Assembly (NCBI RefSeq): GCF_000236685.1
Contig: NC_016633.1
Coordinates: 2,914,001-2,978,000 of the forward strand
Direction of reading: 5' to 3'
Length of the DNA: 64,000 bases
Source of the DNA: Sphaerochaeta pleomorpha str. Grapes
GTDB lineage: Bacteria; Spirochaetota; Spirochaetia; Sphaerochaetales; Sphaerochaetaceae
This document shows positions 1 to 64,000 of the stretch, piece after piece. How positions within the stretch are numbered: position 1 is the stretch's first letter; every line of letters begins with the position of its first letter. The translations under genes and the position numbers were made by a program. Under the pieces are notes generated by a model. It had not been told where the DNA came from. It did no database searches and saw nothing but the letters and a program-made list of their open reading frames with translations.

Positions 1-1
1 C

Positions 2-400
2 CTTGGCCTTGAGGAAGGTACCAAACTCAAAACCACGGTTTTGGAATATTGCTATAAAAACGACGACCTAGGCGATCCCATGCTCAATGAGTACCACATT
101 AAGGCAATGGAATTGGCCACTGAAGACGAATTGGCCATCATCTCCTCCTATAGCTTCGAGATAAACAAGATACTGAGTGAATATCTGCTCGACCTTGGTA
201 TCGAATTGGTCGACTTCAAGTTGGAATTTGGTCGCGCTGATGACGGTTCGATTATCCTAGCCGATGAGATTTCTCCCGATACCTGCCGGTTCTGGGACAG
301 CAAGACCAAGACCAAGCTTGACAAGGACCGGTTCAGACGTGACCTCGGAAATGTTGAAGATGCCTACAAGGAAATTCTCAAGCGACTCATGGGAGTATAA
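2..400 (+). CDS. purC: PurC, SAICAR synthase (5' end outside window)
   Basis: Condenses CAIR with aspartate, using ATP, to form SAICAR in cytosolic purine synthesis. Only the last 132 codons are in the window; the reading frame is open from base 2. The visible part matches the C-terminal half of the PurC family: a conserved acidic stretch with LVDFKLEFG, then the nucleotide-site segment [14 protein letters not shown], and a C-terminal helix with KDRFRRDLG. It is the first visible gene of the purine operon. Its stop is 3 bp before the purF start, and its last codons carry the GGGAG that serves purF. The family assignment is secure; the length and start cannot be judged. Confidence 0.95.
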
Positions 401-403
401 CCA

Positions 404-1849
404 ATGTCCGAAATTCACGAAGAGTGTGGACTTTTCGGCGTCTACTCGAAAGCAAACGAGGATGTCGCCGCTCTCTCTTATTATGCACTGTATGCCCTGC
501 AGCACAGGGGTCAGGAAGGCTGTGGCATAGCCCTGAACGACGATGGGGTGATTACTGTACATAAGGATAGCGGCCTGGTCAGGGATGTCTTCCCCCCAGG
601 CTCGATTCCTTTGGGTTCCGGCTCTTCGATGGCCATTGCCCATGCACGGTATGGTACAACAGGCAATGACCCGAGGACCAATGTGCAACCCTTGGTGATA
701 ACCCATAGGAAAGGCCGTATGGCCCTTGCCCACAACGGGAACCTTACCAACGATGCCGAGCTACGGGAATCGCTTGAGATGAAGGGCTCCATTTTCCATA
801 CGACCAGCGACACTGAAGTAATTGCCTATATCATTACCAAGAACCGATTATCCTGTACGAGCATCGAGCAGGCGATCGAGAAGACCATGGAAGAAATAGC
901 CGGGGCGTACTCGCTTATGGTTATGTCCAGCACAAAGCTTATTGCCGTGCGCGACCCCTGGGGGTTTCGTCCCCTGTGTATGGGAAGACTTGGCGATGGG
1001 TATGTCTTTGCCTCGGAGAGCTGTGCCCTCGATGCTGTCGGGGCTATCTTTGAACGAGATGTGGAACCTGGGGAGATTGTAGTCATTGACTCCAAGACAG
1101 TTTCCGAGACCGGTCCTGTGAGCATCAAGACACACTGTAAAAAAGAAAAATCCTCGCTCTGCGTTTTTGAACTGATTTATTTTGCACGGCCTGATAGCAT
1201 TGTCGATTCCATTCATATTCACTCAGCGCGCCTGAGGGCCGGGGCATTTTTAGCCCTTGAGCATCCCTCCCAGGCAGATGTGGTGATCGGGGTCCCCGAT
1301 AGTGGCCTCGATGCTGCAATCGGCTATTCAAGGCAATCGGGTATCCCCTATGGCCTTGGGTTTATCAAAAACAAGTATATCGGGAGGACTTTTATCCAGC
1401 CAAGCCAGAGCGACCGTGAGGATACCGTACGGATTAAACTCAATCCCATTGTTTCCACAGTGAAAGGCAAGCGGGTAGTACTCATCGACGATTCGATTGT
1501 CAGGGGAACTACAAGCAAACGTATTGTCAGGTTGTTGCGTGAGGCAGGGGCAAAGGAAATCCATTTTAGATCCTCGGCTCCGAAATTCCTCTACCCCTGT
1601 TACTTTGGCACAGACATAGACTCTTCGACAGATCTGTTTGCCTACAAGTATGATGACGAGCAGATGTGCAGGCAGCTCGATGTCGACTCGCTGGGGTTTC
1701 TCAGTAGTGAAAATGTTACAAAACTTGCAGACCATCCCTGCATTGGGTTCTGCACTGCCTGCTTTACCGGGAATTACCCTTGTCCCGAGCCCTTGTGCAA
1801 GGGAAAAGACAAGTATTCGGCGAAACTGCCAAGGAGCGAAGAAGAATGA
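404..1849 (+). CDS. purF: PurF, amidophosphoribosyltransferase
   Basis: Commits PRPP to purine synthesis: it hydrolyses glutamine and transfers ammonia to PRPP, giving phosphoribosylamine. The N-terminal Ntn glutaminase domain has its nucleophile as Cys8 in EECGLFGVY, so a seven-residue propeptide must be removed, as in Bacillus PurF. The PRPP loop VVLIDDSIVRGTTSK is at about residue 365. Cysteines in SSLCVFE, FLYPCYF and CIGFCTACF match the four ligands of the oxygen-labile [4Fe-4S] cluster of the Bacillus-type enzyme, which fits an anaerobe. The 481 residues are a normal length. GGGAG lies 8 bp before the ATG. The stop codon overlaps the purM start in ATGA, so the two are probably translationally coupled. 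Confidence 0.97.
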   Translation: MSEIHEECGLFGVYSKANEDVAALSYYALYALQHRGQEGCGIALNDDGVITVHKDSGLVRDVFPPGSIPLGSGSSMAIAHARYGTTGNDPRTNVQPLVITHRKGRMALAHNGNLTNDAELRESLEMKGSIFHTTSDTEVIAYIITKNRLSCTSIEQAIEKTMEEIAGAYSLMVMSSTKLIAVRDPWGFRPLCMGRLGDGYVFASESCALDAVGAIFERDVEPGEIVVIDSKTVSETGPVSIKTHCKKEKSSLCVFELIYFARPDSIVDSIHIHSARLRAGAFLALEHPSQADVVIGVPDSGLDAAIGYSRQSGIPYGLGFIKNKYIGRTFIQPSQSDREDTVRIKLNPIVSTVKGKRVVLIDDSIVRGTTSKRIVRLLREAGAKEIHFRSSAPKFLYPCYFGTDIDSSTDLFAYKYDDEQMCRQLDVDSLGFLSSENVTKLADHPCIGFCTACFTGNYPCPEPLCKGKDKYSAKLPRSEEE

Positions 1850-2880
1850 ACAGCAATAGCCAGAGTGAAAGTTACCGCCTCAGCGGTGTAGATATAAATG
1901 CAGGCTATAAAGCAGTGGAACTGATGAAAAGCCATGTCGCCCGTACCCTCATCCCTGGGGTCCGTTCGGATATCGGGGGGTTCGGGGGCTTGTTCGAACT
2001 TGACCTGGCAGAGACTCCCCATCCCTTGCTCGTAAGCGGTACCGATGGGGTTGGGACCAAGTTGAAACTTGCCTTTTTGATGGACAGGCACGAGAGCGTC
2101 GGTATCGACTGCGTGGCCATGTGTGTCAACGACGTCATCTGCTGCGGTGCAAAACCGGTGATTTTCCTTGATTACATTGCATTGGGAAAAACCGTACCTG
2201 CCAAGGTTGAGGCAATTGTAAAAGGGGTAGCTGAAGGATGCGTTCGCTCTGGCTGTGCCCTTATCGGGGGAGAGACGGCCGAGATGCCCGGTTTCTACAG
2301 TGAGGACGAATACGACCTTGCAGGTTTTACCGTAGGGGTTGTCGACCGTGACCAGGTCTTTGCCAAAGAGACTATCGAAGAAGGTGATATCTTGATCGCC
2401 CTGCCTTCCTCTGGGGTTCACTCCAATGGATTCTCCCTTGTAAGGAAGGTCTTTAATCTGGAGAAGGGTCCCTCTATCCTTGAGGTCCCCTTTTCCTCCC
2501 TTGGGAAAACGCTGGGGGAAGCCCTTTTGGAACCCACGGCAATCTATGTAAAGCCTGTGCTTGCCCTTGCGAAGAAGGTGAAAATCAAGGCAGCTGCCCA
2601 TATAACCGGCGGTGGATTCTATGAAAATATTCCACGGTGCCTTCCTGAGGGGAAACAGGCCGTCATAAAAACCGGCGATGTCCGCATCCTTCCCATTTTC
2701 GATCTGATCCAGAAAACTGGTAAGATTCCGATGAGGGATATGTTCAACACCTTCAACATGGGGGTAGGGATGGTCCTTGTCCTCGACCGGGATTCGGCAA
2801 GTCTAGCCTTACAGGAAATCCCGGAATCCTATATTCTGGGAACCATCGAGAACGGGGAGGCCGGAGTAGTTTTATGTTGA
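1846..2880 (+). CDS. purM: PurM, AIR synthetase
   Basis: ATP-dependent cyclisation of FGAM to aminoimidazole ribotide. The frame is open from 1780, but the ATG at 1846 is preceded by AAGGAG and overlaps the purF stop (ATGA), so it is preferred; this gives 344 residues, the usual size. Family hallmarks are the early segment SYRLSGVDINAG, the nucleotide-binding GTDGVGTKLK, the DCVAMCVNDV stretch, GGETAEMPGFY and the C-terminal HITGGGFYENIPR. The 3' end overlaps the next gene by 7 bp (ATGTTGA). Fourth position in the purine operon seen here, counting purC as the first, would belong to the purN fusion that follows; purM is third. Confidence 0.97.
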   Translation: MNSNSQSESYRLSGVDINAGYKAVELMKSHVARTLIPGVRSDIGGFGGLFELDLAETPHPLLVSGTDGVGTKLKLAFLMDRHESVGIDCVAMCVNDVICCGAKPVIFLDYIALGKTVPAKVEAIVKGVAEGCVRSGCALIGGETAEMPGFYSEDEYDLAGFTVGVVDRDQVFAKETIEEGDILIALPSSGVHSNGFSLVRKVFNLEKGPSILEVPFSSLGKTLGEALLEPTAIYVKPVLALAKKVKIKAAAHITGGGFYENIPRCLPEGKQAVIKTGDVRILPIFDLIQKTGKIPMRDMFNTFNMGVGMVLVLDRDSASLALQEIPESYILGTIENGEAGVVLC

Positions 2881-4163
2881 AGCGCATCGCTGTACTGTGC
2901 AGTGGCGGAGGCACCAATTTGCAGGCACTTTTCGATGCGCAGGCAAACGGTACCCTTAAAAGCGGTTTTGTCTGCCTGGTGATTGCAAACAAGAAGGATG
3001 CTTATGCGCTGAAAAGGGCGGAAGGCCAAAGGATAGCCACCTTGGTCATAGAAAAACACAAGGGACAGGCCTCTTTGTTCGAGCAGCGACTCAGTGAGGC
3101 TCTTAAGGAAAACTCCATAGATTTGGTGGTGCTTGCTGGGTTCCTATGTATTCTTTCCCCTTCCTTCGTAAGGAACTATCCAAACCGGATTATCAATATT
3201 CATCCTTCTCTTATACCCAGTTTTTGCGGGAAAGGGTATTATGGGCTTACCGTACACCGCGCGGCCCTCGAATATGGGGTGAAAGTAACCGGAGCTACGG
3301 TACATTATGTGAACGAAATACCAGATGGTGGCGCAATCATCGCGCAAAAGGCTGTTTCTGTGTTGCCTGGAGATACTCCCGAGAGCCTTCAGAAACGGGT
3401 TATGGAACAGGCCGAGTGGGTGTTGCTTCCCCAATGTGTCGAAACTCTGTGTGCTGAAAGAGGAGCGGAAATGGATCTGAAACAATTGCTGAAAGGAAAC
3501 CGGTACCCCGGGAGGGGGATTCTTGTCGGGGTGTCTGAGGATAACCAGGCGGTAGTCGCCTATTTCATTATGGGACGGAGCGAGAACAGCCGGAACCGAA
3601 TCTTTAGGGAGCAGGCAGATGGCCTGAAAACAGAGGCCTTTGACCCAAAACGGGTAGAAGACCCTTCTTTGATAATCTACAGTCCTGTCCGTAGCGTTGG
3701 CAATTTTCTTATCGTTACCAACGGGGACCAGAGCGATACCATCTATGATTTTCTTTCTGAGGGAAAAACCTTTGAGCAAGCTTTGCAGACAAGATGTTAC
3801 GAACCGGATGAGCCAAACTATACCCCACGTATCAGTGCAGTGGTGAAAATGGGGAAACCGTTCGGGTATTCCCTCTCAATACTCAAGCGAAACAACGGGG
3901 AATGTGAAAGGCTTTTCTACCAGTATGATAAACCAGAGAAGGGAACCGGGCATCTGATCCATACCTATGAGAGTGACGGGGCCCCGCTTCCTCCTTTTGA
4001 GGGACCACCAAAAAAAGTATCGCTTGCAGGTTCTATCGATGCTTTCACCGAGGACCTTTGGGACAGTTTGGACAGCGAGAACCGGATTTCCCTGTTTGTG
4101 CGGTACACGAACCTGGAAAACGGGAAAAGCGAGCAGAGAATCATCAACAAGAACAAGAGGTAG
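2874..4163 (+). CDS. purN: PurN-PurO fusion: GAR formyltransferase plus archaeal-type IMP cyclohydrolase
   Basis: A two-domain protein of 429 residues. Residues 1-195 are a complete PurN: CSGGGTNLQAL for phosphate binding, the catalytic Asn and His in INIHPSLIPSF, and the Asp in IPDGGAIIAQ. It transfers formyl from 10-formyl-THF to GAR. Residues 200-429 resemble the IMP_cyclohyd (PurO) family of archaea and some bacteria: RYPGRGILVGV followed by GRSENSRNRIF. That enzyme closes the ring of FAICAR to IMP. This matters because the next gene carries only the AICAR formyltransferase half of PurH, so this domain supplies the missing last step. The PurO assignment is from motif memory; a profile search (PF07826) would settle it. 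An internal ATG at 3471 has its own Shine-Dalgarno site. Confidence 0.85.
   Translation: MLKRIAVLCSGGGTNLQALFDAQANGTLKSGFVCLVIANKKDAYALKRAEGQRIATLVIEKHKGQASLFEQRLSEALKENSIDLVVLAGFLCILSPSFVRNYPNRIINIHPSLIPSFCGKGYYGLTVHRAALEYGVKVTGATVHYVNEIPDGGAIIAQKAVSVLPGDTPESLQKRVMEQAEWVLLPQCVETLCAERGAEMDLKQLLKGNRYPGRGILVGVSEDNQAVVAYFIMGRSENSRNRIFREQADGLKTEAFDPKRVEDPSLIIYSPVRSVGNFLIVTNGDQSDTIYDFLSEGKTFEQALQTRCYEPDEPNYTPRISAVVKMGKPFGYSLSILKRNNGECERLFYQYDKPEKGTGHLIHTYESDGAPLPPFEGPPKKVSLAGSIDAFTEDLWDSLDSENRISLFVRYTNLENGKSEQRIINKNKR
3471..4163 (+). other. Possible internal start giving free PurO domain
   Basis: Inside the purN-purO fusion, an in-frame ATG at 3471 is preceded by AGAGGAG with 6-7 bp spacing, as good as the sites of true gene starts nearby. 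It falls exactly between the PurN and PurO domains (residue 200, MDLKQLLKG). Translation from here would yield a free 230-residue IMP cyclohydrolase beside the fusion. It may equally be a relic of two formerly separate genes. Not proven by sequence. Confidence 0.4.
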
Positions 4164-4166
4164 GAA

Positions 4167-5345
4167 ATGGATAGTTTGGAATTGAAATACGGCTGTAACC
4201 CGAACCAGAAACCGGCAAGGATTTTCGTTGAGAACGGAGAGCTCCCTTTGCAAGTCCTCAATGGCAAGCCAGGCTATATCAACCTGCTCGATGCCCTCAA
4301 CGGCTGGCAAATGGTCAGCCAGATGGAAAAGGCCACAGGCCTGCCTTCCGCAGCCTCCTTCAAGCACGTCAGCCCGGCAGGTGCTGCTGTGGGACTCCCC
4401 CTCAATGAGGAAGAGCGGAGCATGTATTTTGTAACCTCAGGTACGGAGCTTTCCCCGCTTGCCTGTGCCTATACCAGGGCCCGCGGTGCTGATAGGATGT
4501 CCTCCTTCGGTGACTTTGTGAGTCTCAGTGATGTATGTGACCTCAGTACCGCAAAATGCATTAACAAAGAAGTTTCAGACGGGGTCATCGCACCCGGCTA
4601 TACAGAGGAAGCACTTGCGCTTCTGAAAACAAAACGCAATGGAACGTATACCATACTTTCCATCGATCCCAACTTTATCCCTGGCCCCATTGAGAAGAGA
4701 AGTGTGTTTGGTATCACCTTTGAGCAGGGAAGAAATGCTATTGTCCTAGACCAGTCGGTTCTCCAGCCAATTGTTACAACAAATACAGTATTGCCGAATT
4801 CTGCTAAGATTGATTTGGTCATTGCTCTCATAGCGCTCAAATATACCCAGTCGAATTCTGTCTGCTATGTGAAGAACGGGCAGACTATCGGGGTGGGGGC
4901 CGGCCAGCAATCAAGGATCCATTGCACCCGTCTAGCCGGAAGCAAAGCCGATCTGTGGCATCTGAGGCAGAGTAACCAGGCGCTTTCCCTTCCGTTCCTT
5001 CCTTCTTTGAGCAGAAACGCAAAGGATAATGCAATCGAACAATACCTTGCAGAGGATCCCGAGACTTCCCTGTATGAAAACGAGGCCTGGAAACAATATT
5101 TTACTGCATGCCCGAAACCTTTTCTCTTGGAAGACAAGAAAGACTGTTTGAAAAAGGTCAGGGGTGTTTCCCTTGCCAGCGATGCCTTCTTCCCCTTCCG
5201 TGACAATATTGACAGGGCAAGACGCAGCGGGGTTGACTATATCGTCCAGCCTGGCGGATCGGTCAGGGATGATGTAGTTGTAGAAGCCTGCAATACATAT
5301 GGTATTGTCATGATTTCCAATGGCATCCGCCTGTTCCACCATTAG
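4167..5345 (+). CDS. purH: AICAR formyltransferase (PurH without its IMP cyclohydrolase domain)
   Basis: Formylates AICAR to FAICAR with 10-formyl-THF, the ninth step of purine synthesis. At 392 residues it corresponds only to the C-terminal formyltransferase part of the usual 510-530 residue bifunctional PurH. The N-terminal MGS-like cyclohydrolase is absent and the protein starts directly at LELKYGCNPNQKPA. Catalytic Lys-His is in FKHVSPAGAA. GAGQQSRIHCTRLAG, the segment with FFPFRDNID, and IVQPGGSVRDD near the end are all conserved. RBS GAGGTAGGAA overlaps the previous stop. Only 3 bp separate it from purD. IMP ring closure is presumably done by the PurO domain of the gene upstream. Confidence 0.93.
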   Translation: MDSLELKYGCNPNQKPARIFVENGELPLQVLNGKPGYINLLDALNGWQMVSQMEKATGLPSAASFKHVSPAGAAVGLPLNEEERSMYFVTSGTELSPLACAYTRARGADRMSSFGDFVSLSDVCDLSTAKCINKEVSDGVIAPGYTEEALALLKTKRNGTYTILSIDPNFIPGPIEKRSVFGITFEQGRNAIVLDQSVLQPIVTTNTVLPNSAKIDLVIALIALKYTQSNSVCYVKNGQTIGVGAGQQSRIHCTRLAGSKADLWHLRQSNQALSLPFLPSLSRNAKDNAIEQYLAEDPETSLYENEAWKQYFTACPKPFLLEDKKDCLKKVRGVSLASDAFFPFRDNIDRARRSGVDYIVQPGGSVRDDVVVEACNTYGIVMISNGIRLFHH

Positions 5346-5348
5346 ACG

Positions 5349-6611
5349 ATGGATATACTCATAATTGGCGCAGGGGGAAGGGAACATGCCCTCGCTCAGG
5401 CCATCAGGAAAAACAAAACGGTGGAAACCATCTATGCGCTTCCCGGCAACGGGGGAATCGCAGAGATTGCCACCTGTGTTCCCATTGGTACAAAGGAACT
5501 GGGTAAAATAGTTCGGTTCGCGCTCGAAAAACAAGTTGGGTTCGCCGTGGTTGCCCCGGACGACCCCTTGGTCCTCGGCTTGGTTGACCTGCTCCAGGAA
5601 CAAGGGATTCCCTGTTTCGGTCCCTCCAAAAAGGCTGCCATTATCGAGGGGAGCAAGGTTTTTTCCAAGAACCTGATGAAACGCTACCATATACCCTCTG
5701 CTCTCTATGAAGTCTTTTCCGATGTGACCTCCGCTCTTGCCTATGCTAGGGAATGTCCGCTCCCTGCCGTGGTGAAAGCCGATGGCCTTGCTTTGGGAAA
5801 GGGGGTCGTCATTGCAAATACCAAAGAAGAATTGGTGCACGCCATTGAGACTATGCTTGTCGACAAACAGTTTGGGGCAAGTGGTGATTCGATTGTCATC
5901 GAGGAATTTTTACAGGGGCCAGAGGTATCGGTGCTCGCGTTTACCGATGGGAATACCCTCGTTCCCATGATCTCCTCCATGGATCATAAGCGAGCCTATG
6001 ACCAGGACAAAGGACCGAATACGGGAGGAATGGGAACCATTGCCCCAAACCCGTACTACACGGAAGAAATGCAAAGAATCTGCATGCAAGATATTTTTCT
6101 GCCTACAATCGAGGCGATGAAAGCAGAGCTCAGACCTTTCAAGGGTTGCCTGTATTTCGGTTTGATGCTAACCCCCTCTGGGCCGAAGGTCATAGAATAT
6201 AACTGTCGTTTCGGCGATCCCGAGGCGCAGGTGGTGCTTCCGCTTCTGGAGAGCGACCTTCTTACCATCCTTATGGCTGTCGAGAAGGGGGAACTGGATT
6301 CTGTCGAGGTGAAATTTTCGTCTGCCAGTGCTTGCTGTGTTGTCCTTGCAAGCGGAGGCTATCCGCTTTCCTATGAGACAGGGAAAACGATTGTCTCAAG
6401 TCCCCTTGGCAAGGATACCTACCTGTTCCATGCGGGAACCCGAAGGGAACAGGATAGGCTTGTAAGTGCAGGTGGCAGAGTGTTGAATGTAGTTTCTACG
6501 GCCAATACGTTATCCGAGGCGATTGAGAAAGCCTACCTGGGGGTGAAAACCATTGCCTTTGATGGGATGCACTATCGAACCGACATTGGGCAAAGCGCCC
6601 TCAAGGCGTAA
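5349..6611 (+). CDS. purD: PurD, GAR synthetase
   Basis: ATP-grasp ligase joining glycine to phosphoribosylamine, step two of the pathway. It has 420 residues, a standard length. The N-terminal MDILIIGAGGREHAL is the family signature; PLVLGLVDLLQ and GIPCFGPSKKAA follow. The ATP-grasp core shows PAVVKADGLALGKGV, EEFLQGPEVSVLAF and NTGGMGTIAPNPY, and the metal site sits in EYNCRFGDPEAQ. It starts three bases after the AICAR formyltransferase stop. Its own Shine-Dalgarno is weak, so translation may depend on coupling. Downstream, purL follows after 9 bp. Confidence 0.97.
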   Translation: MDILIIGAGGREHALAQAIRKNKTVETIYALPGNGGIAEIATCVPIGTKELGKIVRFALEKQVGFAVVAPDDPLVLGLVDLLQEQGIPCFGPSKKAAIIEGSKVFSKNLMKRYHIPSALYEVFSDVTSALAYARECPLPAVVKADGLALGKGVVIANTKEELVHAIETMLVDKQFGASGDSIVIEEFLQGPEVSVLAFTDGNTLVPMISSMDHKRAYDQDKGPNTGGMGTIAPNPYYTEEMQRICMQDIFLPTIEAMKAELRPFKGCLYFGLMLTPSGPKVIEYNCRFGDPEAQVVLPLLESDLLTILMAVEKGELDSVEVKFSSASACCVVLASGGYPLSYETGKTIVSSPLGKDTYLFHAGTRREQDRLVSAGGRVLNVVSTANTLSEAIEKAYLGVKTIAFDGMHYRTDIGQSALKA

Positions 6612-6620
6612 GGGAGAACC

Positions 6621-9600
6621 ATGGTCTACCGGTTGTTTGTTGAGAAGAAAGAAGGGTTCAGGATTCAGGAAGCGGCTTTGGCCGAGGATATCAGGACTTT
6701 TTTGGGTGTTACAGGTTTGAAGGACCTCCGTGTAGTGAATCGGTACGATGTCCAGGGTATCGACCAAAATTTGCTTGAACGTTGCAAGCAGACAGTTTTT
6801 TCCGAAGTGCAGGTCGATTCGGTTTACACTACCTTGGATTTTGCAAAAGATGCACCTGTCTTTGGCGTCGAATACCTTCCCGGTCAGTTTGACCAGCGAT
6901 CTGATTCCTGTTCCCAATGCATCCAGTTGATATCAGGGGGGGAGAGACCCCTGGTAAAAAGTGCAAAGGTCTATATCCTGGAAGGGGAAATCAGCTCCGA
7001 TGAACTTAAAACCATCAAACAATACCTTATCAACCCGGTGGAAAGCCAGGAGGTTTCGCTTGAACCTGTTGGGGATCTGCATCTTGAGATGATGCCCCCT
7101 GAAGCGGTAGTGAGCATCGAGGGCTTTACCGACTTGGGGGAGGAACAACTTTTTCAAATGGTTTCCACCTTTGCCCTCGCCATGGATTTCGAAGACTTGA
7201 AAATGGTCCAGGCCTATTTCAAATCCGTGCATAGGAATCCTACGGAAACCGAACTGAAGGTAATCGACACCTATTGGTCCGACCACTGCCGCCATACGAC
7301 CTTCCTTACTTCACTCGATTCAATTGCCATCGAGGATGAACAGGTTCAACAGGCCTACCAACAGTATCTTGCACTCAGGAAGACATTGGGTATAAAGAAA
7401 CCAATAACGCTCATGGACCTTGCAACCATTGGGGTCAAGGCTTTGAAAAAAGCAGGGAAGCTGGAAAGGCTCGACGAATCGGAAGAAATCAATGCCTGCT
7501 CGGTAAAGATTAATGTGGACCATGACGGGGTGGATGAACCTTGGTTGCTTCTGTTTAAAAATGAAACCCATAACCATCCAACCGAGATTGAACCGTTCGG
7601 GGGGTCTGCAACCTGTATAGGCGGCGCCATCAGAGACCCGCTTTCCGGCCGTGCCTATGTCTATCAGGCAATGCGTCTCAGCGGTTCAGCCAATCCGCTT
7701 GCCCCGGTGGAGGATACTTTGGAGGGTAAGCTTGCGCAGCGAAAAATTGCCGTTACCTCAGCCAATGGGAACAGTTCGTATGGAAACCAGATTGGCCTTG
7801 CCACGGGCCTTGTGGATGAGATCTACCACCCCGGCTTTGTCGCCAAACACTTGGAGCTTGGCGCAGTCGTGGGGGCTGTCCCTTCCTGCCAGGTCAGGCG
7901 TGAGGTTCCTTCCCCCGGGGACAAAATCATATTGGTTGGTGGAAAGACCGGCCTTGATGGCTGTGGAGGGGCCACCGGTTCGTCCAAGAGCCATGACCTA
8001 GGGTCCCTGTCCAGTTGTTCTGCCGAAGTGCAGAAAGGAAATGCTCCCGAGGAGAGAAAGCTTCAGAGACTTATGCGGAACGGGAAAGCTTCGCTCTTGA
8101 TCAAACGGTGCAACGATTTCGGTGCAGGCGGAGTCAGTGTCGCTGTCGGGGAACTTGCAGAAGGTTTGGAGATTTACCTCGATTCCATTCCCTGCAAATA
8201 TGAAGGAATGGACGGGACTTCCTTGGCGATCAGTGAATCCCAGGAACGGATGGCTGTTGTCCTCGATGCTGCTGATGTAAAGCTTTTCTGCTCCTATGCG
8301 GAACAGGAAAATCTCGAAGCTACGGTTATCGCTACCGTTACAGAGCAAAAACATCTTGTCATGTACCACGGGAAACGACGGATAGTCGACCTTGACCGGT
8401 CGTTTCTCGATACGAACGGAGCTGAAAAACATGCTTCGGTGTGGGTAAGAAATCCTAAGAAGAAGAAAAGACCTGTCCAGCAGGATAAGAACTCCCAGCT
8501 GGAAACCCTGATGGCAGACTTGAATATCTGTTCAAAACAAGGACTCAGCGAGCGTTTTGACTCTACCATTGGAGGCGGCTCCGTTTTGATGCCTTTCGGT
8601 GGAAAATACCAGAAGACCCCTGCACAGGTAATGGCTGCAAAGATTCCTGTACTCGAGGGGGAAACCTCTACCTGTTCGGTGATGACCTACGGCTATGATC
8701 CCTACCGGATGGAAGAAGATCCCTTTGGGGGTGCCTTTGATGCGGTTGTTCACTCGGTGGCAAAACTGGCGGCCAGCGGAGCTGACCTGACGCAGGTATA
8801 TCTCTCATTCCAGGAATATTTCGGGAGGGTAAATGCAGACCCCTTGCGATGGGGGCTTCCGTTTTCATCTCTCCTTGGTGCTCTCAAAGCCCAGTTGCTG
8901 CTTCAAAAAGGGGCCATCGGGGGTAAGGATTCGATGAGCGGTTCCTTTACGCAGATCGATGTTCCCCCGACGCTTGTATCCTTTGCTATAAGTTGTAGCA
9001 ATGCAGGTGATATTATCAGTCCCGAATTTAAGAAGAGCCATTCAAGGGTTGTCTTGCTTTGTGCGGAAAAAGAAGAGAAACTACCGGCCCTGTTTAAAAA
9101 GGTCTCTTCCCTGATACGGGAAAAACGGGTGCTTTCCTGCTATGCTGTAGGCTCTGGAGGCATTGCAGAGGCCTTGGTGAAAATGGGGTTTGGCAATCGG
9201 ATCGGTTTTCTTGTAGAGACGGGCGAAGACCTTTTTTCCAAGCGTTATGGTTCCTTTGTCCTGGAATTGGCCTCTGAAGAGGAGTTGGGCGTGCTGCTTG
9301 GCCATACGTGTGAAACCTATCGTTTTTCTGGCAGTGGTTTTGACCTCAGGATGGAGGCTCTTGAAGATCTCTACGATAATAAACTTGAAATTCTATATCC
9401 CCGAAGAGCTGCAACCGATACGCATGGCACTGTCCCGACCCTTTCCTTTACAAGGGGGAACCTTGCCAAGCCTTCCTATACATGTCCAAAACCCAAGGTC
9501 CTGATTCCTGTTTTCCCCGGTACTAACTGTGAATATGATTTGAAACGTGCCTTGGACTCAGTAGGAGCTCAATCTGAGATTTTTGTTATCAATAATGCCA

Positions 9601-10286
9601 GTGCCCGCCATGTCCAGGAAAGTGCCAACCTATTTGCCAGAAAACTGGCGGACAGCCAGATTCTGTGTATTCCAGGTGGTTTTTCCGGTGGTGATGAACC
9701 GGATGGATCGGGAAAATTCATTGCTTCCTTTATGCGTAATCCCCAGATTGCAGAGGAAATCACCCGTTTGCTTGAGGTTCGTGATGGACTTGCCTGCGGA
9801 ATATGCAATGGTTTCCAGGCTTTGGTCAAATTGGGTCTGTTGCCATATGGGAAAATCAAGACGCTGGATGCCTCGTGTCCGACTCTTACCTTCAATACGT
9901 TGGCACGCCATCAATCGATGCTGATCAGAACCAGGGTGGCTTCGAATTCATCACCTTGGTTGTCGAACTATAGGGTAGGGGATATCTCGATGCTTCCGAT
10001 TTCCCATGGGGAAGGGCGTTTTGTCTGTGATGCGCAACTGTTTTCAGAGATGGAAAAGAATGGGCAGATCGCTACACAATATGTCGACCAGGCGGGTTTT
10101 GCCACCATGGAGATGCCCCATAACCCAAATGGTTCCATGTACGCGATTGAGGGCATTACTTCCGCTGATGGGAAAGTTTTTGGCCGTATGGCACATAGCG
10201 AACGGTTTGGAAGTCATCTCTATAAGAATACTCCCTATGTTGCTGAAAATGGTATATTTAGGGGCGCGGTAGAGTACTTCTCCTAA
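6621..10286 (+). CDS. purL: PurL, single-chain FGAM synthase
   Basis: Converts FGAR to FGAM using glutamine and ATP. All three functions are in one 1221-residue chain: an N-terminal PurS-like part with a linker (to about 200), two AIR-synthase-like halves (YWSDHCRHTTF near 220, FKNETHNHPTEIEPFGGSAT near 310, GGKDSM near 770), and a C-terminal class I glutaminase with nucleophile Cys in ACGICNGFQAL and His in SHGEGRF. It is shorter than the roughly 1300-residue proteobacterial PurL and resembles the TIGR01857-type enzymes of Firmicutes and spirochaetes. It is the last gene of the operon; a hairpin terminator follows 40 bp after the stop. Confidence 0.97.
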   Translation: MVYRLFVEKKEGFRIQEAALAEDIRTFLGVTGLKDLRVVNRYDVQGIDQNLLERCKQTVFSEVQVDSVYTTLDFAKDAPVFGVEYLPGQFDQRSDSCSQCIQLISGGERPLVKSAKVYILEGEISSDELKTIKQYLINPVESQEVSLEPVGDLHLEMMPPEAVVSIEGFTDLGEEQLFQMVSTFALAMDFEDLKMVQAYFKSVHRNPTETELKVIDTYWSDHCRHTTFLTSLDSIAIEDEQVQQAYQQYLALRKTLGIKKPITLMDLATIGVKALKKAGKLERLDESEEINACSVKINVDHDGVDEPWLLLFKNETHNHPTEIEPFGGSATCIGGAIRDPLSGRAYVYQAMRLSGSANPLAPVEDTLEGKLAQRKIAVTSANGNSSYGNQIGLATGLVDEIYHPGFVAKHLELGAVVGAVPSCQVRREVPSPGDKIILVGGKTGLDGCGGATGSSKSHDLGSLSSCSAEVQKGNAPEERKLQRLMRNGKASLLIKRCNDFGAGGVSVAVGELAEGLEIYLDSIPCKYEGMDGTSLAISESQERMAVVLDAADVKLFCSYAEQENLEATVIATVTEQKHLVMYHGKRRIVDLDRSFLDTNGAEKHASVWVRNPKKKKRPVQQDKNSQLETLMADLNICSKQGLSERFDSTIGGGSVLMPFGGKYQKTPAQVMAAKIPVLEGETSTCSVMTYGYDPYRMEEDPFGGAFDAVVHSVAKLAASGADLTQVYLSFQEYFGRVNADPLRWGLPFSSLLGALKAQLLLQKGAIGGKDSMSGSFTQIDVPPTLVSFAISCSNAGDIISPEFKKSHSRVVLLCAEKEEKLPALFKKVSSLIREKRVLSCYAVGSGGIAEALVKMGFGNRIGFLVETGEDLFSKRYGSFVLELASEEELGVLLGHTCETYRFSGSGFDLRMEALEDLYDNKLEILYPRRAATDTHGTVPTLSFTRGNLAKPSYTCPKPKVLIPVFPGTNCEYDLKRALDSVGAQSEIFVINNASARHVQESANLFARKLADSQILCIPGGFSGGDEPDGSGKFIASFMRNPQIAEEITRLLEVRDGLACGICNGFQALVKLGLLPYGKIKTLDASCPTLTFNTLARHQSMLIRTRVASNSSPWLSNYRVGDISMLPISHGEGRFVCDAQLFSEMEKNGQIATQYVDQAGFATMEMPHNPNGSMYAIEGITSADGKVFGRMAHSERFGSHLYKNTPYVAENGIFRGAVEYFS

Positions 10287-10326
10287 GGGTTATGGAGAGA
10301 TTTGGCCCAAAAAACGAGTAAAATTG

Positions 10327-10362
10327 CCCCTAGTGTGTCAAATTGATACATTGGGGGTTTTT
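10327..10362 (+). terminator. Terminator of the purine operon
   Basis: CCCCTAGTGTGTCAA pairs with TTGATACATTGGGGG through standard and G-T pairs, followed by TTTTT. It ends the purC-purL transcript. Confidence 0.85.
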
Positions 10363-10467
10363 AGTATGCCCGCATTGACTTTGATTTGCTTTTTGGGCAT
10401 GTGCTGTGGGAATATAAAAAATTATAAATGTATTTAAATAAAGGAAATAAAATACGAATATAAAAAG

Positions 10468-10484
10468 TTGGCACGCCTTTTGCA
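10468..10484 (+). promoter_or_regulatory. Sigma-54 promoter of hsp20
   Basis: TTGGCACG-CCTT-TTGCA matches the full -24/-12 consensus recognised by RpoN, including the GG and GC dinucleotides at correct spacing. Transcription would start near 10495, about 55 nt before the hsp20 ATG. The 60 bases upstream are very AT-rich (10410-10467), as expected for a bendable region between an activator site and the promoter. No sigma-70 promoter as good is visible here. Confidence 0.85.
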
Positions 10485-10549
10485 CATAGTATTGCATAAG
10501 CCATTGAGGCTTGGAAAACAAAACCAAAAGAACCTGCGGAGGTAGCAAC

Positions 10550-10981
10550 ATGAAATATTACGTAACGTACAATCATCAGAATCCGGTTTCAAACTTTGAA
10601 TCATTGTTTAACGATATTTGGTCTGACTGGGGCGTAAGCTCTTCCAAAATCCCCCCTGTGGATATCTTCGAGACCAGCAAAGCCTATGTCCTTGAAGCTG
10701 AGCTTGCCGGTTACAAGAAAGATGAGGTCCAGGTAAATGTCGATAAACATGTGCTTCGCCTCACTTCTTCCAAAAAGAGTGAGAAAACCCCTGAAGGGAA
10801 GAAAGCCTTGGTTCGCGAACGGTATTATAAGGAATTCGAACGATCTTTCAGTCTTCCGGAGGATATTGATGAGGAAGCAATCGAAGGTGAATTCGCTGAT
10901 GGTATCTTGACAGTCACACTCCCTAAGAAGGAACTGGTCAAACCAAAACAGATTGAAGTCAAGATTAAGGAAAACGTATAA
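10550..10981 (+). CDS. Hsp20 small heat-shock chaperone
   Basis: ATP-independent holdase of the alpha-crystallin family that keeps unfolding cytosolic proteins soluble. It has 143 residues. The N-terminal arm ends near PPVDIFETSKAYVLEAELAG, the alpha-crystallin domain follows, and the family's A-x-x-x-n-G-V-L/I-like element is present as FADGILTVTLPK. The C-terminal tail has PKQIEVKI in place of a strict I-x-I. The frame is open from 10511, but the ATG at 10550 has GGAGG 8 bp upstream and is the better start. It is monocistronic: sigma-54 promoter upstream, hairpin downstream. Control of a heat-shock gene by sigma-54 is unusual and suggests a response to an activator-sensed signal. Confidence 0.95.
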   Translation: MKYYVTYNHQNPVSNFESLFNDIWSDWGVSSSKIPPVDIFETSKAYVLEAELAGYKKDEVQVNVDKHVLRLTSSKKSEKTPEGKKALVRERYYKEFERSFSLPEDIDEEAIEGEFADGILTVTLPKKELVKPKQIEVKIKENV

Positions 10982-11017
10982 TTTTTCCCAAGTGAATAAT
11001 GAGTAAACCACCCCTTG

Positions 11018-11041
11018 AGGCCTGCAGGAAGCTGCAGGCCT
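11018..11041 (+). terminator. Terminator between hsp20 and the convergent cupin gene
   Basis: AGGCCTGCAG-gaag-CTGCAGGCCT is a perfect 10-bp stem followed by TTTGGTGTTCTT. It lies between two convergent genes and could act for both. Confidence 0.75.
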
Positions 11042-11050
11042 TTGGTGTTC

Positions 11051-11395
11051 TTAGTCAAGGATAATGAGAGCTATGAAGGTCAACGGTTCATCACCTTCGT
11101 TTCGAATTGCATGACTTGCGCCGCCGCCGGTGATGACCAGATCGCCTGCTGAAACTGTTTTCTCACCATCGGCTTCCGTGACAATTCCTTGTCCACCGGT
11201 TATCAGATAGTATTCGGTCTCGTTCACATGGTCATGCTGTCCGATGGAACATCCTTTTTCCAGTTTCAATTCGGAGAAGAGCCTGCAATGGGCAATGGTT
11301 CCCTCATCCATGAGCGAGGTTGCCAGCACCGAACCGTTTCCTCCGCGCATTTTCTCGCGGACACTTGTTACCATTTCATTTTTTTTCTTGATCAT
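11051..11395 (-). CDS. Small cupin protein
   Basis: A single-domain cupin of 114 residues. Metal-binding motif 1 is G(X)5HXH-like in GCSIGQHDHVNETEYYL, and motif 2 is represented by GDLVITGGGASHAI. The product is probably a cytosolic metal-dependent barrel, but substrates of such small cupins (isomerase, sugar epimerase, oxalate-like, or sensory) cannot be read from sequence. The open frame runs to 11407, but GGAGG lies 5 bp before the ATG at 11395, which decides the start. The gene stands alone, convergent with hsp20 and divergent from nfnA. Confidence 0.85.
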   Translation of the reverse strand: MIKKKNEMVTSVREKMRGGNGSVLATSLMDEGTIAHCRLFSELKLEKGCSIGQHDHVNETEYYLITGGQGIVTEADGEKTVSAGDLVITGGGASHAIRNEGDEPLTFIALIILD

Positions 11396-11603
11396 CGGAT
11401 CCTCCATGCGGTAGTTTGCCTTCTTGAAAAGTGTTTGGCAAGCCCCATTCAGTTTGCTTTCAATTACATTAATATGTAAATTCCCACCATATAATACTCG
11501 ACCATGAACATTATGTAGTGTTTTTGAGCTAGAAATCGAGTATTAATCAGTTGTTTGTATTTAAAGAACAGAAGGATATTGTTCTGGTAAAGCGAAAGAA
11601 AGG

Positions 11604-11632
11604 TTTTCACTATTTAAATTATCTTGTATGAT
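11604..11632 (+). promoter_or_regulatory. Probable promoter of nfnAB
   Basis: TTTTCA, 17 bp, TATGAT gives a start near 11640 and a 40-nt leader with a GAGGAG site before nfnA. Just upstream, AGAACA (11565-11570) and TGTTCT (11580-11585) form a short inverted repeat that could be an operator. Confidence 0.5.
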
Positions 11633-11678
11633 ACGGGACAAACTTGCAATAATGTACGGTGCATACCGAGGAGCGTTT

Positions 11679-12527
11679 ATGAACAAAATTCTATCAAAGA
11701 AGAAACTATCCGCCGAAGTTTTCAGAATGGTTATCGAAGCCCCTGAAATTGCAGAAGCCAGAAAACCCGGTCAGTTTATCATCCTTCAGATGGGAGGGGA
11801 TTTCAATGAGAGAATTCCTTTGACCATTGCTGATGCCAATGCAAAGGAAGGTTCCATAACCTTGATTTTTCAAGCGGTTGGAGAAACCACTCATCGGCTT
11901 GCTATGCTTGAAGTCGGGGATGAAATCGAGAATTTGCTTGGTCCCTTGGGAAAGCCCACCGATATCGAGAACTTTGGAAAGGTTGTGTGCGTAGGTGGCG
12001 GTATCGGGGTTGCCCCCCTTCATCCAATTGTACAGGGAATGAAAGCAGCAGGAAACGAAGTCAAGGTAATCATGGGTGCAAGGACTAAGGACTTGATCAT
12101 CATGGAAGAAGAGATGCGTTCCATTGCCGATGAAGTAATCATCTGTACCGACGACGGCTCCTATGGCCAGAAAGCTTTGGTTACCGTACCTTTGAAGGAA
12201 CTCTGTGAGACTTGGAAACCCGACTGTGTCGTCATTATCGGACCTCCTATCATGATGAAATTTGCAGCTTTGACCACCAAGCCATATGGTATCCATACCA
12301 TAGTTTCTCTTAATACCATCATGATTGACGGTACCGGTATGTGTGGTGGTTGCCGGGTAAGCATCGGTGGAAAGACCAAGTTTGTCTGTGTCGATGGCCC
12401 GGAATTCGATGGTCACCTGGTTGATTGGGATAATATGCTTCTACGTCTTGGCACCTATAAGAGCAAAGAACAGGAAGCCCATCATAAGTGTCACATTGGT
12501 CTGCATATTACCGAAGGAGAGGCTTAA
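11679..12527 (+). CDS. nfnA: NfnA, small subunit of NADH-dependent ferredoxin:NADP oxidoreductase
   Basis: 282-residue subunit with an FAD-binding ferredoxin-reductase fold (about 1-95, with the RIPLTIAD flavin segment), an NAD-binding half starting at GGGIGVAPLHPI, and a C-terminal [2Fe-2S] site with cysteines in GMCGGCRVS and KFVCVDGP. In the family it pairs with NfnB to couple NADPH, NADH and reduced ferredoxin by flavin-based electron bifurcation. The older name is sulfide dehydrogenase SudB. The ATG at 11679 is chosen over the frame start at 11628 because GAGGAG precedes it. nfnB starts 3 bp after the stop. In a fermenting anaerobe it would balance NADPH supply. Confidence 0.92.
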   Translation: MNKILSKKKLSAEVFRMVIEAPEIAEARKPGQFIILQMGGDFNERIPLTIADANAKEGSITLIFQAVGETTHRLAMLEVGDEIENLLGPLGKPTDIENFGKVVCVGGGIGVAPLHPIVQGMKAAGNEVKVIMGARTKDLIIMEEEMRSIADEVIICTDDGSYGQKALVTVPLKELCETWKPDCVVIIGPPIMMKFAALTTKPYGIHTIVSLNTIMIDGTGMCGGCRVSIGGKTKFVCVDGPEFDGHLVDWDNMLLRLGTYKSKEQEAHHKCHIGLHITEGEA

Positions 12528-12530
12528 ACC

Positions 12531-14018
12531 ATGCATGTTTCCATTGAAGAACTGGATCTCCAGGCAAAAGAAGTATTGAAAAAGTTTGATAACGTTACTC
12601 TTACGGCAAAGGACCGTGGGCAGATTCCGATGCAGGAAATGCCTACCCAGGATCCTTCGGTCCGTGTTACCAACATGCAGGAAGTTGCCCTCGGGTATAC
12701 TGACAGCCAAGTCAGGGCCGAAGCCCTGAGGTGCCTGCAGTGCAAGAACAAGCCTTGTATCCAGGGTTGTCCCGTCTCCATCGATATTCCTGGCTTTATT
12801 GCTGAAGCTGCAAAGGGTAACTATGAGAAGTCTGTCGATATAATTAAGCAGAGCAGTCTCCTTCCTTCCATCTGTGGGCGTGTATGTCCCCAGGAAAGCC
12901 AGTGCCAGAAGTATTGTACGGTCGGAAAAATATATAAGGATGTCGATCAGTCTGTATCCATTGGCCGTATCGAACGGTTTGTTGCCGATTATGCACGTGA
13001 AAACGGGTGTGAGACAATTCCTCCTGTTGCCCCGGAAACCGGAAAGAAAGTTGCCATTGTAGGAACAGGTCCTGCAGGGATTGCCGCTGCTGCCGATTTA
13101 CGCAGGGAAGGGCACACTGTGGTGATGTTCGAGGCTCTGCATAAAGCTGGTGGAGTTCTTGTCTATGGTATTCCTGAGTTCAGGCTTCCCAAGAAAATTG
13201 TCCAGCATGAGTTGGATAATCTCAAAGAAATGGGTGTTGAGATCAGGCGGAATTACCTGGTTGGCAAGACCAGAAAGATTTCCGACCTTATGGAAAAAGA
13301 CGGTTTCGATGCTGTGTTTGTAGGTTCCGGTGCCGGTCTTCCCAAATTTATGGGTATCGAGGGCGAAAACTATATCGGTGTCTTCTCTGCAAATGAATAC
13401 CTCACCAGAAGCAATCTGATGAAAGCCTATTCAATCGGCGATTCCTTGACTCCTCTTTACGATTCAAAAAAGGTTGCAGTCTTTGGCGGTGGTAACGTCG
13501 CAATGGATGCTGCCCGTACGGCAAAACGGCTTGGCGCCGAAGAGGTTTCCATTGTCTATCGCCGTACTGAATTTGAAATGCCGGCAAGAAAGGAAGAGGT
13601 AGGCCATGCAAAGGAAGAAGGGGTAAACTTCATGTTCCTGCATGCTCCCCTTGAAATTGTTGCCAATGAGCAGGGTAGGGTCAATGGGGTAAAGCTCATC
13701 GCCTGTGAGCTTGGTGAAAGCGATGCCTCCGGCCGTCGTTCTCCCGTGGAAATCCCGGGAAGCGAGAAGTTATATGATTTCGATACAGTTATTGTTGCAA
13801 TCGGTAATGCCAGCAATCCTCTGATCAAGGCAACCACGGATGGCATCGAGGTGGATAGGCGCGGTAATTTCATCGTTAATGAAGATACCTGTGAAACGAC
13901 GCTTCCCGGTGTTTATGCCGGCGGCGATATTGTCCTCGGGGCCGCTACGGTAATTCTTGCCATGGGGCAAGGTCGAAAAGCTGCGAAGGCAATGAATGAA
14001 TATCTCTCTACAAAGTAA
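12531..14018 (+). CDS. nfnB: NfnB, large subunit (GltD-like flavoprotein)
   Basis: 495 residues. The N-terminal Fe-S domain has cysteines in CLQCKNKPCIQGCPV and CGRVCPQESQC that hold two [4Fe-4S] clusters. An FAD-binding Rossmann motif VAIVGTGPAGIAAA is at about residue 170, and an NADPH-binding motif VAVFGGGNVAMDAARTA at about 315. The overall plan matches the glutamate synthase small subunit family. Adjacency to nfnA, with no glutamate synthase large subunit nearby, points to the bifurcating transhydrogenase rather than GltD. The unit ends at a strong hairpin at 14032. Confidence 0.92.
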   Translation: MHVSIEELDLQAKEVLKKFDNVTLTAKDRGQIPMQEMPTQDPSVRVTNMQEVALGYTDSQVRAEALRCLQCKNKPCIQGCPVSIDIPGFIAEAAKGNYEKSVDIIKQSSLLPSICGRVCPQESQCQKYCTVGKIYKDVDQSVSIGRIERFVADYARENGCETIPPVAPETGKKVAIVGTGPAGIAAAADLRREGHTVVMFEALHKAGGVLVYGIPEFRLPKKIVQHELDNLKEMGVEIRRNYLVGKTRKISDLMEKDGFDAVFVGSGAGLPKFMGIEGENYIGVFSANEYLTRSNLMKAYSIGDSLTPLYDSKKVAVFGGGNVAMDAARTAKRLGAEEVSIVYRRTEFEMPARKEEVGHAKEEGVNFMFLHAPLEIVANEQGRVNGVKLIACELGESDASGRRSPVEIPGSEKLYDFDTVIVAIGNASNPLIKATTDGIEVDRRGNFIVNEDTCETTLPGVYAGGDIVLGAATVILAMGQGRKAAKAMNEYLSTK

Positions 14019-14031
14019 TAAATTATATTCA

Positions 14032-14064
14032 CATGGCGCCTGCATTTCCTTTGCAGGCGCCATG
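14032..14064 (+). terminator. Hairpin after nfnAB
   Basis: CATGGCGCCTGCA pairs perfectly with TGCAGGCGCCATG across a 7-nt loop, a 13-bp stem. The T-tract is poor (TCTTG), so it may terminate weakly or stabilise the 3' end. Confidence 0.65.
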
Positions 14065-14066
14065 TC

Positions 14067-14095
14067 TTGAAACACCTTCCATCATTGTGTATAGT
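14067..14095 (+). promoter_or_regulatory. Promoter of PTS IIA gene, predicted leaderless
   Basis: TTGAAA, 17 bp, TATAGT. The GTG start codon at 14103 lies 7 bp after the -10 box, where transcription should begin. No Shine-Dalgarno sequence is present. Confidence 0.6.
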
Positions 14096-14102
14096 TACAC
14101 TC

Positions 14103-14597
14103 GTGATTATTCATAGCGATTGCCAATCGGTAATCTGTCAACTCCAAGAAAACGATAAGAAAAAAGCCATTTTGGAAGTGATAGATTCCTGTTCTATATT
14201 TCAGAGTCTTCCTGATGTTGAACGCTTCAAACGAGGTGTGCTTCGTCGCGAACGCATCGAAACTACCGGTATTGGGCATGGAGTAGCCATTGCACATGGG
14301 AAAATCCTTGGCCTTGACTCGGTGAAGATAGCCTTAGGGCTCAGTACAAAGGGGATAGACTTTGCATCAAAGGATGGGCTACCTGTCCATTTGCTGTTTG
14401 TCATTGCCTCAAGTCCTTCCATCCAGATTGAATATCTCCGCGCTCTCAGTGCAATTTTGCAGAGTGTCCGTACTGAACAGGTACGTGAACATTTGCTCGC
14501 ACTCAAGGATCTTGGTCACGATGAACGTTGTGAGAGATTTTTTTCTATGATGTCGTCGCAGAACTTTGTCTGGCTATGCAAAACCCAGAAAGATTAG
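14103..14597 (+). CDS. Orphan PTS IIA-domain protein (fructose/nitrogen type)
   Basis: 164 residues of the EIIA type 2 fold (PF00359). The phospho-acceptor His is in TGIGHGVAIAHGK, followed by the family segment with DGLPVHLLFVIASS. In the family it accepts phosphate from HPr or NPr. No IIB, IIC, HPr or sigma-54-linked gene lies beside it, so it may be regulatory (PtsN-like) rather than a transporter part; that is an inference. The start is uncertain: TTG at 14067 lies inside the -35 box, so GTG at 14103, just after the -10 box, is preferred. The last 4 bp overlap the convergent folate gene. Confidence 0.8.
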   Translation: MIIHSDCQSVICQLQENDKKKAILEVIDSCSIFQSLPDVERFKRGVLRRERIETTGIGHGVAIAHGKILGLDSVKIALGLSTKGIDFASKDGLPVHLLFVIASSPSIQIEYLRALSAILQSVRTEQVREHLLALKDLGHDERCERFFSMMSSQNFVWLCKTQKD

Positions 14598-15148
14598 TAA
14601 AAAATACCGTTTACGAGGACTTTGTTAACGTTTTTATCAAACTTTTCTACAGGAATATCATCAAAGAATTGGTATCTCCTGCAAATGCCTATGGTCATGA
14701 CCGAAGGATAGCGGTTTAAAAACCTGTCATAATACCCCATCCCTCTTCCCAGCCTTTGTTTGAGTTTGGAAAAAGCCAACGCAGGAACAAGAATGATGGA
14801 ATGCTCATCTGGTTCAATGATGTGTTCGCAGATTGGTTCTGCAATGTTTCTCGATGATCTGACCAGTCCTTTGTTCCAGACTTTTTCTGCAAGGCAGAAT
14901 TCCATAAGCCCTTCATCGAGACATCTGGGAAGGGCCAGTCTTTTTTCTTTGACTGCGATATCTAAAAATTTATTGATATTCACTTCGCTGGGAAGGGGTA
15001 CGAAGGCAAAGACTGAGGTTGCGTTTTTATACTCGTCACAAGCAAGCAAGGCTTCAATGCTTGCATTATCTTCTTCTGAGAAATCATGGTCCTTGTTGTC
15101 GAGTGCTTCTTTTTGAAGCAGTATTCGTAGCTCCTTCTTTGTAACCAT
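14594..15148 (-). CDS. 5-formyltetrahydrofolate cyclo-ligase
   Basis: Salvages 5-formyl-THF to 5,10-methenyl-THF with ATP. It has 184 residues, normal for the family. The N-terminal helix is KKELRILLQKEAL, the phosphate-binding signature is LGRGMGYYDRFL, and VPALAF precedes it. Two ATGs are possible (15154, 15148). The second is exactly 6 nt after a perfect extended -10 (TGCTATAAT) and there is no Shine-Dalgarno site, so a leaderless start at 15148 is preferred. It follows ecfT with almost no gap, so it may also be cotranscribed with ecfA-ecfT. It could support the formyl-folate demand of the purine enzymes. Confidence 0.92.
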   Translation of the reverse strand: MVTKKELRILLQKEALDNKDHDFSEEDNASIEALLACDEYKNATSVFAFVPLPSEVNINKFLDIAVKEKRLALPRCLDEGLMEFCLAEKVWNKGLVRSSRNIAEPICEHIIEPDEHSIILVPALAFSKLKQRLGRGMGYYDRFLNRYPSVMTIGICRRYQFFDDIPVEKFDKNVNKVLVNGIFY

Positions 15149-15154
15149 AGCCAT

Positions 15155-15163
15155 ATTATAGCA
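15155..15163 (-). promoter_or_regulatory. Extended -10 promoter of the formyl-folate cyclo-ligase
   Basis: On the minus strand TGC-TATAAT is a perfect extended -10 element lying over the last codons and stop of ecfT. The -35 is weak (TTGCTT at 19 bp). ATG at 15148 follows after 6 nt. Confidence 0.55.
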
Positions 15164-15863
15164 TGTACCCTGCTATCACAAGCAAGATGGTGGCAACAAG
15201 GAGGATTCCGTCTGGTTTTCCATATCCGAGGGTCTGCCTTTCTCGCCCAGGGTCAAAGGCCCTTGCATCGAGGGCTGAAGCGAGATCCTCGCTGCGGTCC
15301 AACAGCAAGGAAAAAATGCTGCCACCTAAATCCGATAGGGTGCGTATCGGGTTCCCTGTCCTTGCCTGCCGGGACTTTCTGGCAGCCGTTACTTGTTCTG
15401 TCACATCAAAGATGATCGGTACCAAAGAAAGGGTCAGCTCGATGCTGCTTGCAATTTCCCAGCCTTTCACAAAAGGTATCCTTTCCAGGATTGAACCAAG
15501 GGATCGGGCAAGGTCGTCAGGGGCAGTGGAGTCTGCGAGCAACATGCCAGATAGTATGATTGCAAAAAAACGTACGCATGCTGCTGCGGCCTGTTGTGCG
15601 TCATGGGTAGAAAAAAAAGTGGTCAGGGCTATGAGCAATGCCATGAAACCGAAGAATTTCAGCTCCCTTCCATAGGAGCGTACTGGTAACCTTTGCAGTA
15701 AGGCAAGCAGGATGAGGGGAGTGAGCAGGACAAGGGCGGTAATCAGGGGGGCTTTCACGAGTGGGAAACAGAGGGCGATGACGCAGCCGAACTTTGTTAC
15801 CGGGTTGCTTGCATTGAGGAAGCTCTTTCTGTCCCGGAAATGGAAGATCATTGCTTCAGCCAT
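15156..15863 (-). CDS. ecfT: EcfT, transmembrane subunit of an ECF vitamin/metal transporter
   Basis: 235-residue CbiQ/EcfT-family membrane protein. Hydrophobic segments lie at about 22-58, 68-85, 90-108 and near the C-terminus. The two coupling motifs that touch the ATPases are visible as AARKSRQAR and SALDARAF. It relays ATP hydrolysis to a substrate-binding S component. GAGGAG precedes the ATG at 15863, so that start is kept although it overlaps ecfA by 16 bp; a second ATG at 15851 would give an ATGA overlap. No S component or second ATPase is nearby, so the substrate is unknown. Confidence 0.88.
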   Translation of the reverse strand: MAEAMIFHFRDRKSFLNASNPVTKFGCVIALCFPLVKAPLITALVLLTPLILLALLQRLPVRSYGRELKFFGFMALLIALTTFFSTHDAQQAAAACVRFFAIILSGMLLADSTAPDDLARSLGSILERIPFVKGWEIASSIELTLSLVPIIFDVTEQVTAARKSRQARTGNPIRTLSDLGGSIFSLLLDRSEDLASALDARAFDPGRERQTLGYGKPDGILLVATILLVIAGYML

Positions 15864-16609
15864 GTAAGCTCCTCGATTTTGGCCTGCAAAGGAACGTATA
15901 CCCCATGCTCAGGCAAGAGCGGAAGGATATCGATTGCTTTACCGTCTGCAATCACGCTTCCTTTTTCCAGGAGTATGGTTTGGTCTGTGTATGCAAGGAT
16001 TTTCTCCACTTCATGGCTGACTAGAATGATGGTATGCCCTGCCTCATGCAGTTTGAGGAGGGTCTTTATAACCTGGAGGACCGACGGATAGTCAAGGTTG
16101 GCAAACGGTTCATCCATGATGAGAAGCTTTGGGTCCATGACCAGGACCCCGGCAATAGACAGGCGGCGTTTCTCACCACCGCTGAGTGTCCGGGGTCTTT
16201 GCTTGAACTGCTCTTTCAGTCCCATGAGGGTTCCGACTTCCTCGAGTCGTCTCATTTGTTCTTCTTGGGGGAGGCGAAGGTTCTCTACACCGAAGAGAAT
16301 ATCTCTCTCCACTGTCTGGCCGACGATTTGGCTATCTGCATCCTGGAAGACGAGACCGATTGAATCCAAGCGCTTTTTTGGGGCTCTGGTGACGTCCTGT
16401 CCCTCGATAGTAACTGTTCCCTCCGTTGGTTTGAGCAGGCCTTTTACACATTTGAGCAAAAGGCTCTTTCCGGAACCGTTTGGACCGGTAAGCAAAACGA
16501 AGGCTCCTTTCTCGATGGAGAAGGAGATGTTCTTGAGAATCGGTTTGTTTTTTTCAAACCCAAAACTAAGATTGTGTACCTGCAATATAGGCTCTTGTTG
16601 TTGTGTCAT
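15848..16609 (-). CDS. ecfA: EcfA, ATPase of an ECF transporter
   Basis: ABC ATPase of 253 residues from the preferred start MTQQQEPILQVHNLSF. Walker A is GPNGSGKSLLLKC, the Q loop is LVFQDADSQIVGQTV (the Q-x-x-x typical of ECF ATPases), the signature LSGGEKRRLSIAGVL, Walker B LLIMDEPFANLD and the switch His LVSHE. It energises EcfT. The frame is open further upstream (to 16657), but a TTGTTC-17-TACAGT promoter lies inside that extension and no Shine-Dalgarno site precedes either candidate. Only one ATPase gene is present, so it may act as a homodimer, as BioM does. Confidence 0.88.
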   Translation of the reverse strand: MTQQQEPILQVHNLSFGFEKNKPILKNISFSIEKGAFVLLTGPNGSGKSLLLKCVKGLLKPTEGTVTIEGQDVTRAPKKRLDSIGLVFQDADSQIVGQTVERDILFGVENLRLPQEEQMRRLEEVGTLMGLKEQFKQRPRTLSGGEKRRLSIAGVLVMDPKLLIMDEPFANLDYPSVLQVIKTLLKLHEAGHTIILVSHEVEKILAYTDQTILLEKGSVIADGKAIDILPLLPEHGVYVPLQAKIEELTWLKQ

Positions 16610-16619
16610 GTTCAAATTG

Positions 16620-16648
16620 ACTGTACCAGATGTACCTTCTTTGAACAA
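16620..16648 (-). promoter_or_regulatory. Possible promoter of ecfA-ecfT
   Basis: On the minus strand TTGTTC, 17 bp, TACAGT, then 10 nt to the ATG at 16609. If used, the leader is 0-4 nt. The -35 is only a partial match. Confidence 0.4.
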
Positions 16649-16979
16649 GATAAACAAAAGGGTGCAGGTGCAAAAGGAAAACGCTAGAGTCGATCTGGGC
16701 AGAATACAGGAACAAGTTCTCCCAGTCCATCGAATGTCTGGTAGAAAGACTTGAGGATTCGCTGTAGTCCTGTGACTGATTTATGGGATATGAGGTAACA
16801 GCCAGCATAAAAGGTGTTATATAAAAACAGCGACGCTAGCAAATAACAACGACTGAGAAACGAGGCATGAAAAATTGAGAAACTGTCAAAACCTTTGATT
16901 TTTAGACTGCAAACTATACTTGACTCAGCTATATATGTTGGAAAAATTATTTATTAGCAATTTGAATCAGCCGAAAGAA
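16649..16979. other. Intergenic gap, no gene seen
   Basis: 330 bases between the ECF operon and the kinase gene. Short frames here show no recognisable protein or Shine-Dalgarno site. The sequence becomes markedly more AT-rich after about 16820, marking the edge of the sugar island. Confidence 0.6.
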
Positions 16980-17924
16980 TCAAAATAGCATTTTGCCATC
17001 ATTCACTGGTGACTGTTGATTCATGTTACAAAGCAAGGTTTCAATGTCCTGTCTGCTTGCAAGATCATAGGAAAAGGCACTTGCACTACCTGCACAAACC
17101 CCCATACGGAGAGCTTGTTTATAATCACCAGTTTTTAAATATCCTGCCAAGAATCCAGCAACCATGGAATCTCCCGCTCCTATGGTGTTAAGCACTTTTC
17201 CTTTAGGAGCATCACATTGGTGGACTGTCCCAAATTCATCTATGAGTATTGCACCTTTTTTCCCCAGTGATACTAAAACATTTTTTGCCCCACTGTCCTG
17301 GAGTTTTTTCCCATAGGTTATTGAATCTGCAATCCCAGAAATTTTTACTCCAAAAATTTCACCCAATTCAATATCGTTTGGTTTTATAAGAAAGGGATGG
17401 TAAGGAAGCACATTAAGAAGTAAATGATTTGTAGCATCTACAATTGTCTTTATTTTTTTTCCCTGCAAATGGCATAGAATATCTTCATAAATAGTTTGAG
17501 GTACCATCGGGGGGATGCTTCCCGCTAGAACTAGACAATCAGCTTCAGAAAGCAGATCGAGTTTTGCATAGAGTAATTCAATATCTTTCTTGTCGATTTC
17601 TGGTCCTCTTCCGTTGATTTCACTTTCTGTGTTGGCGGTACGTATTTTCACGTTGATTCTCGTAAAACCGTTGGCTACTTGAATGAAGTCAGCTTGAATC
17701 CTTCTTTGATGCAATAAATGAGTCAAAGCTGTTCCCGTAAACCCCGCTTCAAACCCATAGGCAATGGTATCGATCCCAAGAGCATGTAGCACAATGGAAA
17801 CATTGATTCCTTTCCCGCCAGGGAAAATCTTCTCAGTATTTGTCCTGTTCAAGGCTCCCAAGATAAAAGAGTCGACAGAGATTACATAGTCTAACGAAGG
17901 ATTGAAAGTAACAGTAGCTATCAT
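16980..17924 (-). CDS. PfkB-family hexose-phosphate kinase (1-phosphofructokinase type)
   Basis: 314 residues. The N-terminus MIATVTFNPSLDYVI and FPGGKGINVS are typical of the FruK/LacC branch of the PfkB family, which phosphorylates fructose 1-phosphate or tagatose 6-phosphate. The catalytic anion hole and base are in NTIGAGDSMVAGF. It is the last gene of the sugar island. GAGGAG lies 5 bp before the ATG. It is separated from the binding-protein gene by 198 bp containing an inverted repeat, so it may have its own control. The true substrate cannot be fixed from sequence, but the branch acts on already phosphorylated hexoses, which fits the dehydrogenase in the same island. Confidence 0.88.
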   Translation of the reverse strand: MIATVTFNPSLDYVISVDSFILGALNRTNTEKIFPGGKGINVSIVLHALGIDTIAYGFEAGFTGTALTHLLHQRRIQADFIQVANGFTRINVKIRTANTESEINGRGPEIDKKDIELLYAKLDLLSEADCLVLAGSIPPMVPQTIYEDILCHLQGKKIKTIVDATNHLLLNVLPYHPFLIKPNDIELGEIFGVKISGIADSITYGKKLQDSGAKNVLVSLGKKGAILIDEFGTVHQCDAPKGKVLNTIGAGDSMVAGFLAGYLKTGDYKQALRMGVCAGSASAFSYDLASRQDIETLLCNMNQQSPVNDGKMLF

Positions 17925-18054
17925 GAATTCTCCTCAACAAATCAATAGAAATGACATAGATAATTACAAATGCTTTATAAGTAAATAACCTCGATTTTAT
18001 GTAAGCTAATGCCACTTATCTGATGATGGACCATTATTTTTCCACTGCAAGACC

Positions 18055-18077
18055 GTGAATTGTCTAAAGCAATTCAC
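18055..18077. repeat. Inverted repeat before the kinase gene
   Basis: GTGAATTG-tctaaag-CAATTCAC, a perfect 8-bp inverted repeat between the binding-protein and kinase genes. There is no T-run on the minus strand. Could be an operator, a 3' processing hairpin or a weak attenuator. Confidence 0.5.
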
Positions 18078-18122
18078 AATCTTGTCAATGAAGTTTAGCT
18101 AATTATTATCTTGAAGAAAGGC

Positions 18123-19190
18123 TTAGCGATTCACTTCAGCCCAAAGCTGATTCCAATGGTCTGTCATTTTGGTCTTGTTTTTCATCAAATACTCATAATC
18201 CAAATCAACAAGTCCCAAAGTGTCACTATTAGGTAAGCTGCTTGGTTTGCATAACTTGTTGGAACCACGACCGGCTAAGTCGGTACGCATATTCTGGAAA
18301 TCAGTTGAAGCCAACAGATCAATCATAGCTTTTGCGGCTACCAAATTGGGAGCATCTTTCACGATTGCCGCTCCTCCAGGCATTGCTGTGTTTCCTTCGT
18401 TCATATAGATGATTTGCATAGTGGCACCACCCCCAGCGATAATACCTGCAGGTGTCGATTCATATGACAAACCGACTGCATATTCACCTTCGTTGACTAA
18501 GTTATATACATCTTTGGAGGAATTAGTTGAGAAGCTATTCTCCATCAGTTGTTTTACATAAGTCCATCCTTTTTCGTCATCGAACTTATCTCCCATCACT
18601 GCCAAGATTGTCTGCAATTGCCTCCAGCCAGACGAAGATGCAGAGGGATCTGCCAGAATAATTTTTCCTTTCAACGCAGGTTGAAGCAGATCTTTATAAC
18701 CCTTTACCGAAACTCCGAGCTGTTTCAATACGTTTGGATTCACAACTAAACACATGACCTGTACATCATAAAATGTATAGTACTCGGATGGGTCGTGGAA
18801 TCCTTGTTCTTTGTCTAGGGTTGAGGTATAGGGTTGAAGAATATCATGGTATTTTTCACCATCAGCTGCAAACATTCCTCCAATAACCACATCAGCACCA
18901 CTTGTTGCATCACTCCGGATCTTTGTAGCCAAAGTACCCACAGAATCGGCAACGATTTCGATTTTGCACTTTGGATAACATTCCTTCCACAGTTTCAATA
19001 ATAATTCCTGCTGTGTCTCTTCCATTGTAGTGTACACCGTCAATGTTCCTGTAACCTCATCAACCCCTTTTGCCCAATCAGGTCGATCAGTAGTGGTTAT
19101 AGGAGTCTTCGACTCGTTTGTCCCATTCGCAAATGCGAATCCAAGTGCCATGACAAAAATCAACGATATTGCCAGCATCTTCTTTCTCAT
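18123..19190 (-). CDS. Extracellular binding protein of the AfuABC/FbpABC-like importer
   Basis: 355-residue periplasmic binding protein, type II fold. A signal peptide occupies about residues 1-22, with a probable signal peptidase I site at AFA-NG and no lipobox. LTVYTTMEETQQELL starts the mature domain. It belongs to the family usually named iron(III)-binding, but that family also contains AfuA, shown to bind hexose phosphates, and phosphonate binders. Given the SorE-like dehydrogenase and PfkB kinase next door, a sugar phosphate is a better guess than iron. The start at 19190 has GGAGG 5 bp upstream; the frame is open to 19202. It ends the transporter part of the operon. Confidence 0.85.
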   Translation of the reverse strand: MRKKMLAISLIFVMALGFAFANGTNESKTPITTTDRPDWAKGVDEVTGTLTVYTTMEETQQELLLKLWKECYPKCKIEIVADSVGTLATKIRSDATSGADVVIGGMFAADGEKYHDILQPYTSTLDKEQGFHDPSEYYTFYDVQVMCLVVNPNVLKQLGVSVKGYKDLLQPALKGKIILADPSASSSGWRQLQTILAVMGDKFDDEKGWTYVKQLMENSFSTNSSKDVYNLVNEGEYAVGLSYESTPAGIIAGGGATMQIIYMNEGNTAMPGGAAIVKDAPNLVAAKAMIDLLASTDFQNMRTDLAGRGSNKLCKPSSLPNSDTLGLVDLDYEYLMKNKTKMTDHWNQLWAEVNR

Positions 19191-19246
19191 GATATCCTCC
19201 ATTTTTTAATCTGAAAGAATTTCTTTCAGAATTGTTCCCAATTCAA

Positions 19247-20905
19247 TTACATCCGTACGTTTTCGATCTTGGTAAATTTTAAGTAAACCATAAGGCATAT
19301 GATGGTTAGGATTGTAGTCACTGTTGCAAAGGCTGCCGCTACCCCGTATATACCGTTGTTGATTGCCACATAAGTACCGATTGTCAATGTTATTGTTCGA
19401 TTGTTGTACAGGATGACTCCACTCGACATTTCCGTGATGATTGAAACCCAACTTAATACTGCTCCTGAAATAATTCCACTGGACATCATAGGAACAGTAA
19501 TTTTAACAAATGATTTCAGCTTGGAAGCCCCTAAGCTCAAGGCTGCCTCTTCAATGCTTGGACTGATTTTCATCATTGCGGCAGTTGCCGAACGGCTGGT
19601 AAATGGCAACCTGCGTATTGCCAAAGCTATTACCATAATTACCAGTGTACCTGCAATGCAGAAAGGCTTATGGCTATAAACGATTACCAAAGCAATGCCG
19701 ATTACTGCTCCTGGCATGATATAGGGTAGCATAGAGATTGTATCGATGAGGTTACTGATTGCATTTCCTTTTCTTACTACCAGATATGCAATTAAAACAG
19801 CCAGCACCACGATAATAGCTAATGTGAATATACTGATTATCAGAGTATTGTTTGTAGCTCTAAGTAAGTTTTTTGAGAACGCCTTCTGATAGTTTACAAG
19901 AGAATACCCATTCAATAATATGCTGTTGTTATACTTTCTGAAGGACATATAAATGATATATAGTTGAGGCAACATGGAAATCGCTACCAAGGCATAACAA
20001 TAAATATGCATCAAAATGCCTGAAGCATGGTGGCATTCTTTCTGTTCAATGGGATGCATCGCACTAATGGTAAATTTGAATTTGCTTGTTGCTATTTTCT
20101 GAAGCAAGAAAAAGAAGCCAGTAACAATCACAGCAATAATACTAATTGCAGAGGCAAAATGATAATCTGCACCATTTTCTCCCAAGTATTCATTATAAAT
20201 CAACACCGGAAAAGTTGTATATCCTCTTCCGATAAGCAAAGGGGTACCGAAATCTGCGAAGGAGCGCATAAAGACAAGCAAAGCAGCAGCCAATATAGTC
20301 GGCATGGTTAATGTTATCAGTATTTTGAAGAATCTATTGACTCCCTTGCATCCCATACTTTCAGCAGCTTCCATCAGAGAGTTGTCAACATCCCTAAAAG
20401 CTCCATTCATATAAATAACTACCAAGGGAAATAATTTCATGGTTTGTACCAATACAATTCCACCAAACCCATAGATGCTCACATTATTGATACCAATCGT
20501 TTTCAATAAATTAGTTAGAAGTCCATTATTTCCCAGTAACAGAATCCAAGCATACGCTCCTATAAAAGGTGCAGACATGGTACAGAGTAAGCAAAGGATA
20601 AAAAGTAGTTTTCTTCCTTTCATTTTATAGAAAGAATAGAAATAGGCAAATGGGATCCCTAGGAGTAAACAAAGGGCCATAGAGAAAAAGGCTATCTTGA
20701 AACTATTGAATATGGTGGAGTAGTAGTAGCTCTTTCCAAAAAACCTTGCAAACGCATCCAAGGAAAACCTGCCATCAGAAGTAACCACAGCTTCTTTTAG
20801 TAAACCCGCAATCGGAAATACCAAGAATACTACGAAAAGGGCCAAGATGCCGAATGAAGTCATATTCCAGAATTCAAATAATTTATGTCTTTTCATTATC
20901 TTCAT
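19247..20905 (-). CDS. ABC importer permease, two fused membrane domains
   Basis: 552 residues with about twelve membrane segments arranged as two copies of the binding-protein-dependent permease domain. An EAA-type loop is in each half: LMEAAESMGCKG near residue 180 and IEEAALSLGASK near 460. This tandem form is characteristic of the FbpB/AfuB/SfuB branch. It forms the channel for the importer. ATG at 20905 overlaps the ATPase stop in ATGA; an upstream in-frame ATG exists at 20920. It is followed after 56 bp by the binding-protein gene. Confidence 0.88.
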   Translation of the reverse strand: MKIMKRHKLFEFWNMTSFGILALFVVFLVFPIAGLLKEAVVTSDGRFSLDAFARFFGKSYYYSTIFNSFKIAFFSMALCLLLGIPFAYFYSFYKMKGRKLLFILCLLCTMSAPFIGAYAWILLLGNNGLLTNLLKTIGINNVSIYGFGGIVLVQTMKLFPLVVIYMNGAFRDVDNSLMEAAESMGCKGVNRFFKILITLTMPTILAAALLVFMRSFADFGTPLLIGRGYTTFPVLIYNEYLGENGADYHFASAISIIAVIVTGFFFLLQKIATSKFKFTISAMHPIEQKECHHASGILMHIYCYALVAISMLPQLYIIYMSFRKYNNSILLNGYSLVNYQKAFSKNLLRATNNTLIISIFTLAIIVVLAVLIAYLVVRKGNAISNLIDTISMLPYIMPGAVIGIALVIVYSHKPFCIAGTLVIMVIALAIRRLPFTSRSATAAMMKISPSIEEAALSLGASKLKSFVKITVPMMSSGIISGAVLSWVSIITEMSSGVILYNNRTITLTIGTYVAINNGIYGVAAAFATVTTILTIICLMVYLKFTKIENVRM

Positions 20906-22017
20906 TTCTTTACCATCCAATCCATGTCTTGCATAAGACTCTTACCGGTTGTGGCATCGAATATGTTTATTTTGGCGATATTTACATTCAAAAAAATTTG
21001 ACTACCGGCAGGAAGAATTGATTCGAAATCTGATTCCTTTATTATCTCTGCCTCTTCGTTTGTATCAAGTTTAACAAAATAATGAGTATTTAATCCTAGA
21101 AATATGCTATCTTCAATAGTTGCTTTAATACATTTTTCCTGAGGTTGCGTATTGATTATCAATTCTTCAGGACGACAGGATACCAAAACATTTTCATCCG
21201 ATACTTTTTTTGGATCGATCTTATCGACAGAAATTCTATAGCCATTAGAGAACTCCAATTCAAAGCCGTGGTTGCCTTGAAATAGTTTCCCCTCAAGCAA
21301 ATTTGATTTTCCTATGAACGTTGCAACAAATAGATCAGCCGGACGCATATAAATATCTTGCGGTCTTCCGCATTGATGAATGATTCCATCCTTCATGACA
21401 GCAATACGATTGGAAATCGCCATAGCTTCCTCTTGGTCATGAGTCACGTACACTGTAGTAATTCCAACATTTTTTTGAATTGCCTTGATAACAGAGCGCA
21501 TCTCCACCCTGAGTTTTGCATCAAGGTTTGAGAGCGGTTCATCCATCAATAACACATCGGGTTGAATAACCAAAGCACGGGCAAGAGCTACTCGCTGTTG
21601 TTGTCCACCGGAAAGTCTATCAGGCATTCTGTCTGCATATTCATCTACATGAACTAGTTTTAAGAACTTGTCAGTTTCCCTTTTGGTTATATCAGCGGGG
21701 ACTTTCCTGCTGCGCAACCCGAATTCAACATTTTTACGGACTGTCATATTAGGGAAAATTGCATAGTTCTGGAAGACCATCCCAATATTCCTCTTATCAG
21801 GCTCTAAATTGTTGATTTCCTTGTTGTTGAAGGAAAACTTTCCACCTTCAATGCTATTAAAACCAGCAATCATACGTAGTAGTGTGGTTTTTCCGCAACC
21901 GGATGGGCCCAATAAAGTAAATAACTCTCCATCATGAATCTCAATGGAAAGATCTGGAATTACTATGGTCTCTCCATATTTTTTAACAGCATGTTCGATT
22001 GAAATATTCACGCTCAT
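20902..22017 (-). CDS. ABC importer ATPase (PotA/FbpC/AfuC-like)
   Basis: 371 residues. Walker A is GPSGCGKTTLLRM, then the Q loop, signature LSGGQQQRVALARAL, Walker B VLLMDEPLSNLD and the switch His VTHDQEEAM. The C-terminal 120 residues form a TOBE-like regulatory domain (SCRPEELII). It powers the fused permease downstream. AGGAG lies 8 bp before the ATG. The gene is coupled to the permease by a 4-bp overlap and follows the dehydrogenase gene with a gap of about 30 bp. Confidence 0.9.
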   Translation of the reverse strand: MSVNISIEHAVKKYGETIVIPDLSIEIHDGELFTLLGPSGCGKTTLLRMIAGFNSIEGGKFSFNNKEINNLEPDKRNIGMVFQNYAIFPNMTVRKNVEFGLRSRKVPADITKRETDKFLKLVHVDEYADRMPDRLSGGQQQRVALARALVIQPDVLLMDEPLSNLDAKLRVEMRSVIKAIQKNVGITTVYVTHDQEEAMAISNRIAVMKDGIIHQCGRPQDIYMRPADLFVATFIGKSNLLEGKLFQGNHGFELEFSNGYRISVDKIDPKKVSDENVLVSCRPEELIINTQPQEKCIKATIEDSIFLGLNTHYFVKLDTNEEAEIIKESDFESILPAGSQIFLNVNIAKINIFDATTGKSLMQDMDWMVKK

Positions 22018-22048
22018 CTATTGGCTCCTTTGGTTTTTTTAACTAAGT

Positions 22049-23299
22049 CTATGTCCAGTTGTTCAGTAGATATTTCTCTGCTTCAACACACCAAAGTCCG
22101 TTATGAGCATCGATGATATCAGCTAAGATGCCAAAACGAATATCCTTGACAGATAAGGTTCGAAAATCCTCAATTGCGGTTAGCGGAAGGTCCAGATGGG
22201 TATAGATAAGTTTTTTCCCTCCAGGAATTTTAGGAAGGTTCAAGGTGGTCTCAGCTGCGCAGTTCAATCCACCAATATGTGTGATCATTACTGCAGGATC
22301 CAACTGTTTTTTTTCAGTCATTCTAAGGGATTCAAGCATATCATATGTGTTTCCACCTGTCGTGCCGATTACATGGGTTGAATTGTAGTGTACATCATAG
22401 AAATTCAAAGGTGCGCAGAACTGCTTATCAATAGGACCTGCAAAGAAATTCAAACATCCGTCTCTTCCTAGAATATCGGAACCTAATTGCACCACAGAGG
22501 CAATCGGCGCAAATGCAAAAACATCGTCAAATCCTAAGGGAGAGAAGCGACGTAAATAGTTGGCGACATCATCTATATTGGAAGTATTGATAAATTCTAC
22601 TCGTACGCCACACTCTTGTGCTTCTTTTTCAAATAAGAATTTTGCTCTCGAAAGTCTTTTTGAATTTATATCAGTCAATACAATTAGCGAAGGCCGGTGT
22701 TCTGAATGAATTGCATATGTCAAAGCGCCCAATCCCATTGGCCCGGCGGCAGCCAATAGGGCAATGTTTCCTCCTTGTTTAATACCCATTGTGTGGGCAT
22801 AAACTCCCATTTCTGTATGGAAACATGCATGAAATGCACCAATGCAGCATGACATCGGTTCTGCTAAAGAGGCTTCAAAATAGGCCTCACCTTTATATTC
22901 CAATAGACATCCAAGTTCCATAACTTCAGGAGGAAGTATGCAGTAGGTTGCATCTCCTCCGCAAAACTCATATGAATAACCTGGAGACCACATGGTTCCC
23001 TTATAATTTAAAGCTGGTTGCAAGGTGAATTTCATACCAGCCTTGAACTGGTCTTTATATTTCTCACCAACCTCTACGATATCACCTGCAAATTCATGAC
23101 CTGTAATAGCTGGATGTTGTGCAACATCAGAATGGACACGTTTGTGTTTGGGGCCTAAAATCGCACATTTGTAAGTTGACATACAAATACTATCGGAAAC
23201 AACTTTCACTAATATTTCATCATCGTTGATTTTTGGCAACTCAAATTCGTCAATTCGCAAATCTGATGCCCCATGAATTCGAAGCGCTCTTGCTTTCAT
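22049..23299 (-). CDS. SorE-like zinc-type sugar-phosphate dehydrogenase
   Basis: 416 residues, medium-chain dehydrogenase fold. It resembles the L-sorbose-1-phosphate reductase (SorE) group: ALRIHGASDLRI at the start, ITGHEFAGDIVEVG, then DGCLNFFAGPIDK and NFYDVHYNSTHVIGTTGGNT in the C-terminal half. SorE interconverts a ketohexose phosphate and a hexitol phosphate. The nucleotide loop reads AAAGPMGLGAL. The catalytic zinc ligands are not all certain; Cys38 in DSICMST and His in TGHEF are candidates. GGGAG precedes the ATG at 23299; the frame is open to 23341. First gene of the operon, behind a TTGACA promoter and a palindrome. Confidence 0.85.
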   Translation of the reverse strand: MKARALRIHGASDLRIDEFELPKINDDEILVKVVSDSICMSTYKCAILGPKHKRVHSDVAQHPAITGHEFAGDIVEVGEKYKDQFKAGMKFTLQPALNYKGTMWSPGYSYEFCGGDATYCILPPEVMELGCLLEYKGEAYFEASLAEPMSCCIGAFHACFHTEMGVYAHTMGIKQGGNIALLAAAGPMGLGALTYAIHSEHRPSLIVLTDINSKRLSRAKFLFEKEAQECGVRVEFINTSNIDDVANYLRRFSPLGFDDVFAFAPIASVVQLGSDILGRDGCLNFFAGPIDKQFCAPLNFYDVHYNSTHVIGTTGGNTYDMLESLRMTEKKQLDPAVMITHIGGLNCAAETTLNLPKIPGGKKLIYTHLDLPLTAIEDFRTLSVKDIRFGILADIIDAHNGLWCVEAEKYLLNNWT

Positions 23300-23350
23300 A
23301 CCAAAACTCCCTTTCTTTATACATGAATGTACTATGTCCATGCGTTTTGC

Positions 23351-23379
23351 AGGGTAAACCCGGTATGAGCAGTTGTCAA
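23351..23379 (-). promoter_or_regulatory. Probable promoter of the sugar island
   Basis: Minus strand TTGACA, 17 bp, TACCCT, about 50 bp upstream of the dehydrogenase start. The -35 is perfect and the -10 weak, as expected for an activated or repressed promoter. Confidence 0.5.
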
Positions 23380-23428
23380 TTAAATTGTTGTTTTAACAAA
23401 AATATATTTCTTAAGAACAAAAAAATTG

Positions 23429-23438
23429 CGATATATCG
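23429..23438. promoter_or_regulatory. Palindrome, possible DeoR operator
   Basis: CGATATATCG is a perfect 10-bp palindrome about 50 bp upstream of the dehydrogenase promoter, in the gap after the deoR gene. It is a candidate site for the DeoR regulator; this is position-based inference. Confidence 0.4.
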
Positions 23439-23461
23439 AATAAAATTCTCTTTACACCTCT

Positions 23462-24214
23462 TTAAAGAACCTTAATATTATTGTTTCGAAAGTATTCGGC
23501 AATTTGAGGATCAAGTTCGTCGTCGGAAATTAAAATATCAATATCCTGTACGTTCGCGAAAGAAAATGTATTGCTAATTTCCACTTTAGAAGAATCCATG
23601 AGTAATACAGTAGTTTCAGCTCTGCTGATTACAGCACGTTTAAGAGAGCTTTCTTCCAAGGCTCCACAATTAAAACCTGTTGTTTTCATATAGCCTGTAG
23701 TCCCTAGAAATGCAATATCATAATTCATCTCGCGAATTTTCTCACAGCTATCTGAACCAGAAATGCTCATACTTGAGGGATTGATCTTTCCCCCTGGCAT
23801 GAATATTTGGACCTTGGAAAGTTTTGCGAGTTCGATGGCACAATGAATACCAGAAGTAAAAACCAAATGAGGTTCATCAGGAAATTTCCGAGCCAGTTCT
23901 GTAACAGTTGAGCCTGAATCAAGGAAAATAGAAGTACTTGGATATATTAGGTTAGCGGCTTTTTCCGCGATGCAACGTTTTTTTTCAACGTTTCTACAAA
24001 AACGTTTATTCAGTAAATCATCCGTACCGATAATTCGATCAACTGATTTTGCTCCTCCATGTACTCGGACAATTAATCGCATCTCATCAAGTGCTTTGAG
24101 ATCATTGCGAAGGGTCATCTCAGAAACTGTAGGAAATGCTGTTTTTAAAAGAGAGAAACTGACAGCTCCATTCTCGTTGATAAATTCTTCAATTTGGTTT
24201 CTTCGGTTTTTCAA
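23462..24214 (-). CDS. DeoR/GlpR-family sugar regulator
   Basis: 250 residues. N-terminal winged helix (about 1-60) with TVSEMTLRNDLKALDEM as recognition region, and a C-terminal phosphosugar-binding domain: LDSGSTVTELA, FTSGIHCAIELA, GGKINPSS, FLGTTGY. Family members respond to sugar phosphates. The longest frame starts at 24274, but GGAGG lies 6 bp before a TTG at 24212-24214 that begins the usual DeoR N-terminus (KNRRNQIEEFI), so a TTG start is assigned. It sits upstream of the dehydrogenase-transporter-kinase genes on the same strand and is the obvious local regulator. Confidence 0.88.
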   Translation of the reverse strand: MKNRRNQIEEFINENGAVSFSLLKTAFPTVSEMTLRNDLKALDEMRLIVRVHGGAKSVDRIIGTDDLLNKRFCRNVEKKRCIAEKAANLIYPSTSIFLDSGSTVTELARKFPDEPHLVFTSGIHCAIELAKLSKVQIFMPGGKINPSSMSISGSDSCEKIREMNYDIAFLGTTGYMKTTGFNCGALEESSLKRAVISRAETTVLLMDSSKVEISNTFSFANVQDIDILISDDELDPQIAEYFRNNNIKVL

Positions 24215-24274
24215 AAGAATCCTCCAAGATTTTCGAAATAAAAATTTCCAAATTAGCATAACGGAATATTGCAT

Positions 24275-24690
24275 TATTTAGAGTCTGAAATACTGATAAG
24301 TCTTTTGATGAAATATTTATAACATATTCAACCAAGACTATTATTTATACTATCGTACAAATGAAAACTAACAGTAGAAAGCCATGAACTTATCTTGTGC
24401 TATGCCATGATAACCCGTGTTTAGAGGAAGTTTCAAGCGCGTTGCAATCTCAAATATATTTTTTTGCAGCATTCACCCATTCAGGGTAACCCTTTTGGAA
24501 TCACAGCCCCCACAAAGGGTGACACTAAATATCGATTACTGCACGCCAAGTGGGCATCAGTCTTGCTTTGTATTAATGGTATCTCCCTCCAGACACTAGT
24601 CAATCTCCTCTCTCTTTAAAGTGAACCAAAATCAATTGTTTCCCTTGATCACCAATGACACCGAACACAAGAGAGGATTTTCTGTGGTTT
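24275..24690. other. Intergenic gap beside the sugar island
   Basis: No convincing gene. ACCCTTTTGG (24489-24498) and CACAAAGGGT (24511-24520) form an imperfect inverted repeat. Together with the dead transposase that follows, this looks like debris at a past insertion boundary; no paired element ends were found. Confidence 0.5.
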
Positions 24691-24693
24691 TAG

Positions 24694-25101
24694 AGGTGGT
24701 CCGAAGAGGATGCCTACGACCTGCTGAAGAACCGCTTCCAGCTGGAAACCACCCTCAAGCAGGATTTCCGGGCGACTATACTCACCTTCTCCATGCTCTT
24801 GGCCATGGAAGAGGTAGTGAACGAGCAGATCCGCAAGGAAGGGGAAGACAAATAGAACAAGCATGGATATTAGATGGGCCACAATAAGTTCGTGGGCATC
24901 ATCCGCGATGACCTCATACATGCGTTGACGGCCAGAAACCGGATGGACCTAGTAGCTAAGATGAACAAGGTAAGGAAGAGGGCCCGGGCTTTTGTCTGTC
25001 CTGCTCCAAGTGCAGAGAACATGAAAAACCCTGATTCCCTCATAATCTCAAGTCAACCTGCTCATCTTCCAGATGAGTCATATTTAAGTTCTGAACAATA
25101 A
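24694..25101 (+). pseudogene. Remnant of an IS4-like transposase
   Basis: One reading frame from 24694 to 25101 carries only the C-terminal part of a DDE transposase: WSEEDAYDLLKNRFQLET, then LKQDFRATILTFSML, then NKFVGIIRDDLIHALT. This resembles the IS4-family end region (R-x-Q-I-E-T and E-Q-D-F-x-A-T-I). It is broken by in-frame TAG codons at 24853 and 24871, with another TAG just upstream at 24691, and lacks the catalytic DDE part. No terminal repeats are visible. It is dead and marks mobile-element activity beside the sugar island. Confidence 0.7.
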
Positions 25102-25170
25102 TTATTTAGTACTGAAACATCAGATTTGTGCTATTATTTTGCGAAAAAGATAAAGGTATGGTGAATGTAG

Positions 25171-26268
25171 ATGTATTCTTCTGTTTTCCGAAAGGTTTTC
25201 CTGATATTTTCTATATTTCTCCTAGGATTAACTGAGGTATGGGCTTTTTCTTTCCAATGGGCGCCCCTTGATCCTTTGTTTCGAGAACCTCTTGCCGATC
25301 CCTTTGCCTGCTCAACCAGTTTTCGGTCCTTAGGTATGCTGGATGAAGAGAGTATCCCCGATTCTGTATTGGTTTCAAACGAAGCTACCAACCGTTATGA
25401 GAGTATCACTTATGATGATGCCAATCAGCGTGAATATTGGCAGATGAAAAGTGCCGTGAATATCGGTCTGCTTAGGGCTTCGCTGGGATTTATTGAGATG
25501 GAAGGGTATATTCAAGGTGGGCTGAACACTGTTTTCCAGAAAAATGGTTCGGTCAATGCCTTGGGGTTCGATGGTCTCTATGGAGCCGGGGCAACCATAA
25601 GGCTTTTCAATGTCCTTGCCCTCCAGGCGGGATTTCATCATTTTTCCGGCCATTGGGGAGATGAAATCATAGGGGATTTGCTTGAATACAATCCATCTCT
25701 GGATTTATATTCTTCCACTGCAACGTACCATTTGGAGGAATATACCAGAGGTAATTCCTGGATTGCAGGGGCTTCCTTGGACCAGGGCTCTTGGGGCCGT
25801 TTGTATTTCTTTGCCGAGCTTCCTATGGAAAGATCCTGGATCAGGCCGGGAATCCATGTACCGGCAGACACCCTTAAGCCAGGAAATAGCGATACTTCTC
25901 AGTTTGAGTATATTACCGGACAGGAAGGCCTCACGGGTTTGACCCCGTATGATTCTTCCTACAAGGCTTGGAGACTGCAATCAGGCTTGGAACTCTATAT
26001 TCCGGTTTCGACTATCGGCTCCTTGTTTTTGGCAGGGGATGTTCAGGCGCACCAAGATGGACAGACGCTCCATCAGGTCGGAGGCTATAATCCTTCCAAT
26101 CCCTGGGAATTCGAATATACAGTAGGTGGAGGTTTTGCCTTCAATAAGGATTTCATGGAAAGAACGTTTCGGTTTGAAATCTATTATCATGATGGAAGAT
26201 TCCCGCTCTTGAACTATTTTTTCCAGCGCAGCAAATATCTTGTTATGGGTATAGTAATCAGTGGTTAG
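25171..26268 (+). CDS. Secreted outer-membrane-type protein, first of a tandem pair
   Basis: 365 residues. A signal peptide (about 1-25, ending VWA) is followed by a chain with many alternating hydrophobic strands and aromatic-glycine endings, suggesting a beta-barrel in the outer membrane. About half of the C-terminal 130 residues match the next gene, including HQDGQTLHQVGGYNPSNPWEFEY and YYHDGRFPLLNYFFQR. The C-terminal element recalls DUF1207-type proteins, but I do not recognise the family with certainty. No strong Shine-Dalgarno site precedes this ATG. The gap to the second copy is 10 bp, so they are cotranscribed. Function unknown. Confidence 0.75.
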   Translation: MYSSVFRKVFLIFSIFLLGLTEVWAFSFQWAPLDPLFREPLADPFACSTSFRSLGMLDEESIPDSVLVSNEATNRYESITYDDANQREYWQMKSAVNIGLLRASLGFIEMEGYIQGGLNTVFQKNGSVNALGFDGLYGAGATIRLFNVLALQAGFHHFSGHWGDEIIGDLLEYNPSLDLYSSTATYHLEEYTRGNSWIAGASLDQGSWGRLYFFAELPMERSWIRPGIHVPADTLKPGNSDTSQFEYITGQEGLTGLTPYDSSYKAWRLQSGLELYIPVSTIGSLFLAGDVQAHQDGQTLHQVGGYNPSNPWEFEYTVGGGFAFNKDFMERTFRFEIYYHDGRFPLLNYFFQRSKYLVMGIVISG

Positions 26269-26278
26269 GAGTCTTTTT

Positions 26279-27349
26279 ATGAAACGAAAGGTTGTTTTTC
26301 TCTTTGTCCTTGTGTTTGCGGTTTCGTCCTGTTTTGCTTCCTACGATATGTTTGAAGATAATTTATCTTTCGATTGGTATGCGGCTGAGTCTCTGTTTCC
26401 CTCGTCTGCCCTCAATCCTTTTTCCTCGACTTCGACGCTGAATATCCTCCATCTTATCGAAGGGCAGCCTAGGTCGATTCTCTATACCGATAATGGAGAG
26501 TACACATCGGTACCTTTCTATTCAGGTACGAGCTATGCTGATGAAACGCTGTATGCCCAGCTGAAAACAGGGGTTAATATTGGTCTTTTACGGCTTTCGT
26601 TTTTTGATATGGTGGAATCGGAAGTAGGATTCCAAGGAGCCTTGAATTCTGTATTCCAAGGATTCGGAGGAGCTAAAAACCTTGGTTTCGATGGAATTTT
26701 CTTTTTCGGTTTGCATGTGAGGTTTTTCAATACAGTGACGTTCCGAACAGGGTACCAGCATTACAGCGGCCATTACGGGGATGAAACGCTCTTAAATATT
26801 ACAGGGCAAACCGAGGATCCCGTAGAGTATGTCAGGGATAATGATATTCTGTTTGGGGTTTCGGTTCAGCCGGTTTCTTTCCTTCGTCTCTATGCTGATG
26901 CAAACCTTCCTTTGCCCAAGACATGGATGGCTCCTGCCATCCATATTCCTTTCTGGGTACTCAAGCCTTCTTCTGGGGAGTCTTTGCTTGAGGTTGAATC
27001 AGGGAAAGAAGGAATTGCTGTCACTGAATTTGCAGATTCCTATAAAGCGTGGATCATCGATTTTGGAATGGAGGTTCGCCTTCCTGTCCGTAATCTTGGA
27101 TCCTTGCTTCTTGGCGCCGATGTCGTTGCCAACCAAGATGGACAGACACTTCATCAAGTCGGAGGCTATGATGAAGACAATCCCTGGGAATTTGAATATA
27201 CCCTCGGTGCAGGTCTTGAGTTCGACCAGAGTATTGGCCTGGGGGCTACCAGACTTATGCTCTGCTATCATGATGGGAGATTCCCTTTGCTAAATTTCTT
27301 TTATCAACGGACGAAATACCTTTCCGTCGGCTTTTCAATCAGCCAGTAG
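26279..27349 (+). CDS. Secreted outer-membrane-type protein, second of a tandem pair
   Basis: 356 residues, paralogue of the preceding protein along its whole length: signal peptide to about residue 20, then matching blocks such as VNIGLLRLSF, ALNSVFQ, LGFDGIFFFG, HYSGHYGDE, NQDGQTLHQVGGYDEDNPWEFEY and CYHDGRFPLLNFFYQR. The aromatic C-terminus GFSISQ is barrel-like. The ATG at 26279 has GGAG 7 bp upstream and is preferred to the frame start at 26261, which would overlap the first gene. Likely an outer-membrane protein working with its sister; role unknown. Confidence 0.75.
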   Translation: MKRKVVFLFVLVFAVSSCFASYDMFEDNLSFDWYAAESLFPSSALNPFSSTSTLNILHLIEGQPRSILYTDNGEYTSVPFYSGTSYADETLYAQLKTGVNIGLLRLSFFDMVESEVGFQGALNSVFQGFGGAKNLGFDGIFFFGLHVRFFNTVTFRTGYQHYSGHYGDETLLNITGQTEDPVEYVRDNDILFGVSVQPVSFLRLYADANLPLPKTWMAPAIHIPFWVLKPSSGESLLEVESGKEGIAVTEFADSYKAWIIDFGMEVRLPVRNLGSLLLGADVVANQDGQTLHQVGGYDEDNPWEFEYTLGAGLEFDQSIGLGATRLMLCYHDGRFPLLNFFYQRTKYLSVGFSISQ

Positions 27350-27378
27350 TATAGGGCGGAAAAGCTAAAGGAAATACA

Positions 27379-27428
27379 AGGAAATTTAGAAAGCAATGAG
27401 GGGTGAAAAAATTTCCTTTGCTTTCTAT
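27379..27428 (+). repeat. Interleaved inverted repeats (two mutually exclusive stems)
   Basis: Segment A (27379-27388, AAGGAAATTT) is fully complementary to 27410-27419. Segment B (27389-27397, AGAAAGCAA) is fully complementary to 27419-27427. The order is A, B, A', B', so only one stem can form fully at a time. It lies 30 bp after the tandem pair's stop. Confidence 0.7.
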
Positions 27429-27540
27429 TCCCTGGCTAAGGACCAAAGGTACCTTGATTTTAAAAATCTCTTATTCTGCTCTTGAGGGACTGTAAATTGC
27501 AGAATATGAACGAGAAGAATCTAAAATTTCCTGATAGGTG

Positions 27541-27570
27541 TTGACAAGAAAACTCAATTCAGGGTATATA
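27541..27570 (+). promoter_or_regulatory. Promoter of tRNA-Phe
   Basis: TTGACA, 18 bp, TATATA, placing the transcription start about 6 nt before the tRNA 5' end. Confidence 0.7.
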
Positions 27571-27582
27571 AGAGAACGTCGA

Positions 27583-27655
27583 GCCGCTTTAGCTCAGTTG
27601 GTAGAGCAAAGGACTGAAAATCCTTGTGTCCTCAGTTCAATTCTGAGAGGCGGCA
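27583..27655 (+). tRNA. tRNA-Phe (GAA)
   Basis: 73 nt with a complete cloverleaf. The 7-bp acceptor stem GCCGCTT/AGGCGGC has one G-T pair. D-arm GCTCAGTTGGTAGAGC; anticodon stem AAGGA/TCCTT with loop CTGAAAA, anticodon GAA; T-loop TTCAATT. Discriminator A; CCA is not encoded. It has its own promoter and terminator and is the landmark for the accessory patch downstream. Confidence 0.96.
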
Positions 27656-27661
27656 GAAAAT

Positions 27662-27691
27662 CCTGTTACAGCAATGTAGCAGGTTTTTTTT
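27662..27691 (+). terminator. Terminator of tRNA-Phe
   Basis: CCTGTTACA-gcaa-TGTAGCAGG followed by eight T. A strong intrinsic terminator 6 bp after the tRNA. Confidence 0.9.
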
Positions 27692-27818
27692 GTCCGGAGT
27701 GTTGCGGGTTCATGTACGGCCTGGAAAGGCTCATACGATTTCCCATTGTTTTCTGGTCCATGGGAAATATCCTTGTACCCTGCTTTAATGTGTTGTATCA
27801 TTCGCTTAGACCAATGCA

Positions 27819-27847
27819 TTACCCTCAGTTTGAGGCTAATGTATAAT
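27819..27847 (+). promoter_or_regulatory. Promoter of the repressor-like gene
   Basis: TTACCC, 17 bp, TATAAT (27842-27847), 33 bp before the ATG at 27880. Confidence 0.55.
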
Positions 27848-27879
27848 AATGTATTTGATAACAGCGAAGTGAGAAAGTA

Positions 27880-28188
27880 ATGGAAATATGTGGCAGATTG
27901 AAGTTAATAAGAGAATGCTATGGGAAATCTCAGGCCAAGTTTTCTCGTAGACTTATAATGTCACAGAATACGTGGGGACAAGATAAGATAGCAAAACACT
28001 CAGTGCCCATTGAATTCAAACAAAACCTTACTGTTATGGGTATCAATATTTATTGGTTGGTTACTGGCAATGGTCCGATGTACCTGTCCGAAGAATCTAT
28101 AAAACAAGAAACTGGAAAAAACAGGATAGTCTATGACCGTTCAGAATTATTTAATATCCGAATCAATGCTGGAACACTCTCTTCATGA
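27880..28188 (+). CDS. Small phage-type repressor-like HTH protein
   Basis: 102 residues. The first 75 match the N-terminal helix-turn-helix region of CI/XRE-like regulators: CGRLKLIRECYGKSQAKFSRRL, then MSQNTWGQ, and the typical ending NIYWLVTGNGPMYL. There is no C-terminal peptidase or sensory domain. The turn after the recognition helix reads DKIAKHS where YERGKHS is usual, so it may be a decayed copy. The Shine-Dalgarno is weak. It lies first in the patch after tRNA-Phe and could control the two genes downstream, which are flanked by matching inverted repeats. Confidence 0.65.
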   Translation: MEICGRLKLIRECYGKSQAKFSRRLIMSQNTWGQDKIAKHSVPIEFKQNLTVMGINIYWLVTGNGPMYLSEESIKQETGKNRIVYDRSELFNIRINAGTLSS

Positions 28189-28248
28189 TGCATCTCATCA
28201 CAAGAGCCTGGGAAAGGTAATCGGCAGGTTCATGATGTATTGGTAGAA

Positions 28249-28264
28249 ACACCCCTGAGGGTGT
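28249..28264. repeat. Inverted repeat upstream of the GIY-YIG gene
   Basis: ACACCC-CTGA-GGGTGT, 64 bp before the ATG of the GIY-YIG protein. Its counterpart at 30704-30719 has the same plan with compensating changes. Confidence 0.6.
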
Positions 28265-28327
28265 GCATATATTAAGTATGGTCTTTACTTATAGGGTGTG
28301 TGCTTCTGTGTGACCGGGGTTAAATGA

Positions 28328-29908
28328 ATGTCGCTCGAATTTTTATTCTTCGCTTTTATTGAGATTGTTACGTTTGTATTGATCTATTTTTTGATGCGTA
28401 CTAAAGAAAAGCTCTCAGAGAGTAATTCAAAGTATGCTGCTCTAAAAAAGCAGTATGAGCAATTCATTAGTGTCGATGAATATAAAGCTTCTATAGAACA
28501 GGAACTTTTACGTATTCAGAAGGAAAGCCAAGATCACCTTGAGTCTAACCGTCAAGAAATTGCACAACTCAAGAAGGAAAGTGAAGATCAACTATCTACG
28601 AATAGAACAAAGCTTGTACAAGAAACACAACGTCTATTTGATGAAAGGAACAAAACACTCTCAGACATTGAGAACCAGAAGAATGAAAGCATCCATTCCA
28701 AAGAGCAGCGAATATCCACTTTAAATCAAGAAATGGATGAGCTGTCCACTAAGTACAATCAAGCGAGAACATTGCTTTCCAGCCTTTTGAAAGAGGTTTC
28801 ATTGTTCCAAGATGAAGTAGAAACAAATTCCTTTGGAATATATTCACCTCATTTTGAGTTCGATACTTCGGAGGAATATAAAGATAAACTGATTGAGATC
28901 CGAAAGGAATCTAAAGTTCTAATATCTTCAGGCGATGCTGTTGATGCCAATTTTGGGTGGACTGTAAATGGGAGCAAGGCTGAAGGGAAAAAACAGACAA
29001 ACCAATATATAAAACTGATGCTCAGGGCTTTCAACGGTGAATGCGAAGCAATGGTTGCTGATACTCGTTGGAACAATATCACCAAAATGGAAGAAAGGAT
29101 GAAGAGTGTCTATGAAGCAATCAACAAACTTGGGACCGTTCATGAGATTTCAATCCGTTCTCAGTATTTGACCCTTAAGCTTCAGGAGCTTCAATTAACT
29201 TTTGAATATGAAAACAAGAAACATGAAGAGCAAGAAGAGCAACGTAAACTGCGTGATCAGATAAGAGAAGAAGAAAAGGCTCAGCGTGAATATGAAAAGG
29301 CGATGAAGGATGCTGCAGATGAGCAAAAACAATACCAGCAAGCTCTTAATCAAGCAAGGAAAGAAATGGAAAAGGCCCAAGGAGAAGAACTGACAAAGCT
29401 TCAGAAAAATATTGCAGACCTTGCGGAAAAGCTTGAAGAAGCCCAAAATCAGCAGCAACGAGCAATTTCAATGGCCCAACAAACCAAGGCTGGCAATGTC
29501 TACGTCATTTCAAATGTGGGGTCATTTGGTGAGAATGTTTATAAAATTGGTATGACTCGTAGACTTAACCCACAAGAAAGAGTGAACGAACTTGGTGATG
29601 CCTCCGTCCCATTTACCTTTGATGTCCATGCGATGATCAGGTCAGACAATGCTCCTGAGTTAGAATCTTATTTCCATAATCAACTAGATAAGAAGCGGTT
29701 GAATCTCATTAATACCCGTAAAGAGTTTTTTACAGTAACGCTTCGTGAAATCGAAGAGCTTACAAAACGAAGAGGAATGACGATTGAGTTCACCAAATTG
29801 GCTGAAGCAAGAGAATTTAGGGAATCCATTGAGAAGAGAAAAGAATTCGGAGCCCCTAAGTCAGAGCCAGTGAAAAATGATTTAGATAAGTTTCCAGTGA
29901 ATTTGTAA
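28328..29908 (+). CDS. Membrane-anchored coiled-coil protein with DUF4041 and a GIY-YIG (T5orf172) nuclease domain
   Basis: 526 residues. Residues 4-24 form one membrane helix (FLFFAFIEIVTFVLIYFLM). A long charged coiled coil runs to about 165. A DUF4041-like region follows, about 185-300, with SGDAVDANFGWTVNGSKAEGK shortened here as SGDAVDANFGW. A second coiled coil spans about 300-385. The C-terminal T5orf172/MUG113 domain of the GIY-YIG superfamily is at about 388-470: GNVYVIS, VYKIGMTRR, ERVNELG, Glu in PELESYFH. The catalytic Tyr, Arg and Glu candidates are all present. This architecture occurs in bacterial accessory regions and phages; a DNA-cutting defence role is plausible but unproven. 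Followed after 13 bp by a DUF4145 gene. Confidence 0.8.
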   Translation: MSLEFLFFAFIEIVTFVLIYFLMRTKEKLSESNSKYAALKKQYEQFISVDEYKASIEQELLRIQKESQDHLESNRQEIAQLKKESEDQLSTNRTKLVQETQRLFDERNKTLSDIENQKNESIHSKEQRISTLNQEMDELSTKYNQARTLLSSLLKEVSLFQDEVETNSFGIYSPHFEFDTSEEYKDKLIEIRKESKVLISSGDAVDANFGWTVNGSKAEGKKQTNQYIKLMLRAFNGECEAMVADTRWNNITKMEERMKSVYEAINKLGTVHEISIRSQYLTLKLQELQLTFEYENKKHEEQEEQRKLRDQIREEEKAQREYEKAMKDAADEQKQYQQALNQARKEMEKAQGEELTKLQKNIADLAEKLEEAQNQQQRAISMAQQTKAGNVYVISNVGSFGENVYKIGMTRRLNPQERVNELGDASVPFTFDVHAMIRSDNAPELESYFHNQLDKKRLNLINTRKEFFTVTLREIEELTKRRGMTIEFTKLAEAREFRESIEKRKEFGAPKSEPVKNDLDKFPVNL

Positions 29909-29921
29909 TCAGGAGTAGACA

Positions 29922-30665
29922 ATGGGAATAGACATCAAAAAATTCATTCTGGAAGTTACAGAAAAGAAACAGTTCTGGGAATGCCCATTTTGCAAGAAGC
30001 ATATACAGCTGGTAAAAGAGAATCTTAGTACCATTAGAATGGATGCTGGAAATGGGAATATCACCTATGTATTAGGCATTCTATGTCCAAATCCAAATTG
30101 TAAGAAAACTTCGGTGTATCTAGCAGCATACACAGGGTTATATGAAGGACCACATTTTGTAAATCCGGATACGGAGAAACCGCCTATCGGACGATTTGAA
30201 ACATTGTTCCCTCATGGCACTTATATCAACTATCCTTCGTATATTCCAGAGTCAATAAGAAACGATTATATGGAAGCTGCATGCATAGTTGATTTAAGCC
30301 CAAAAGCCTCTGCTGCGCTTATCAGGCGTGCTTTACAAGGAATGATAAAAGATAAGAAACCTCAGCTTAAAAATCTAAAATTGGAGAAGCAGATTGAATC
30401 GCTTAGAACTGAAGTATCAAGGCAAGAATATGCGGCACTAACGGCAATACGAAAGATTGGTAATGTAGGAGCTCATATGGAGGATCCTGGTGTAATAGCA
30501 GAACAGGATTGTCCTATAAATTCAATTGATGCCACTGATTTAGTGCATCTAATCGAATACTTGTTGAAGAGTTGGTATGTGGATATACATGATGCTGATT
30601 TCTTGATGAACAGTATTTCTAAACGAGGAGAAGAAATTCATGATATCCAAAAAGGAAGAAGGTAA
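29922..30665 (+). CDS. DUF4145 protein with an N-terminal zinc ribbon
   Basis: 247 residues. Two cysteine pairs, CPFC near residue 20 and CPNPNC near residue 55, form a probable zinc ribbon. The DUF4145 core follows: EAACIVDLSPKASAALIRRALQG, then IRKIGNVGAHMEDPG. The domain is often found as a free protein or fused in restriction and other defence-linked genes; its biochemical role is not known. AGGAG lies 7 bp before the ATG. The 13-bp gap from the GIY-YIG gene implies a two-gene operon and a joint function. Confidence 0.85.
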   Translation: MGIDIKKFILEVTEKKQFWECPFCKKHIQLVKENLSTIRMDAGNGNITYVLGILCPNPNCKKTSVYLAAYTGLYEGPHFVNPDTEKPPIGRFETLFPHGTYINYPSYIPESIRNDYMEAACIVDLSPKASAALIRRALQGMIKDKKPQLKNLKLEKQIESLRTEVSRQEYAALTAIRKIGNVGAHMEDPGVIAEQDCPINSIDATDLVHLIEYLLKSWYVDIHDADFLMNSISKRGEEIHDIQKGRR

Positions 30666-30703
30666 ATTAATATTGCAAAATAGATTTCTATAATAGCGAG
30701 AAA

Positions 30704-30719
30704 ACACTCTTGAGAGTGT
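30704..30719. repeat. Inverted repeat downstream of the DUF4145 gene
   Basis: ACACTC-TTGA-GAGTGT. It shares the ACAC-Y-C-YTGA-G-R-GTGT plan of the repeat at 28249-28264, with paired changes in the stem. A TATAAT follows immediately (30721-30726). Confidence 0.6.
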
Positions 30720-30845
30720 CTATAATATTTACATAAATCTTTGCTTCTTGTTGTGCTCTTGGATACGGCCTGGATGCTGCGATGGGTAATTACACAAAGT
30801 ATCTTCACAGTTTGAAAGATTTTCCTAAAATTACGAAAGAAATTA

Positions 30846-30992
30846 TTAAAAGAGATTTCCAGACTTCGTAATGGAAATGATGTGAAATGGGCCTTGTGCA
30901 AGTTCAAAAGATTCCGAGGTCGTCCTTTAAGAAGGGTTCCTGACCTATTTACACATTGGAGATACTGTGGTTTCTTGATAAGAGCTGTATGA
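30846..30992 (+). pseudogene. C-terminal remnant of a group II intron reverse transcriptase
   Basis: The frame 30846-30992 reads LKEISRLRNGNDVKWALCKF, then KRFRGRPLRRVPDLFTHWRY and ends RAV before TGA. The KFKRFRGRPLRR...LFTHW block matches the usual end of intron-encoded maturases (K-Y-K-x-L-R-R ... L-F-A-H-W). The catalytic part is gone, and upstream sequence continues only in other frames. It runs directly into intron domain V, as in intact elements. Confidence 0.7.
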
Positions 30993-31053
30993 ATCGAGAG
31001 ATTCACGTACGGTTCTGTGAGAGCCTTGGGGTGAAACTCCCTTTGGCTACTCG
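30982..31053 (+). ncRNA. Group II intron domains V and VI (3' end remnant)
   Basis: GAGCTGTATG ... GTACGGTTC (30982-31015) folds as the 34-nt domain V hairpin typical of bacterial group II introns. AGCC-tt-GGGG-tgaaa-CTCC-ctt-GGCT (31022-31049) is a domain VI-like hairpin with a bulged A region. The intron 5' half is absent, so splicing is impossible. The exact 3' boundary, near 31053, is approximate. Confidence 0.75.
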
Positions 31054-31177
31054 ATTTGCAGCTCTGTTAAACGGTCAGTAAACGGTTACGCATTGAAGAA
31101 CCCGGCTTTTCTGAACCGTCCTATTGATATCCATGGCAATATAATGGATAGAAACCAACAGGAGGGTTTGTTAAACT

Positions 31178-31528
31178 ATGAAGGAACTTCGCAAAGACTA
31201 TGAGAGCTTGCCTGAGGATGTATCTCCTGAACAGGTTGAAACTACTGCCGCGGCCCTGGAAAGAAGGAAGTTTTCACCTGTCCTGATTCTTGATGTACCG
31301 AATTTCAACAGACTGACCAAGCAAGATATGCTCAATGAATACGACCGGGTACAGGCACTGCCTTCTACCTCCCGGGAATTGAAGATGGTACTCGCCATAG
31401 AGAATCCCGAGCAAGTGAAAGAAAAACATCTGGTCTTGTTGTTGAACCAGTATCTTCTCCTCTGTGGATTAAGGAAAAATGAAGCTTCCGCTTGGGATGT
31501 TATCAATGAAATGTATGAGGATGACTAG
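31178..31528 (+). CDS. Conserved-looking hypothetical protein
   Basis: 116 residues, not recognised. Charged, mostly helical by composition, with no signal peptide or membrane segment. It ends in an acidic tail (NEMYEDD). GGAGGG lies 11 bp before the ATG, slightly far but clear. The codon pattern looks native rather than like the adjacent intron debris. It stands alone between the intron remnant and a convergent acyltransferase gene. Confidence 0.6.
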   Translation: MKELRKDYESLPEDVSPEQVETTAAALERRKFSPVLILDVPNFNRLTKQDMLNEYDRVQALPSTSRELKMVLAIENPEQVKEKHLVLLLNQYLLLCGLRKNEASAWDVINEMYEDD

Positions 31529-31582
31529 GTTTTGTTTTTTTTGTTACAAGGCATGTCCCCAGGCAACTTGCAGCTGGTTTTC

Positions 31583-32359
31583 TCATAGCAACTCAGTATA
31601 GGATTTTTCCAGTAGTTCCCTGAACCTGTTGATGAAACGGGCTGCAGGGGCCCCGTCGATGATATCATGGTTGAATGCAACGGTAATATTGTACATTTCC
31701 CTGATCTTGATCTCGTTTTGGACCACGACGGGTTTTTTGGTGATACTTCCGAGGGCAAAGGAAACCGCCTTTGGGCCTCCGATGTAGGGAATGATATAGC
31801 CCGGGACCTGGGAGAACATACTTACTGAAGTAACGAATATTGTACCTGACAGCTCTTGTACCAGTCTGTGATTATGCAGGATCCTTCTGAACATGAATCG
31901 GACAAGGGGCAGGGGAAGCGAAGTGAGCATTTTCCTGATAAAGGGCGAAGACACATATCCCTTGTCTGCATTTTTACTTGTCTTCGCATTGGTAATCTCA
32001 TGGTCTATCTCTGTAATGGTCTTATGGTTGATATCCCTGATAATACATTGCTTTGTGATGGATTTCCCAGCATCTTCGATTTCGATGGGGATGTTCAAAT
32101 CTACCTGCTCGAAGGTAGTAGTATGCTTCAAGTCGATCATCGAATTGAACTCGGAAAACTCCTGCAAGCACATTCCAATGGCTTTCAAAACCAAGGAAAA
32201 AAGGGAACCCCCGGTTCCTTCCCGTCTTTTTTGGCGAAGGAAGGTCCGTAAGTTTGTTATGTCGATATCAAGCAAGGCAAAGAAATTATGGCCACCTGTT
32301 ACCAGTTCAAACCCATACATCGATAGTTTTCGCAGGTCTGTGGTTTTTTCGCGTTTCAT
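31583..32359 (-). CDS. Lipoyl-less E2-type acyltransferase domain protein
   Basis: 258 residues corresponding to the catalytic domain of 2-oxoacid dehydrogenase E2/chloramphenicol acetyltransferase-like enzymes. The active-site segment FNHDIIDGAPAARFI carries the His and Asp. IPIEIEDAGKSIT is the family's central stretch. There is no lipoyl or peripheral-subunit-binding domain and no E1/E3 genes nearby, so it is not a classical pyruvate dehydrogenase part. It probably transfers an acyl group from CoA to an unknown acceptor. AAGGTGG precedes the ATG. Confidence 0.8.
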   Translation of the reverse strand: MKREKTTDLRKLSMYGFELVTGGHNFFALLDIDITNLRTFLRQKRREGTGGSLFSLVLKAIGMCLQEFSEFNSMIDLKHTTTFEQVDLNIPIEIEDAGKSITKQCIIRDINHKTITEIDHEITNAKTSKNADKGYVSSPFIRKMLTSLPLPLVRFMFRRILHNHRLVQELSGTIFVTSVSMFSQVPGYIIPYIGGPKAVSFALGSITKKPVVVQNEIKIREMYNITVAFNHDIIDGAPAARFINRFRELLEKSYTELL

Positions 32360-32472
32360 ACATTTCCACCTTGATTAGTAAAAAAGAGGTTGTTTGCAAC
32401 CAAAAGTCTTGGCCTTGTAGATACCGTATCGGATTCTGAAAAACGAGGCAATGTGGTTATGCCTTCCCAGAT

Positions 32473-33210
32473 CTATTTCATTGCATAGATCCCCATTGCC
32501 TGAGAGAGGAACAAGGAAAGGCCTTTCCCAAAAGAATCGATGTTTTTTGTAAACCGTTCATCCTTTATATACATCTGGCCAAGACTGGCAAAAGCCTCAA
32601 GGGAGTAGTAATAGCCGAAACTGGCATTGAAAAACCGGTACATCTCTTCCATTGCACCCTGTACGATACGAGAAGAAGGGTCTTCGGTTCTGAGGTTTGC
32701 CAATTTTGAAAACAAAGCATCCATTTCGGTTCCCATAGTTTTTTTGGTTTCCGGCGGAAGGTTTTTGATATGGGAAATGCTTGCCTTCACTGTTTCTTCG
32801 CCCCATCGTTCTTTCGCTTCTTTTTCATACGGGTTCTTTGTCATGTCAAAACCCTTGAACTGGTCTTTCGTAGCCATAGCGTAGCCTCCTTTCAATGCCC
32901 TGCTCGAGTTGTCCAAAGTTTCGAGCATAGTGTCTATACGGTTTTTTTGTTGCAACAGATAGCTTTTCTGTAATTGGAAGGCTTTTTCCCTGTCAAAGTT
33001 TTTATCGGAGAGCAGGCAATGGATCTTGTGCAAGGAAAAGCCGCATTCTTTGAAAAACAATATCTGCTGTAGGTTTGCAAGGTCTTGCTGTATATATTCC
33101 CTATATAGGTTTGTTTCGCTTCGTGAAGGAGATAGCAACCCGAGCGATTCCCAATGGTGAAGGGTCCTTACGCTCACGCCAATCAAAGTGGCAACTTCTT
33201 TTACTTTCAT
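32473..33210 (-). CDS. MerR-family regulator with TipAS-like ligand domain
   Basis: 245 residues. A MerR winged helix is at about 1-70: MKVKEVATLIGVSVRTLHHW, then FFKECGFSLHKI. A dimerisation helix follows, then an all-alpha TipAS-type domain (about 110-245) that in TipA binds peptide antibiotics. ATG at 33210 is preferred to the GTG at 33225. It is preceded by a 9-bp inverted repeat inside a 19-bp spacer promoter, the normal MerR control layout, so it is probably autoregulated. No Shine-Dalgarno is visible. A target exporter is not adjacent. Confidence 0.88.
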   Translation of the reverse strand: MKVKEVATLIGVSVRTLHHWESLGLLSPSRSETNLYREYIQQDLANLQQILFFKECGFSLHKIHCLLSDKNFDREKAFQLQKSYLLQQKNRIDTMLETLDNSSRALKGGYAMATKDQFKGFDMTKNPYEKEAKERWGEETVKASISHIKNLPPETKKTMGTEMDALFSKLANLRTEDPSSRIVQGAMEEMYRFFNASFGYYYSLEAFASLGQMYIKDERFTKNIDSFGKGLSLFLSQAMGIYAMK

Positions 33211-33216
33211 GTTAAT

Positions 33217-33247
33217 AGCATGCACTATGACGTAGCGTCATAGTCAA
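33217..33247 (-). promoter_or_regulatory. MerR-type promoter and operator
   Basis: Minus strand TTGACT (33242-33247), 19 bp, CATGCT (33217-33222). The perfect inverted repeat ACTATGACG-TAG-CGTCATAGT covers 33224-33244. A 19-bp spacer with a centred palindrome is the classic MerR arrangement. The start codon is 6 nt after the -10 box. Confidence 0.75.
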
Positions 33248-33282
33248 GGGGAAAGTGAAATTGATTACCTCGTTGTCTTTTG

Positions 33283-33834
33283 CTACTCAAGGCCCAGTTC
33301 GAGTTTCAAATTCTCGTTATAGCGGACAGCAGCCTGGGCTGCTTCGCTGGCAGGAATCTGTGATGAGTTGTCAATTATTATGCCGATTCCCCCTGATGCG
33401 ATTCCCCCGAAAATGAGGCCGAGCGAAGAGTAGAGTAACACCTTGCTGTCAGGGTCTATTGTCTGGGAACCAGCTAATAGCAACGTACCGGCCAGAAAAA
33501 GGGAGAGACCTGTCCAATTGAATATCCGGGCGGTTTTTTGCGCTTGTTTGTAGCGTAGGGCTTCCTCCTGCATACCGGCAATCTGGAAGAACGTTTCTTT
33601 TTCCAACGGCTGTGTGCCTAAAAATGGAGTCCATCTAAGTTCGACAGGGCTAGTAGTACTGAATACGCCTTCACTCGGATACGAGGTGTAGAATTCGGTG
33701 TTCCTGCCGGTGTCGATCCAGAGTGCAGATTGGGTATATTCCTCAGAGAGTTCCAAGGATTGGCAAAAGGCAAAAGAGGTAATACCCAAAAGGGCAATGA
33801 GGAAGACTGAAAAAAAATTCAATCTCTGTTTCAT
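33283..33834 (-). CDS. Hypothetical secreted/membrane protein
   Basis: 183 residues. A signal peptide (about 1-24, ending AFC/Q) could also be read as a lipobox-like SFAFC. A short N-terminal domain follows, with two hydrophobic segments near 110-130 and 138-155 (LSLFLAGTLLLAG, LGLIFGGIASGGIGI). Family not recognised. The open frame extends far upstream (34101), but the ATG at 33834 begins the signal peptide and lies 6 nt after a TATCAT -10 box, so it is chosen. Divergent from dprA. Confidence 0.65.
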   Translation of the reverse strand: MKQRLNFFSVFLIALLGITSFAFCQSLELSEEYTQSALWIDTGRNTEFYTSYPSEGVFSTTSPVELRWTPFLGTQPLEKETFFQIAGMQEEALRYKQAQKTARIFNWTGLSLFLAGTLLLAGSQTIDPDSKVLLYSSLGLIFGGIASGGIGIIIDNSSQIPASEAAQAAVRYNENLKLELGLE

Positions 33835-33840
33835 ACATAC

Positions 33841-33869
33841 ATGATACAACGCTCTTTTGTTTTTTCCAA
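33841..33869 (-). promoter_or_regulatory. Promoter of the secreted hypothetical, predicted leaderless
   Basis: Minus strand TTGGAA, 17 bp, TATCAT, then 6 nt to ATG at 33834. No Shine-Dalgarno sequence. Confidence 0.55.
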
Positions 33870-33927
33870 GCCCGCCATTCGTTGCAAGACAGGGCCTTGT
33901 GGTGATAGAGTGCATTGCGGAGGAAAC

Positions 33928-34884
33928 ATGGATAAGACGAGGCATCAGGCTTTGAATTTCCAATCGATGGTCGTTGCCTGCAAGAATTCGGAAGCCAAGG
34001 CTATCGAAGCCTTTGGCAAAGCTGTCCTTCTTTTTGACACCTCCGATTCCCTCATTCTTCATATCAGCGAGTATGCCCGTTTGCTTGAAGTAGGCGAACA
34101 TGCTTTAAGTGACGCCTATTATACTTTGCGTCCTGTTTTTGAGGCTATGGCTGAAACTGTACAGGTCATTACCTGGGAAGACCCCCTTTGGCCGGTACAA
34201 ACCAAGGGGTTTGCCTATTGCCCCAGGTTTCTTTATGTCCGCGGGGATATCTCCCTATTGGGCAAGCCAGCCATTTCGATCATCGGGACTCGCAGCCCTT
34301 CGCTTGAGGGTCTTGCCTCGGCAGCGGTGACTGCCAATGCAATCGGGAGCAAAGGCTATGTCGTGGTCAGTGGACTTGCCAAGGGTATCGACGGGGTGGC
34401 CCATAAGACAGCCTTGTCTTCGGGGTTTCCCACCATGGCCGTAATTGGGACCCCCCTAGAAAGCTGTTATCCTCTTGAACACCAGGCGCTCCAGCAGGAA
34501 ATTGCTGAAAAAGGTGTGGTAGTCAGTCGCTTTGCTCCCTCCGAGATAACGCAGAAATGGCACTTTTTACTTCGTAACCGCCTTATGAGTGCGCTCTCCC
34601 TTGCCTCGGTAGTTGTTGAGGACAAAGATGGTGGAGGCGCCGTCAGGCAGGCTTCTTTTGCACTGGAGCAGAAAAAGTACTTATTTGTCTACCAATCGTC
34701 CTTGGACAACCGCAGTGTGCTCTGGCCGAGGCAGTTTGCCGATCAACCGCGAGTGTTTGTCGTAAAGAAGAGCCAGGATATTCCCCGCCTGCTTGCAAAA
34801 GCATTGGACCAAAATGCAGGACTACGGGAAAAGACTGGGAACAAAGAGGAAAAGCCGTTACAACTTGACCTCTTCTCCCTCTAG
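33928..34884 (+). CDS. dprA: DprA-like DNA-processing protein
   Basis: 318 residues of the DprA/Smf family, which loads RecA on incoming single-stranded DNA. Rossmann-type motifs are ISIIGTRSPSLEG, VVSGLAKGIDGVAHK and a variant of the FPxRNR motif reading FLLRNRLMSALS. The segment EQKKYLFVYQSS follows. No clear C-terminal winged helix (DprA_WH) is seen. ATG at 33928 has GGAGG 5 bp upstream; the open frame begins at 33841. alaS follows 53 bp downstream with its own promoter. Whether the cell is naturally competent is not shown here. Confidence 0.88.
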   Translation: MDKTRHQALNFQSMVVACKNSEAKAIEAFGKAVLLFDTSDSLILHISEYARLLEVGEHALSDAYYTLRPVFEAMAETVQVITWEDPLWPVQTKGFAYCPRFLYVRGDISLLGKPAISIIGTRSPSLEGLASAAVTANAIGSKGYVVVSGLAKGIDGVAHKTALSSGFPTMAVIGTPLESCYPLEHQALQQEIAEKGVVVSRFAPSEITQKWHFLLRNRLMSALSLASVVVEDKDGGGAVRQASFALEQKKYLFVYQSSLDNRSVLWPRQFADQPRVFVVKKSQDIPRLLAKALDQNAGLREKTGNKEEKPLQLDLFSL

Positions 34885-34899
34885 AAATGCCTGTTTGCC

Positions 34900-34929
34900 T
34901 TGACATGAAAACGGTCGGAAGACTACTAT
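34900..34929 (+). promoter_or_regulatory. Promoter of alaS, predicted leaderless
   Basis: TTGACA, 18 bp, TACTAT, then 8 nt to the ATG at 34938. No Shine-Dalgarno sequence lies between. Confidence 0.6.
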
Positions 34930-34937
34930 CTAACATT

Positions 34938-36734
34938 ATGAAAAACCAACTAACCGCGAATGAATTGAGGCAGAAATACATCGATTTCTTCGTTTCAAAA
35001 CAACACACGCAAATCAGTGGGGCTTCCCTGATTCCTGAAAACGATCCGACCGTGCTTTTTACGACTGCCGGAATGCATCCTCTTGTACCGTACATCCTTG
35101 GTGCAGAACACCCTTCTGGAAAGCGTTTGACCGATTACCAGAAATGTATCAGGACCGGAGATATCGAGGCAGTAGGGGATCCGCACCATCTCACCTTTTT
35201 TGAAATGCTTGGAAACTGGTCGTTGGGCGATTACTTCAAGAAAGAAGCAATCGGATACAGCTTTGAATTTTTGACAAGTGTCCTTGGTATCGACGCGAGC
35301 AAGCTCTCTGTAACTGTGTTTGCCGGGGATGACCTTGTTCCGCGCGACGAAGAAGCCGCTGCAATCTGGGAAAGCTATGGCATCCCCCGTGAACGGATTT
35401 ACTTCCTCCCCCGTGAAGACAACTGGTGGGGACCCGCCGGTGAGACCGGACCCTGTGGTCCTGACAGCGAGATGTTCATCGACACCGGGCGCCCTTCCTG
35501 TGGTCCCGATTGCCAGCCTGGTTGCTCATGCGGGAAATATTTCGAAATCTGGAATGATGTGTTCATGGGCTATCGTAAGACAGCTGAGGGCACTTACGTA
35601 CCGATGGACCGCAAATGCGTTGACACCGGTATGGGAATCGAACGCACCATTGCCATCCTGCAAGGAAAGAAATCGGTATACGAGACAGAAATCTTCACCC
35701 CGGTCATTGCCGGAATAGAAAAACTGAGTGGCAAGAAATATGGAGTGGAGGAAGAAACAGACATTTCTATCCGCATCATAGCTGACCATGTTAGAACCAG
35801 TGTGTTTATCCTTGGCGATCCGAAGGGAATGGCTCCCTCCAATGTCGGCCAGGGATACATTCTCAGGAGGCTCATCCGACGTGCAGTCCGTCATGCCAAC
35901 AAACTTGGCATAGACCATGCCTTCCTTGGGGAACTTGCCCAGATTGTTTTGGACCTGTACGACAAGCCGTATCCTGAATTGGTTGCACATAAGGTCTTTA
36001 TCATGGATGAACTTGCAGCAGAGGAAACCAAATTCTCCGAGACCTTGCTCAAAGGCGAACGCGAATTTGAAAAAATGCTTCCCAACCTTTTGAAGGGCAC
36101 TTCCCGCCAGATCAGCGGGCGTACCGCCTTCAAGTTGTATGATACCTATGGCTATCCTATCGAGCTGACCCGTGAACTTGCCCATGAACATGGTTTTAGC
36201 GTTGACGAGGAAGGGTTTAAGGCAGCCTTTGAAAAACATCAGGAAGTAAGCAGGAGTGGAGCCGAACAGCAGTTCAAGGGCGGCCTTGCCGACCATAGTG
36301 AACAGACTACTGCTCTCCATACTGCCACCCATATGCTCCACAAGGCCCTGAGAACCGTCTTGGGCGACCATGTAGGGCAGAAGGGTTCCAATATTACTGT
36401 CGATCGTCTCCGCTTCGACTTTACCCATCCCTCTCCGATGACTAGTGAAGAAATCCAGAGGGTCGAGGACATTGTCAATAAGCAGATTGCACGCAACCTT
36501 GCGGTAACCTGTGAGACCATGACCCTTGACCAAGCCCGTGAGGCTGGAGCTATCGCTTTCTTTGAAAGCAAGTATGGCGAACAGGTAAAGGTCTATTCCA
36601 TCGGTGATTTCTCCAAAGAAGTCTGTGGTGGCCCCCATGTTAAGAATACCTCGACTATGGGTCATTTCAAGATTCTCAAGGAGCAGTCCTCCTCGGCCGG
36701 GATTCGTAGGATAAAGGCCATCTTGGAGAAGTAA
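34938..36734 (+). CDS. alaS: Alanyl-tRNA synthetase, short spirochaetal form
   Basis: 598 residues. Charges tRNA-Ala and clears mischarged Ser/Gly. The class II catalytic core has FTTAGMHPLVPYILG, FFEMLGNWSLGDYF and GMGIERT. The editing domain carries the zinc-site HTATHMLHKAL and CGGPHVKNT. The C-terminal C-Ala domain of the usual 870-residue bacterial enzyme is absent; the protein stops right after the editing domain, as in Borrelia and Treponema. A cysteine cluster CGPDCQPGCSCG lies in the catalytic insert. ATG at 34938 is chosen because the upstream extension overlaps a TTGACA promoter. Ends at a hairpin. Confidence 0.95.
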   Translation: MKNQLTANELRQKYIDFFVSKQHTQISGASLIPENDPTVLFTTAGMHPLVPYILGAEHPSGKRLTDYQKCIRTGDIEAVGDPHHLTFFEMLGNWSLGDYFKKEAIGYSFEFLTSVLGIDASKLSVTVFAGDDLVPRDEEAAAIWESYGIPRERIYFLPREDNWWGPAGETGPCGPDSEMFIDTGRPSCGPDCQPGCSCGKYFEIWNDVFMGYRKTAEGTYVPMDRKCVDTGMGIERTIAILQGKKSVYETEIFTPVIAGIEKLSGKKYGVEEETDISIRIIADHVRTSVFILGDPKGMAPSNVGQGYILRRLIRRAVRHANKLGIDHAFLGELAQIVLDLYDKPYPELVAHKVFIMDELAAEETKFSETLLKGEREFEKMLPNLLKGTSRQISGRTAFKLYDTYGYPIELTRELAHEHGFSVDEEGFKAAFEKHQEVSRSGAEQQFKGGLADHSEQTTALHTATHMLHKALRTVLGDHVGQKGSNITVDRLRFDFTHPSPMTSEEIQRVEDIVNKQIARNLAVTCETMTLDQAREAGAIAFFESKYGEQVKVYSIGDFSKEVCGGPHVKNTSTMGHFKILKEQSSSAGIRRIKAILEK

Positions 36735-36771
36735 TTTCCCTAAGGCAAAACGAAACCATGCAATTTTATGT

Positions 36772-36811
36772 AGGGCACCTGTGATTCTGGCAACAGAACG
36801 GCGGGTGCCCT
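36772..36811 (+). terminator. Terminator of alaS
   Basis: AGGGCACC pairs with GGTGCCCT, with an inner CTGT/ACAG stem, followed by GCTTATTTT. Confidence 0.65.
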
Positions 36812-37002
36812 GCTTATTTTGCCTCTGCAATTCATTTTGTAGCTGGAGGTAAGGTGATTTCTCTTCCTGCACATCCCAAAGCTTGTTTTCTCTCTGACTC
36901 TTTGGTATTCTTTGGCAATGAATACTCCGGTCTAAACAGAAGTAGAATTCCAAATAAGGCTTACCCGTATGGATAGGCCCATCTTCTGTGTGGAGTTTTC
37001 AC

Positions 37003-38157
37003 ATGCATATAGTATCAAAACGCGCTTTGGTTCTGATGAACTTCAGTGCTTTCTTTTCGGGCATGGTTTTCTATGCCCCGGTTGCAACCTTATATCGGCA
37101 GGCAAGGGGCTTGGACCTTGCCCAGATTGCCCTCATCGAAGCGATTTGCCTTTCGCTGACCATGGCCCTTGAAATTCCCTGGGGGTATATTGCCGACAGG
37201 ATTGGGCACCGATTAACCTTGGTCCTCTCGTTTTTTTTGCTCTTTGTTTCAAAGATAGTCTTTTTCAATGCATACTCTTTTCCCGTATTTGTCTTTGAAC
37301 GCATTCTGCTTGCCCTTGCAAACAGTGCTGCAAGCGGGGTCGACACCGCGTATCTGGCACGGTTTGACAGCAGGCAGGAAACCTACGGAATCTACCACTC
37401 TTTCCAGTTTGCAGGTCTCGTTATGGTTGCGTGCATATTCCCCTTTTTCAAGGATGTCTTTGCAAGCAGTGCTTTCTGGACCATTGTCACCAATGCTCTT
37501 GCGTTCGTATGCATCATGTTGCTACCTAGGGAACGCCCACAAGAGAACGGGTTGCCGCAAAAAGAGGCCGTTCCGCTTTTGGCGATATTGATAAAGGTGC
37601 TCAAAGATTGGCATTTCCTTATCTTTGTCGGGAGTGTTTCCCTGCTGTTCTCGGTTAACCAGATAGTAACAGTCTTTCTCGTCCAGGTCAGGTATAAACA
37701 GGTAGGGTTGGGTGATTCATTCTTTGGCTATCCGTTCCTTGCCTTGGTAATTGTTTCGTTTCTGGCTTCGCTGGTTTCGGCCAAAATTACCAAGTTCCTG
37801 GGTAGAGGCAATGCGCTATCCTTCTTTTTTGCCCTGGCAGTTCTTGGGCTTTTTATGCTTACTCTTAAGAGTGGCTTCCTTCTTGTCCTCTTGGGTGCAT
37901 TGTTACTTCGTTTTGGCGCCTCAGGTGTCGTTCCGCTGGTACTGTCTATCGAGGCAAGGCAAGCAGAGGGAAAACAGAGTGCGACCATCTTGAGTATCTA
38001 TGCCTTGGTTTCAGAACTGATCGAACTGGTTCTGACTGTTATCCTGGGCATTTTGGCAGATAAGAACCTGCAGCTTTCCCTGCTGGTTGCAGGAGGTTTT
38101 GTTTTTCTTGGTCTGGTCGCGTTGCATCCAAAAAGAAGGTTTCCTTTTATAGCTTAA
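37003..38157 (+). CDS. MFS transporter
   Basis: 384 residues, twelve predicted membrane segments. The loop 2-3 motif of the major facilitator superfamily is recognisable as GYIADRIGHRLTLVLS. Substrate unknown; the family includes drug and sugar exporters. Start ATG at 37003 has GGAG 7 bp upstream; the frame is open to 36988. The last 11 bp overlap the convergent PhzF-family gene. No regulator is adjacent. Confidence 0.82.
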   Translation: MHIVSKRALVLMNFSAFFSGMVFYAPVATLYRQARGLDLAQIALIEAICLSLTMALEIPWGYIADRIGHRLTLVLSFFLLFVSKIVFFNAYSFPVFVFERILLALANSAASGVDTAYLARFDSRQETYGIYHSFQFAGLVMVACIFPFFKDVFASSAFWTIVTNALAFVCIMLLPRERPQENGLPQKEAVPLLAILIKVLKDWHFLIFVGSVSLLFSVNQIVTVFLVQVRYKQVGLGDSFFGYPFLALVIVSFLASLVSAKITKFLGRGNALSFFFALAVLGLFMLTLKSGFLLVLLGALLLRFGASGVVPLVLSIEARQAEGKQSATILSIYALVSELIELVLTVILGILADKNLQLSLLVAGGFVFLGLVALHPKRRFPFIA

Positions 38158-39046
38158 TGGTTGTCGTAAAGATAATCCGTGCCCTGCCACTGACCTTGAC
38201 TAGGTTTGGCTCAGTGGGGGAACTGAATACCTGTACCTGCATATAGCCTTTCCTGCCCAGCGCTTCCCCTTGTTTGACCATAAAGGAGGTACCTTCTGTA
38301 CGTTTTTCCAAACGTCCATAGTGGGTAAGGTAGGCACCGAGTGGTCCGTTGGCATTTCCTGTCACAGGGTCTTCCTGGATGCCTATTGCCGGTGCAAACA
38401 TTCTTCCGCTCGTCAAAATGCCCTCTTCTCCTGAGTCGAAGGTAAAGGTATAGAATCCATTGCAATGGATATCCTTGCTGAGTTGCGAAAGGATATCGCT
38501 TTTCGGAAAGAGGGCATCGAGCACTTTTCTTTGGAGAAGGGGGACCATCACCTTGGAATGGCCTGTAGAGATAATCTGTATCGGAAGTGATGCGTCGAGA
38601 TCTTGCTCACTGATATCCAGACCCGATAGCAATAATTGCCTCTGTTTTCCTGCAAGGACCTTGCCAAAGGTTATAGCTGCCTGGGTCATGACAATCCTAA
38701 GGTCATCACCTTCTTTGATGATTTCAACATCAAGGATTCCTACCTTTGTTTTCTGCTTTATGATTCCGCTGGTGATTTCATGGACCTTTGCATATACATA
38801 ATGCGTGGCAATGGTAGCATGTCCACAGATAGGGACTTCTTGAGTTGGTGTGAAAAAGCGAACTTCCAGGTCATAGCCTGCTCCACCTTTGTCAAAAATG
38901 AACGCTGTCTCGGAATTATGTAGCTCATTTGCAATCTGAACCATCTGCCGTTCACTCAACCCCTCGGCATGCAATACAACCCCTGCTGGATTTCCTTCAA
39001 ACATGTTTGTCGTGAAGGCATCGACTTGAAATACTTCAAGAAGCAT
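38147..39046 (-). CDS. PhzF-family isomerase/epimerase-like protein
   Basis: 299 residues. N-terminal VFQVDAFTTNMFEGNPAGVVL is the family signature; the conserved catalytic Glu follows in NSETAFIF. The second half repeats the fold with GNANGPLGAYL and QEDPVTGNA. In PhzF it isomerises a phenazine precursor, but most bacterial members have unknown substrates and no phenazine genes are near. GGGGG precedes the ATG by about 6 bp. Convergent overlap of 11 bp with the MFS gene. Confidence 0.88.
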   Translation of the reverse strand: MLLEVFQVDAFTTNMFEGNPAGVVLHAEGLSERQMVQIANELHNSETAFIFDKGGAGYDLEVRFFTPTQEVPICGHATIATHYVYAKVHEITSGIIKQKTKVGILDVEIIKEGDDLRIVMTQAAITFGKVLAGKQRQLLLSGLDISEQDLDASLPIQIISTGHSKVMVPLLQRKVLDALFPKSDILSQLSKDIHCNGFYTFTFDSGEEGILTSGRMFAPAIGIQEDPVTGNANGPLGAYLTHYGRLEKRTEGTSFMVKQGEALGRKGYMQVQVFSSPTEPNLVKVSGRARIIFTTTIKL

Positions 39047-39339
39047 CTTTTACCCCCTAGCGCAATGGTATAGCACAATTTACAAAGAAAATAAATTCTT
39101 GTTGAAAATTGAGATACCAAGGGAGGGGAGCTAGCCTTCATTTAATCAAAGTCCGAATAATCGAGGATTCCCAACCAAAAGCCTTGTGCAAGCGTTTGTA
39201 GGCCATGAACGTATAAAGATTGGATATTTTATGTGATATTTCTCTGTGCATATGCAACGGAAGCAATCCCTTTCTCTATAGATGTTCCCTTTCAGATTTT
39301 CTTTTACCGTGTATATACTGGAACAAAGGAGATTTTCCT

Positions 39340-39906
39340 ATGGGATACTATGATGATGTAAGCAATGTCGAACGGTATCTCCAGATGGCCGAAGGCTATG
39401 ATGGAAGGAATTTGGTTGAAAGGCTGGAAGCGTATCTTCCCCTTGGCAGCTCTGTATTGGAACTGGGCATGGGGCCAGGTAAAGACCTCGACCTTCTCAG
39501 GGAGAAATTTACGGTTACCGGCTCCGATACTTCCAAGGTGTTTATTGAACGGTACTTGAAAAAACATCCTACCTCAGATGTCCTGCTCCTCGATGCCCTT
39601 ACCTTGAAGACCGACAGGCAATTCGATGCCATCTATTCGAACAAGGTCATGCATCATCTTCGCCTCGAGCAGATGAAAGTATCTTTCCAAAGACAACAGC
39701 AAGTATTGCACCCAAATGGAATTGCCCTGCATTCTTTCTGGTATGGTCATCGCATAGAGGATCTCGACGGATTACTGTTCTATCAGGTGACGGAAACCGA
39801 ATTGGAAGCAATGGTAGCCAACAAATTTGAAATTTTGGAGATGAAACGGTACACAGAGATTGAAGAGAATGATTCGCTCTACGGTATTTTCAGGTGCCTG
39901 AAATAA
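39340..39906 (+). CDS. Class I SAM-dependent methyltransferase
   Basis: 188 residues. The SAM-binding motif I is SSVLELGMGPGKDLDLL (shown in part), motif II lies near VTGSDTSK, and post-motif FDAIYSNKVMHHL is typical of small-molecule methyltransferases. The open frame begins at 39220, but GGAG lies 7 bp before the ATG at 39340, which starts MGYYDDVSNVERYL. Substrate unknown. It is followed by a hairpin shared with the convergent rlmN. Confidence 0.85.
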   Translation: MGYYDDVSNVERYLQMAEGYDGRNLVERLEAYLPLGSSVLELGMGPGKDLDLLREKFTVTGSDTSKVFIERYLKKHPTSDVLLLDALTLKTDRQFDAIYSNKVMHHLRLEQMKVSFQRQQQVLHPNGIALHSFWYGHRIEDLDGLLFYQVTETELEAMVANKFEILEMKRYTEIEENDSLYGIFRCLK

Positions 39907-39908
39907 AA

Positions 39909-39941
39909 ACCTCCCCGTTTTCCATGGTTGGAAGGGGAGGT
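39909..39941 (-). terminator. Terminator of rlmN
   Basis: ACCTCCCC/GGGGAGGT stem with an inner TTCC/GGAA pairing. On the minus strand a TTTTTATTT run follows, so it mainly serves rlmN; it may also stop the methyltransferase transcript. Confidence 0.75.
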
Positions 39942-39964
39942 CTCTCACAAATCAATGAAGGGTC

Positions 39965-41041
39965 CTATTCGTCGTCGTCATCGTCATAATCGGCATCAAA
40001 TCCCTTGTTGAGGGGAACAGCCAGCTGCCCGCAAGCACCATTGATCTCCCTGCCCCTGGAATATCGGCGGGTGAATTTGATATTCATCCTGTCAAGATAA
40101 TGGGCAAAGGAATCAATCTCCTGTTCACTCGGCGTCTCATAGGGAAGCCCTTCTGCAGGATTCCAGGGAATAAGATTGACCACAACGTCCATCTCACGGA
40201 CATACGTGGCTAGTTTCTTAGCCGCAGACTCATCCGTATTGACGTTGTGCAGGAGACAATATTCGAGGGTAAAGCGCTTACCGCCAGTCCTCTGGTACCT
40301 AAGCAGGGCTTTTTTCAATTCCGGCAGGTCCCAGGTTTCATTGATAGGCATTACCCTGCTTCTCGTCCGATTATCTGCACTGACAAGGGAGACCGCAAGT
40401 TTAACCGGAAGTTTCTGCTCGGAAAGCTTCAAGATACCCGGTACTACCCCACAGGTGCTGATCGTAATTCTCCTGAGGCTGATGTTGAAACCATTTTCCT
40501 CATGGAAATACCGTATCGAGCGGGTAACCGGTGCAATATTTGCCAAAGGCTCTCCCATTCCCATATATACGATATGGGTGATAGGTTCGTCGCTAACCCT
40601 GGTCAAATGAATATATTGCTCGATGATTTCCTCAGCAGTAAGGTTTCTTTTCAAACCCATGGTACCGGTACGGCAAAAAGTGCAACCCATGGCACAGCCA
40701 ACCTGACTGGAAAGGCAGGCAGTGTGCCGGCCTTTGCTGTCAATGAGCAGAACACATTCAATAATGCTTCCGTCAAAAAGCTTAATGCCGAGTTTGCTGG
40801 CACCACTCTCGTCAGTCTCTGTGGTTTCCACCGTAGAGGAACTGAAAGAAGGCATCATTTCAGAAAGGCGTTGCCGTTCAAGTTTCGGCAAGTCGGTCAT
40901 CTGGTCAAAGGAGCTCGCTCCCCTGATCAACCATTTGTAAATTTGCCTGCCGTAGAACGGTTTGGCAAGGCCCAATATCCCACTCAGCATCTCAGGAGAA
41001 AATCCATAGAGCGAGAGGGGAAGTTTCTTTTCGTTTTCCAT
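39965..41041 (-). CDS. rlmN: RlmN, 23S rRNA/tRNA adenine C2-methyltransferase
   Basis: 358 residues. Radical SAM enzyme that methylates A2503 of 23S rRNA and A37 of tRNAs. The [4Fe-4S] motif is CAMGCTFC, preceded by LSSQVG. MGMGEPLANI binds SAM. The catalytic Cys near the C-terminus is in INGACGQLA. It ends in an unusual run of acidic residues (DADYDDDDDE). The 13-bp gap from the OPT gene holds TATACT and no Shine-Dalgarno site, so a leaderless start from its own -10 is likely. Confidence 0.95.
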   Translation of the reverse strand: MENEKKLPLSLYGFSPEMLSGILGLAKPFYGRQIYKWLIRGASSFDQMTDLPKLERQRLSEMMPSFSSSTVETTETDESGASKLGIKLFDGSIIECVLLIDSKGRHTACLSSQVGCAMGCTFCRTGTMGLKRNLTAEEIIEQYIHLTRVSDEPITHIVYMGMGEPLANIAPVTRSIRYFHEENGFNISLRRITISTCGVVPGILKLSEQKLPVKLAVSLVSADNRTRSRVMPINETWDLPELKKALLRYQRTGGKRFTLEYCLLHNVNTDESAAKKLATYVREMDVVVNLIPWNPAEGLPYETPSEQEIDSFAHYLDRMNIKFTRRYSRGREINGACGQLAVPLNKGFDADYDDDDDE

Positions 41042-41047
41042 ATGCAG

Positions 41048-41053
41048 AGTATA
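41048..41053 (-). promoter_or_regulatory. -10 element directly before rlmN
   Basis: Minus strand TATACT then CTGCAT and ATG at 41041. The -35 region is a poor match, so confidence is limited. Confidence 0.4.
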
Positions 41054-41054
41054 C

Positions 41055-42647
41055 CTATTTCAGCATTGAAAGGATAGCGATAGCTACCCCTGTAATGCCT
41101 TCTCCCCCGAGCAAACCACTTGCAACCAAACCCGCTGTCCCGGAAATCGTATCTTCCTTATATTTTTTGGAGAACCCTTTTTTCACAATTGCAGCAACCA
41201 AGGCTCCCAATCCCATGATTGAGGAAATATAGACAGGCAGGTACACTCCCAGCCCAAGGGTAGCCGCGGGAACCTTACAGAGAAACAGGGTCAACCCAAC
41301 GATGCAACCGATGACAAAGGCCGGGACGTTTCCCAATCCTCCCACCATTGCAGAGACTGCGGCAGCCTGGGGAGCAGGAAGCTCTGCAGTCCCGAAACCT
41401 CCGAAAGCCCGTTTCATGATGAGCAGCACGAATACGGAAAGGATGGCGCCGATAACCCCCCCGATTCCTTCCCCTGCCAATTGTTGTTTGGGGTCGGTCC
41501 CAAGCATATGTCCGCTTTTAAGGTCGTTCATTACATCGCCAGTCAGGCCACAGGCAACAGCTGTTACTGCTGCTATGCTAAAAGAAGCGATAAGTGAGGG
41601 GTTTGTGAAAAACTGCACGACCAAGAGTGTCAGGATTCCGAATATTTCCATCGGATTGATTCCTGTCTGTCCGGTAAGCATACCGGAAAGATAGGTTGTC
41701 AGGTAAATTCCCACGATGAGGATCAGGGCCTGGGGTAAGGAAATTTCCGTACCGATGCCCAAAAGGACAGCTGCGAAAAGCATTACCAGGAAAATCAGGA
41801 GTTTGGTGCGGAGCGGAAAGGGTTTTCTTTCTCCGTTTCCTTTTTTCCCCTTTGCCTTGGAGAATACGGCTTTGACGAATACGCCCAGTCCTGTTCCGAT
41901 CATCAGTCCTATTCCCAGGTTCGAGCGAAAGACATCGGCTTCAGCCATGGAGTGGAATAAACCTGTCGCAAGAGCGATAGGGGTAAGCACGAAGAACCCG
42001 AAGATCGAACCTCCAAACCAGACAAGGGCCAGAATGGGCCCGATAATTGCCCCGATTCCCATTGCCATAGGGGATATCCAGATGGAGAAAGAGGGAATCA
42101 TGGCATTTCCCTTGAAAAGGGTAAGCAAGGCAGGGATTTTCCCGAACCCATCGCGCAGTACCGTAAAGACAGCCGAACCGCCCATGGAAGCAAACAAGGT
42201 CTTTGCCCCATTGCCTCCCTTCATTCCAGCCAAAAGGGTATTATAGGAAGCAAGCCCCATCGGATACGGGAGTTTTTCCTCTTCGATGAATTGCCTGCGA
42301 AACAACGCAGAGAATAACGTTCCGAGGATTGCCCCTACTACTGTCAGGACAATAAGGCTAAGGGTCGAAAACGAGGCATCTGGATTCAGCATCCAGAGGC
42401 CGGGGAGCGTGAAAGCCAGACCACCGGCTACCATAGCCCCGGAACTCATGATCGTATGGGTCACGTTTATTTCCTGCAAGGTGGAGCCTTTGGCTTTTTT
42501 CAAGGCAGCCATGCTGACGACTGTCACGAAAACGGTTGGCCATGGCAATGCCCCCATCCGAAGTGCCACATACATGGAACTTGCGGTAATTACGAGCAGC
42601 CCAAGCAGTCCTACAAGCATCCCACGGGCGGTAAGTTGTCTATTCAT
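41055..42647 (-). CDS. OPT-family oligopeptide transporter
   Basis: 530 residues, about fourteen membrane segments. The N-terminal ARGMLVGLLGLLVITASSMYV shows the family's first helix pair. EEEKLPYPMGLASYNTL and GDVMNDLKSGHMLGTDPKQQ are conserved OPT segments. In bacteria the family takes up small peptides or metal chelates by proton symport. AGGAA precedes the ATG by about 10 bp. rlmN follows after 13 bp and may be partly cotranscribed. Confidence 0.88.
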   Translation of the reverse strand: MNRQLTARGMLVGLLGLLVITASSMYVALRMGALPWPTVFVTVVSMAALKKAKGSTLQEINVTHTIMSSGAMVAGGLAFTLPGLWMLNPDASFSTLSLIVLTVVGAILGTLFSALFRRQFIEEEKLPYPMGLASYNTLLAGMKGGNGAKTLFASMGGSAVFTVLRDGFGKIPALLTLFKGNAMIPSFSIWISPMAMGIGAIIGPILALVWFGGSIFGFFVLTPIALATGLFHSMAEADVFRSNLGIGLMIGTGLGVFVKAVFSKAKGKKGNGERKPFPLRTKLLIFLVMLFAAVLLGIGTEISLPQALILIVGIYLTTYLSGMLTGQTGINPMEIFGILTLLVVQFFTNPSLIASFSIAAVTAVACGLTGDVMNDLKSGHMLGTDPKQQLAGEGIGGVIGAILSVFVLLIMKRAFGGFGTAELPAPQAAAVSAMVGGLGNVPAFVIGCIVGLTLFLCKVPAATLGLGVYLPVYISSIMGLGALVAAIVKKGFSKKYKEDTISGTAGLVASGLLGGEGITGVAIAILSMLK

Positions 42648-42815
42648 TTGCTACGTTCCTGTTATTACTATAATTTTTGAAATATAAAATAGGACCTAAA
42701 AATAAGACTTATTGGAAGATATGTCCAGAAGAGAAACTAGCTTTGGCTATAATGGTATGCTATATTTTATCTAACGTAAAGGTAGGGAGCAAATTCCTAC
42801 AAGGGAGCATAAGAT

Positions 42816-43319
42816 ATGAAGAAAGTGTTTTTCGTATTGGTTTTAGTTGCACTCATCCTTGTTCCGGCTACTTCTGCAACGTTGGAAACCTCCAGTGCAG
42901 CAAACAGCAAATATGCTGTAGGCTTGAATCTGGGTACAAACACCGGTATTGGGTTTCAATACAGAATGAGCAACAAGTTTGATGTGATCGGAAACCTTGG
43001 GCTCAGGAATTTTGGAGTTTCAAAGCTTGCCCTTGACGCCGCAGCAAATTTCAAGGTGTATGAATTCAGCATTAAGGACTTTGATTTTGATGTTACCCTC
43101 GGGGGAGGTTTGTTTCTGGGAATCCCTATCCAGAGTGGCTACAAACTTGACTTAGCCGTTCTCGTTCCAGTCGGTCTGGTATACAGCATCGATAAGGATA
43201 TCGTGCCAATCGATGTGTATTTCAGACTTGCCCCGGGTGTTATGCTTATCAAGGACGGAACTACCGGTTTCGACTTTGGGATCAGCAGTTATCTCGGTGC
43301 TCTCTGGAGATTTGACTGA
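42816..43319 (+). CDS. Small outer-membrane beta-barrel protein
   Basis: 167 residues. Signal peptide about 1-20 (ending ATSA). The remainder consists of short alternating strands with glycine turns, such as YAVGLNLGTNTGIGFQYRM and DVTLGGGLFLGIP, and ends in an aromatic residue pair (LWRFD). This suggests an eight-stranded barrel. No specific family recognised. AAGGGAG lies 9 bp before the ATG; a strong terminator follows. Monocistronic. Confidence 0.75.
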   Translation: MKKVFFVLVLVALILVPATSATLETSSAANSKYAVGLNLGTNTGIGFQYRMSNKFDVIGNLGLRNFGVSKLALDAAANFKVYEFSIKDFDFDVTLGGGLFLGIPIQSGYKLDLAVLVPVGLVYSIDKDIVPIDVYFRLAPGVMLIKDGTTGFDFGISSYLGALWRFD

Positions 43320-43345
43320 TACTATTTGGGAAGTGGATAAAAGTA

Positions 43346-43378
43346 ACGGATATCGGAGGGTTCCCGATATCCGTTTTT
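43346..43378 (+). terminator. Terminator of the small barrel gene
   Basis: ACGGATATCGG pairs with CCGATATCCGT, then TTTTT. Confidence 0.9.
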
Positions 43379-43392
43379 CGTTGTTTGCAGGA

Positions 43393-44745
43393 CTATTCTT
43401 CGGAGGGTTCTTCTTCCTCTTCTGTAAACATCCTGAATCCTTCCAGAGGGCCTTGGAATCTTTTTTGGATCCTCGCCCCCACTTCAATGCCATTGTCGGT
43501 GTAATCGAGGGTCTCTACCTGGCCGGTCCTTCTGATATGGGCAATTAGGTCGTACCGGTTGTCAGGGATACGGTAATGGGTGGTAGGACATAGTTCATGG
43601 ATCGTTTCCCCAATTTGCTTGAGAAGCTCCTCTATTCCCTGGTTGTTCTTGACCGAGGTCTCAACGGTAGGGCTATAGAGTGATTTCATCCTCGAAACAG
43701 CAAACTGGTCATAGATGGCATCCATCTTGTTTATCATCACGATGGCGGGTTTATCGGTACAGCCGAGTTCTTCGAGTACCTTCACTGTCGTTTTGTAACA
43801 ATTGATCATATCAGGATGCGAGGCATCGCAGACGATAATCAAAAAATCAGCATATTTTGCCTCTTCCAGGGTGCTCTTGAAAGAGTCTACAAGGTTGTGT
43901 GGCAAGTCGCTTACAAAACCTACAGTGTCAGAGAGGAGAATCTCTTCGCCACCAGGCAACTTAACCATTCTGGTTGTCGGGTCAAGGGTAGCGAACAGTT
44001 TGTTCTCTACCAGTACCCCGGCATTTGAAAGCGCATTGAGCAGGGAGGATTTCCCGCTGTTCGTGTAGCCTACAATTGCACCCATGGGTACGTTTCCATT
44101 CATTCTCTGGTTTCTTTGGATGGTTCGTTGTTGCTGGACTTTTTTCAATTGGGTTTTCAGCAGTACGATTTTATCCTTGATCTGCCTATGGTCGAGTTCA
44201 AGCTGCGTTTCGCCTTCGCCCTTCGAGCCCTTGACACCACCACGCTGCTGCGAAAGGTTGGCCCAACGCCTGGAAAGGCGGGGGAGGGAATACTCGAGGC
44301 GGGCAAGTTCTACCTGCAGTACGGATTCTTTTGTAGCGGCCCTGTCTGCAAAAATCTGGAGGATTACCTCATCACGGTCGATGACGCAACAGTCAAATTC
44401 TTTTTCCAGGTTTCTTTGGACCCTTGGGTTGAGCGAATGATCGAAGATGATGAGATCAGGGCTTTGCTGATCAATCAAAGCCTTAATCTCCTGCACTTTT
44501 CCGCTACCGATCAAGGTGGCGCTATTGGCTTCCCTCAACGGGATATAGGTTGTAGAGATAACCGAAGGACCCATGGTCTCGACCAGCGACGAGAGTTCCT
44601 CGCCCCTGACTTGCGCATGGGCCTTTTCTTCATTGTTTTCCATGATAACCATGAGAAGGGCTTTCTGCTTGTCTTCCCCTATATCATGAATACGTTTACC
44701 TTTGGAAGAATTTTCTTCCTTCTGCTCAAAATGATCTGTTTCCAT
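43393..44745 (-). CDS. hflX: HflX, ribosome-splitting GTPase
   Basis: 450 residues. N-terminal HflX domain with LIGSGKVQEIKAL and IFDHSLNPRVQRNLE, then a coiled-coil linker with GGVKGSKGEGETQLE. The G domain carries P-loop GYTNSGKSSLLNAL, switch DTVGFVSDLPH and NKMD. The C-terminal domain is followed by an acidic tail (EEEEEPSEE). HflX rescues stalled or stressed ribosomes by splitting 70S. Start ATG 44745 lies 8 bp after TATAGT with no Shine-Dalgarno. Divergent from ychF, another ribosome-linked GTPase/ATPase. Confidence 0.95.
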   Translation of the reverse strand: METDHFEQKEENSSKGKRIHDIGEDKQKALLMVIMENNEEKAHAQVRGEELSSLVETMGPSVISTTYIPLREANSATLIGSGKVQEIKALIDQQSPDLIIFDHSLNPRVQRNLEKEFDCCVIDRDEVILQIFADRAATKESVLQVELARLEYSLPRLSRRWANLSQQRGGVKGSKGEGETQLELDHRQIKDKIVLLKTQLKKVQQQRTIQRNQRMNGNVPMGAIVGYTNSGKSSLLNALSNAGVLVENKLFATLDPTTRMVKLPGGEEILLSDTVGFVSDLPHNLVDSFKSTLEEAKYADFLIIVCDASHPDMINCYKTTVKVLEELGCTDKPAIVMINKMDAIYDQFAVSRMKSLYSPTVETSVKNNQGIEELLKQIGETIHELCPTTHYRIPDNRYDLIAHIRRTGQVETLDYTDNGIEVGARIQKRFQGPLEGFRMFTEEEEEPSEE

Positions 44746-44753
44746 TGCAGTTG

Positions 44754-44782
44754 ACTATAGGGCTGGTTAACGGAGAAGTCAA
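44754..44782 (-). promoter_or_regulatory. Promoter of hflX, predicted leaderless
   Basis: Minus strand TTGACT, 17 bp, TATAGT, then 8 nt to ATG. One of the clearest leaderless candidates. Confidence 0.65.
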
Positions 44783-44832
44783 TATGTGATACACTGCACC
44801 AACTGGCTCCACTGAGCCTAGATGAGGTAAAT

Positions 44833-45939
44833 ATGGGTTTGAATTGTGGTATCGTTGGTCTTCCCAACGTCGGTAAATCGACAATATTCTCTGCTTTGAC
44901 ATCTGCCCCCGCCGAGGTAGCGAATTATCCTTTCTGTACGATTGATCCAAATGTAGGGATGGTCAGTGTTCCTGATCCCCGTCTCGATAAAATTGTCTCC
45001 TTGATCCCCCCTGCCAAGGTAGTCCCTGCTACTTTCGAATTCGTTGATATTGCAGGATTGGTCGCAGGTGCTTCCAAGGGTGAAGGGCTGGGAAACCGGT
45101 TCCTTGCCTCGATTCGTGAAGTTGGAGTGATCGCGCATGTCGTCAGGTGTTTCGACAATAGTGATGTTGTCCATGTAAACAACAAAATTGACCCTGCCAG
45201 TGATATTGAGACTATTAACATAGAGCTTGCCCTTGCTGACCTGGATACGGTTACCAACCGTTATAACAAGCAGGCAAAACTTAACAGACTCAGCAAAGAA
45301 GCCCAGAAAGAAAACGAAAGGGTGCTTCCTGTCCTGGAAAAGGTCAAGAAATGCCTTGAGGATGGCAAACCTGCAAGAAGCCTGCATCTTGATGAGGATG
45401 GGCTTTCGGTAGTCTATGATTTGCACCTGATTACCCTCAAACCGGTTATCTATGTCTGCAATGTGGATGAGGAAGGGATTGTTGAGGAAAATGAGTACGT
45501 GAAGATCGTACGGGCCATTGCCGAGGAAGAAGGTTCTGAGGTAGTGGTTATCTGCGGAAAGATTGAAGCTGAAATCGCCGCTCTCGAGACAGAGGAAGAC
45601 AAGAAAGAGTTCCTTGAAGCCGTGGGGTTGCAGGAATCCGGACTGAACCAGCTTATTCGACATGCCTACCATATACTGGGAATGAGGACCTTCTTCACCG
45701 CAGGTTCAGACGAGGACCGTGCCTGGACGTTTAGGGCCGGATATAAAGCTCCCCAGGCTGCCGGGGTAATCCACACCGATTTTGAGAAAGGCTTTATCAA
45801 GGCTGAGGTGTACAACTGCGAGGATCTGTTCCTTTATAAGACAGAACAGAAAGTCAAGGAAGCAGGCAAACTCAGAATTGAAGGAAAAGAGTACTTGGTC
45901 AAGGATGGGGATATCATGCACTTCAGGTTCAATCTGTAA
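44833..45939 (+). CDS. ychF: YchF, Obg-family ATPase
   Basis: 368 residues. P-loop GLPNVGKSTIFSAL, switch DIAGLVAGASKGEGLGN with the family-specific change that favours ATP over GTP, helical insert, and C-terminal TGS domain (IHTDFEKGFIKAEVY). It binds ribosomes and modulates stress and translation-start choice. GAGGTAAAT precedes the ATG. In E. coli YchF has been linked to translation of leaderless mRNAs, which is of interest here given the many leaderless candidates; that link is from general knowledge. Confidence 0.95.
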   Translation: MGLNCGIVGLPNVGKSTIFSALTSAPAEVANYPFCTIDPNVGMVSVPDPRLDKIVSLIPPAKVVPATFEFVDIAGLVAGASKGEGLGNRFLASIREVGVIAHVVRCFDNSDVVHVNNKIDPASDIETINIELALADLDTVTNRYNKQAKLNRLSKEAQKENERVLPVLEKVKKCLEDGKPARSLHLDEDGLSVVYDLHLITLKPVIYVCNVDEEGIVEENEYVKIVRAIAEEEGSEVVVICGKIEAEIAALETEEDKKEFLEAVGLQESGLNQLIRHAYHILGMRTFFTAGSDEDRAWTFRAGYKAPQAAGVIHTDFEKGFIKAEVYNCEDLFLYKTEQKVKEAGKLRIEGKEYLVKDGDIMHFRFNL

Positions 45940-45999
45940 GACGTGGGATTGAACAGGTACAATTCCAGTAACATTAGTATTGAATATATTGTATAATTA

Positions 46000-46031
46000 C
46001 AGGCATCAGGTTCGTATGGACCCGATGCCTG
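46000..46031 (+). terminator. Hairpin after ychF
   Basis: CAGGCATC ... GATGCCTG with a 16-nt loop, followed only by TTTGC. A weak terminator. Confidence 0.5.
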
Positions 46032-46092
46032 TTTGCAAATAGCAAGGCCTCTCTGGATTTTCTCTTTCGCTCCTGTTAGGGACTATTCGGTT

Positions 46093-46815
46093 CTATTTCC
46101 AACTGACCGAGAAGCTGATAGGTTTTGCGAGAAGCAGGAAATCGATAAGGGGGAAGCTGAACTCAAAGACCTGGTCACTGATTTTTTTCCCGTTGCTGAA
46201 CGTGGTGATTATCCCAGGCGTATTGATTCGCAACGTAATTACTGACTTACTGATGGCCCCGGGGCCTTCCTCGCCAAGCATGAAGCTAATCATTTCCAAA
46301 TAGTCGGCCTCACTCAGACCCTGATTATACGTCGGTCCGAAGGCTTCGAAATTTTCATCCGAGAGAAAGGGAATGACGGGAACCAGCTGGTCATAGTTGT
46401 CCATCGAAAGGTTGAAATGGAGGGTTTTTCCCTGTTGTACCAGGATGGTCTGGTTGCTCCCAGCTCCAAGATCTGAAAACAGTTGCTCGATATTGGTGAA
46501 ATCGAAAGTACCTTTATAGGCATTGTCATTGAGTTTCTGCATCGATACGTTGCTTGTCGAGATACCGCTTTCCAAGGCTTTCTGGAAGTCGGCTATCGCT
46601 CCATCCATTATGGTTTCGTTGCTATCGGATGGCATGAAATCATTGAAATCCTGTAATACGGCTATGAAGAAATCTTCAACGCTGAAATCAAAAGCCGAGG
46701 AATAGGAATTGTCCTTGAGAATATGTAGATCCTCGGTAACAACACAGGAAGAAAGAGAAAGCATTGCCATGACAGCCAAGGCTACCATGGTGATTCGTAG
46801 TGTTTTGTGTCTCAC
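46093..46815 (-). CDS. Lipoprotein of unknown function
   Basis: 240 residues, GTG start. Signal peptide with lipobox LSSC (Cys about 24) predicts an outer- or inner-membrane lipoprotein. The mature part has no recognised domain; regions such as DFSVEDFFIAVL and FEFSFPLIDFLLL look like alternating beta and amphipathic segments. AAGGG lies 10 bp before the GTG. It stands alone between the converging ychF and the radical SAM gene. Confidence 0.75.
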   Translation of the reverse strand: MRHKTLRITMVALAVMAMLSLSSCVVTEDLHILKDNSYSSAFDFSVEDFFIAVLQDFNDFMPSDSNETIMDGAIADFQKALESGISTSNVSMQKLNDNAYKGTFDFTNIEQLFSDLGAGSNQTILVQQGKTLHFNLSMDNYDQLVPVIPFLSDENFEAFGPTYNQGLSEADYLEMISFMLGEEGPGAISKSVITLRINTPGIITTFSNGKKISDQVFEFSFPLIDFLLLAKPISFSVSWK

Positions 46816-46886
46816 GTATTTTTTACCCTTTGCAATCTAATGTATTTGATTTGCTTTTCTCGGGCAAGCAAATAGCCCCATATTGA

Positions 46887-48533
46887 CTAAACTTTTTGTT
46901 CCTCGAAACTTATTGAACCATCTTCTTCATAGAAAATCCCATAGGTCTGTCGTTTCTGCCTTGGGTGGTTTTTTACAAACTTCCCGATTGGCTGGGTGTC
47001 GAGTAAGGCCAGTTCATCCAGTTCATAGGAAACGGTAATCACCGGATTATTCCCTGTTTCCTGGAGAAAGGAAATCCCCTGATGGAGTTCCATGAAAGAG
47101 AGAAGGGCCGGAAGGTAGCTATTTCTGTTGAGTTTATTCAACAGCGCTTTCACGAATTGTTCCTGCAGTTCGTAGATATCCATTTTTTGGATATCCTGGT
47201 TCTGTTTTCTGACGAGAAAGTCGCAATAGGTATTGAATAACAGCAAAATTTCGCTTGATTTCAAATCTGTGGCCTCACACAGTGAGTGTATCCACATGCA
47301 GGCCTGTCCCTTGGTATAGAAGAGATCGCAGGCATCTTTAAGCTGCAAGGCCTTTTCCAAGTCTTTTTTTGTATAGGTTTTGCTTTCTTCGATGATGTAG
47401 GGGCTCTCATTTGTATAGATGAGCCCAAGTGAACTGGCTTGCTCTGCCAGTTTCGTCCCAGGAAGCAGGGAAAGGGCGAAGATATCAATATTGCTCGGTT
47501 TCAAGCCGATAGCAAAGTTCAGGCTTTCTGTGAAGGTTTCATACGTATCCAAGGGAAGTCCGATGATGAGGTCAAGGCCGAACACAATCCCCCTCTGGTT
47601 TAAAAGATCGATTTTCTCGACGAAAAGACCTGGTTCGAAGCGTCTGTTTATTGCCTGCAGAATGGTTTTGTCCGAACTCTGCAACCCTATCTGCAACGAG
47701 CAGTTGAGTTGGGCAAAGAGATCTGCAAGCTCTTCATCTAGCAATTCTGCCCTTAGTTCAAAGGTAAAATGTATGGAAGGGGCTTTTTCGACGAGCAAGG
47801 AAAGCATTTTGACCGTACGTTTCTTGTCCATGTTGAACGTGGGATCGAGGATGAAGACATCTTCGATTTGATGCGCAAGGATATAGTCAAGTTCCTTTTC
47901 TATTCTGTCATAGGCATAGGAACGAACCGAACGCAATCCCTTGGATTCAAAACAGAAAGCACAGCTAAACGGGCAGCCCCTGGTCATCTCCCAGAGGATC
48001 GAGGCACTGGTATCTACCAGGGCATCGGCATTGCCCGAGAGGAAAACTGAAGGGAGGCTGTCCAAATCAGAGGGGTAGGCAAAGGTAACCGGTAACCCTT
48101 TGGTAAGGATTCCCTGTCCCCGGGCCTTTTCTCCCCGTAAGAGTTGCCCGATTGCCAGGGCGGTGGTTTCTTCTCCTTCACCCAAGGTCAGAAAGCAAAA
48201 GGTATCAAGGTCGAAGCTTTGCGGGTTTGCCGTTACCTCGGTACCCCCTGCAAAGATCACGGCAGAGGGGTGTTCTTTTTTGAGAACGGTAACGAAGGTA
48301 TCGAACCATGCACGATTCCAGAGATAAACCGAGCACCCGATGAAATCGCTCTTGCGGCTTGCAGCCATCAAAGCCGCTTGTTTCGGGTCGTCTGTCAGAG
48401 TATATGGATAGAGCAAACAGGCCTGTTCGTCCAAGGCCAGCTTTTTCTGGAGTGAGGTCTGTATGCACAGTGCACCGAGGGGGAAACTGAGGTTGCCTTC
48501 TTCGAGGCAACAGGAAACGATATCGATTTGCAT
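46887..48533 (-). CDS. B12-binding/radical SAM protein
   Basis: 548 residues. N-terminal cobalamin-binding-like Rossmann region (IVSCCLEEGNLSFPLGAL to GGTEVTANP), then a radical SAM domain with cluster motif CPFSCAFC near residue 190, SLQIGLQSSD and LIIGLPLDTYETF. A C-terminal DUF4080-like part follows with repeated HPRQKRQTYGIF. Similar proteins in anaerobes modify unknown substrates. The DxHxxG motif of true B12 binding is not evident. ATG 48533 is 6 nt after TACTAT in a TTGCAA-17-TACTAT promoter and lacks a Shine-Dalgarno. Confidence 0.85.
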   Translation of the reverse strand: MQIDIVSCCLEEGNLSFPLGALCIQTSLQKKLALDEQACLLYPYTLTDDPKQAALMAASRKSDFIGCSVYLWNRAWFDTFVTVLKKEHPSAVIFAGGTEVTANPQSFDLDTFCFLTLGEGEETTALAIGQLLRGEKARGQGILTKGLPVTFAYPSDLDSLPSVFLSGNADALVDTSASILWEMTRGCPFSCAFCFESKGLRSVRSYAYDRIEKELDYILAHQIEDVFILDPTFNMDKKRTVKMLSLLVEKAPSIHFTFELRAELLDEELADLFAQLNCSLQIGLQSSDKTILQAINRRFEPGLFVEKIDLLNQRGIVFGLDLIIGLPLDTYETFTESLNFAIGLKPSNIDIFALSLLPGTKLAEQASSLGLIYTNESPYIIEESKTYTKKDLEKALQLKDACDLFYTKGQACMWIHSLCEATDLKSSEILLLFNTYCDFLVRKQNQDIQKMDIYELQEQFVKALLNKLNRNSYLPALLSFMELHQGISFLQETGNNPVITVSYELDELALLDTQPIGKFVKNHPRQKRQTYGIFYEEDGSISFEEQKV

Positions 48534-48539
48534 TATTGG

Positions 48540-48568
48540 ATAGTACCCATAAGCGTGTGGGCTTGCAA
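48540..48568 (-). promoter_or_regulatory. Promoter of the radical SAM gene, predicted leaderless
   Basis: Minus strand TTGCAA, 17 bp, TACTAT, then CCAATA and ATG. Confidence 0.6.
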
Positions 48569-48607
48569 GTGCATTGCCCCGATGGTACCTTATCAGCAGG
48601 TGGAACC

Positions 48608-49426
48608 ATGAGAAAAATCGAGTTGGTGGCAGTTTTCCTGTTGCTCCCTCTTTTTACCCTTTTTGCCCTGGAGGGGGCGGTAATTAAAAATTTTCCCAAC
48701 CAAGTGGAAATTTCTTGGGGGGCGGAAAAGAATGCTTCCTTTTATGATATATACCTTGATGGAGAAGGGCTCGGGAGGCTTCCCTCGACAGTCCTTTCTA
48801 CCTCTGTGGGCTCGAACGAAAAACCGCTTTGCTCACGTACCGACTACAAGGTGATTGTTGCTGCAAGGGACAGGCAAAACAGCACGCTCTCGTATGCTTT
48901 GATACCCTTTGCTACCACGGGATGGGAAGGGTCCTACCACTGGCATAATACAACCGGTTCTGATAACAATGGAAAATGCAGGGATCTTGAACTTGTGGTG
49001 TACGACACTGATTCCGGCCTAAGCATATATGGTGATTTCAGTGGCAATGGTTTGGTCTTACTCTTTCCGCTGTTTCCCTTTATGGATGAATATCCAACTG
49101 TGGATTATATGAGCGGGGATCCCGAGGCGATTGCGTATCGCCTGAACGCCTCGGTGTTCAATACGACTTCCTTTACGCCGAAATCCTGGAAACTGTTGAA
49201 AATGGAATCAGGGGTTTCTTCGGTTACGACTGTTGTTGAAACCAGAGTTGCAAGTATGCACTTCACTACCGAAACAACCTTCAACTTCCAGGTGTCTGCA
49301 GACGGGAAAAAGCAGGTAGTGCTGCATAATTCAGGCAAGGGAATCGCCTCTTGGGGGCTGTTTCGTTGCCCTGACAAAGAAGCCGGGGGCGATTTTGTTT
49401 TTACCTGTTATGAACCAATACCGTGA
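48608..49426 (+). CDS. Hypothetical secreted protein with fibronectin-like region
   Basis: 272 residues. Signal peptide about 1-20 (LFTLFALEG). Residues 25-100 resemble a fibronectin type III fold (VEISWGAEKNASFYDIYLDG, then YKVIVAARD). The rest is unrecognised, rich in aromatic and beta-type segments. The open frame begins at 48536 but AGGTGGA just precedes the ATG at 48608. Divergent from the radical SAM gene; topA follows after a promoter. Confidence 0.7.
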   Translation: MRKIELVAVFLLLPLFTLFALEGAVIKNFPNQVEISWGAEKNASFYDIYLDGEGLGRLPSTVLSTSVGSNEKPLCSRTDYKVIVAARDRQNSTLSYALIPFATTGWEGSYHWHNTTGSDNNGKCRDLELVVYDTDSGLSIYGDFSGNGLVLLFPLFPFMDEYPTVDYMSGDPEAIAYRLNASVFNTTSFTPKSWKLLKMESGVSSVTTVVETRVASMHFTTETTFNFQVSADGKKQVVLHNSGKGIASWGLFRCPDKEAGGDFVFTCYEPIP

Positions 49427-49446
49427 CGCTGGGTCAAAAATAATAC

Positions 49447-49475
49447 GTTGACAAAACCATTCAGCGGCATTATAT
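49447..49475 (+). promoter_or_regulatory. Promoter of topA
   Basis: TTGACA, 17 bp, TATATA, about 35 nt upstream of the start, leaving a normal leader with AGGAG. Confidence 0.75.
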
Positions 49476-49516
49476 AGTGTTAACTTAAGGTTAAGTGGCA
49501 TTTAGGAGCGCACTGC

Positions 49517-52075
49517 ATGGATGATACTAAGGTTCTCATCATCGTTGAATCACCGACCAAGGCGAAAACGATAACAAAATTTCTCCCCAAGACCTGCAAG
49601 GTCGTTGCAAGCAAGGGACATATCAGGGATCTCCCCGAAGACAGGATGGCTATTGATGTGGCCAATGGCTTCGCTTGCGATTACAAGACAGTCGAGGGTA
49701 AAGAATCCTTGATAAGGGAACTGAAGAGCAGCCTCAAAGGTGTCGATAAACTGTTGCTTGCAACTGATGAGGACCGTGAGGGTGAGAGCATTTCCTGGCA
49801 TTTGCTTGAAGTACTCAAGCCAAAGATTCCCTATCAGCGGATGGTGTTCCATGAAATCACCAAGGGGGCAATCCAGAAAGCGCTTGAAAGTGGACGCGAT
49901 CTGGATCTCAACCTTGTCCAGGCCCAGGAAGGAAGGCGAATTGTAGACCGTCTCTATGGATATACGCTTTCTCCCACTCTCTGGAAAAAACTTGCCAATA
50001 AAAGATTGTCGGCAGGCAGGGTGCAGTCAGTAGGTTTGCGTCTTACCGTTGAACGCGAACGACAGAGAATTGCCTTCACCAAAAGCTCCTATTTTGATGC
50101 AAAGGTCGATTTGCTTTCATCCGATGGGCAACAGTTTGAGGCGAAGCTTTTCTCCTATCAGGAAAAGTCCATAGCCCAGAGTAAGGACTTTGACTCAGTG
50201 TCGGGTATCTATAAGGGAAAGGCTTCTGTGCTTCTCCTTGACAAGAATCAGTTGCATGCAATTGTCCAAGACCTTAACGGGGCTCCGTATGAAATTGTCG
50301 ATATCCAGAGAAAGCCCTTTTTGACGCGTCCGAATATTCCTTTTACCACGAGTACCCTGCAACAGGATGCTATCAAAAAATTGCATTTCAGCGCTTCCGA
50401 TACCATGCGTATAGCCCAGAAACTGTATGAGAATGGGTTTATCACCTACATGCGTACCGACAGCCCTGCCTTGAGCAGCGAAGGGACCCAAGCTGCCCGT
50501 TTGCTGGTCAAGCAACTGTATGGCCCCGATTTCCTTTCTCCTACCGAGCGGCATTTTGCGGCAAAGACGGCAGGGGCGCAGGAAGCCCACGAAGCCATCC
50601 GTCCTTCCGGAGAGCGATTCAGGGTTCCTGGCGAGACTGGTCTGAGCGGACGGGAGCTTGCCTTGTATGAATTGATCTGGAAACGTACCCTGGCTTCCCA
50701 GATGGCCGATGCCAAGAAAGCAACTACCAGTGTTTCAATACAAGCAAACGATGCACTGTTCACCGCTACGGGTACGCAGATTGTATTCCCTGGATTTTTG
50801 CGAGCCTATGTCGAGGGAAGTGATGACCCTGATGCTGCCCTTGAAGACAAAGAATCCTTGCTCCCTCCGCTTTCCGTAGGTGAAATTTGCCCCTTGGTCA
50901 AGCTTTCTGAGGTTGAGCACCAGACAAAACCGCCTGCAAGATATACTGAGGCTTCCCTTGTACAGGAACTGGAGAAACGAGGTATCGGTAGACCCTCTAC
51001 CTATGCTACAATTATCAAGACTTTGCTGGATAGGAAATATGTAGTCAAGGATGGCCCTGCGTTGGCCCCAACCTTTATCGGGTTTGGAGTCTGCCAGTAT
51101 CTGGAAGACTATTTTGCCCAGTTTGTGGATTATGACTTTACTTCCACGATGGAAAGTGGTCTCGACCAGATTGCCTCGGGACAACTGGACAAGGAATCTT
51201 TTTTGGAAAAGTTCTATCTGGGAGCAGAGGGACTGGAAAACCAGAATACATTGCAGCTCGCGCAGGATAACAAGGTTACATCGAAAACCATCCGGTTGAG
51301 CCAGATTAGTGAGGAAAATCCTATCATGATAGGTCCTTACGGGCCGTATGTACTCGGGAGCGAGGTTGAAGGAAAGGCTCAGTACCTGTCACTTCCCCTT
51401 GATTGGACACCTGGCAACATTACCGATGAGGATGTGAAGGCCTTGATTGCACGGGGAAAAGTAAAGGCTGAACCTGAAATCCTGGGAACAGGGAAGGTTG
51501 CAGGACTTCCGGTACAATTGCTCAATGGCCGTTTTGGACCTTACTGGCAGGAAGGGGAAGGCAAAGATGCAAAAAGGGCAAGCATCCCCAAATGGGTGAT
51601 GGATGCCGAAAAGCAGCATGAACTGGAGATTGCCAACCGTTACCTAAGCCTCCCGAGGCTTCTGGGTAAAGACAAGGATGGGAACGATATTGTTGCAGCC
51701 AAAGGTAAATTTGGACCATTTATCAGTTGCAACGGGGAATTCAGGAATTTACGAAAGACCGACCATGATGCGCAGCTGTTTTCCATAACCCTTGAAGAGG
51801 CTCTTGCATTGCTTGCAGAAGAGAAACCCAAAGCAGGGGCAAAAGGGAAAGGAAAGGGGAGTTCCTCTTCCGCTGTGGTCCGGCAGATTGGAGAATTTGA
51901 AAAAGAACCGGTAGCTTTGGCAATCGGACGTTACGGCTATTACCTAAAGGTGGGAAAAGACAATATTGCCCTTCCCCCGAAGTACAAGCATGATGATGAG
52001 CTTGCAAAGGCTATCAGCTTGGAAGATGCCGCAGAGATAATCCGCACCAAGCGTGCGAAGGATAGTGAAGAGTAA
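49517..52075 (+). CDS. topA: TopA, DNA topoisomerase I
   Basis: 852 residues. Relaxes negative supercoils. TOPRIM domain (IVESPTKAKTI, TDEDREGESISWH), then the type IA core with catalytic Tyr in FITYMRTDS and GRPSTYATII. In place of classical C4 zinc fingers, the C-terminus has several repeated modules of the G-x-F-G-P-Y/F kind: GPYGPYV, NGRFGPYWQEG, KGKFGPFISC and GRYGYYLKVG. Cysteines are sparse, so these are zinc-free versions. AGGAG lies about 9 bp before the ATG. A PIN-domain gene follows after 3 bp. Confidence 0.95.
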   Translation: MDDTKVLIIVESPTKAKTITKFLPKTCKVVASKGHIRDLPEDRMAIDVANGFACDYKTVEGKESLIRELKSSLKGVDKLLLATDEDREGESISWHLLEVLKPKIPYQRMVFHEITKGAIQKALESGRDLDLNLVQAQEGRRIVDRLYGYTLSPTLWKKLANKRLSAGRVQSVGLRLTVERERQRIAFTKSSYFDAKVDLLSSDGQQFEAKLFSYQEKSIAQSKDFDSVSGIYKGKASVLLLDKNQLHAIVQDLNGAPYEIVDIQRKPFLTRPNIPFTTSTLQQDAIKKLHFSASDTMRIAQKLYENGFITYMRTDSPALSSEGTQAARLLVKQLYGPDFLSPTERHFAAKTAGAQEAHEAIRPSGERFRVPGETGLSGRELALYELIWKRTLASQMADAKKATTSVSIQANDALFTATGTQIVFPGFLRAYVEGSDDPDAALEDKESLLPPLSVGEICPLVKLSEVEHQTKPPARYTEASLVQELEKRGIGRPSTYATIIKTLLDRKYVVKDGPALAPTFIGFGVCQYLEDYFAQFVDYDFTSTMESGLDQIASGQLDKESFLEKFYLGAEGLENQNTLQLAQDNKVTSKTIRLSQISEENPIMIGPYGPYVLGSEVEGKAQYLSLPLDWTPGNITDEDVKALIARGKVKAEPEILGTGKVAGLPVQLLNGRFGPYWQEGEGKDAKRASIPKWVMDAEKQHELEIANRYLSLPRLLGKDKDGNDIVAAKGKFGPFISCNGEFRNLRKTDHDAQLFSITLEEALALLAEEKPKAGAKGKGKGSSSSAVVRQIGEFEKEPVALAIGRYGYYLKVGKDNIALPPKYKHDDELAKAISLEDAAEIIRTKRAKDSEE

Positions 52076-52078
52076 GAT

Positions 52079-53179
52079 ATGGCTAGACTTTTGAGAAAGA
52101 GAACTCCTATTCCGAAAGTTGAGATGATTGCATCGGACGATGTTACCGGTGTGCTTTCAGCTGAATTCGGGATGTCCAAGGAGAAGACCCTCAGCATTCT
52201 CAGGAGCGTTGGAATTAGTCTCGATGGAAAGAACCCTGCAAGCGAAATGAACCTTTATCGGGAAGTTATCGCCTGCAAGATGGGGGATAACCATCGATTT
52301 AAGAGTAGTGACGAAGCCTATGAGGCTACGTTGGACGAACAACTGCGCTCATTCGATGAGATTTATGTTGATACGGCGCCTATTATCCAGGAGGATTGGT
52401 TCCTGCATTTTGTTTCCGATGCAGAGCCGATTCTCAAGAGGCGTAAAAAGAAAATGATAATCCTCGAGAAAACCCTTGAGGAATTGCATGGTTTGAAGGA
52501 CAACCAAGAGAAGGACAAAGAGGTGAGGATCCGCTCTACGATCCGTCCTGATATGATTCGTTCCCTGGCTCGCAAAGGGCTTGTCCGCATAGGTGATACC
52601 GGGAGCGTAGGCATAGCAGATGACCATTTGGTCAATCTGTTTGCCGTGCAGGGAAAAACGAAGAACTTGATGCTGGTTACCCAGGATAGGGGTTTGAGTG
52701 AAAGGATCGTACATCTTTCCCATGAAATGGCTAATGAATCGAGTTCCCTTGCAAAGGTTTCCTTCCTGAAACGTTTATTTGGAAAGAAGGAAGACCTCGC
52801 ACCAAAGACCCATCAGATGATTGCCTGCAAGTTGACCGAGAATGGCATACTGAAACGGTGCTATATCTGTCCTGAATGCAATGAGAGCTATTATGATGAT
52901 CTCCTCGACTGCGATGGTATTGTGCTTTGTGGTCGTTGTTACCTAGACCTGAAGGAGAAAGACGCCAAGCTGGAGGCCGAGCAGCAAATGCAAAGGGAGC
53001 TTGAAGTGAAACAGGAAGAGGAACGCCAGAGGAAGGTACAGAAAGAACAAGAGGCTCTGCTGAGAGAAAAGCAGCAGGTCACGGTTGAACAGACTATCAA
53101 TAGGAAGAAACGGAAATATCTGATTATTGGAATTATGGTCGTTGTCATCGTGCTCTTACTTGTACTGCAAATGATTTGA
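52079..53179 (+). CDS. PIN-like nuclease domain protein with zinc ribbon and C-terminal membrane anchor
   Basis: 366 residues. An N-terminal helical region (1-90, RSVGISLDGKNPASEMN) is followed by a PIN-like domain at about 93-235. Its acidic residues are Asp98 in YVDTAP, Glu in LEKTLEELHG, Asp in GIADDHLVNLF and Asp in LVTQDRGLSERI, the expected metal ligands of PIN ribonucleases. Then a CxxC...CxxC zinc ribbon (CPECNESYY, LCGRCYLD), a Glu/Lys/Gln-rich coiled coil, and a single C-terminal membrane helix (about 344-365). Such a tail-anchored PIN protein is unusual. Cotranscribed with topA. Ends at a strong terminator. Confidence 0.75.
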   Translation: MARLLRKRTPIPKVEMIASDDVTGVLSAEFGMSKEKTLSILRSVGISLDGKNPASEMNLYREVIACKMGDNHRFKSSDEAYEATLDEQLRSFDEIYVDTAPIIQEDWFLHFVSDAEPILKRRKKKMIILEKTLEELHGLKDNQEKDKEVRIRSTIRPDMIRSLARKGLVRIGDTGSVGIADDHLVNLFAVQGKTKNLMLVTQDRGLSERIVHLSHEMANESSSLAKVSFLKRLFGKKEDLAPKTHQMIACKLTENGILKRCYICPECNESYYDDLLDCDGIVLCGRCYLDLKEKDAKLEAEQQMQRELEVKQEEERQRKVQKEQEALLREKQQVTVEQTINRKKRKYLIIGIMVVVIVLLLVLQMI

Positions 53180-53210
53180 TCTGAAACGAAGGACTACTGG
53201 AAACGGAAAA

Positions 53211-53236
53211 GGCCCACACTAACGTGGGTCTTTTTT
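53211..53236 (+). terminator. Terminator of topA-PIN operon
   Basis: GGCCCAC-actaac-GTGGGTC followed by TTTTTT. Confidence 0.9.
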
Positions 53237-53335
53237 CCTCTTTGGACTAATTGGATAAAATCCTAACTATACGGATTTTATCAATGCAAAGATTAAAATG
53301 GCAGCCAATACAGATCTCACTACCGACCAGAACCC

Positions 53336-53566
53336 TCATTGCTGGTAATGCTTTTCGATTGTATGCTCCAAAGTTGCAAGAACCTTTTGTTGGTGTTCAA
53401 AAGATGATATTCCGATTCCAGCCAGACCTGTCGTGGTAATTCCTATGAGCGTCTTCAAGCTGTTGCTATTGTGTTTTTCCAGCAAAGGACGATATTCGCA
53501 AAGGCTAAGAGTCTTGAAGTACTCAGAAACTTCTGAGGTTTCAGACGAAGCATGTTTATATACCAT
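53336..53566 (-). CDS. Small sterile-alpha-motif (SAM) domain protein
   Basis: 76 residues from the ATG at 53566, which has AAGGT 5 bp upstream; the frame is open to 53620. After a short Ser-rich N-terminus, residues 14-74 follow the SAM domain pattern: VSEYFKTLSLCEYRPLLEKH, then LIGITTTGLAGIGISSFEHQQKVLATL (shown in parts), with the L-x-x-L-G-I core and final helix. SAM domains mediate protein-protein binding or polymerisation and are mostly eukaryotic. The call is from pattern memory and the protein is small. No signal peptide. Convergent with the PIN gene, divergent from tetR. Confidence 0.65.
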   Translation of the reverse strand: MVYKHASSETSEVSEYFKTLSLCEYRPLLEKHNSNSLKTLIGITTTGLAGIGISSFEHQQKVLATLEHTIEKHYQQ

Positions 53567-53611
53567 GGGGTACCTTCTTTTTTGGCTGGGTGTAGAAAAC
53601 TGTTTGTAATT

Positions 53612-53641
53612 ACTATACATGTGTCTAAAAAAAGCTGTCGA
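53612..53641 (-). promoter_or_regulatory. Promoter of the SAM-domain gene
   Basis: Minus strand TCGACA, 18 bp, TATAGT, giving a leader of about 40 nt. Confidence 0.5.
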
Positions 53642-53683
53642 GTAACTTGTTTTTTAACAGGTGGTTTTCTCAATGTGATTTGG

Positions 53684-53709
53684 TAATTTCTTGCATATGA
53701 AAGAAATTA
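53684..53709. promoter_or_regulatory. Probable TetR operator
   Basis: TAATTTCTT-GCATATGA-AAGAAATTA: a 9-bp perfect inverted repeat with a CATATG centre, directly upstream of TTGACA (53711) and the tetR gene. This is the usual place for self-repression; it could also control the divergent SAM-domain gene. Confidence 0.65.
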
Positions 53710-53746
53710 GTTGACAGAAATATATTTTTGTATAAAAAATGAATAT

Positions 53747-54352
53747 ATGAAAGAATCATTCACAAGTTCACAAAAATACAAGCAACGCGAAGCTTCTGTC
53801 TTGGAGACTGCCTTGGAGGTTTTCGCCGAATATGGGTTCAGGAAAACCTGTATGGAAGATATATCTAGCAGAATGGGGCTTGCAGTGGGTACATTATATA
53901 GATACGCCCAAGATAAAAAAGATTTATACGGCAAGGCAGTGGCCTATGGCTTTTCGCATTGGCAGAGAGCTGCCATAGCAGCGGCTGAGACTTCCTCAGA
54001 CCCCATTGAGAGATTTCGTCTGTTTTGTAGCAAGGCTTTTTCCTATCTGAAAGAAGAGCCGCGTCTGAGGAAAATCCTTGCAGGGGATCCTGCATTGTTC
54101 CCTCTCATAGATGCCAAAGATCCCTTTGAATCCATTAACAGTCGTTCTGTGGCTATCCTGCAAGGTCTGATACAGGAAGGTATTGATGCTAAAGTCTTTT
54201 CGGTTCCCGATGCACGCATAGCCGCTCGTATCCTGTTTTCCATTTACCAGCTTTCCATAGAGAAAGCGTACGTCGAAGAGTCGGGGGATGAGCAGTTGCT
54301 TTTTGAGCAGAGCCTTGACTTGGTGCTTAACGGGTTGATTACCCGTTCTTGA
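53747..54352 (+). CDS. TetR/AcrR-family regulator
   Basis: 201 residues. N-terminal HTH (about 15-60): ASVLETALEVFAEYGFRKTCMEDIS (in part), then GTLYRYAQDKKDLY. The C-terminal ligand domain is divergent, so its ligand is unknown. ATG at 53747 begins MKESFTSSQ; the frame is open upstream to a TTG that overlaps the TTGACA box, so it is rejected. No clear Shine-Dalgarno. The gene heads an operon with an SCP2-domain protein and an M24 peptidase-like protein, and a palindrome precedes it. Confidence 0.88.
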   Translation: MKESFTSSQKYKQREASVLETALEVFAEYGFRKTCMEDISSRMGLAVGTLYRYAQDKKDLYGKAVAYGFSHWQRAAIAAAETSSDPIERFRLFCSKAFSYLKEEPRLRKILAGDPALFPLIDAKDPFESINSRSVAILQGLIQEGIDAKVFSVPDARIAARILFSIYQLSIEKAYVEESGDEQLLFEQSLDLVLNGLITRS

Positions 54353-54385
54353 AATAGCAAGTCGATTCTCAAGGAGGTTTGAAGA

Positions 54386-54787
54386 ATGGAGGAAAAACTG
54401 GCATATCTTAGCCAGCAATGGCGAGATCAGGGTTTTGAGCTTTTGAAAAGTCAACTGGATCCGGGAAAAATGAATGGGGTAACCACATCGATGGCCGATA
54501 TTTATGAGGATTGCCCGGATGGAGGGGAGGAATATCTCTTTTTGGCCTGCGAACAAGGTAAAGTAACCAGGTTCGAAACAGGCAAGGGACCTAGCCCCCA
54601 GGCAGAGTTTTCCATCAGGGGAGCTTATGATACCTTTGCTTCGATTACCAGGGGAGAGCTGAGTTCTACCCGGGCGTTGATGACAGGGAAACTGAAGCTC
54701 CGGGGGAATATGGCCAAGGCTGTTCGGCTTGCTCCGCTTGCTGACCGGGTAAACAAGGTACTTGCCGGAATTCCGACAATCTATTAG
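54386..54787 (+). CDS. SCP2 sterol-carrier-like protein
   Basis: 133 residues. SCP2-like fold: FSIRGAYDTFASITRGELSS followed by LMTGKLKLRGNMAKAVRLA, the classic end of the domain with its hydrophobic tunnel for lipids or acyl chains. Cytosolic, no signal peptide. AAGGAGG lies 8 bp before the ATG. Sits between tetR and the M24 gene with short gaps. Possible role: binding a hydrophobic ligand that the regulator or the peptidase-like protein also meets; this is an inference. Confidence 0.88.
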   Translation: MEEKLAYLSQQWRDQGFELLKSQLDPGKMNGVTTSMADIYEDCPDGGEEYLFLACEQGKVTRFETGKGPSPQAEFSIRGAYDTFASITRGELSSTRALMTGKLKLRGNMAKAVRLAPLADRVNKVLAGIPTIY

Positions 54788-54796
54788 GAGTAAACC

Positions 54797-56020
54797 ATGC
54801 CTAGGATTATTGACAGCACGAGTCCATATTGGATTGACAACCGCTCGCGGGTAGCTGATATCCAGAGAATGATGGAGAAAGAGGGCCTTGACGTGTATTT
54901 GGGGACCCGTCTGCGGACACTCAGTTTTGTATTGGATGCGTTTTGCCCCTGGAGAAGCTTCCTGGTAATTCCGGCGAAAGGCGACCCTGTACTCTTTACC
55001 TTCCTGGTCGATGCCGCGAGAGTTGCCGATGAGACTTGGTTGCCTATAGATAATGTGAGGGCCTACGCTCCCATGGGAGGCCAAGACCAGATTTCGGTTG
55101 TTTCTCAAATGATTACCGATGAATTGGGGCTCTCAAAGGGACGCCTTGGGGTTGAGGATGGCATTTCAACCTATACGCCTGAGGGAAATCTCACTCATTA
55201 CGAATGGAAAGCCTTGCAAGCTGCCTTAAATGGCTGGGAATTTGTAAATGCCCATCACATCGTAGACGAAATCTCCTTTATCAAGGATGCTGGGACAATT
55301 GCCCGGTTCCGGGAAGCTTCCCGGATTGTCGATGAAGGACAAAAGGCTGCCAGGGAAGCTCTCGAACATGGTGGCTGGAAGGGAATGACCGAGACCGAGA
55401 TTGCTGGTATTGCCGCATTGGCTATGCGGAGGGCTGGCTCCGTATCCGAGTGGAATTTTGCCGGTCTTAACGAAATTTCCTCAGGGTATAGGACTGGTCT
55501 CGGGGCTTGTACGCCCCCCACCAATCGGGTTTTTCAGGCTGGGGAACCCTTGATGCTTGATTTTCATTCAATGTTCATGCTGGCTTTGGGCGACCATTCC
55601 CACAATTACCTTATCGGACCTTCCAGCCCTTCGCTGAGAAAGCATGCTGATAATTTCGTTGACTTGGTCGAGACTGTCCTTGCAAATTATAAACAAGGGG
55701 CAACCCCATCATCTCTTTCTTCGATCATGATGGACCGTGCAGAAGTCTTGGGCTGTGCCGATTATCTGCTACCAGGGTGTGAGCATGGGATTGGGTTGTT
55801 TGGGGACGAATGGAGGATAGGCCATGCGAACGCTGGCCCCTTCCCCTACTGGACTGACCCAGATCACGAATACAAGGCTGGTGAATTGCTTATCTGTGCC
55901 ATGCAGTATGCTGCGCCTGACCAAGGGGTGGGGTTCCGTTACGAAAATCCCATTCTGATCGGGACAAAAGGCTGTGAAACTTTATCGAAATTCCCTTTGG
56001 CAATCGAGGAAATAGTCTAA
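54797..56020 (+). CDS. M24-family (aminopeptidase P/creatinase-like) protein
   Basis: 407 residues: an N-terminal creatinase-type domain (about 1-150) and a C-terminal pita-bread domain. Expected metal ligands: Asp in LMLDFHSM, Asp in LGDHSHNY and His in CEHGIGLFG are present, and a Glu is in FRYENPIL. The fourth ligand (the Glu of the usual T-x-E-P) appears as ICAMQYAA, with no Glu. It may therefore be a metal-free creatinase-like hydrolase or bind one metal. GGAG precedes the ATG by 6-7 bp. Last gene of the tetR operon; a bidirectional hairpin follows. Confidence 0.85.
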   Translation: MPRIIDSTSPYWIDNRSRVADIQRMMEKEGLDVYLGTRLRTLSFVLDAFCPWRSFLVIPAKGDPVLFTFLVDAARVADETWLPIDNVRAYAPMGGQDQISVVSQMITDELGLSKGRLGVEDGISTYTPEGNLTHYEWKALQAALNGWEFVNAHHIVDEISFIKDAGTIARFREASRIVDEGQKAAREALEHGGWKGMTETEIAGIAALAMRRAGSVSEWNFAGLNEISSGYRTGLGACTPPTNRVFQAGEPLMLDFHSMFMLALGDHSHNYLIGPSSPSLRKHADNFVDLVETVLANYKQGATPSSLSSIMMDRAEVLGCADYLLPGCEHGIGLFGDEWRIGHANAGPFPYWTDPDHEYKAGELLICAMQYAAPDQGVGFRYENPILIGTKGCETLSKFPLAIEEIV

Positions 56021-56068
56021 GCACTCCATGCAAAGGACATGAGAGGATACCGGCTGTCAGGGAAAGAG

Positions 56069-56093
56069 AAAAGGACCTTCGCAAGGTCCTTTT
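56069..56093. terminator. Bidirectional terminator
   Basis: AAAAGGACCTT-cgc-AAGGTCCTTTT: an 11-bp stem with T-runs on both strands, between the convergent M24 and FrhB-like genes. Confidence 0.85.
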
Positions 56094-56126
56094 CGTCATA
56101 TGCTGATTGCTTGTAGGGTTTGTTGG

Positions 56127-57209
56127 TCAGGTTCTTTCTTCCCCAAAACCTGATCTTGCATACTGCTTCCAGAAAGATTCATATCCAATTGGCTGTGCTG
56201 TAGGCCCTGATAAAACCGGTTGCATGCAATCGTTGAGGTTGCTTTCTCTCAAAGAAAGCGTATCTTTGATCTTTTCCATCCAGGCTTTTCCTTTCTGGCT
56301 GTTTACCAGTGTAACCGAAACACCGTTCGATTCGAAGAAATCAGGCATGCTATGTTCAATTCCCCAATAGTCGCCAATGGAAAGGTCTCCCTTCCGGTCT
56401 AGGTTTGAGAAATGACAATCAAAACAGGAAGGCCTGTTTATCAGTCTTTGCAGGAACAATTGCATATACGCATTCTCATTGTTTTTTTCTACGCTTGCGG
56501 TATGCTCGGTTTCCAGGCGCAGGGAGAAATCTGCCCATCCATATGTCTTGTCCCTGAAAAAGGCCTCCTTGACCGGTTCCCCTTTTTCCCTTTCCACCTG
56601 CTTGAGGTAGTCTTTCCAGACTTTTGGGCTGGGAACCCCGAAACAGAATACATCACAACATACCAAAAGCGAGGTATCGGTATTGGTTTGTGCGAGGAAG
56701 GACAGAAGACCTGCTACCTGGCACGGGGTGCCTGTAAACAGTACGGGTCTTTTTTCGTTCAAGTCTTTCTTCACCTGGTCTAAAACACCTACTAGGTTGC
56801 TCTGGACATATTTCGATCCGACACAGCGGTCACGTTCGGTAAACGTGGTGCATCTGCAATGGCTGACTTCCATCAAGGGGTTGAAGGCAGCTCCATAGAC
56901 AACGCCGCCTTCTTTGAGCATGGCATCGGAGAGGGGTATGAACATGCCTCCCGAGGAGCTTTTACGAAGGATTTCCTTGTCTTTTGCTTTTGCTGCGTAC
57001 ACAGAGAGTACTTTGTTTTCCTGGGAGATCGGTTTTAGAAGTGGGCAGGTTCTCTCGCACAAACCGCATTCTATACACAAATCATAGTCAACCGAAGGAT
57101 ATAAAAAGCCTTTGGCGTCCTCCTGCATTGCGATACAGCTGACAGGGCAAACTGCCTGGCAGGCAGTACATCCGGTACAATTCTTTTCTTCTGTAATTTG
57201 TATGGCCAT
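56127..57209 (-). CDS. Ferredoxin-FrhB fusion (coenzyme F420 hydrogenase beta-like) protein
   Basis: 360 residues. Two [4Fe-4S] ferredoxin motifs at the N-terminus (CTGCTACQAVCP and CIECGLCERTCP), then FrhB N- and C-terminal domains: SSGGMFIPL, FTGTPCQVAGL, CFGVPSPKVWKDY, and a further Cys set in CFDCHFSNLDRKGDLSIGDYWG. In non-F420 bacteria such fusions occur in polysaccharide clusters (pyruvyl transfer-linked) or as flavin reductases of unknown role. It is a single gene here. ATG 57209 is 6 nt after TATACT with no Shine-Dalgarno; the frame is open to 57230. Confidence 0.88.
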   Translation of the reverse strand: MAIQITEEKNCTGCTACQAVCPVSCIAMQEDAKGFLYPSVDYDLCIECGLCERTCPLLKPISQENKVLSVYAAKAKDKEILRKSSSGGMFIPLSDAMLKEGGVVYGAAFNPLMEVSHCRCTTFTERDRCVGSKYVQSNLVGVLDQVKKDLNEKRPVLFTGTPCQVAGLLSFLAQTNTDTSLLVCCDVFCFGVPSPKVWKDYLKQVEREKGEPVKEAFFRDKTYGWADFSLRLETEHTASVEKNNENAYMQLFLQRLINRPSCFDCHFSNLDRKGDLSIGDYWGIEHSMPDFFESNGVSVTLVNSQKGKAWMEKIKDTLSLRESNLNDCMQPVLSGPTAQPIGYESFWKQYARSGFGEERT

Positions 57210-57215
57210 ATAAAA

Positions 57216-57244
57216 AGTATAGAACATCAATGGCTTTTTTAAAA
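57216..57244 (-). promoter_or_regulatory. Promoter of the FrhB-like gene, predicted leaderless
   Basis: Minus strand TTTTAA (weak), 17 bp, TATACT, 6 nt, ATG. Confidence 0.45.
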
Positions 57245-57396
57245 CCTGAGGGGATACAAGGTAATTAATACGTGTCCTAACGTGAGAAATAAGGGAGAAA
57301 ATTGGATGAATGGTAAGAAACTTCTGGAAAACTCTACAGACTTATATTAGTATTTGCATGTTTGGTAGCATTGAAATATTACCTAAAGGAGGAAGT

Positions 57397-57813
57397 ATGA
57401 AAAAGAAGGGTTTGTTTTTTACGTTGATGGTTCTCTGTGTTGCGATGATTGTGTTTTCATCCTGTGAACTTGCGCCAAGAAGCCAGATGTTGGTGATTTC
57501 CAATGGAAGTGACTATGCGATCGACGCGGTTTATATCAAGCAATATGGCGTAGGTTCAAAAACTATTGATTATGGGGTAAATATTCTGGATGATGGGGAA
57601 ACCATAGCGGTAGGGGAAGAGAAACCCATTTATCTTGCGCCATATGCAGATTCTGTAAGACTTACCCTTAGCAACACTAATTCGGAAGTGGATGTCATTA
57701 CATTCGAATATAATTATATCAAAGGCTTTTGGAACCAAAAGATCAAGGCAGTTTTCAATGGTACGGATATTACCGTCAGCGGCAGTGGCGCCGCTATCGT
57801 CAATGTTGTATGA
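57397..57813 (+). CDS. Small lipoprotein, paralogue family member 1
   Basis: 138 residues. Signal peptide with lipobox FSSC (Cys about 22). The mature part is about 115 residues of beta-rich sequence: MLVISNGSDYAIDAVYIKQYG, then EEKPIYLAPYADSVRLTL and a C-terminal AVFNGTDITVSGSG. The closest relative is the next gene, about 240 bp downstream; two more distant copies lie at 61667 and 62325. AAAGGAGG lies 5 bp before the ATG; the frame is open to 57310. Function unknown; probably displayed at the cell surface or in the periplasm. Confidence 0.8.
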   Translation: MKKKGLFFTLMVLCVAMIVFSSCELAPRSQMLVISNGSDYAIDAVYIKQYGVGSKTIDYGVNILDDGETIAVGEEKPIYLAPYADSVRLTLSNTNSEVDVITFEYNYIKGFWNQKIKAVFNGTDITVSGSGAAIVNVV

Positions 57814-58050
57814 CGTTGAACCCATAGAAACGCCAATACGCTGCAAATTGTGAATTCCTATGCGTTTTTGGCGGGTTTCTAGATTCGGAATACTTTTTAT
57901 TTGAATATAGGGGGTCATGGAGTAGGGGAAAATACTTGTGTTTATCTTGCTGCAAGAGCCCGGTATTGAAAAATGATTCAGGAAAACCAAAAACCATACT
58001 ATGGTCTGTAGTAGGTTTCGGGCATAAAAATTATAGTAAAAGGTGGAAAC

Positions 58051-58485
58051 ATGAAAAATAAGGGTTTTGTTTTTGCATTGATGGTTCTCTGTGTTGCGAT
58101 GATTGTGTTTTCATCCTGTGACCTTGCGCCCAGAAGCCAGGAATTGGTAATCTCCAATGGAAGTGATTATCCCATTGATGAGGTGTATATCAATCAGTAT
58201 GGCGTAGGTACGAAAATAGCTTTGGGTGGAAACGCATTGAGTGATGGAGAAACCATAGCGGTAGGGGAAGAGGAATCCTTTTATCTTGCACCTTATTCGA
58301 GAGAAATAAGGCTTCAAGTAGTGAATACTCATTTGGATTCTGAAAATGATAGCGATCAATATGCATCTATCTATTTCGTTTTCGAATATAAGAAAGGTTT
58401 TGAGAACGAAAAAATCCAGGCAGTCTTCGATGGTACGAAAATTACCGTAAGCGGCAGTGGCGCCACCATTCCTCTAGACGAATGA
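58051..58485 (+). CDS. Small lipoprotein, paralogue family member 2
   Basis: 144 residues; lipobox FSSC. Near-identical to member 1 through the signal peptide and first 25 mature residues (LMVLCVAMIVFSSC, ELVISNGSDYPID) and again at the end (VFDGTKITVSGSGA). The middle differs and contains an insert with DSENDSDQYAS. The DNA of the signal-peptide region is almost identical, so the duplication is recent or has been kept uniform by conversion. AGGTGGAAAC precedes the ATG. Confidence 0.8.
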   Translation: MKNKGFVFALMVLCVAMIVFSSCDLAPRSQELVISNGSDYPIDEVYINQYGVGTKIALGGNALSDGETIAVGEEESFYLAPYSREIRLQVVNTHLDSENDSDQYASIYFVFEYKKGFENEKIQAVFDGTKITVSGSGATIPLDE

Positions 58486-58553
58486 TTTTTCTCTAGCTAT
58501 TCGGTGATGGCATCCTTGATTACCTCTTGGATGTCATTTTTATAGTTTCATTC

Positions 58554-59084
58554 TTATTCAGATTTCCTGTAGGTACTCATGACCAATCCGTTGTCAAAGG
58601 ATTGTGTCCGCTCATGCTTGAATCTCATCATCTGATTCAGTGAACCGAAAAGAGGAATCCCTTTTCCGAGTAATACAGGTACCGTTGTTATAGTCATTTC
58701 GTCGATGAGATCAAGTTCCAGAAAACTCTGAATAGTCTTTCCTCCATCGATGTAGAGGTTGCGGTATCCTTTTCTGTGCATCGAGGAGAGAAGGGTAGGA
58801 AGGGTTGCCTTGCTTATCGTTGCCTTCCCTTTGAGTCGTTTTGGAATTGAGTGAAGGGTCCTGCTCAACACGAATACCGGTTTCTCATAAGGCCAGCTTT
58901 CAAAGTCTCTGACCGTTTCATACGTATGGCGTCCCATGACAATTGCATCGATGGAAGAGAGGAACGCGTTGTAGCCGTAATCACTGCCATTGGGATTCGG
59001 AATCTCTGACAACCAATCGATCTTACCGTCCACCGTTGCAATATAACCATCTAGGCTTTGTGCGATATAGACAGAATTTTTCAT
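58554..59084 (-). CDS. Dihydrofolate-reductase-fold protein (RibD C-terminal type)
   Basis: 176 residues. VYIAQSLDGYIATVDGKIDWL at the N-terminus, IVMGRHTYETV and YIDGGKTIQSFLE are typical of the YyaP/RibD_C family. These bind NADPH and reduce unknown pteridine- or pyrimidine-like substrates; it is not a classical FolA. AAGGTGAGG lies 5-8 bp before the ATG. No neighbour shares an obvious pathway. Confidence 0.9.
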   Translation of the reverse strand: MKNSVYIAQSLDGYIATVDGKIDWLSEIPNPNGSDYGYNAFLSSIDAIVMGRHTYETVRDFESWPYEKPVFVLSRTLHSIPKRLKGKATISKATLPTLLSSMHRKGYRNLYIDGGKTIQSFLELDLIDEMTITTVPVLLGKGIPLFGSLNQMMRFKHERTQSFDNGLVMSTYRKSE

Positions 59085-59206
59085 TCGCTACCTCACCTTG
59101 CAGGATCGTAATACTACTTCTTACTATACCCTTGGTAAGGGGTTTTTTCCAGATTGGAAGAACGTGTTAAAAGCAGTGGCTGCAACAAACGAATGAGAGG
59201 GGCTTC

Positions 59207-59524
59207 CTATTCAGAGGTGTTTTCGCTGTAGTCCTTGATGAACTCAATCAAGTTTGCTATGGTCCTGTGTTCCTCAATGCTATGCCTCAGTTTTTTACCC
59301 TGATGGATACTGTATACGTTGCATCGACCTTCTTTTTTCCGGTCTATGTAACCGGCGTGTACCAGATCGGCAATGATGTGTTGTACGGCACGTTCCGTAA
59401 TTCCTACTTTGTCTGCAATCTCACGCATCCTCATTTCAGGTGTCTGGGCAAGGCACAGCAACACATGTGCATGGTTGGTAAGGAAGGTCCAACCGAGATT
59501 GTTTTCCTTCGTGCTTTCACTCAT
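59207..59524 (-). CDS. Winged-helix regulator linked to the MFS gene
   Basis: 105 residues. A single winged-helix domain: LTNHAHVLLCLAQTPEMRMR, EIADKVGITERAVQHII, then DLVHAGYIDRKKEGRCNVY, similar to MarR/ArsR-like small regulators. It continues as a helix likely to dimerise. It lies 61 bp downstream of the MFS gene on the same strand. A 24-bp inverted repeat in the MFS promoter is its likely binding site. The ATG at 59524 is 9 bp after AAGG; an alternative ATG is at 59533. Confidence 0.82.
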   Translation of the reverse strand: MSESTKENNLGWTFLTNHAHVLLCLAQTPEMRMREIADKVGITERAVQHIIADLVHAGYIDRKKEGRCNVYSIHQGKKLRHSIEEHRTIANLIEFIKDYSENTSE

Positions 59525-59585
59525 TTTCTTCATCCTTATGTGGAAACTCTTGGGGATCTTCGAGATAGTATACTATGTATTTGCT

Positions 59586-60749
59586 TCATTGTCGGGGAAG
59601 TTGTTTCCAGATGGTAATTATCGAGAGGAAAAGGATTCCCAGGCTCAAGAGTATTGCATAGCTATATGATCCTGCAAGAGTTGCAAGCATACTTCCTGTT
59701 CCCGGCCCAATAAGTCCAGATAAACCATAAGCGAGAAAGCATAGGGGATACAACCGTGAAAATGATTCTATTCCGAAATATTGCAGGGTTGCAGAGGCAT
59801 ACACGACAAAACAGGCCCCGAAACCTAGTCCGGAGAGCAGGGCTACAACAAGGACTACAAAGGGATGGGTGGAAAAGACAAGGGGTGTTATTGCCAAGGC
59901 GAGAAAGAGCAGGGATGCCAAAATTGAGTTCCTTGAGCCATACTTGTCTTGAAATATTCCCCATACGAGGCGTCCCAGTACGTTTCCAATTGAGAAAAGA
60001 CTGATATGAATCGCAGGGTTTATGAGGTTTCCCTCCATTTCTGTTGCGATGGGATAGAGGTTCCCTATGATGAGCAGGCCTGCAAAAGTCCCGGCAAAAA
60101 GGCCTAAAACCAGGGAGATGAATTCTTTGGATGCCAGTTGATGCCCTACTTGCTGTTTTTCCCCTACCCGGTGGTTGTTTCTTTCCATCGGCAGAGAGCA
60201 TATGAACAATATGATGCCGTAGGTGATACCGAGGAAGCGAAATATCTGTAGGACATTGAGGTTTTGGTTTTCCATCAGGTGCCTTGCCAGGTTGCTCAAT
60301 AGGATGGATCCCCCTCCAAAGGCTGCCATGAGCAACCCTGCCACTGTTCCCCTTTTGTGAGGGAAGAGGTGCATTGCTAATCCCAGAACCGAGACATAGC
60401 CAAACCCTATTGAGCAGCCTACCAAAATGCCCATGCCAAAAAGCAGGAGGAAAAAACTTCCCGAAAAGCTGGAAGCGACCATATTTCCCAAGAAATAGAG
60501 GAGTGCACTGATAGCTATTGTTGTTCTTGCTCCTCTGTGTCTCAATACAAAGGAACCAGGTATGGCAGAGAGGGTGAAGGTGGCGATCATAGTACCGAAA
60601 ATGAAACCGCTCTGGCTGAGTGAGATTCCGTGGGCGGTGAGGCTCGGGGTGAAGGAACTCCAGGCATAGACGCCTCCGAGTATCATCTGCACAGCGATGC
60701 TTGCAAGTAGCATGAGTATTCTTCTCTGGTTCGTAACTTCCATGGGCAC
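59586..60749 (-). CDS. MFS transporter, OxlT-like
   Basis: 387 residues, twelve membrane segments. N-terminal QMILGGVYAWSSFTPSL is characteristic of the OxlT (oxalate/formate antiporter) group. The inter-domain loop is charged (ERNNHRVGEKQQ), and WGIFQDKYGSRNSIL is the second MFS motif. Probably an organic-anion transporter; the substrate is unknown. A GTG at 60749 has AAGGA 7 bp upstream and is taken as the start; ATG at 60743 is the alternative. It is the first gene of a two-gene operon with the winged-helix regulator. Confidence 0.82.
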   Translation of the reverse strand: MPMEVTNQRRILMLLASIAVQMILGGVYAWSSFTPSLTAHGISLSQSGFIFGTMIATFTLSAIPGSFVLRHRGARTTIAISALLYFLGNMVASSFSGSFFLLLFGMGILVGCSIGFGYVSVLGLAMHLFPHKRGTVAGLLMAAFGGGSILLSNLARHLMENQNLNVLQIFRFLGITYGIILFICSLPMERNNHRVGEKQQVGHQLASKEFISLVLGLFAGTFAGLLIIGNLYPIATEMEGNLINPAIHISLFSIGNVLGRLVWGIFQDKYGSRNSILASLLFLALAITPLVFSTHPFVVLVVALLSGLGFGACFVVYASATLQYFGIESFSRLYPLCFLAYGLSGLIGPGTGSMLATLAGSYSYAILLSLGILFLSIITIWKQLPRQ

Positions 60750-60794
60750 TAAGGGTTCCTTTTTTGACAATAACTGAATATTTGTAATTATCTG

Positions 60795-60824
60795 ACTATA
60801 TACGAAGAAATGTTCGTATATCAA
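60795..60824 (-). promoter_or_regulatory. Promoter with embedded operator before the MFS gene
   Basis: Minus strand TTGATA (60819-60824), 18 bp, TATAGT (60795-60800). The perfect 9-bp inverted repeat ATATACGAA-gaaatg-TTCGTATAT (60798-60821) fills the spacer, so a bound regulator would block polymerase. Confidence 0.7.
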
Positions 60825-61143
60825 GAGGAGAGCGAACAGGCAAAGAAAAACCCTTGCAAGAATTAACCTCTATGGGTTACCTACGGTATTCAACCCTCAT
60901 GCCCAAGCCTTGGTCATAAAAATAAAGCAATAAAATTCTTATTTGTGAAAAGGGAATTGAATTAAAAAACAACCCATGGCGAAATAATAAAGGTTATAGC
61001 TATTGGATTTCTTTACAGTATCTGGAAAAATCTGTAGAATACAGCTACTTGCACATCTTAGCTCTACTAAATTTACCCTGGGAAGAAATTCCTGGGGTTT
61101 TGTATGTATCCTCGATCCAAGGGTTTTTGATGTATATGAAAAT
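60825..61143. other. Intergenic gap, no gene seen
   Basis: About 320 bases between the MFS promoter and the tRNA-Arg terminator. Short frames only; no Shine-Dalgarno-linked start, and no repeat beyond TAACC-tctat-GGGTTA-like pairing near 60865-60880. Confidence 0.5.
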
Positions 61144-61180
61144 AAAAAAATCTCCTGCAAGGTATATCTTGCAAGAGATT
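61144..61180 (-). terminator. Terminator of tRNA-Arg
   Basis: Minus strand AATCTC-t-TGCAAG ... CTTGCA-g-GAGATT followed by a seven-T run. Confidence 0.9.
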
Positions 61181-61187
61181 GATTCGC

Positions 61188-61261
61188 TGCCCCGAGGGCG
61201 ATTCGAACGCCCGACCCCTTCCTTAGGAGGGAAGTGCTCTATCCAGCTGAGCTATCGGAGC
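61188..61261 (-). tRNA. tRNA-Arg (CCU)
   Basis: 74 nt on the minus strand. Acceptor GCTCCGA/TCGGGGC (one G-T pair), D-arm GCTCAGCTGGATAGAGC, anticodon stem CTTCC/GGAAG with loop CTCCTAA, anticodon CCT, T-loop GTTCGAATC. Discriminator A; CCA not encoded. A strong terminator follows. Confidence 0.95.
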
Positions 61262-61666
61262 GAATGCTTTAACGATACTACCGTAAAACAAAATGGTATT
61301 CAAGGGGAATCCCCGTTTTTCCCGTTACGATAGATACATCTTCATCAAGAAGAGCTCTGCCATCCTATCTGGAAGCAATCGATCGGTAAAAGCAGCGCAG
61401 TATAACCAGAGCCTACGGTCTGGAAAATTTATCTGGTATCATGGGAGATTGCGGATAATCGCCACCTTGTTGATGGTGATGGATTCCAGTTTTTTGACCC
61501 AAGGCTCTATTTCGAAGACAAACATAGAGAATCATTTCTGACAGGTTGTTCTCTATGTTTCAAAATTGTGGCTTATAGTTGATTTTTCTAGGAAATTTTT
61601 AGTTTCAAGTCTATACTGATCTGGAGTTAGCCTATTTTAAAAGAATGCAAGACCTAGAGGATCATT
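61262..61666. other. Intergenic gap with a degenerate repeated segment
   Basis: No gene seen. Bases around 61325-61395 resemble 62783-62855 (shared ATAGATAC, CTTCATCAAGA, CTATC-GAAGCAAT, AAAAGCAG). Frames here are broken. It may be the residue of a duplicated element or gene. Confidence 0.45.
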
Positions 61667-62089
61667 ATGAAAAAAGGAATAAGTAGTATTCTGCAGGTTG
61701 CAGTGTCCTGTCTGCTGTTGGTTTCATTGTTTTTTGGATGTAGCGACATCCCTAGTAGCCAGGCCTTGATAGTAGTAAATGCTAGCGAGAATGTGGTCAG
61801 CCTTGTTTCGATCAGGCAGACCAACATAAGCCCAAAGAAGATGGAAAATTCTACGAATGCGTTGATAGAAACCATTGCACCAGGTGAGAGCATGACCTTC
61901 TATCTGGGTACTTCCCTGGTCGATTCAATACGCCTGTATATTTCTGATGCAGAGGGTTATGCCAGTATAGATTTTACGTATGAGTTTCACATGCATGGGG
62001 GCTACGAAGATATTATTGCCAGCTATACCGGGACTGGAATTACCTTGAGCGGAGGCCACGCAGAAGAGATAGTGCAGGATTATTCATAA
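61667..62089 (+). CDS. Small lipoprotein, paralogue family member 3
   Basis: 140 residues. Signal peptide with lipobox LFFGC (Cys about 25). It shares the family plan: ALIVVNASENVVSLVSIRQ early, GESMTFYLGTSLVDSIRLYI in the middle, and YTGTGITLSGG at the end. It is closer to member 4 than to members 1 and 2. GAGGA lies about 5 bp before the ATG. Unknown function. Confidence 0.78.
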   Translation: MKKGISSILQVAVSCLLLVSLFFGCSDIPSSQALIVVNASENVVSLVSIRQTNISPKKMENSTNALIETIAPGESMTFYLGTSLVDSIRLYISDAEGYASIDFTYEFHMHGGYEDIIASYTGTGITLSGGHAEEIVQDYS

Positions 62090-62324
62090 TCAATTCTGTT
62101 GTTATTAAGTGATTTGGGTACAGATTTTCTTGGTTCCTGCAATCCCAAACATTAGTTCTTTCAAGGCAGGATTGCAACAACACCTTGAAGATTTTGTTTG
62201 GTAATATGGCCATTTTTTACCTGTGTATGAACCAGATACGTTTCTTCTATGACCTTTTTTAATTTCGATTATGTACTAGTCTTTGGTTGATCAATTGCAG
62301 AGAGATTGGAAAACAGGGGGTGTT

Positions 62325-62747
62325 ATGAAACATAGAATATATGAAGGTCTATTGGTACTGGCTTGCTGTCTGTTGCTGGTTTCGGTTTTCTCAGGGTGCA
62401 ATGACAATCCCCGTTGCAAAGCTTTGGTTATCATAAACGAAAGTGACAATGCCATTGAGGATGTAGGAATCAGACAGTATGTATCTAAACCCAAGCTAGA
62501 CGAGCCCTTCTCTGGTGATGAAGTAACCATTGCAGCTGGTGCCAGCAAGACATTCTACCTGGCCCCCTATTCGGCCGATTCTGTAATCCTGAGTTTCTAT
62601 GATGGTGTGGAAGTTTCTGAAGGCGGTATAGAGTTCACGTATGAGTATCTTGTCAATGGCAAGAATGAAACGATTACCGCCCTATACACGGGAACTGAGA
62701 TTACTTTGAGTGGAAGCAATGCAAAAAAGGTTGGGCATTTCATCTAA
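62325..62747 (+). CDS. Small lipoprotein, paralogue family member 4
   Basis: 140 residues. Lipobox FSGC (Cys about 25). Family plan as in member 3: ALVIINESDNAIEDVGIRQY, ASKTFYLAPYSADSVILSF, YTGTEITLSGSNA. GGGGG lies 5 bp before the ATG at 62325; the frame is open to 62283. Each of the four copies is a single gene with its own upstream region, so they may be expressed under different conditions. Confidence 0.78.
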   Translation: MKHRIYEGLLVLACCLLLVSVFSGCNDNPRCKALVIINESDNAIEDVGIRQYVSKPKLDEPFSGDEVTIAAGASKTFYLAPYSADSVILSFYDGVEVSEGGIEFTYEYLVNGKNETITALYTGTEITLSGSNAKKVGHFI

Positions 62748-63043
62748 GTAGTCCCCTTGCCGCTTGGTTTTTCTCTCATGATAATAGATACCACTTCATC
62801 AAGATGGGTACACGATCCTATCATGAAGCAATTGCTTGGAAAAAAGCAGTGCCTTGTTCCTGAAGGCAACTACCTCACAAAAAGAAGGGTTCCTTGTTCC
62901 TGCCAGCTTGCATACTTTCTTGATAATTGACGGGGAGGAGCCACACATTGTAGCCTTTTGCTGGCAGCAACTGGCAGGAAGCAAACCCGATGTTCAAGGT
63001 TGCTCCTGTTACCAATATGTTTCATCCAATTGGATAGTTCATC

Positions 63044-63484
63044 CTACTTCTGCTTTTTCAGAAGATCTCGAATTTCCGTAAGCAATACAACGTCTGCAGG
63101 AACCACCGGTTTTGGTGCAGGTTTTGCAGCTTCCTCGGCTTTTTTCTGGGCTTCGCCCTTTTCACGAAGCTTGTTTATCATTTTGACAATCATGAAGACA
63201 ACTAAAGCAATGATCAAAAAGTCTATGATTCTCTGGATGAAGTTACCATATGTCAGAGCTACCTCGGCAGTATCTGCGGTAGCTGCAGTAATGACAACTT
63301 TCAGGTCCGTGAAACTGACTCCCCCAAGAATCAGGCCTACGAACGGCATTATTATGTCCTTTACCAGTGAATTGACAATTGCGGTGAAGGCTGTTCCAAT
63401 GATTATCCCGACAGCCAGATCCATGACGTTTCCACGCGAAATGAATTGCTTGAACTCATTCAAAAATCCGCTTTTCTTTGCCAT
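63044..63484 (-). CDS. mscL: MscL, large-conductance mechanosensitive channel
   Basis: 146 residues. Inner-membrane pentameric channel that opens under membrane tension during hypo-osmotic shock. The first helix is [22 protein letters not shown], followed by the pore segment [19 protein letters not shown] (in part), a periplasmic loop and TM2 ([18 protein letters not shown]). The cytoplasmic end is extended by an Ala/Pro/Lys linker before the terminal helix [16 protein letters not shown] precedes the ATG at 63484. Monocistronic. Confidence 0.95.
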
Positions 63485-63676
63485 TCTCTTTACCTCCAAG
63501 ATTTTACTTCCGATTATAACATGGTATTGGCTGGAGTCCTATATTGGCAAGGCGGTGGAAAACGATAATGAGAGTCATATGAGTACTGTTCGGGGTCGCA
63601 AGAATTGCCAAATCCTCTAAAAATGGGAAAAATAACAATTTCAAGTCATTTTGTTTTTATTTATATTGTTTGAATG

Positions 63677-63705
63677 TTGCATAAATATACTTGTTAATGT
63701 ATAAA
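63677..63705 (+). promoter_or_regulatory. Promoter of the LivJ-type gene
   Basis: TTGCAT, 17 bp, TATAAA, about 65 bp upstream of the ATG, in a strongly AT-rich stretch. Confidence 0.6.
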
Positions 63706-63769
63706 GAATCTTATACTTTACCAGGAAGTCCATTCCTGCTGTTTTTGTACAATTTGGAGGTACCGAAGT

Positions 63770-64000
63770 ATGAAGAAACGCCTGTTTGTAGTTTTGGCTC
63801 TGGTTGCTTTGTTCGCATTAGTAGCCGCACCGGTGTTTGCCCAAGGTGGCGCTGAGAAATCAGTTGCCGGCCCTAAAATCGGTTTCATGGGACCTATGAC
63901 TGGTGACTACGCCAACTATGGTGTCCTTTGCAATAACTCAGTAAAACTTGCCGTTGATCAATTCAATGCCAAGGGTGGTATTGCAGGAAAGCTTCCTGTA
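63770..64000 (+). CDS. Branched-chain amino acid type ABC binding protein (3' end outside window)
   Basis: Only the first 77 codons are visible. Signal peptide about 1-23 (APVFA-QGG), then KIGFMGPMTGDYANYG and VKLAVDQFNAKGGIAGK, the usual N-terminal lobe of LivJ-type (type I) binding proteins. These feed LivHMGF importers with branched-chain amino acids, amides or related compounds. GGAGG lies 8-9 bp before the ATG. The permease and ATPase genes presumably follow outside the window. Confidence 0.88.
   Translation, partial: MKKRLFVVLALVALFALVAAPVFAQGGAEKSVAGPKIGFMGPMTGDYANYGVLCNNSVKLAVDQFNAKGGIAGKLPV

Follow-up and report, generated by a model that had tools for sequence, protein, structure and literature searches.

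A SNIPE/PD-Lambda-1 homologue and a zinc-ribbon DUF4145 gene in a variable tRNA-Phe-linked slot of Sphaerochaeta pleomorpha

Do the genes clustered beside a tRNA-Phe gene of Sphaerochaeta pleomorpha form a defence unit of their own, or do they represent a known defence gene accompanied by independent cargo? The window analyzed here, a stretch of 64,000 nucleotides spanning positions 2,914,001-2,978,000 of the 3.59-Mb single-contig genome, contains a compact block (27880-30665) in which the first-pass annotation, made from the DNA letters, had seen a candidate defence cassette next to a tRNA. ARAGORN, Rfam and Pfam placed all of the elements concerned, tRNA-Phe, a helix-turn-helix (HTH) gene, a DUF4041/GIY-YIG gene and a zinc-ribbon DUF4145 gene, where that annotation had put them. 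The G+C content of the block, 38.4% vs 45.6% for the window, ranks 10th lowest of 307 sliding windows. The reading which we consider very probable is that of an additional SNIPE member accompanied by independent cargo, together making up a small, horizontally acquired insertion in a tRNA-Phe-linked defence hotspot.

The SNIPE/PD-Lambda-1 homologue

The large gene of the block (28328-29908, forward strand) encodes a 526-aa protein in which an N-terminal membrane helix is followed by a coiled coil, DUF4041 and a GIY-YIG nuclease domain. The PADLOC model for PD-Lambda-1 matches residues 5-507 over profile positions 5-476 of 491 (548.5 bits), and two Pfam assignments lie far over their cut-offs: DUF4041 (PF13250; residues 229-284, 82.9 bits) and a GIY-YIG domain of the T5orf172/MUG113 type (residues 390-480, 60.8 and 64.6 bits). 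The protein also matches phage family phrog_1847 in PHROG. Its hydropathy peaks at 2.54 over a 19-residue hydrophobic segment (residues 5-23) followed by RTKEK, and this segment together with the positive charges fits a predicted N-out/C-in topology. The AlphaFold model (mean pLDDT 84, pTM 0.49) shows an N-terminal helix, long coiled-coil helices, a mixed domain at residues 181-276 and a C-terminal alpha/beta nuclease in which Y392, R411 and E446, the GIY-YIG residues, are invariant in an alignment of 41 homologues. The hydrophobic segment, the modelled coiled coil and the Pfam domains bear out the original description of a membrane-anchored coiled-coil/DUF4041/GIY-YIG protein.

PD-Lambda-1 was first found through a functional selection in E. 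coli (Vassallo et al. 2022; PMC9519451) and has been renamed SNIPE (Saxton et al., Nature 2026; PMC13190303). The E. coli protein is a nuclease anchored in the membrane, where it cleaves phage DNA that is being injected; its DUF4041 is required for DNA binding and probably also for contact with the tape-measure protein, and most SNIPE homologues have a single transmembrane segment in an N-terminal membrane-targeting region (PMC13190303). The window protein shares with it the single N-terminal membrane helix, the coiled coil, DUF4041 and the C-terminal GIY-YIG domain, and phage-borne homologues are known for the SNIPE family as they are for the window protein. A protein annotated PD-lambda-1 in phage PhiR26_1 (L013), 44% identical to the window protein, retains each of the nine E. 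coli SNIPE residues that were mutated in the published work (E223, N250, L253, W257, E264, K305, I308, T319 and E414) and was therefore taken as SNIPE; through it, the catalytic E414 (E. coli SNIPE numbering) aligns with E446 of the window protein. Identity to L013 rises from just 22% in the N-terminal adapter region through 47% in DUF4041 and 53% in the linker to 72% in the GIY-YIG domain, a gradient that agrees with the one reported across the SNIPE family (PMC13190303). Judged by its sequence, the large protein is a full-length SNIPE/PD-Lambda-1 homologue and an added member of an already known family.

The gene for a generic coiled-coil GIY-YIG protein, active in DNA repair or homing and unrelated to defence, might look similar at first sight, as GIY-YIG domains and coiled coils are common and the 526-aa protein gives weak SMC-like NCBIfam matches. 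A Foldseek search with the model yielded only chance coiled-coil matches and a weak resemblance to Slx1, a GIY-YIG nuclease, and so goes no further than the sequence evidence. The match to both PD-Lambda-1 and L013 runs over the full length, DUF4041 and the membrane helix included, and we give the generic reading next to no credence.

Carried over from E. coli SNIPE, for which the steps have been shown, to the window protein on the strength of homology and conserved residues, the mechanism would be as follows. The single N-terminal helix would anchor the protein in the inner membrane, with the long coiled coil and DUF4041 facing the cytoplasm and binding incoming DNA; the protein would probably also contact the phage tape-measure protein or the phage entry machinery. 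The GIY-YIG domain would then cut phage DNA during injection, the chromosome being spared through the membrane tethering of the nuclease. The proposal that a nuclease held at the membrane cuts DNA on entry, put forward before any database had been searched, fits this published mechanism (PMC13190303), and homology points to both the membrane location and the cutting at entry for the window protein. We note that two PD-Lambda-1 proteins of S. thermophilus, 98.5% identical, are unequal in activity (PMC12322248), so that the function of the window protein cannot be assumed.

Unlike E. coli SNIPE, the window protein belongs to a spirochaete, its gene is directly followed by a DUF4145 gene, and several specificity-tuning positions in DUF4041 and the linker are changed, W257 and E264 of SNIPE corresponding to Q289 and N296. 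Given these changes and the divergent adapter, another phage or host-protein target is to be expected. With its nuclease intact and its N-terminal adapter so unlike that of E. coli SNIPE, this spirochaete member of the family would be of use in asking whether the adapter determines phage specificity.

Relatives of the protein were found according to the search used: a viral scan with the single sequence returned 0 and an alignment-based scan 466, while PF13250 alone, a model too short for sensitivity, matched 2 of 393 genomes across the phylum. The best plasmid matches were to Leptospira plasmids. Larger SNIPE-like proteins (~670-710 aa) with a long N-terminal extension occur in five genomes (L005-L009, in G002, G014, G029, G026 and G005, respectively); the two that were scanned, L005 and L009, match PD-Lambda-1 with ~260 bits and have no Pfam DUF4041 match.

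The repressor fragment, the intron scar and a possible prophage origin

The gene preceding the SNIPE homologue (27880-28188, forward strand) encodes a 102-aa protein that consists of a CI-like repressor N-terminal HTH without the S24 peptidase domain. Its matches to HTH_19 (20 bits) and Phage_CI_repr (14 bits) are both under the Pfam cut-off, and over 71 aa it shares 41% identity with the N-terminus of an S24 repressor of 254 aa in another spirochaete genome (G412). The phage-type repressor-like gene announced at this place is thus present as a CI-like HTH, though reduced to the N-terminal domain; by homology, it is what remains of a phage repressor that has lost its C-terminal half. The 140-bp gap between it and the SNIPE gene holds no remnant of a peptidase domain, folds no better than shuffled sequences (z -0.40) and has promoter and terminator counts at chance level.

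SNIPE genes are found in prophages such as PhiR26_1 and EJ-1, the latter with the order cI, DUF4041 gene, ORF2, integrase. Of the best 80 of the 466 SNIPE relatives in IMG/VR, 36 have a CI-like or repressor-like gene at a distance of at most 5 kb, as do 26 of the best 80 DUF4145 loci in the same resource, near-identical copies being present in both sets. When the repressor motif of the window HTH was searched for as a pattern, no other case adjacent to SNIPE turned up. In one spirochaete of the same family (G323), the counterpart of the window HTH is the S24 repressor of a Mu-like prophage (L277; G323:C1:20000-36000), which lies directly upstream of a zinc-ribbon DUF4145 gene; the same order recurs in G412. 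Unlike the window, L277 has a full-length repressor and no SNIPE gene, and its DUF4145 protein is distantly related to that of the window (68 bits with A1, no PADLOC match). A gene for a ClpP-like SDH protease also follows the repressor in L277.

The simplest reading of the gene order is that it resembles a decayed prophage immunity region with two accessory genes as cargo. Since the block lacks an integrase and a search for a repeated tRNA 3' end (att) returned nothing, a prophage origin is circumstantial. Past the DUF4145 gene lies the 3' remnant of a group II intron (30860-31055, forward strand), made up of a possible reverse transcriptase C-terminal coding fragment and of domain V/VI (30980-31055; Rfam RF00029, Intron_gpII, 60 bits, E 2.8e-9). 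One frame upstream of domain V/VI reads KFKRFRGRP...FTHW, which by eye resembles the way in which group II reverse transcriptases end; this peptide has no Pfam match, and no further copy of the intron was found in the genome. The element is a scar, as the first reading of the DNA had it.

The truncated repressor, the neighbouring intron remnant and the missing integrase, together with the prophage-borne SNIPE genes and the repressors near viral SNIPE loci, would also suit a degenerate prophage remnant whose genes are no longer defensive, SNIPE being the superinfection-exclusion gene of a lost phage. The SNIPE and DUF4145 frames are nevertheless intact, and the catalytic residues and zinc ligands that are invariant among their relatives have been retained, a point in favour of continued function; we regard loss of the defensive role as unlikely and retain the reading of a SNIPE member with independent cargo.

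The DUF4145 gene and its proposed pairing with SNIPE

The gene downstream of SNIPE (29922-30665, forward strand) encodes a 247-aa protein with a zinc ribbon and a DUF4145 domain of the HEPN clan (Pfam, 47 bits). The protein matches the PADLOC PD-T7-4 model (E 2.3e-16, profile positions 4-176 of 211), as do all 44 DUF4145 relatives in our alignment. It has in common with the PD-T7-4 family (PADLOC PDLC04109) the CxxC...CPNPxC zinc ribbon, a DUF4145 with R..GN..AH and standalone phage-borne relatives (phrog_1305), although its score of 57.9 bits is modest. Cysteines 21, 24, 55 and 60 are invariant in the 44 sequences, as are G180, N181 and H185, and R177 is kept in 43. According to a survey of HEPN proteins, DUF4145 is a branch of the superfamily in which the motif is mostly conserved (PMC3710099); the spacing between R177 and H185 is seven residues vs 4-6 in the classical motif (Rx4-6H), which makes RNase activity of the protein uncertain. 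The sole sensible fold matches, themselves weak, are to HepT-type toxins: Foldseek returned 7bxo and 5yep, the latter the HepT pair SO_3166-SO_3165, with probabilities of 0.90 and 0.75 and weak E-values of 0.2-0.5. A nucleic-acid-targeting role of the protein appears likely and an RNase role possible. A DUF4145 chain is present in PDB entry 9y9c.

The first-pass annotation had recommended that DUF4041-T5orf172 and DUF4145 be treated as a unit. Both genes lie on one strand, separated by 13 bp, and the DUF4145 gene has its own ribosome-binding site; the short gap suggests that they are probably co-transcribed, and a purely accidental pairing leaves it unexplained. Both families are in addition phage-borne, and the models they match take their names from systems of a single E. 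coli screen. One might therefore conceive of SNIPE and the zinc-ribbon DUF4145 protein as a lineage-specific two-component system: SNIPE would cut entering DNA, and the HEPN-type protein, once recruited or triggered via its zinc ribbon, would act on RNA as a second line or regulate SNIPE. Scanning the viral loci with family profiles over flanks of 5 kb returned no DUF4145 family member near any of the best 80 SNIPE loci and no SNIPE near any of the best 80 DUF4145 loci. Each profile matches 17 of 393 spirochaete genomes (E <= 1e-3), and S. pleomorpha (G000) is the one genome matched by both; as ~0.65 other shared genomes would be expected if the two were independent, this count alone is not strong, whereas the zero adjacency is. 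The pair was likewise absent from the plasmid and phage neighbourhoods examined, chromosomal neighbourhoods outside spirochaetes being barely sampled, and no recurrent downstream partner of SNIPE emerged from 40 non-redundant loci, in which the largest neighbour cluster had 2 members.

That no second instance occurs in 160 viral loci and 393 spirochaete genomes, that a single gene suffices for PD-Lambda-1 action (PMC13190303, PMC12322248) and that the neighbours of the DUF4145 family are varied all speak against a two-component system, which we hold to be improbable. The scenario in which SNIPE has recruited a co-transcribed zinc-ribbon HEPN-type partner, giving a defence of two layers, cleavage of DNA at the membrane and, should entry succeed, an attack on RNA of the phage or the host, strikes us as very improbable. 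On present evidence, the SNIPE-DUF4145 pair is not a system: the DUF4145 family is separate from SNIPE and behaves as a mobile passenger. In the reading of SNIPE plus cargo, the DUF4145 gene would be an independent PD-T7-4-like HEPN-clan module, travelling alone in phage repressor regions and type I restriction-modification operons. No new kind of system is shown, and the proposed pairing has been dropped from consideration; the lack of co-occurrence beyond this genome leaves the defence reading of the single genes untouched. Of the DUF4145 genes that could be placed in spirochaetes, two with zinc ribbons, in genomes G365 and G334, are enclosed in type I restriction-modification operons (hsdM, hsdS, hsdR; L262:77-9113 and L263:1146-12172), and the others are the repressor-linked genes of G323 and G412.

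The tRNA-Phe slot in the genus

The block sits in a slot bordered on the left by tRNA-Phe (GAA anticodon; 27583-27655, forward strand; ARAGORN and Rfam), which is orthologous in congeners, and on the right by a conserved 116-aa gene (31178-31528, forward strand) with orthologues in 14 of the 18 other same-genus genomes searched (48-70% identity). The 116-aa gene has no Pfam, PADLOC, NCBIfam or PHROG match; in congeners it is usually followed by a Crp-type regulator, and none lies next to the window copy.

Wherever both borders could be placed in congeners, tRNA-Phe lies upstream of the 116-aa gene at a variable distance: 268 bp in G007, 2.2-2.3 kb in G001, G017 and G003, 4.2 kb in G009, ~11 kb in G005 and G018, 17 kb in G002 and 40 kb in G012. 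The slot of G002 holds homologues of MzaB, C, D and E plus two restriction-modification genes, for a cytosine methyltransferase and a FokI-like nuclease, and those of G003 and G018 hold AbiLi-like ATPases. The varied lengths and contents are indicative of a variable site in which defence genes are often lodged; along with the PADLOC match to SNIPE, they agree with the initial view of a defence-type insertion beside a tRNA, and mark the interval between tRNA-Phe and the 116-aa gene as a place to seek defence genes in the genus. The gene order to the left of tRNA-Phe in S. pleomorpha is unlike that of its congeners, and the history of the slot is therefore not that of a simple insertion. A tandem pair of related genes for DUF1207-type proteins of 365 and 362 aa lies there at 25171-27349, where congeners have transporter genes.

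The six-gene set of G002 (L279; G002:C1:525000-537000) comprises the cytosine methyltransferase, the FokI-like nuclease, a MutL-type ATPase and Z1, DUF4420 and AIPR genes. AbiLi-like AAA ATPase genes were located in the slot region of three congeners (L249:4345-5898, L247:2593-4140 and L280:4828-5931), L249 and L280 having been scanned and L247 assigned by its sequence likeness to L249. In L249 and L247, a small ORF of ~141-143 aa accompanies the AbiLi-like gene on its downstream side.
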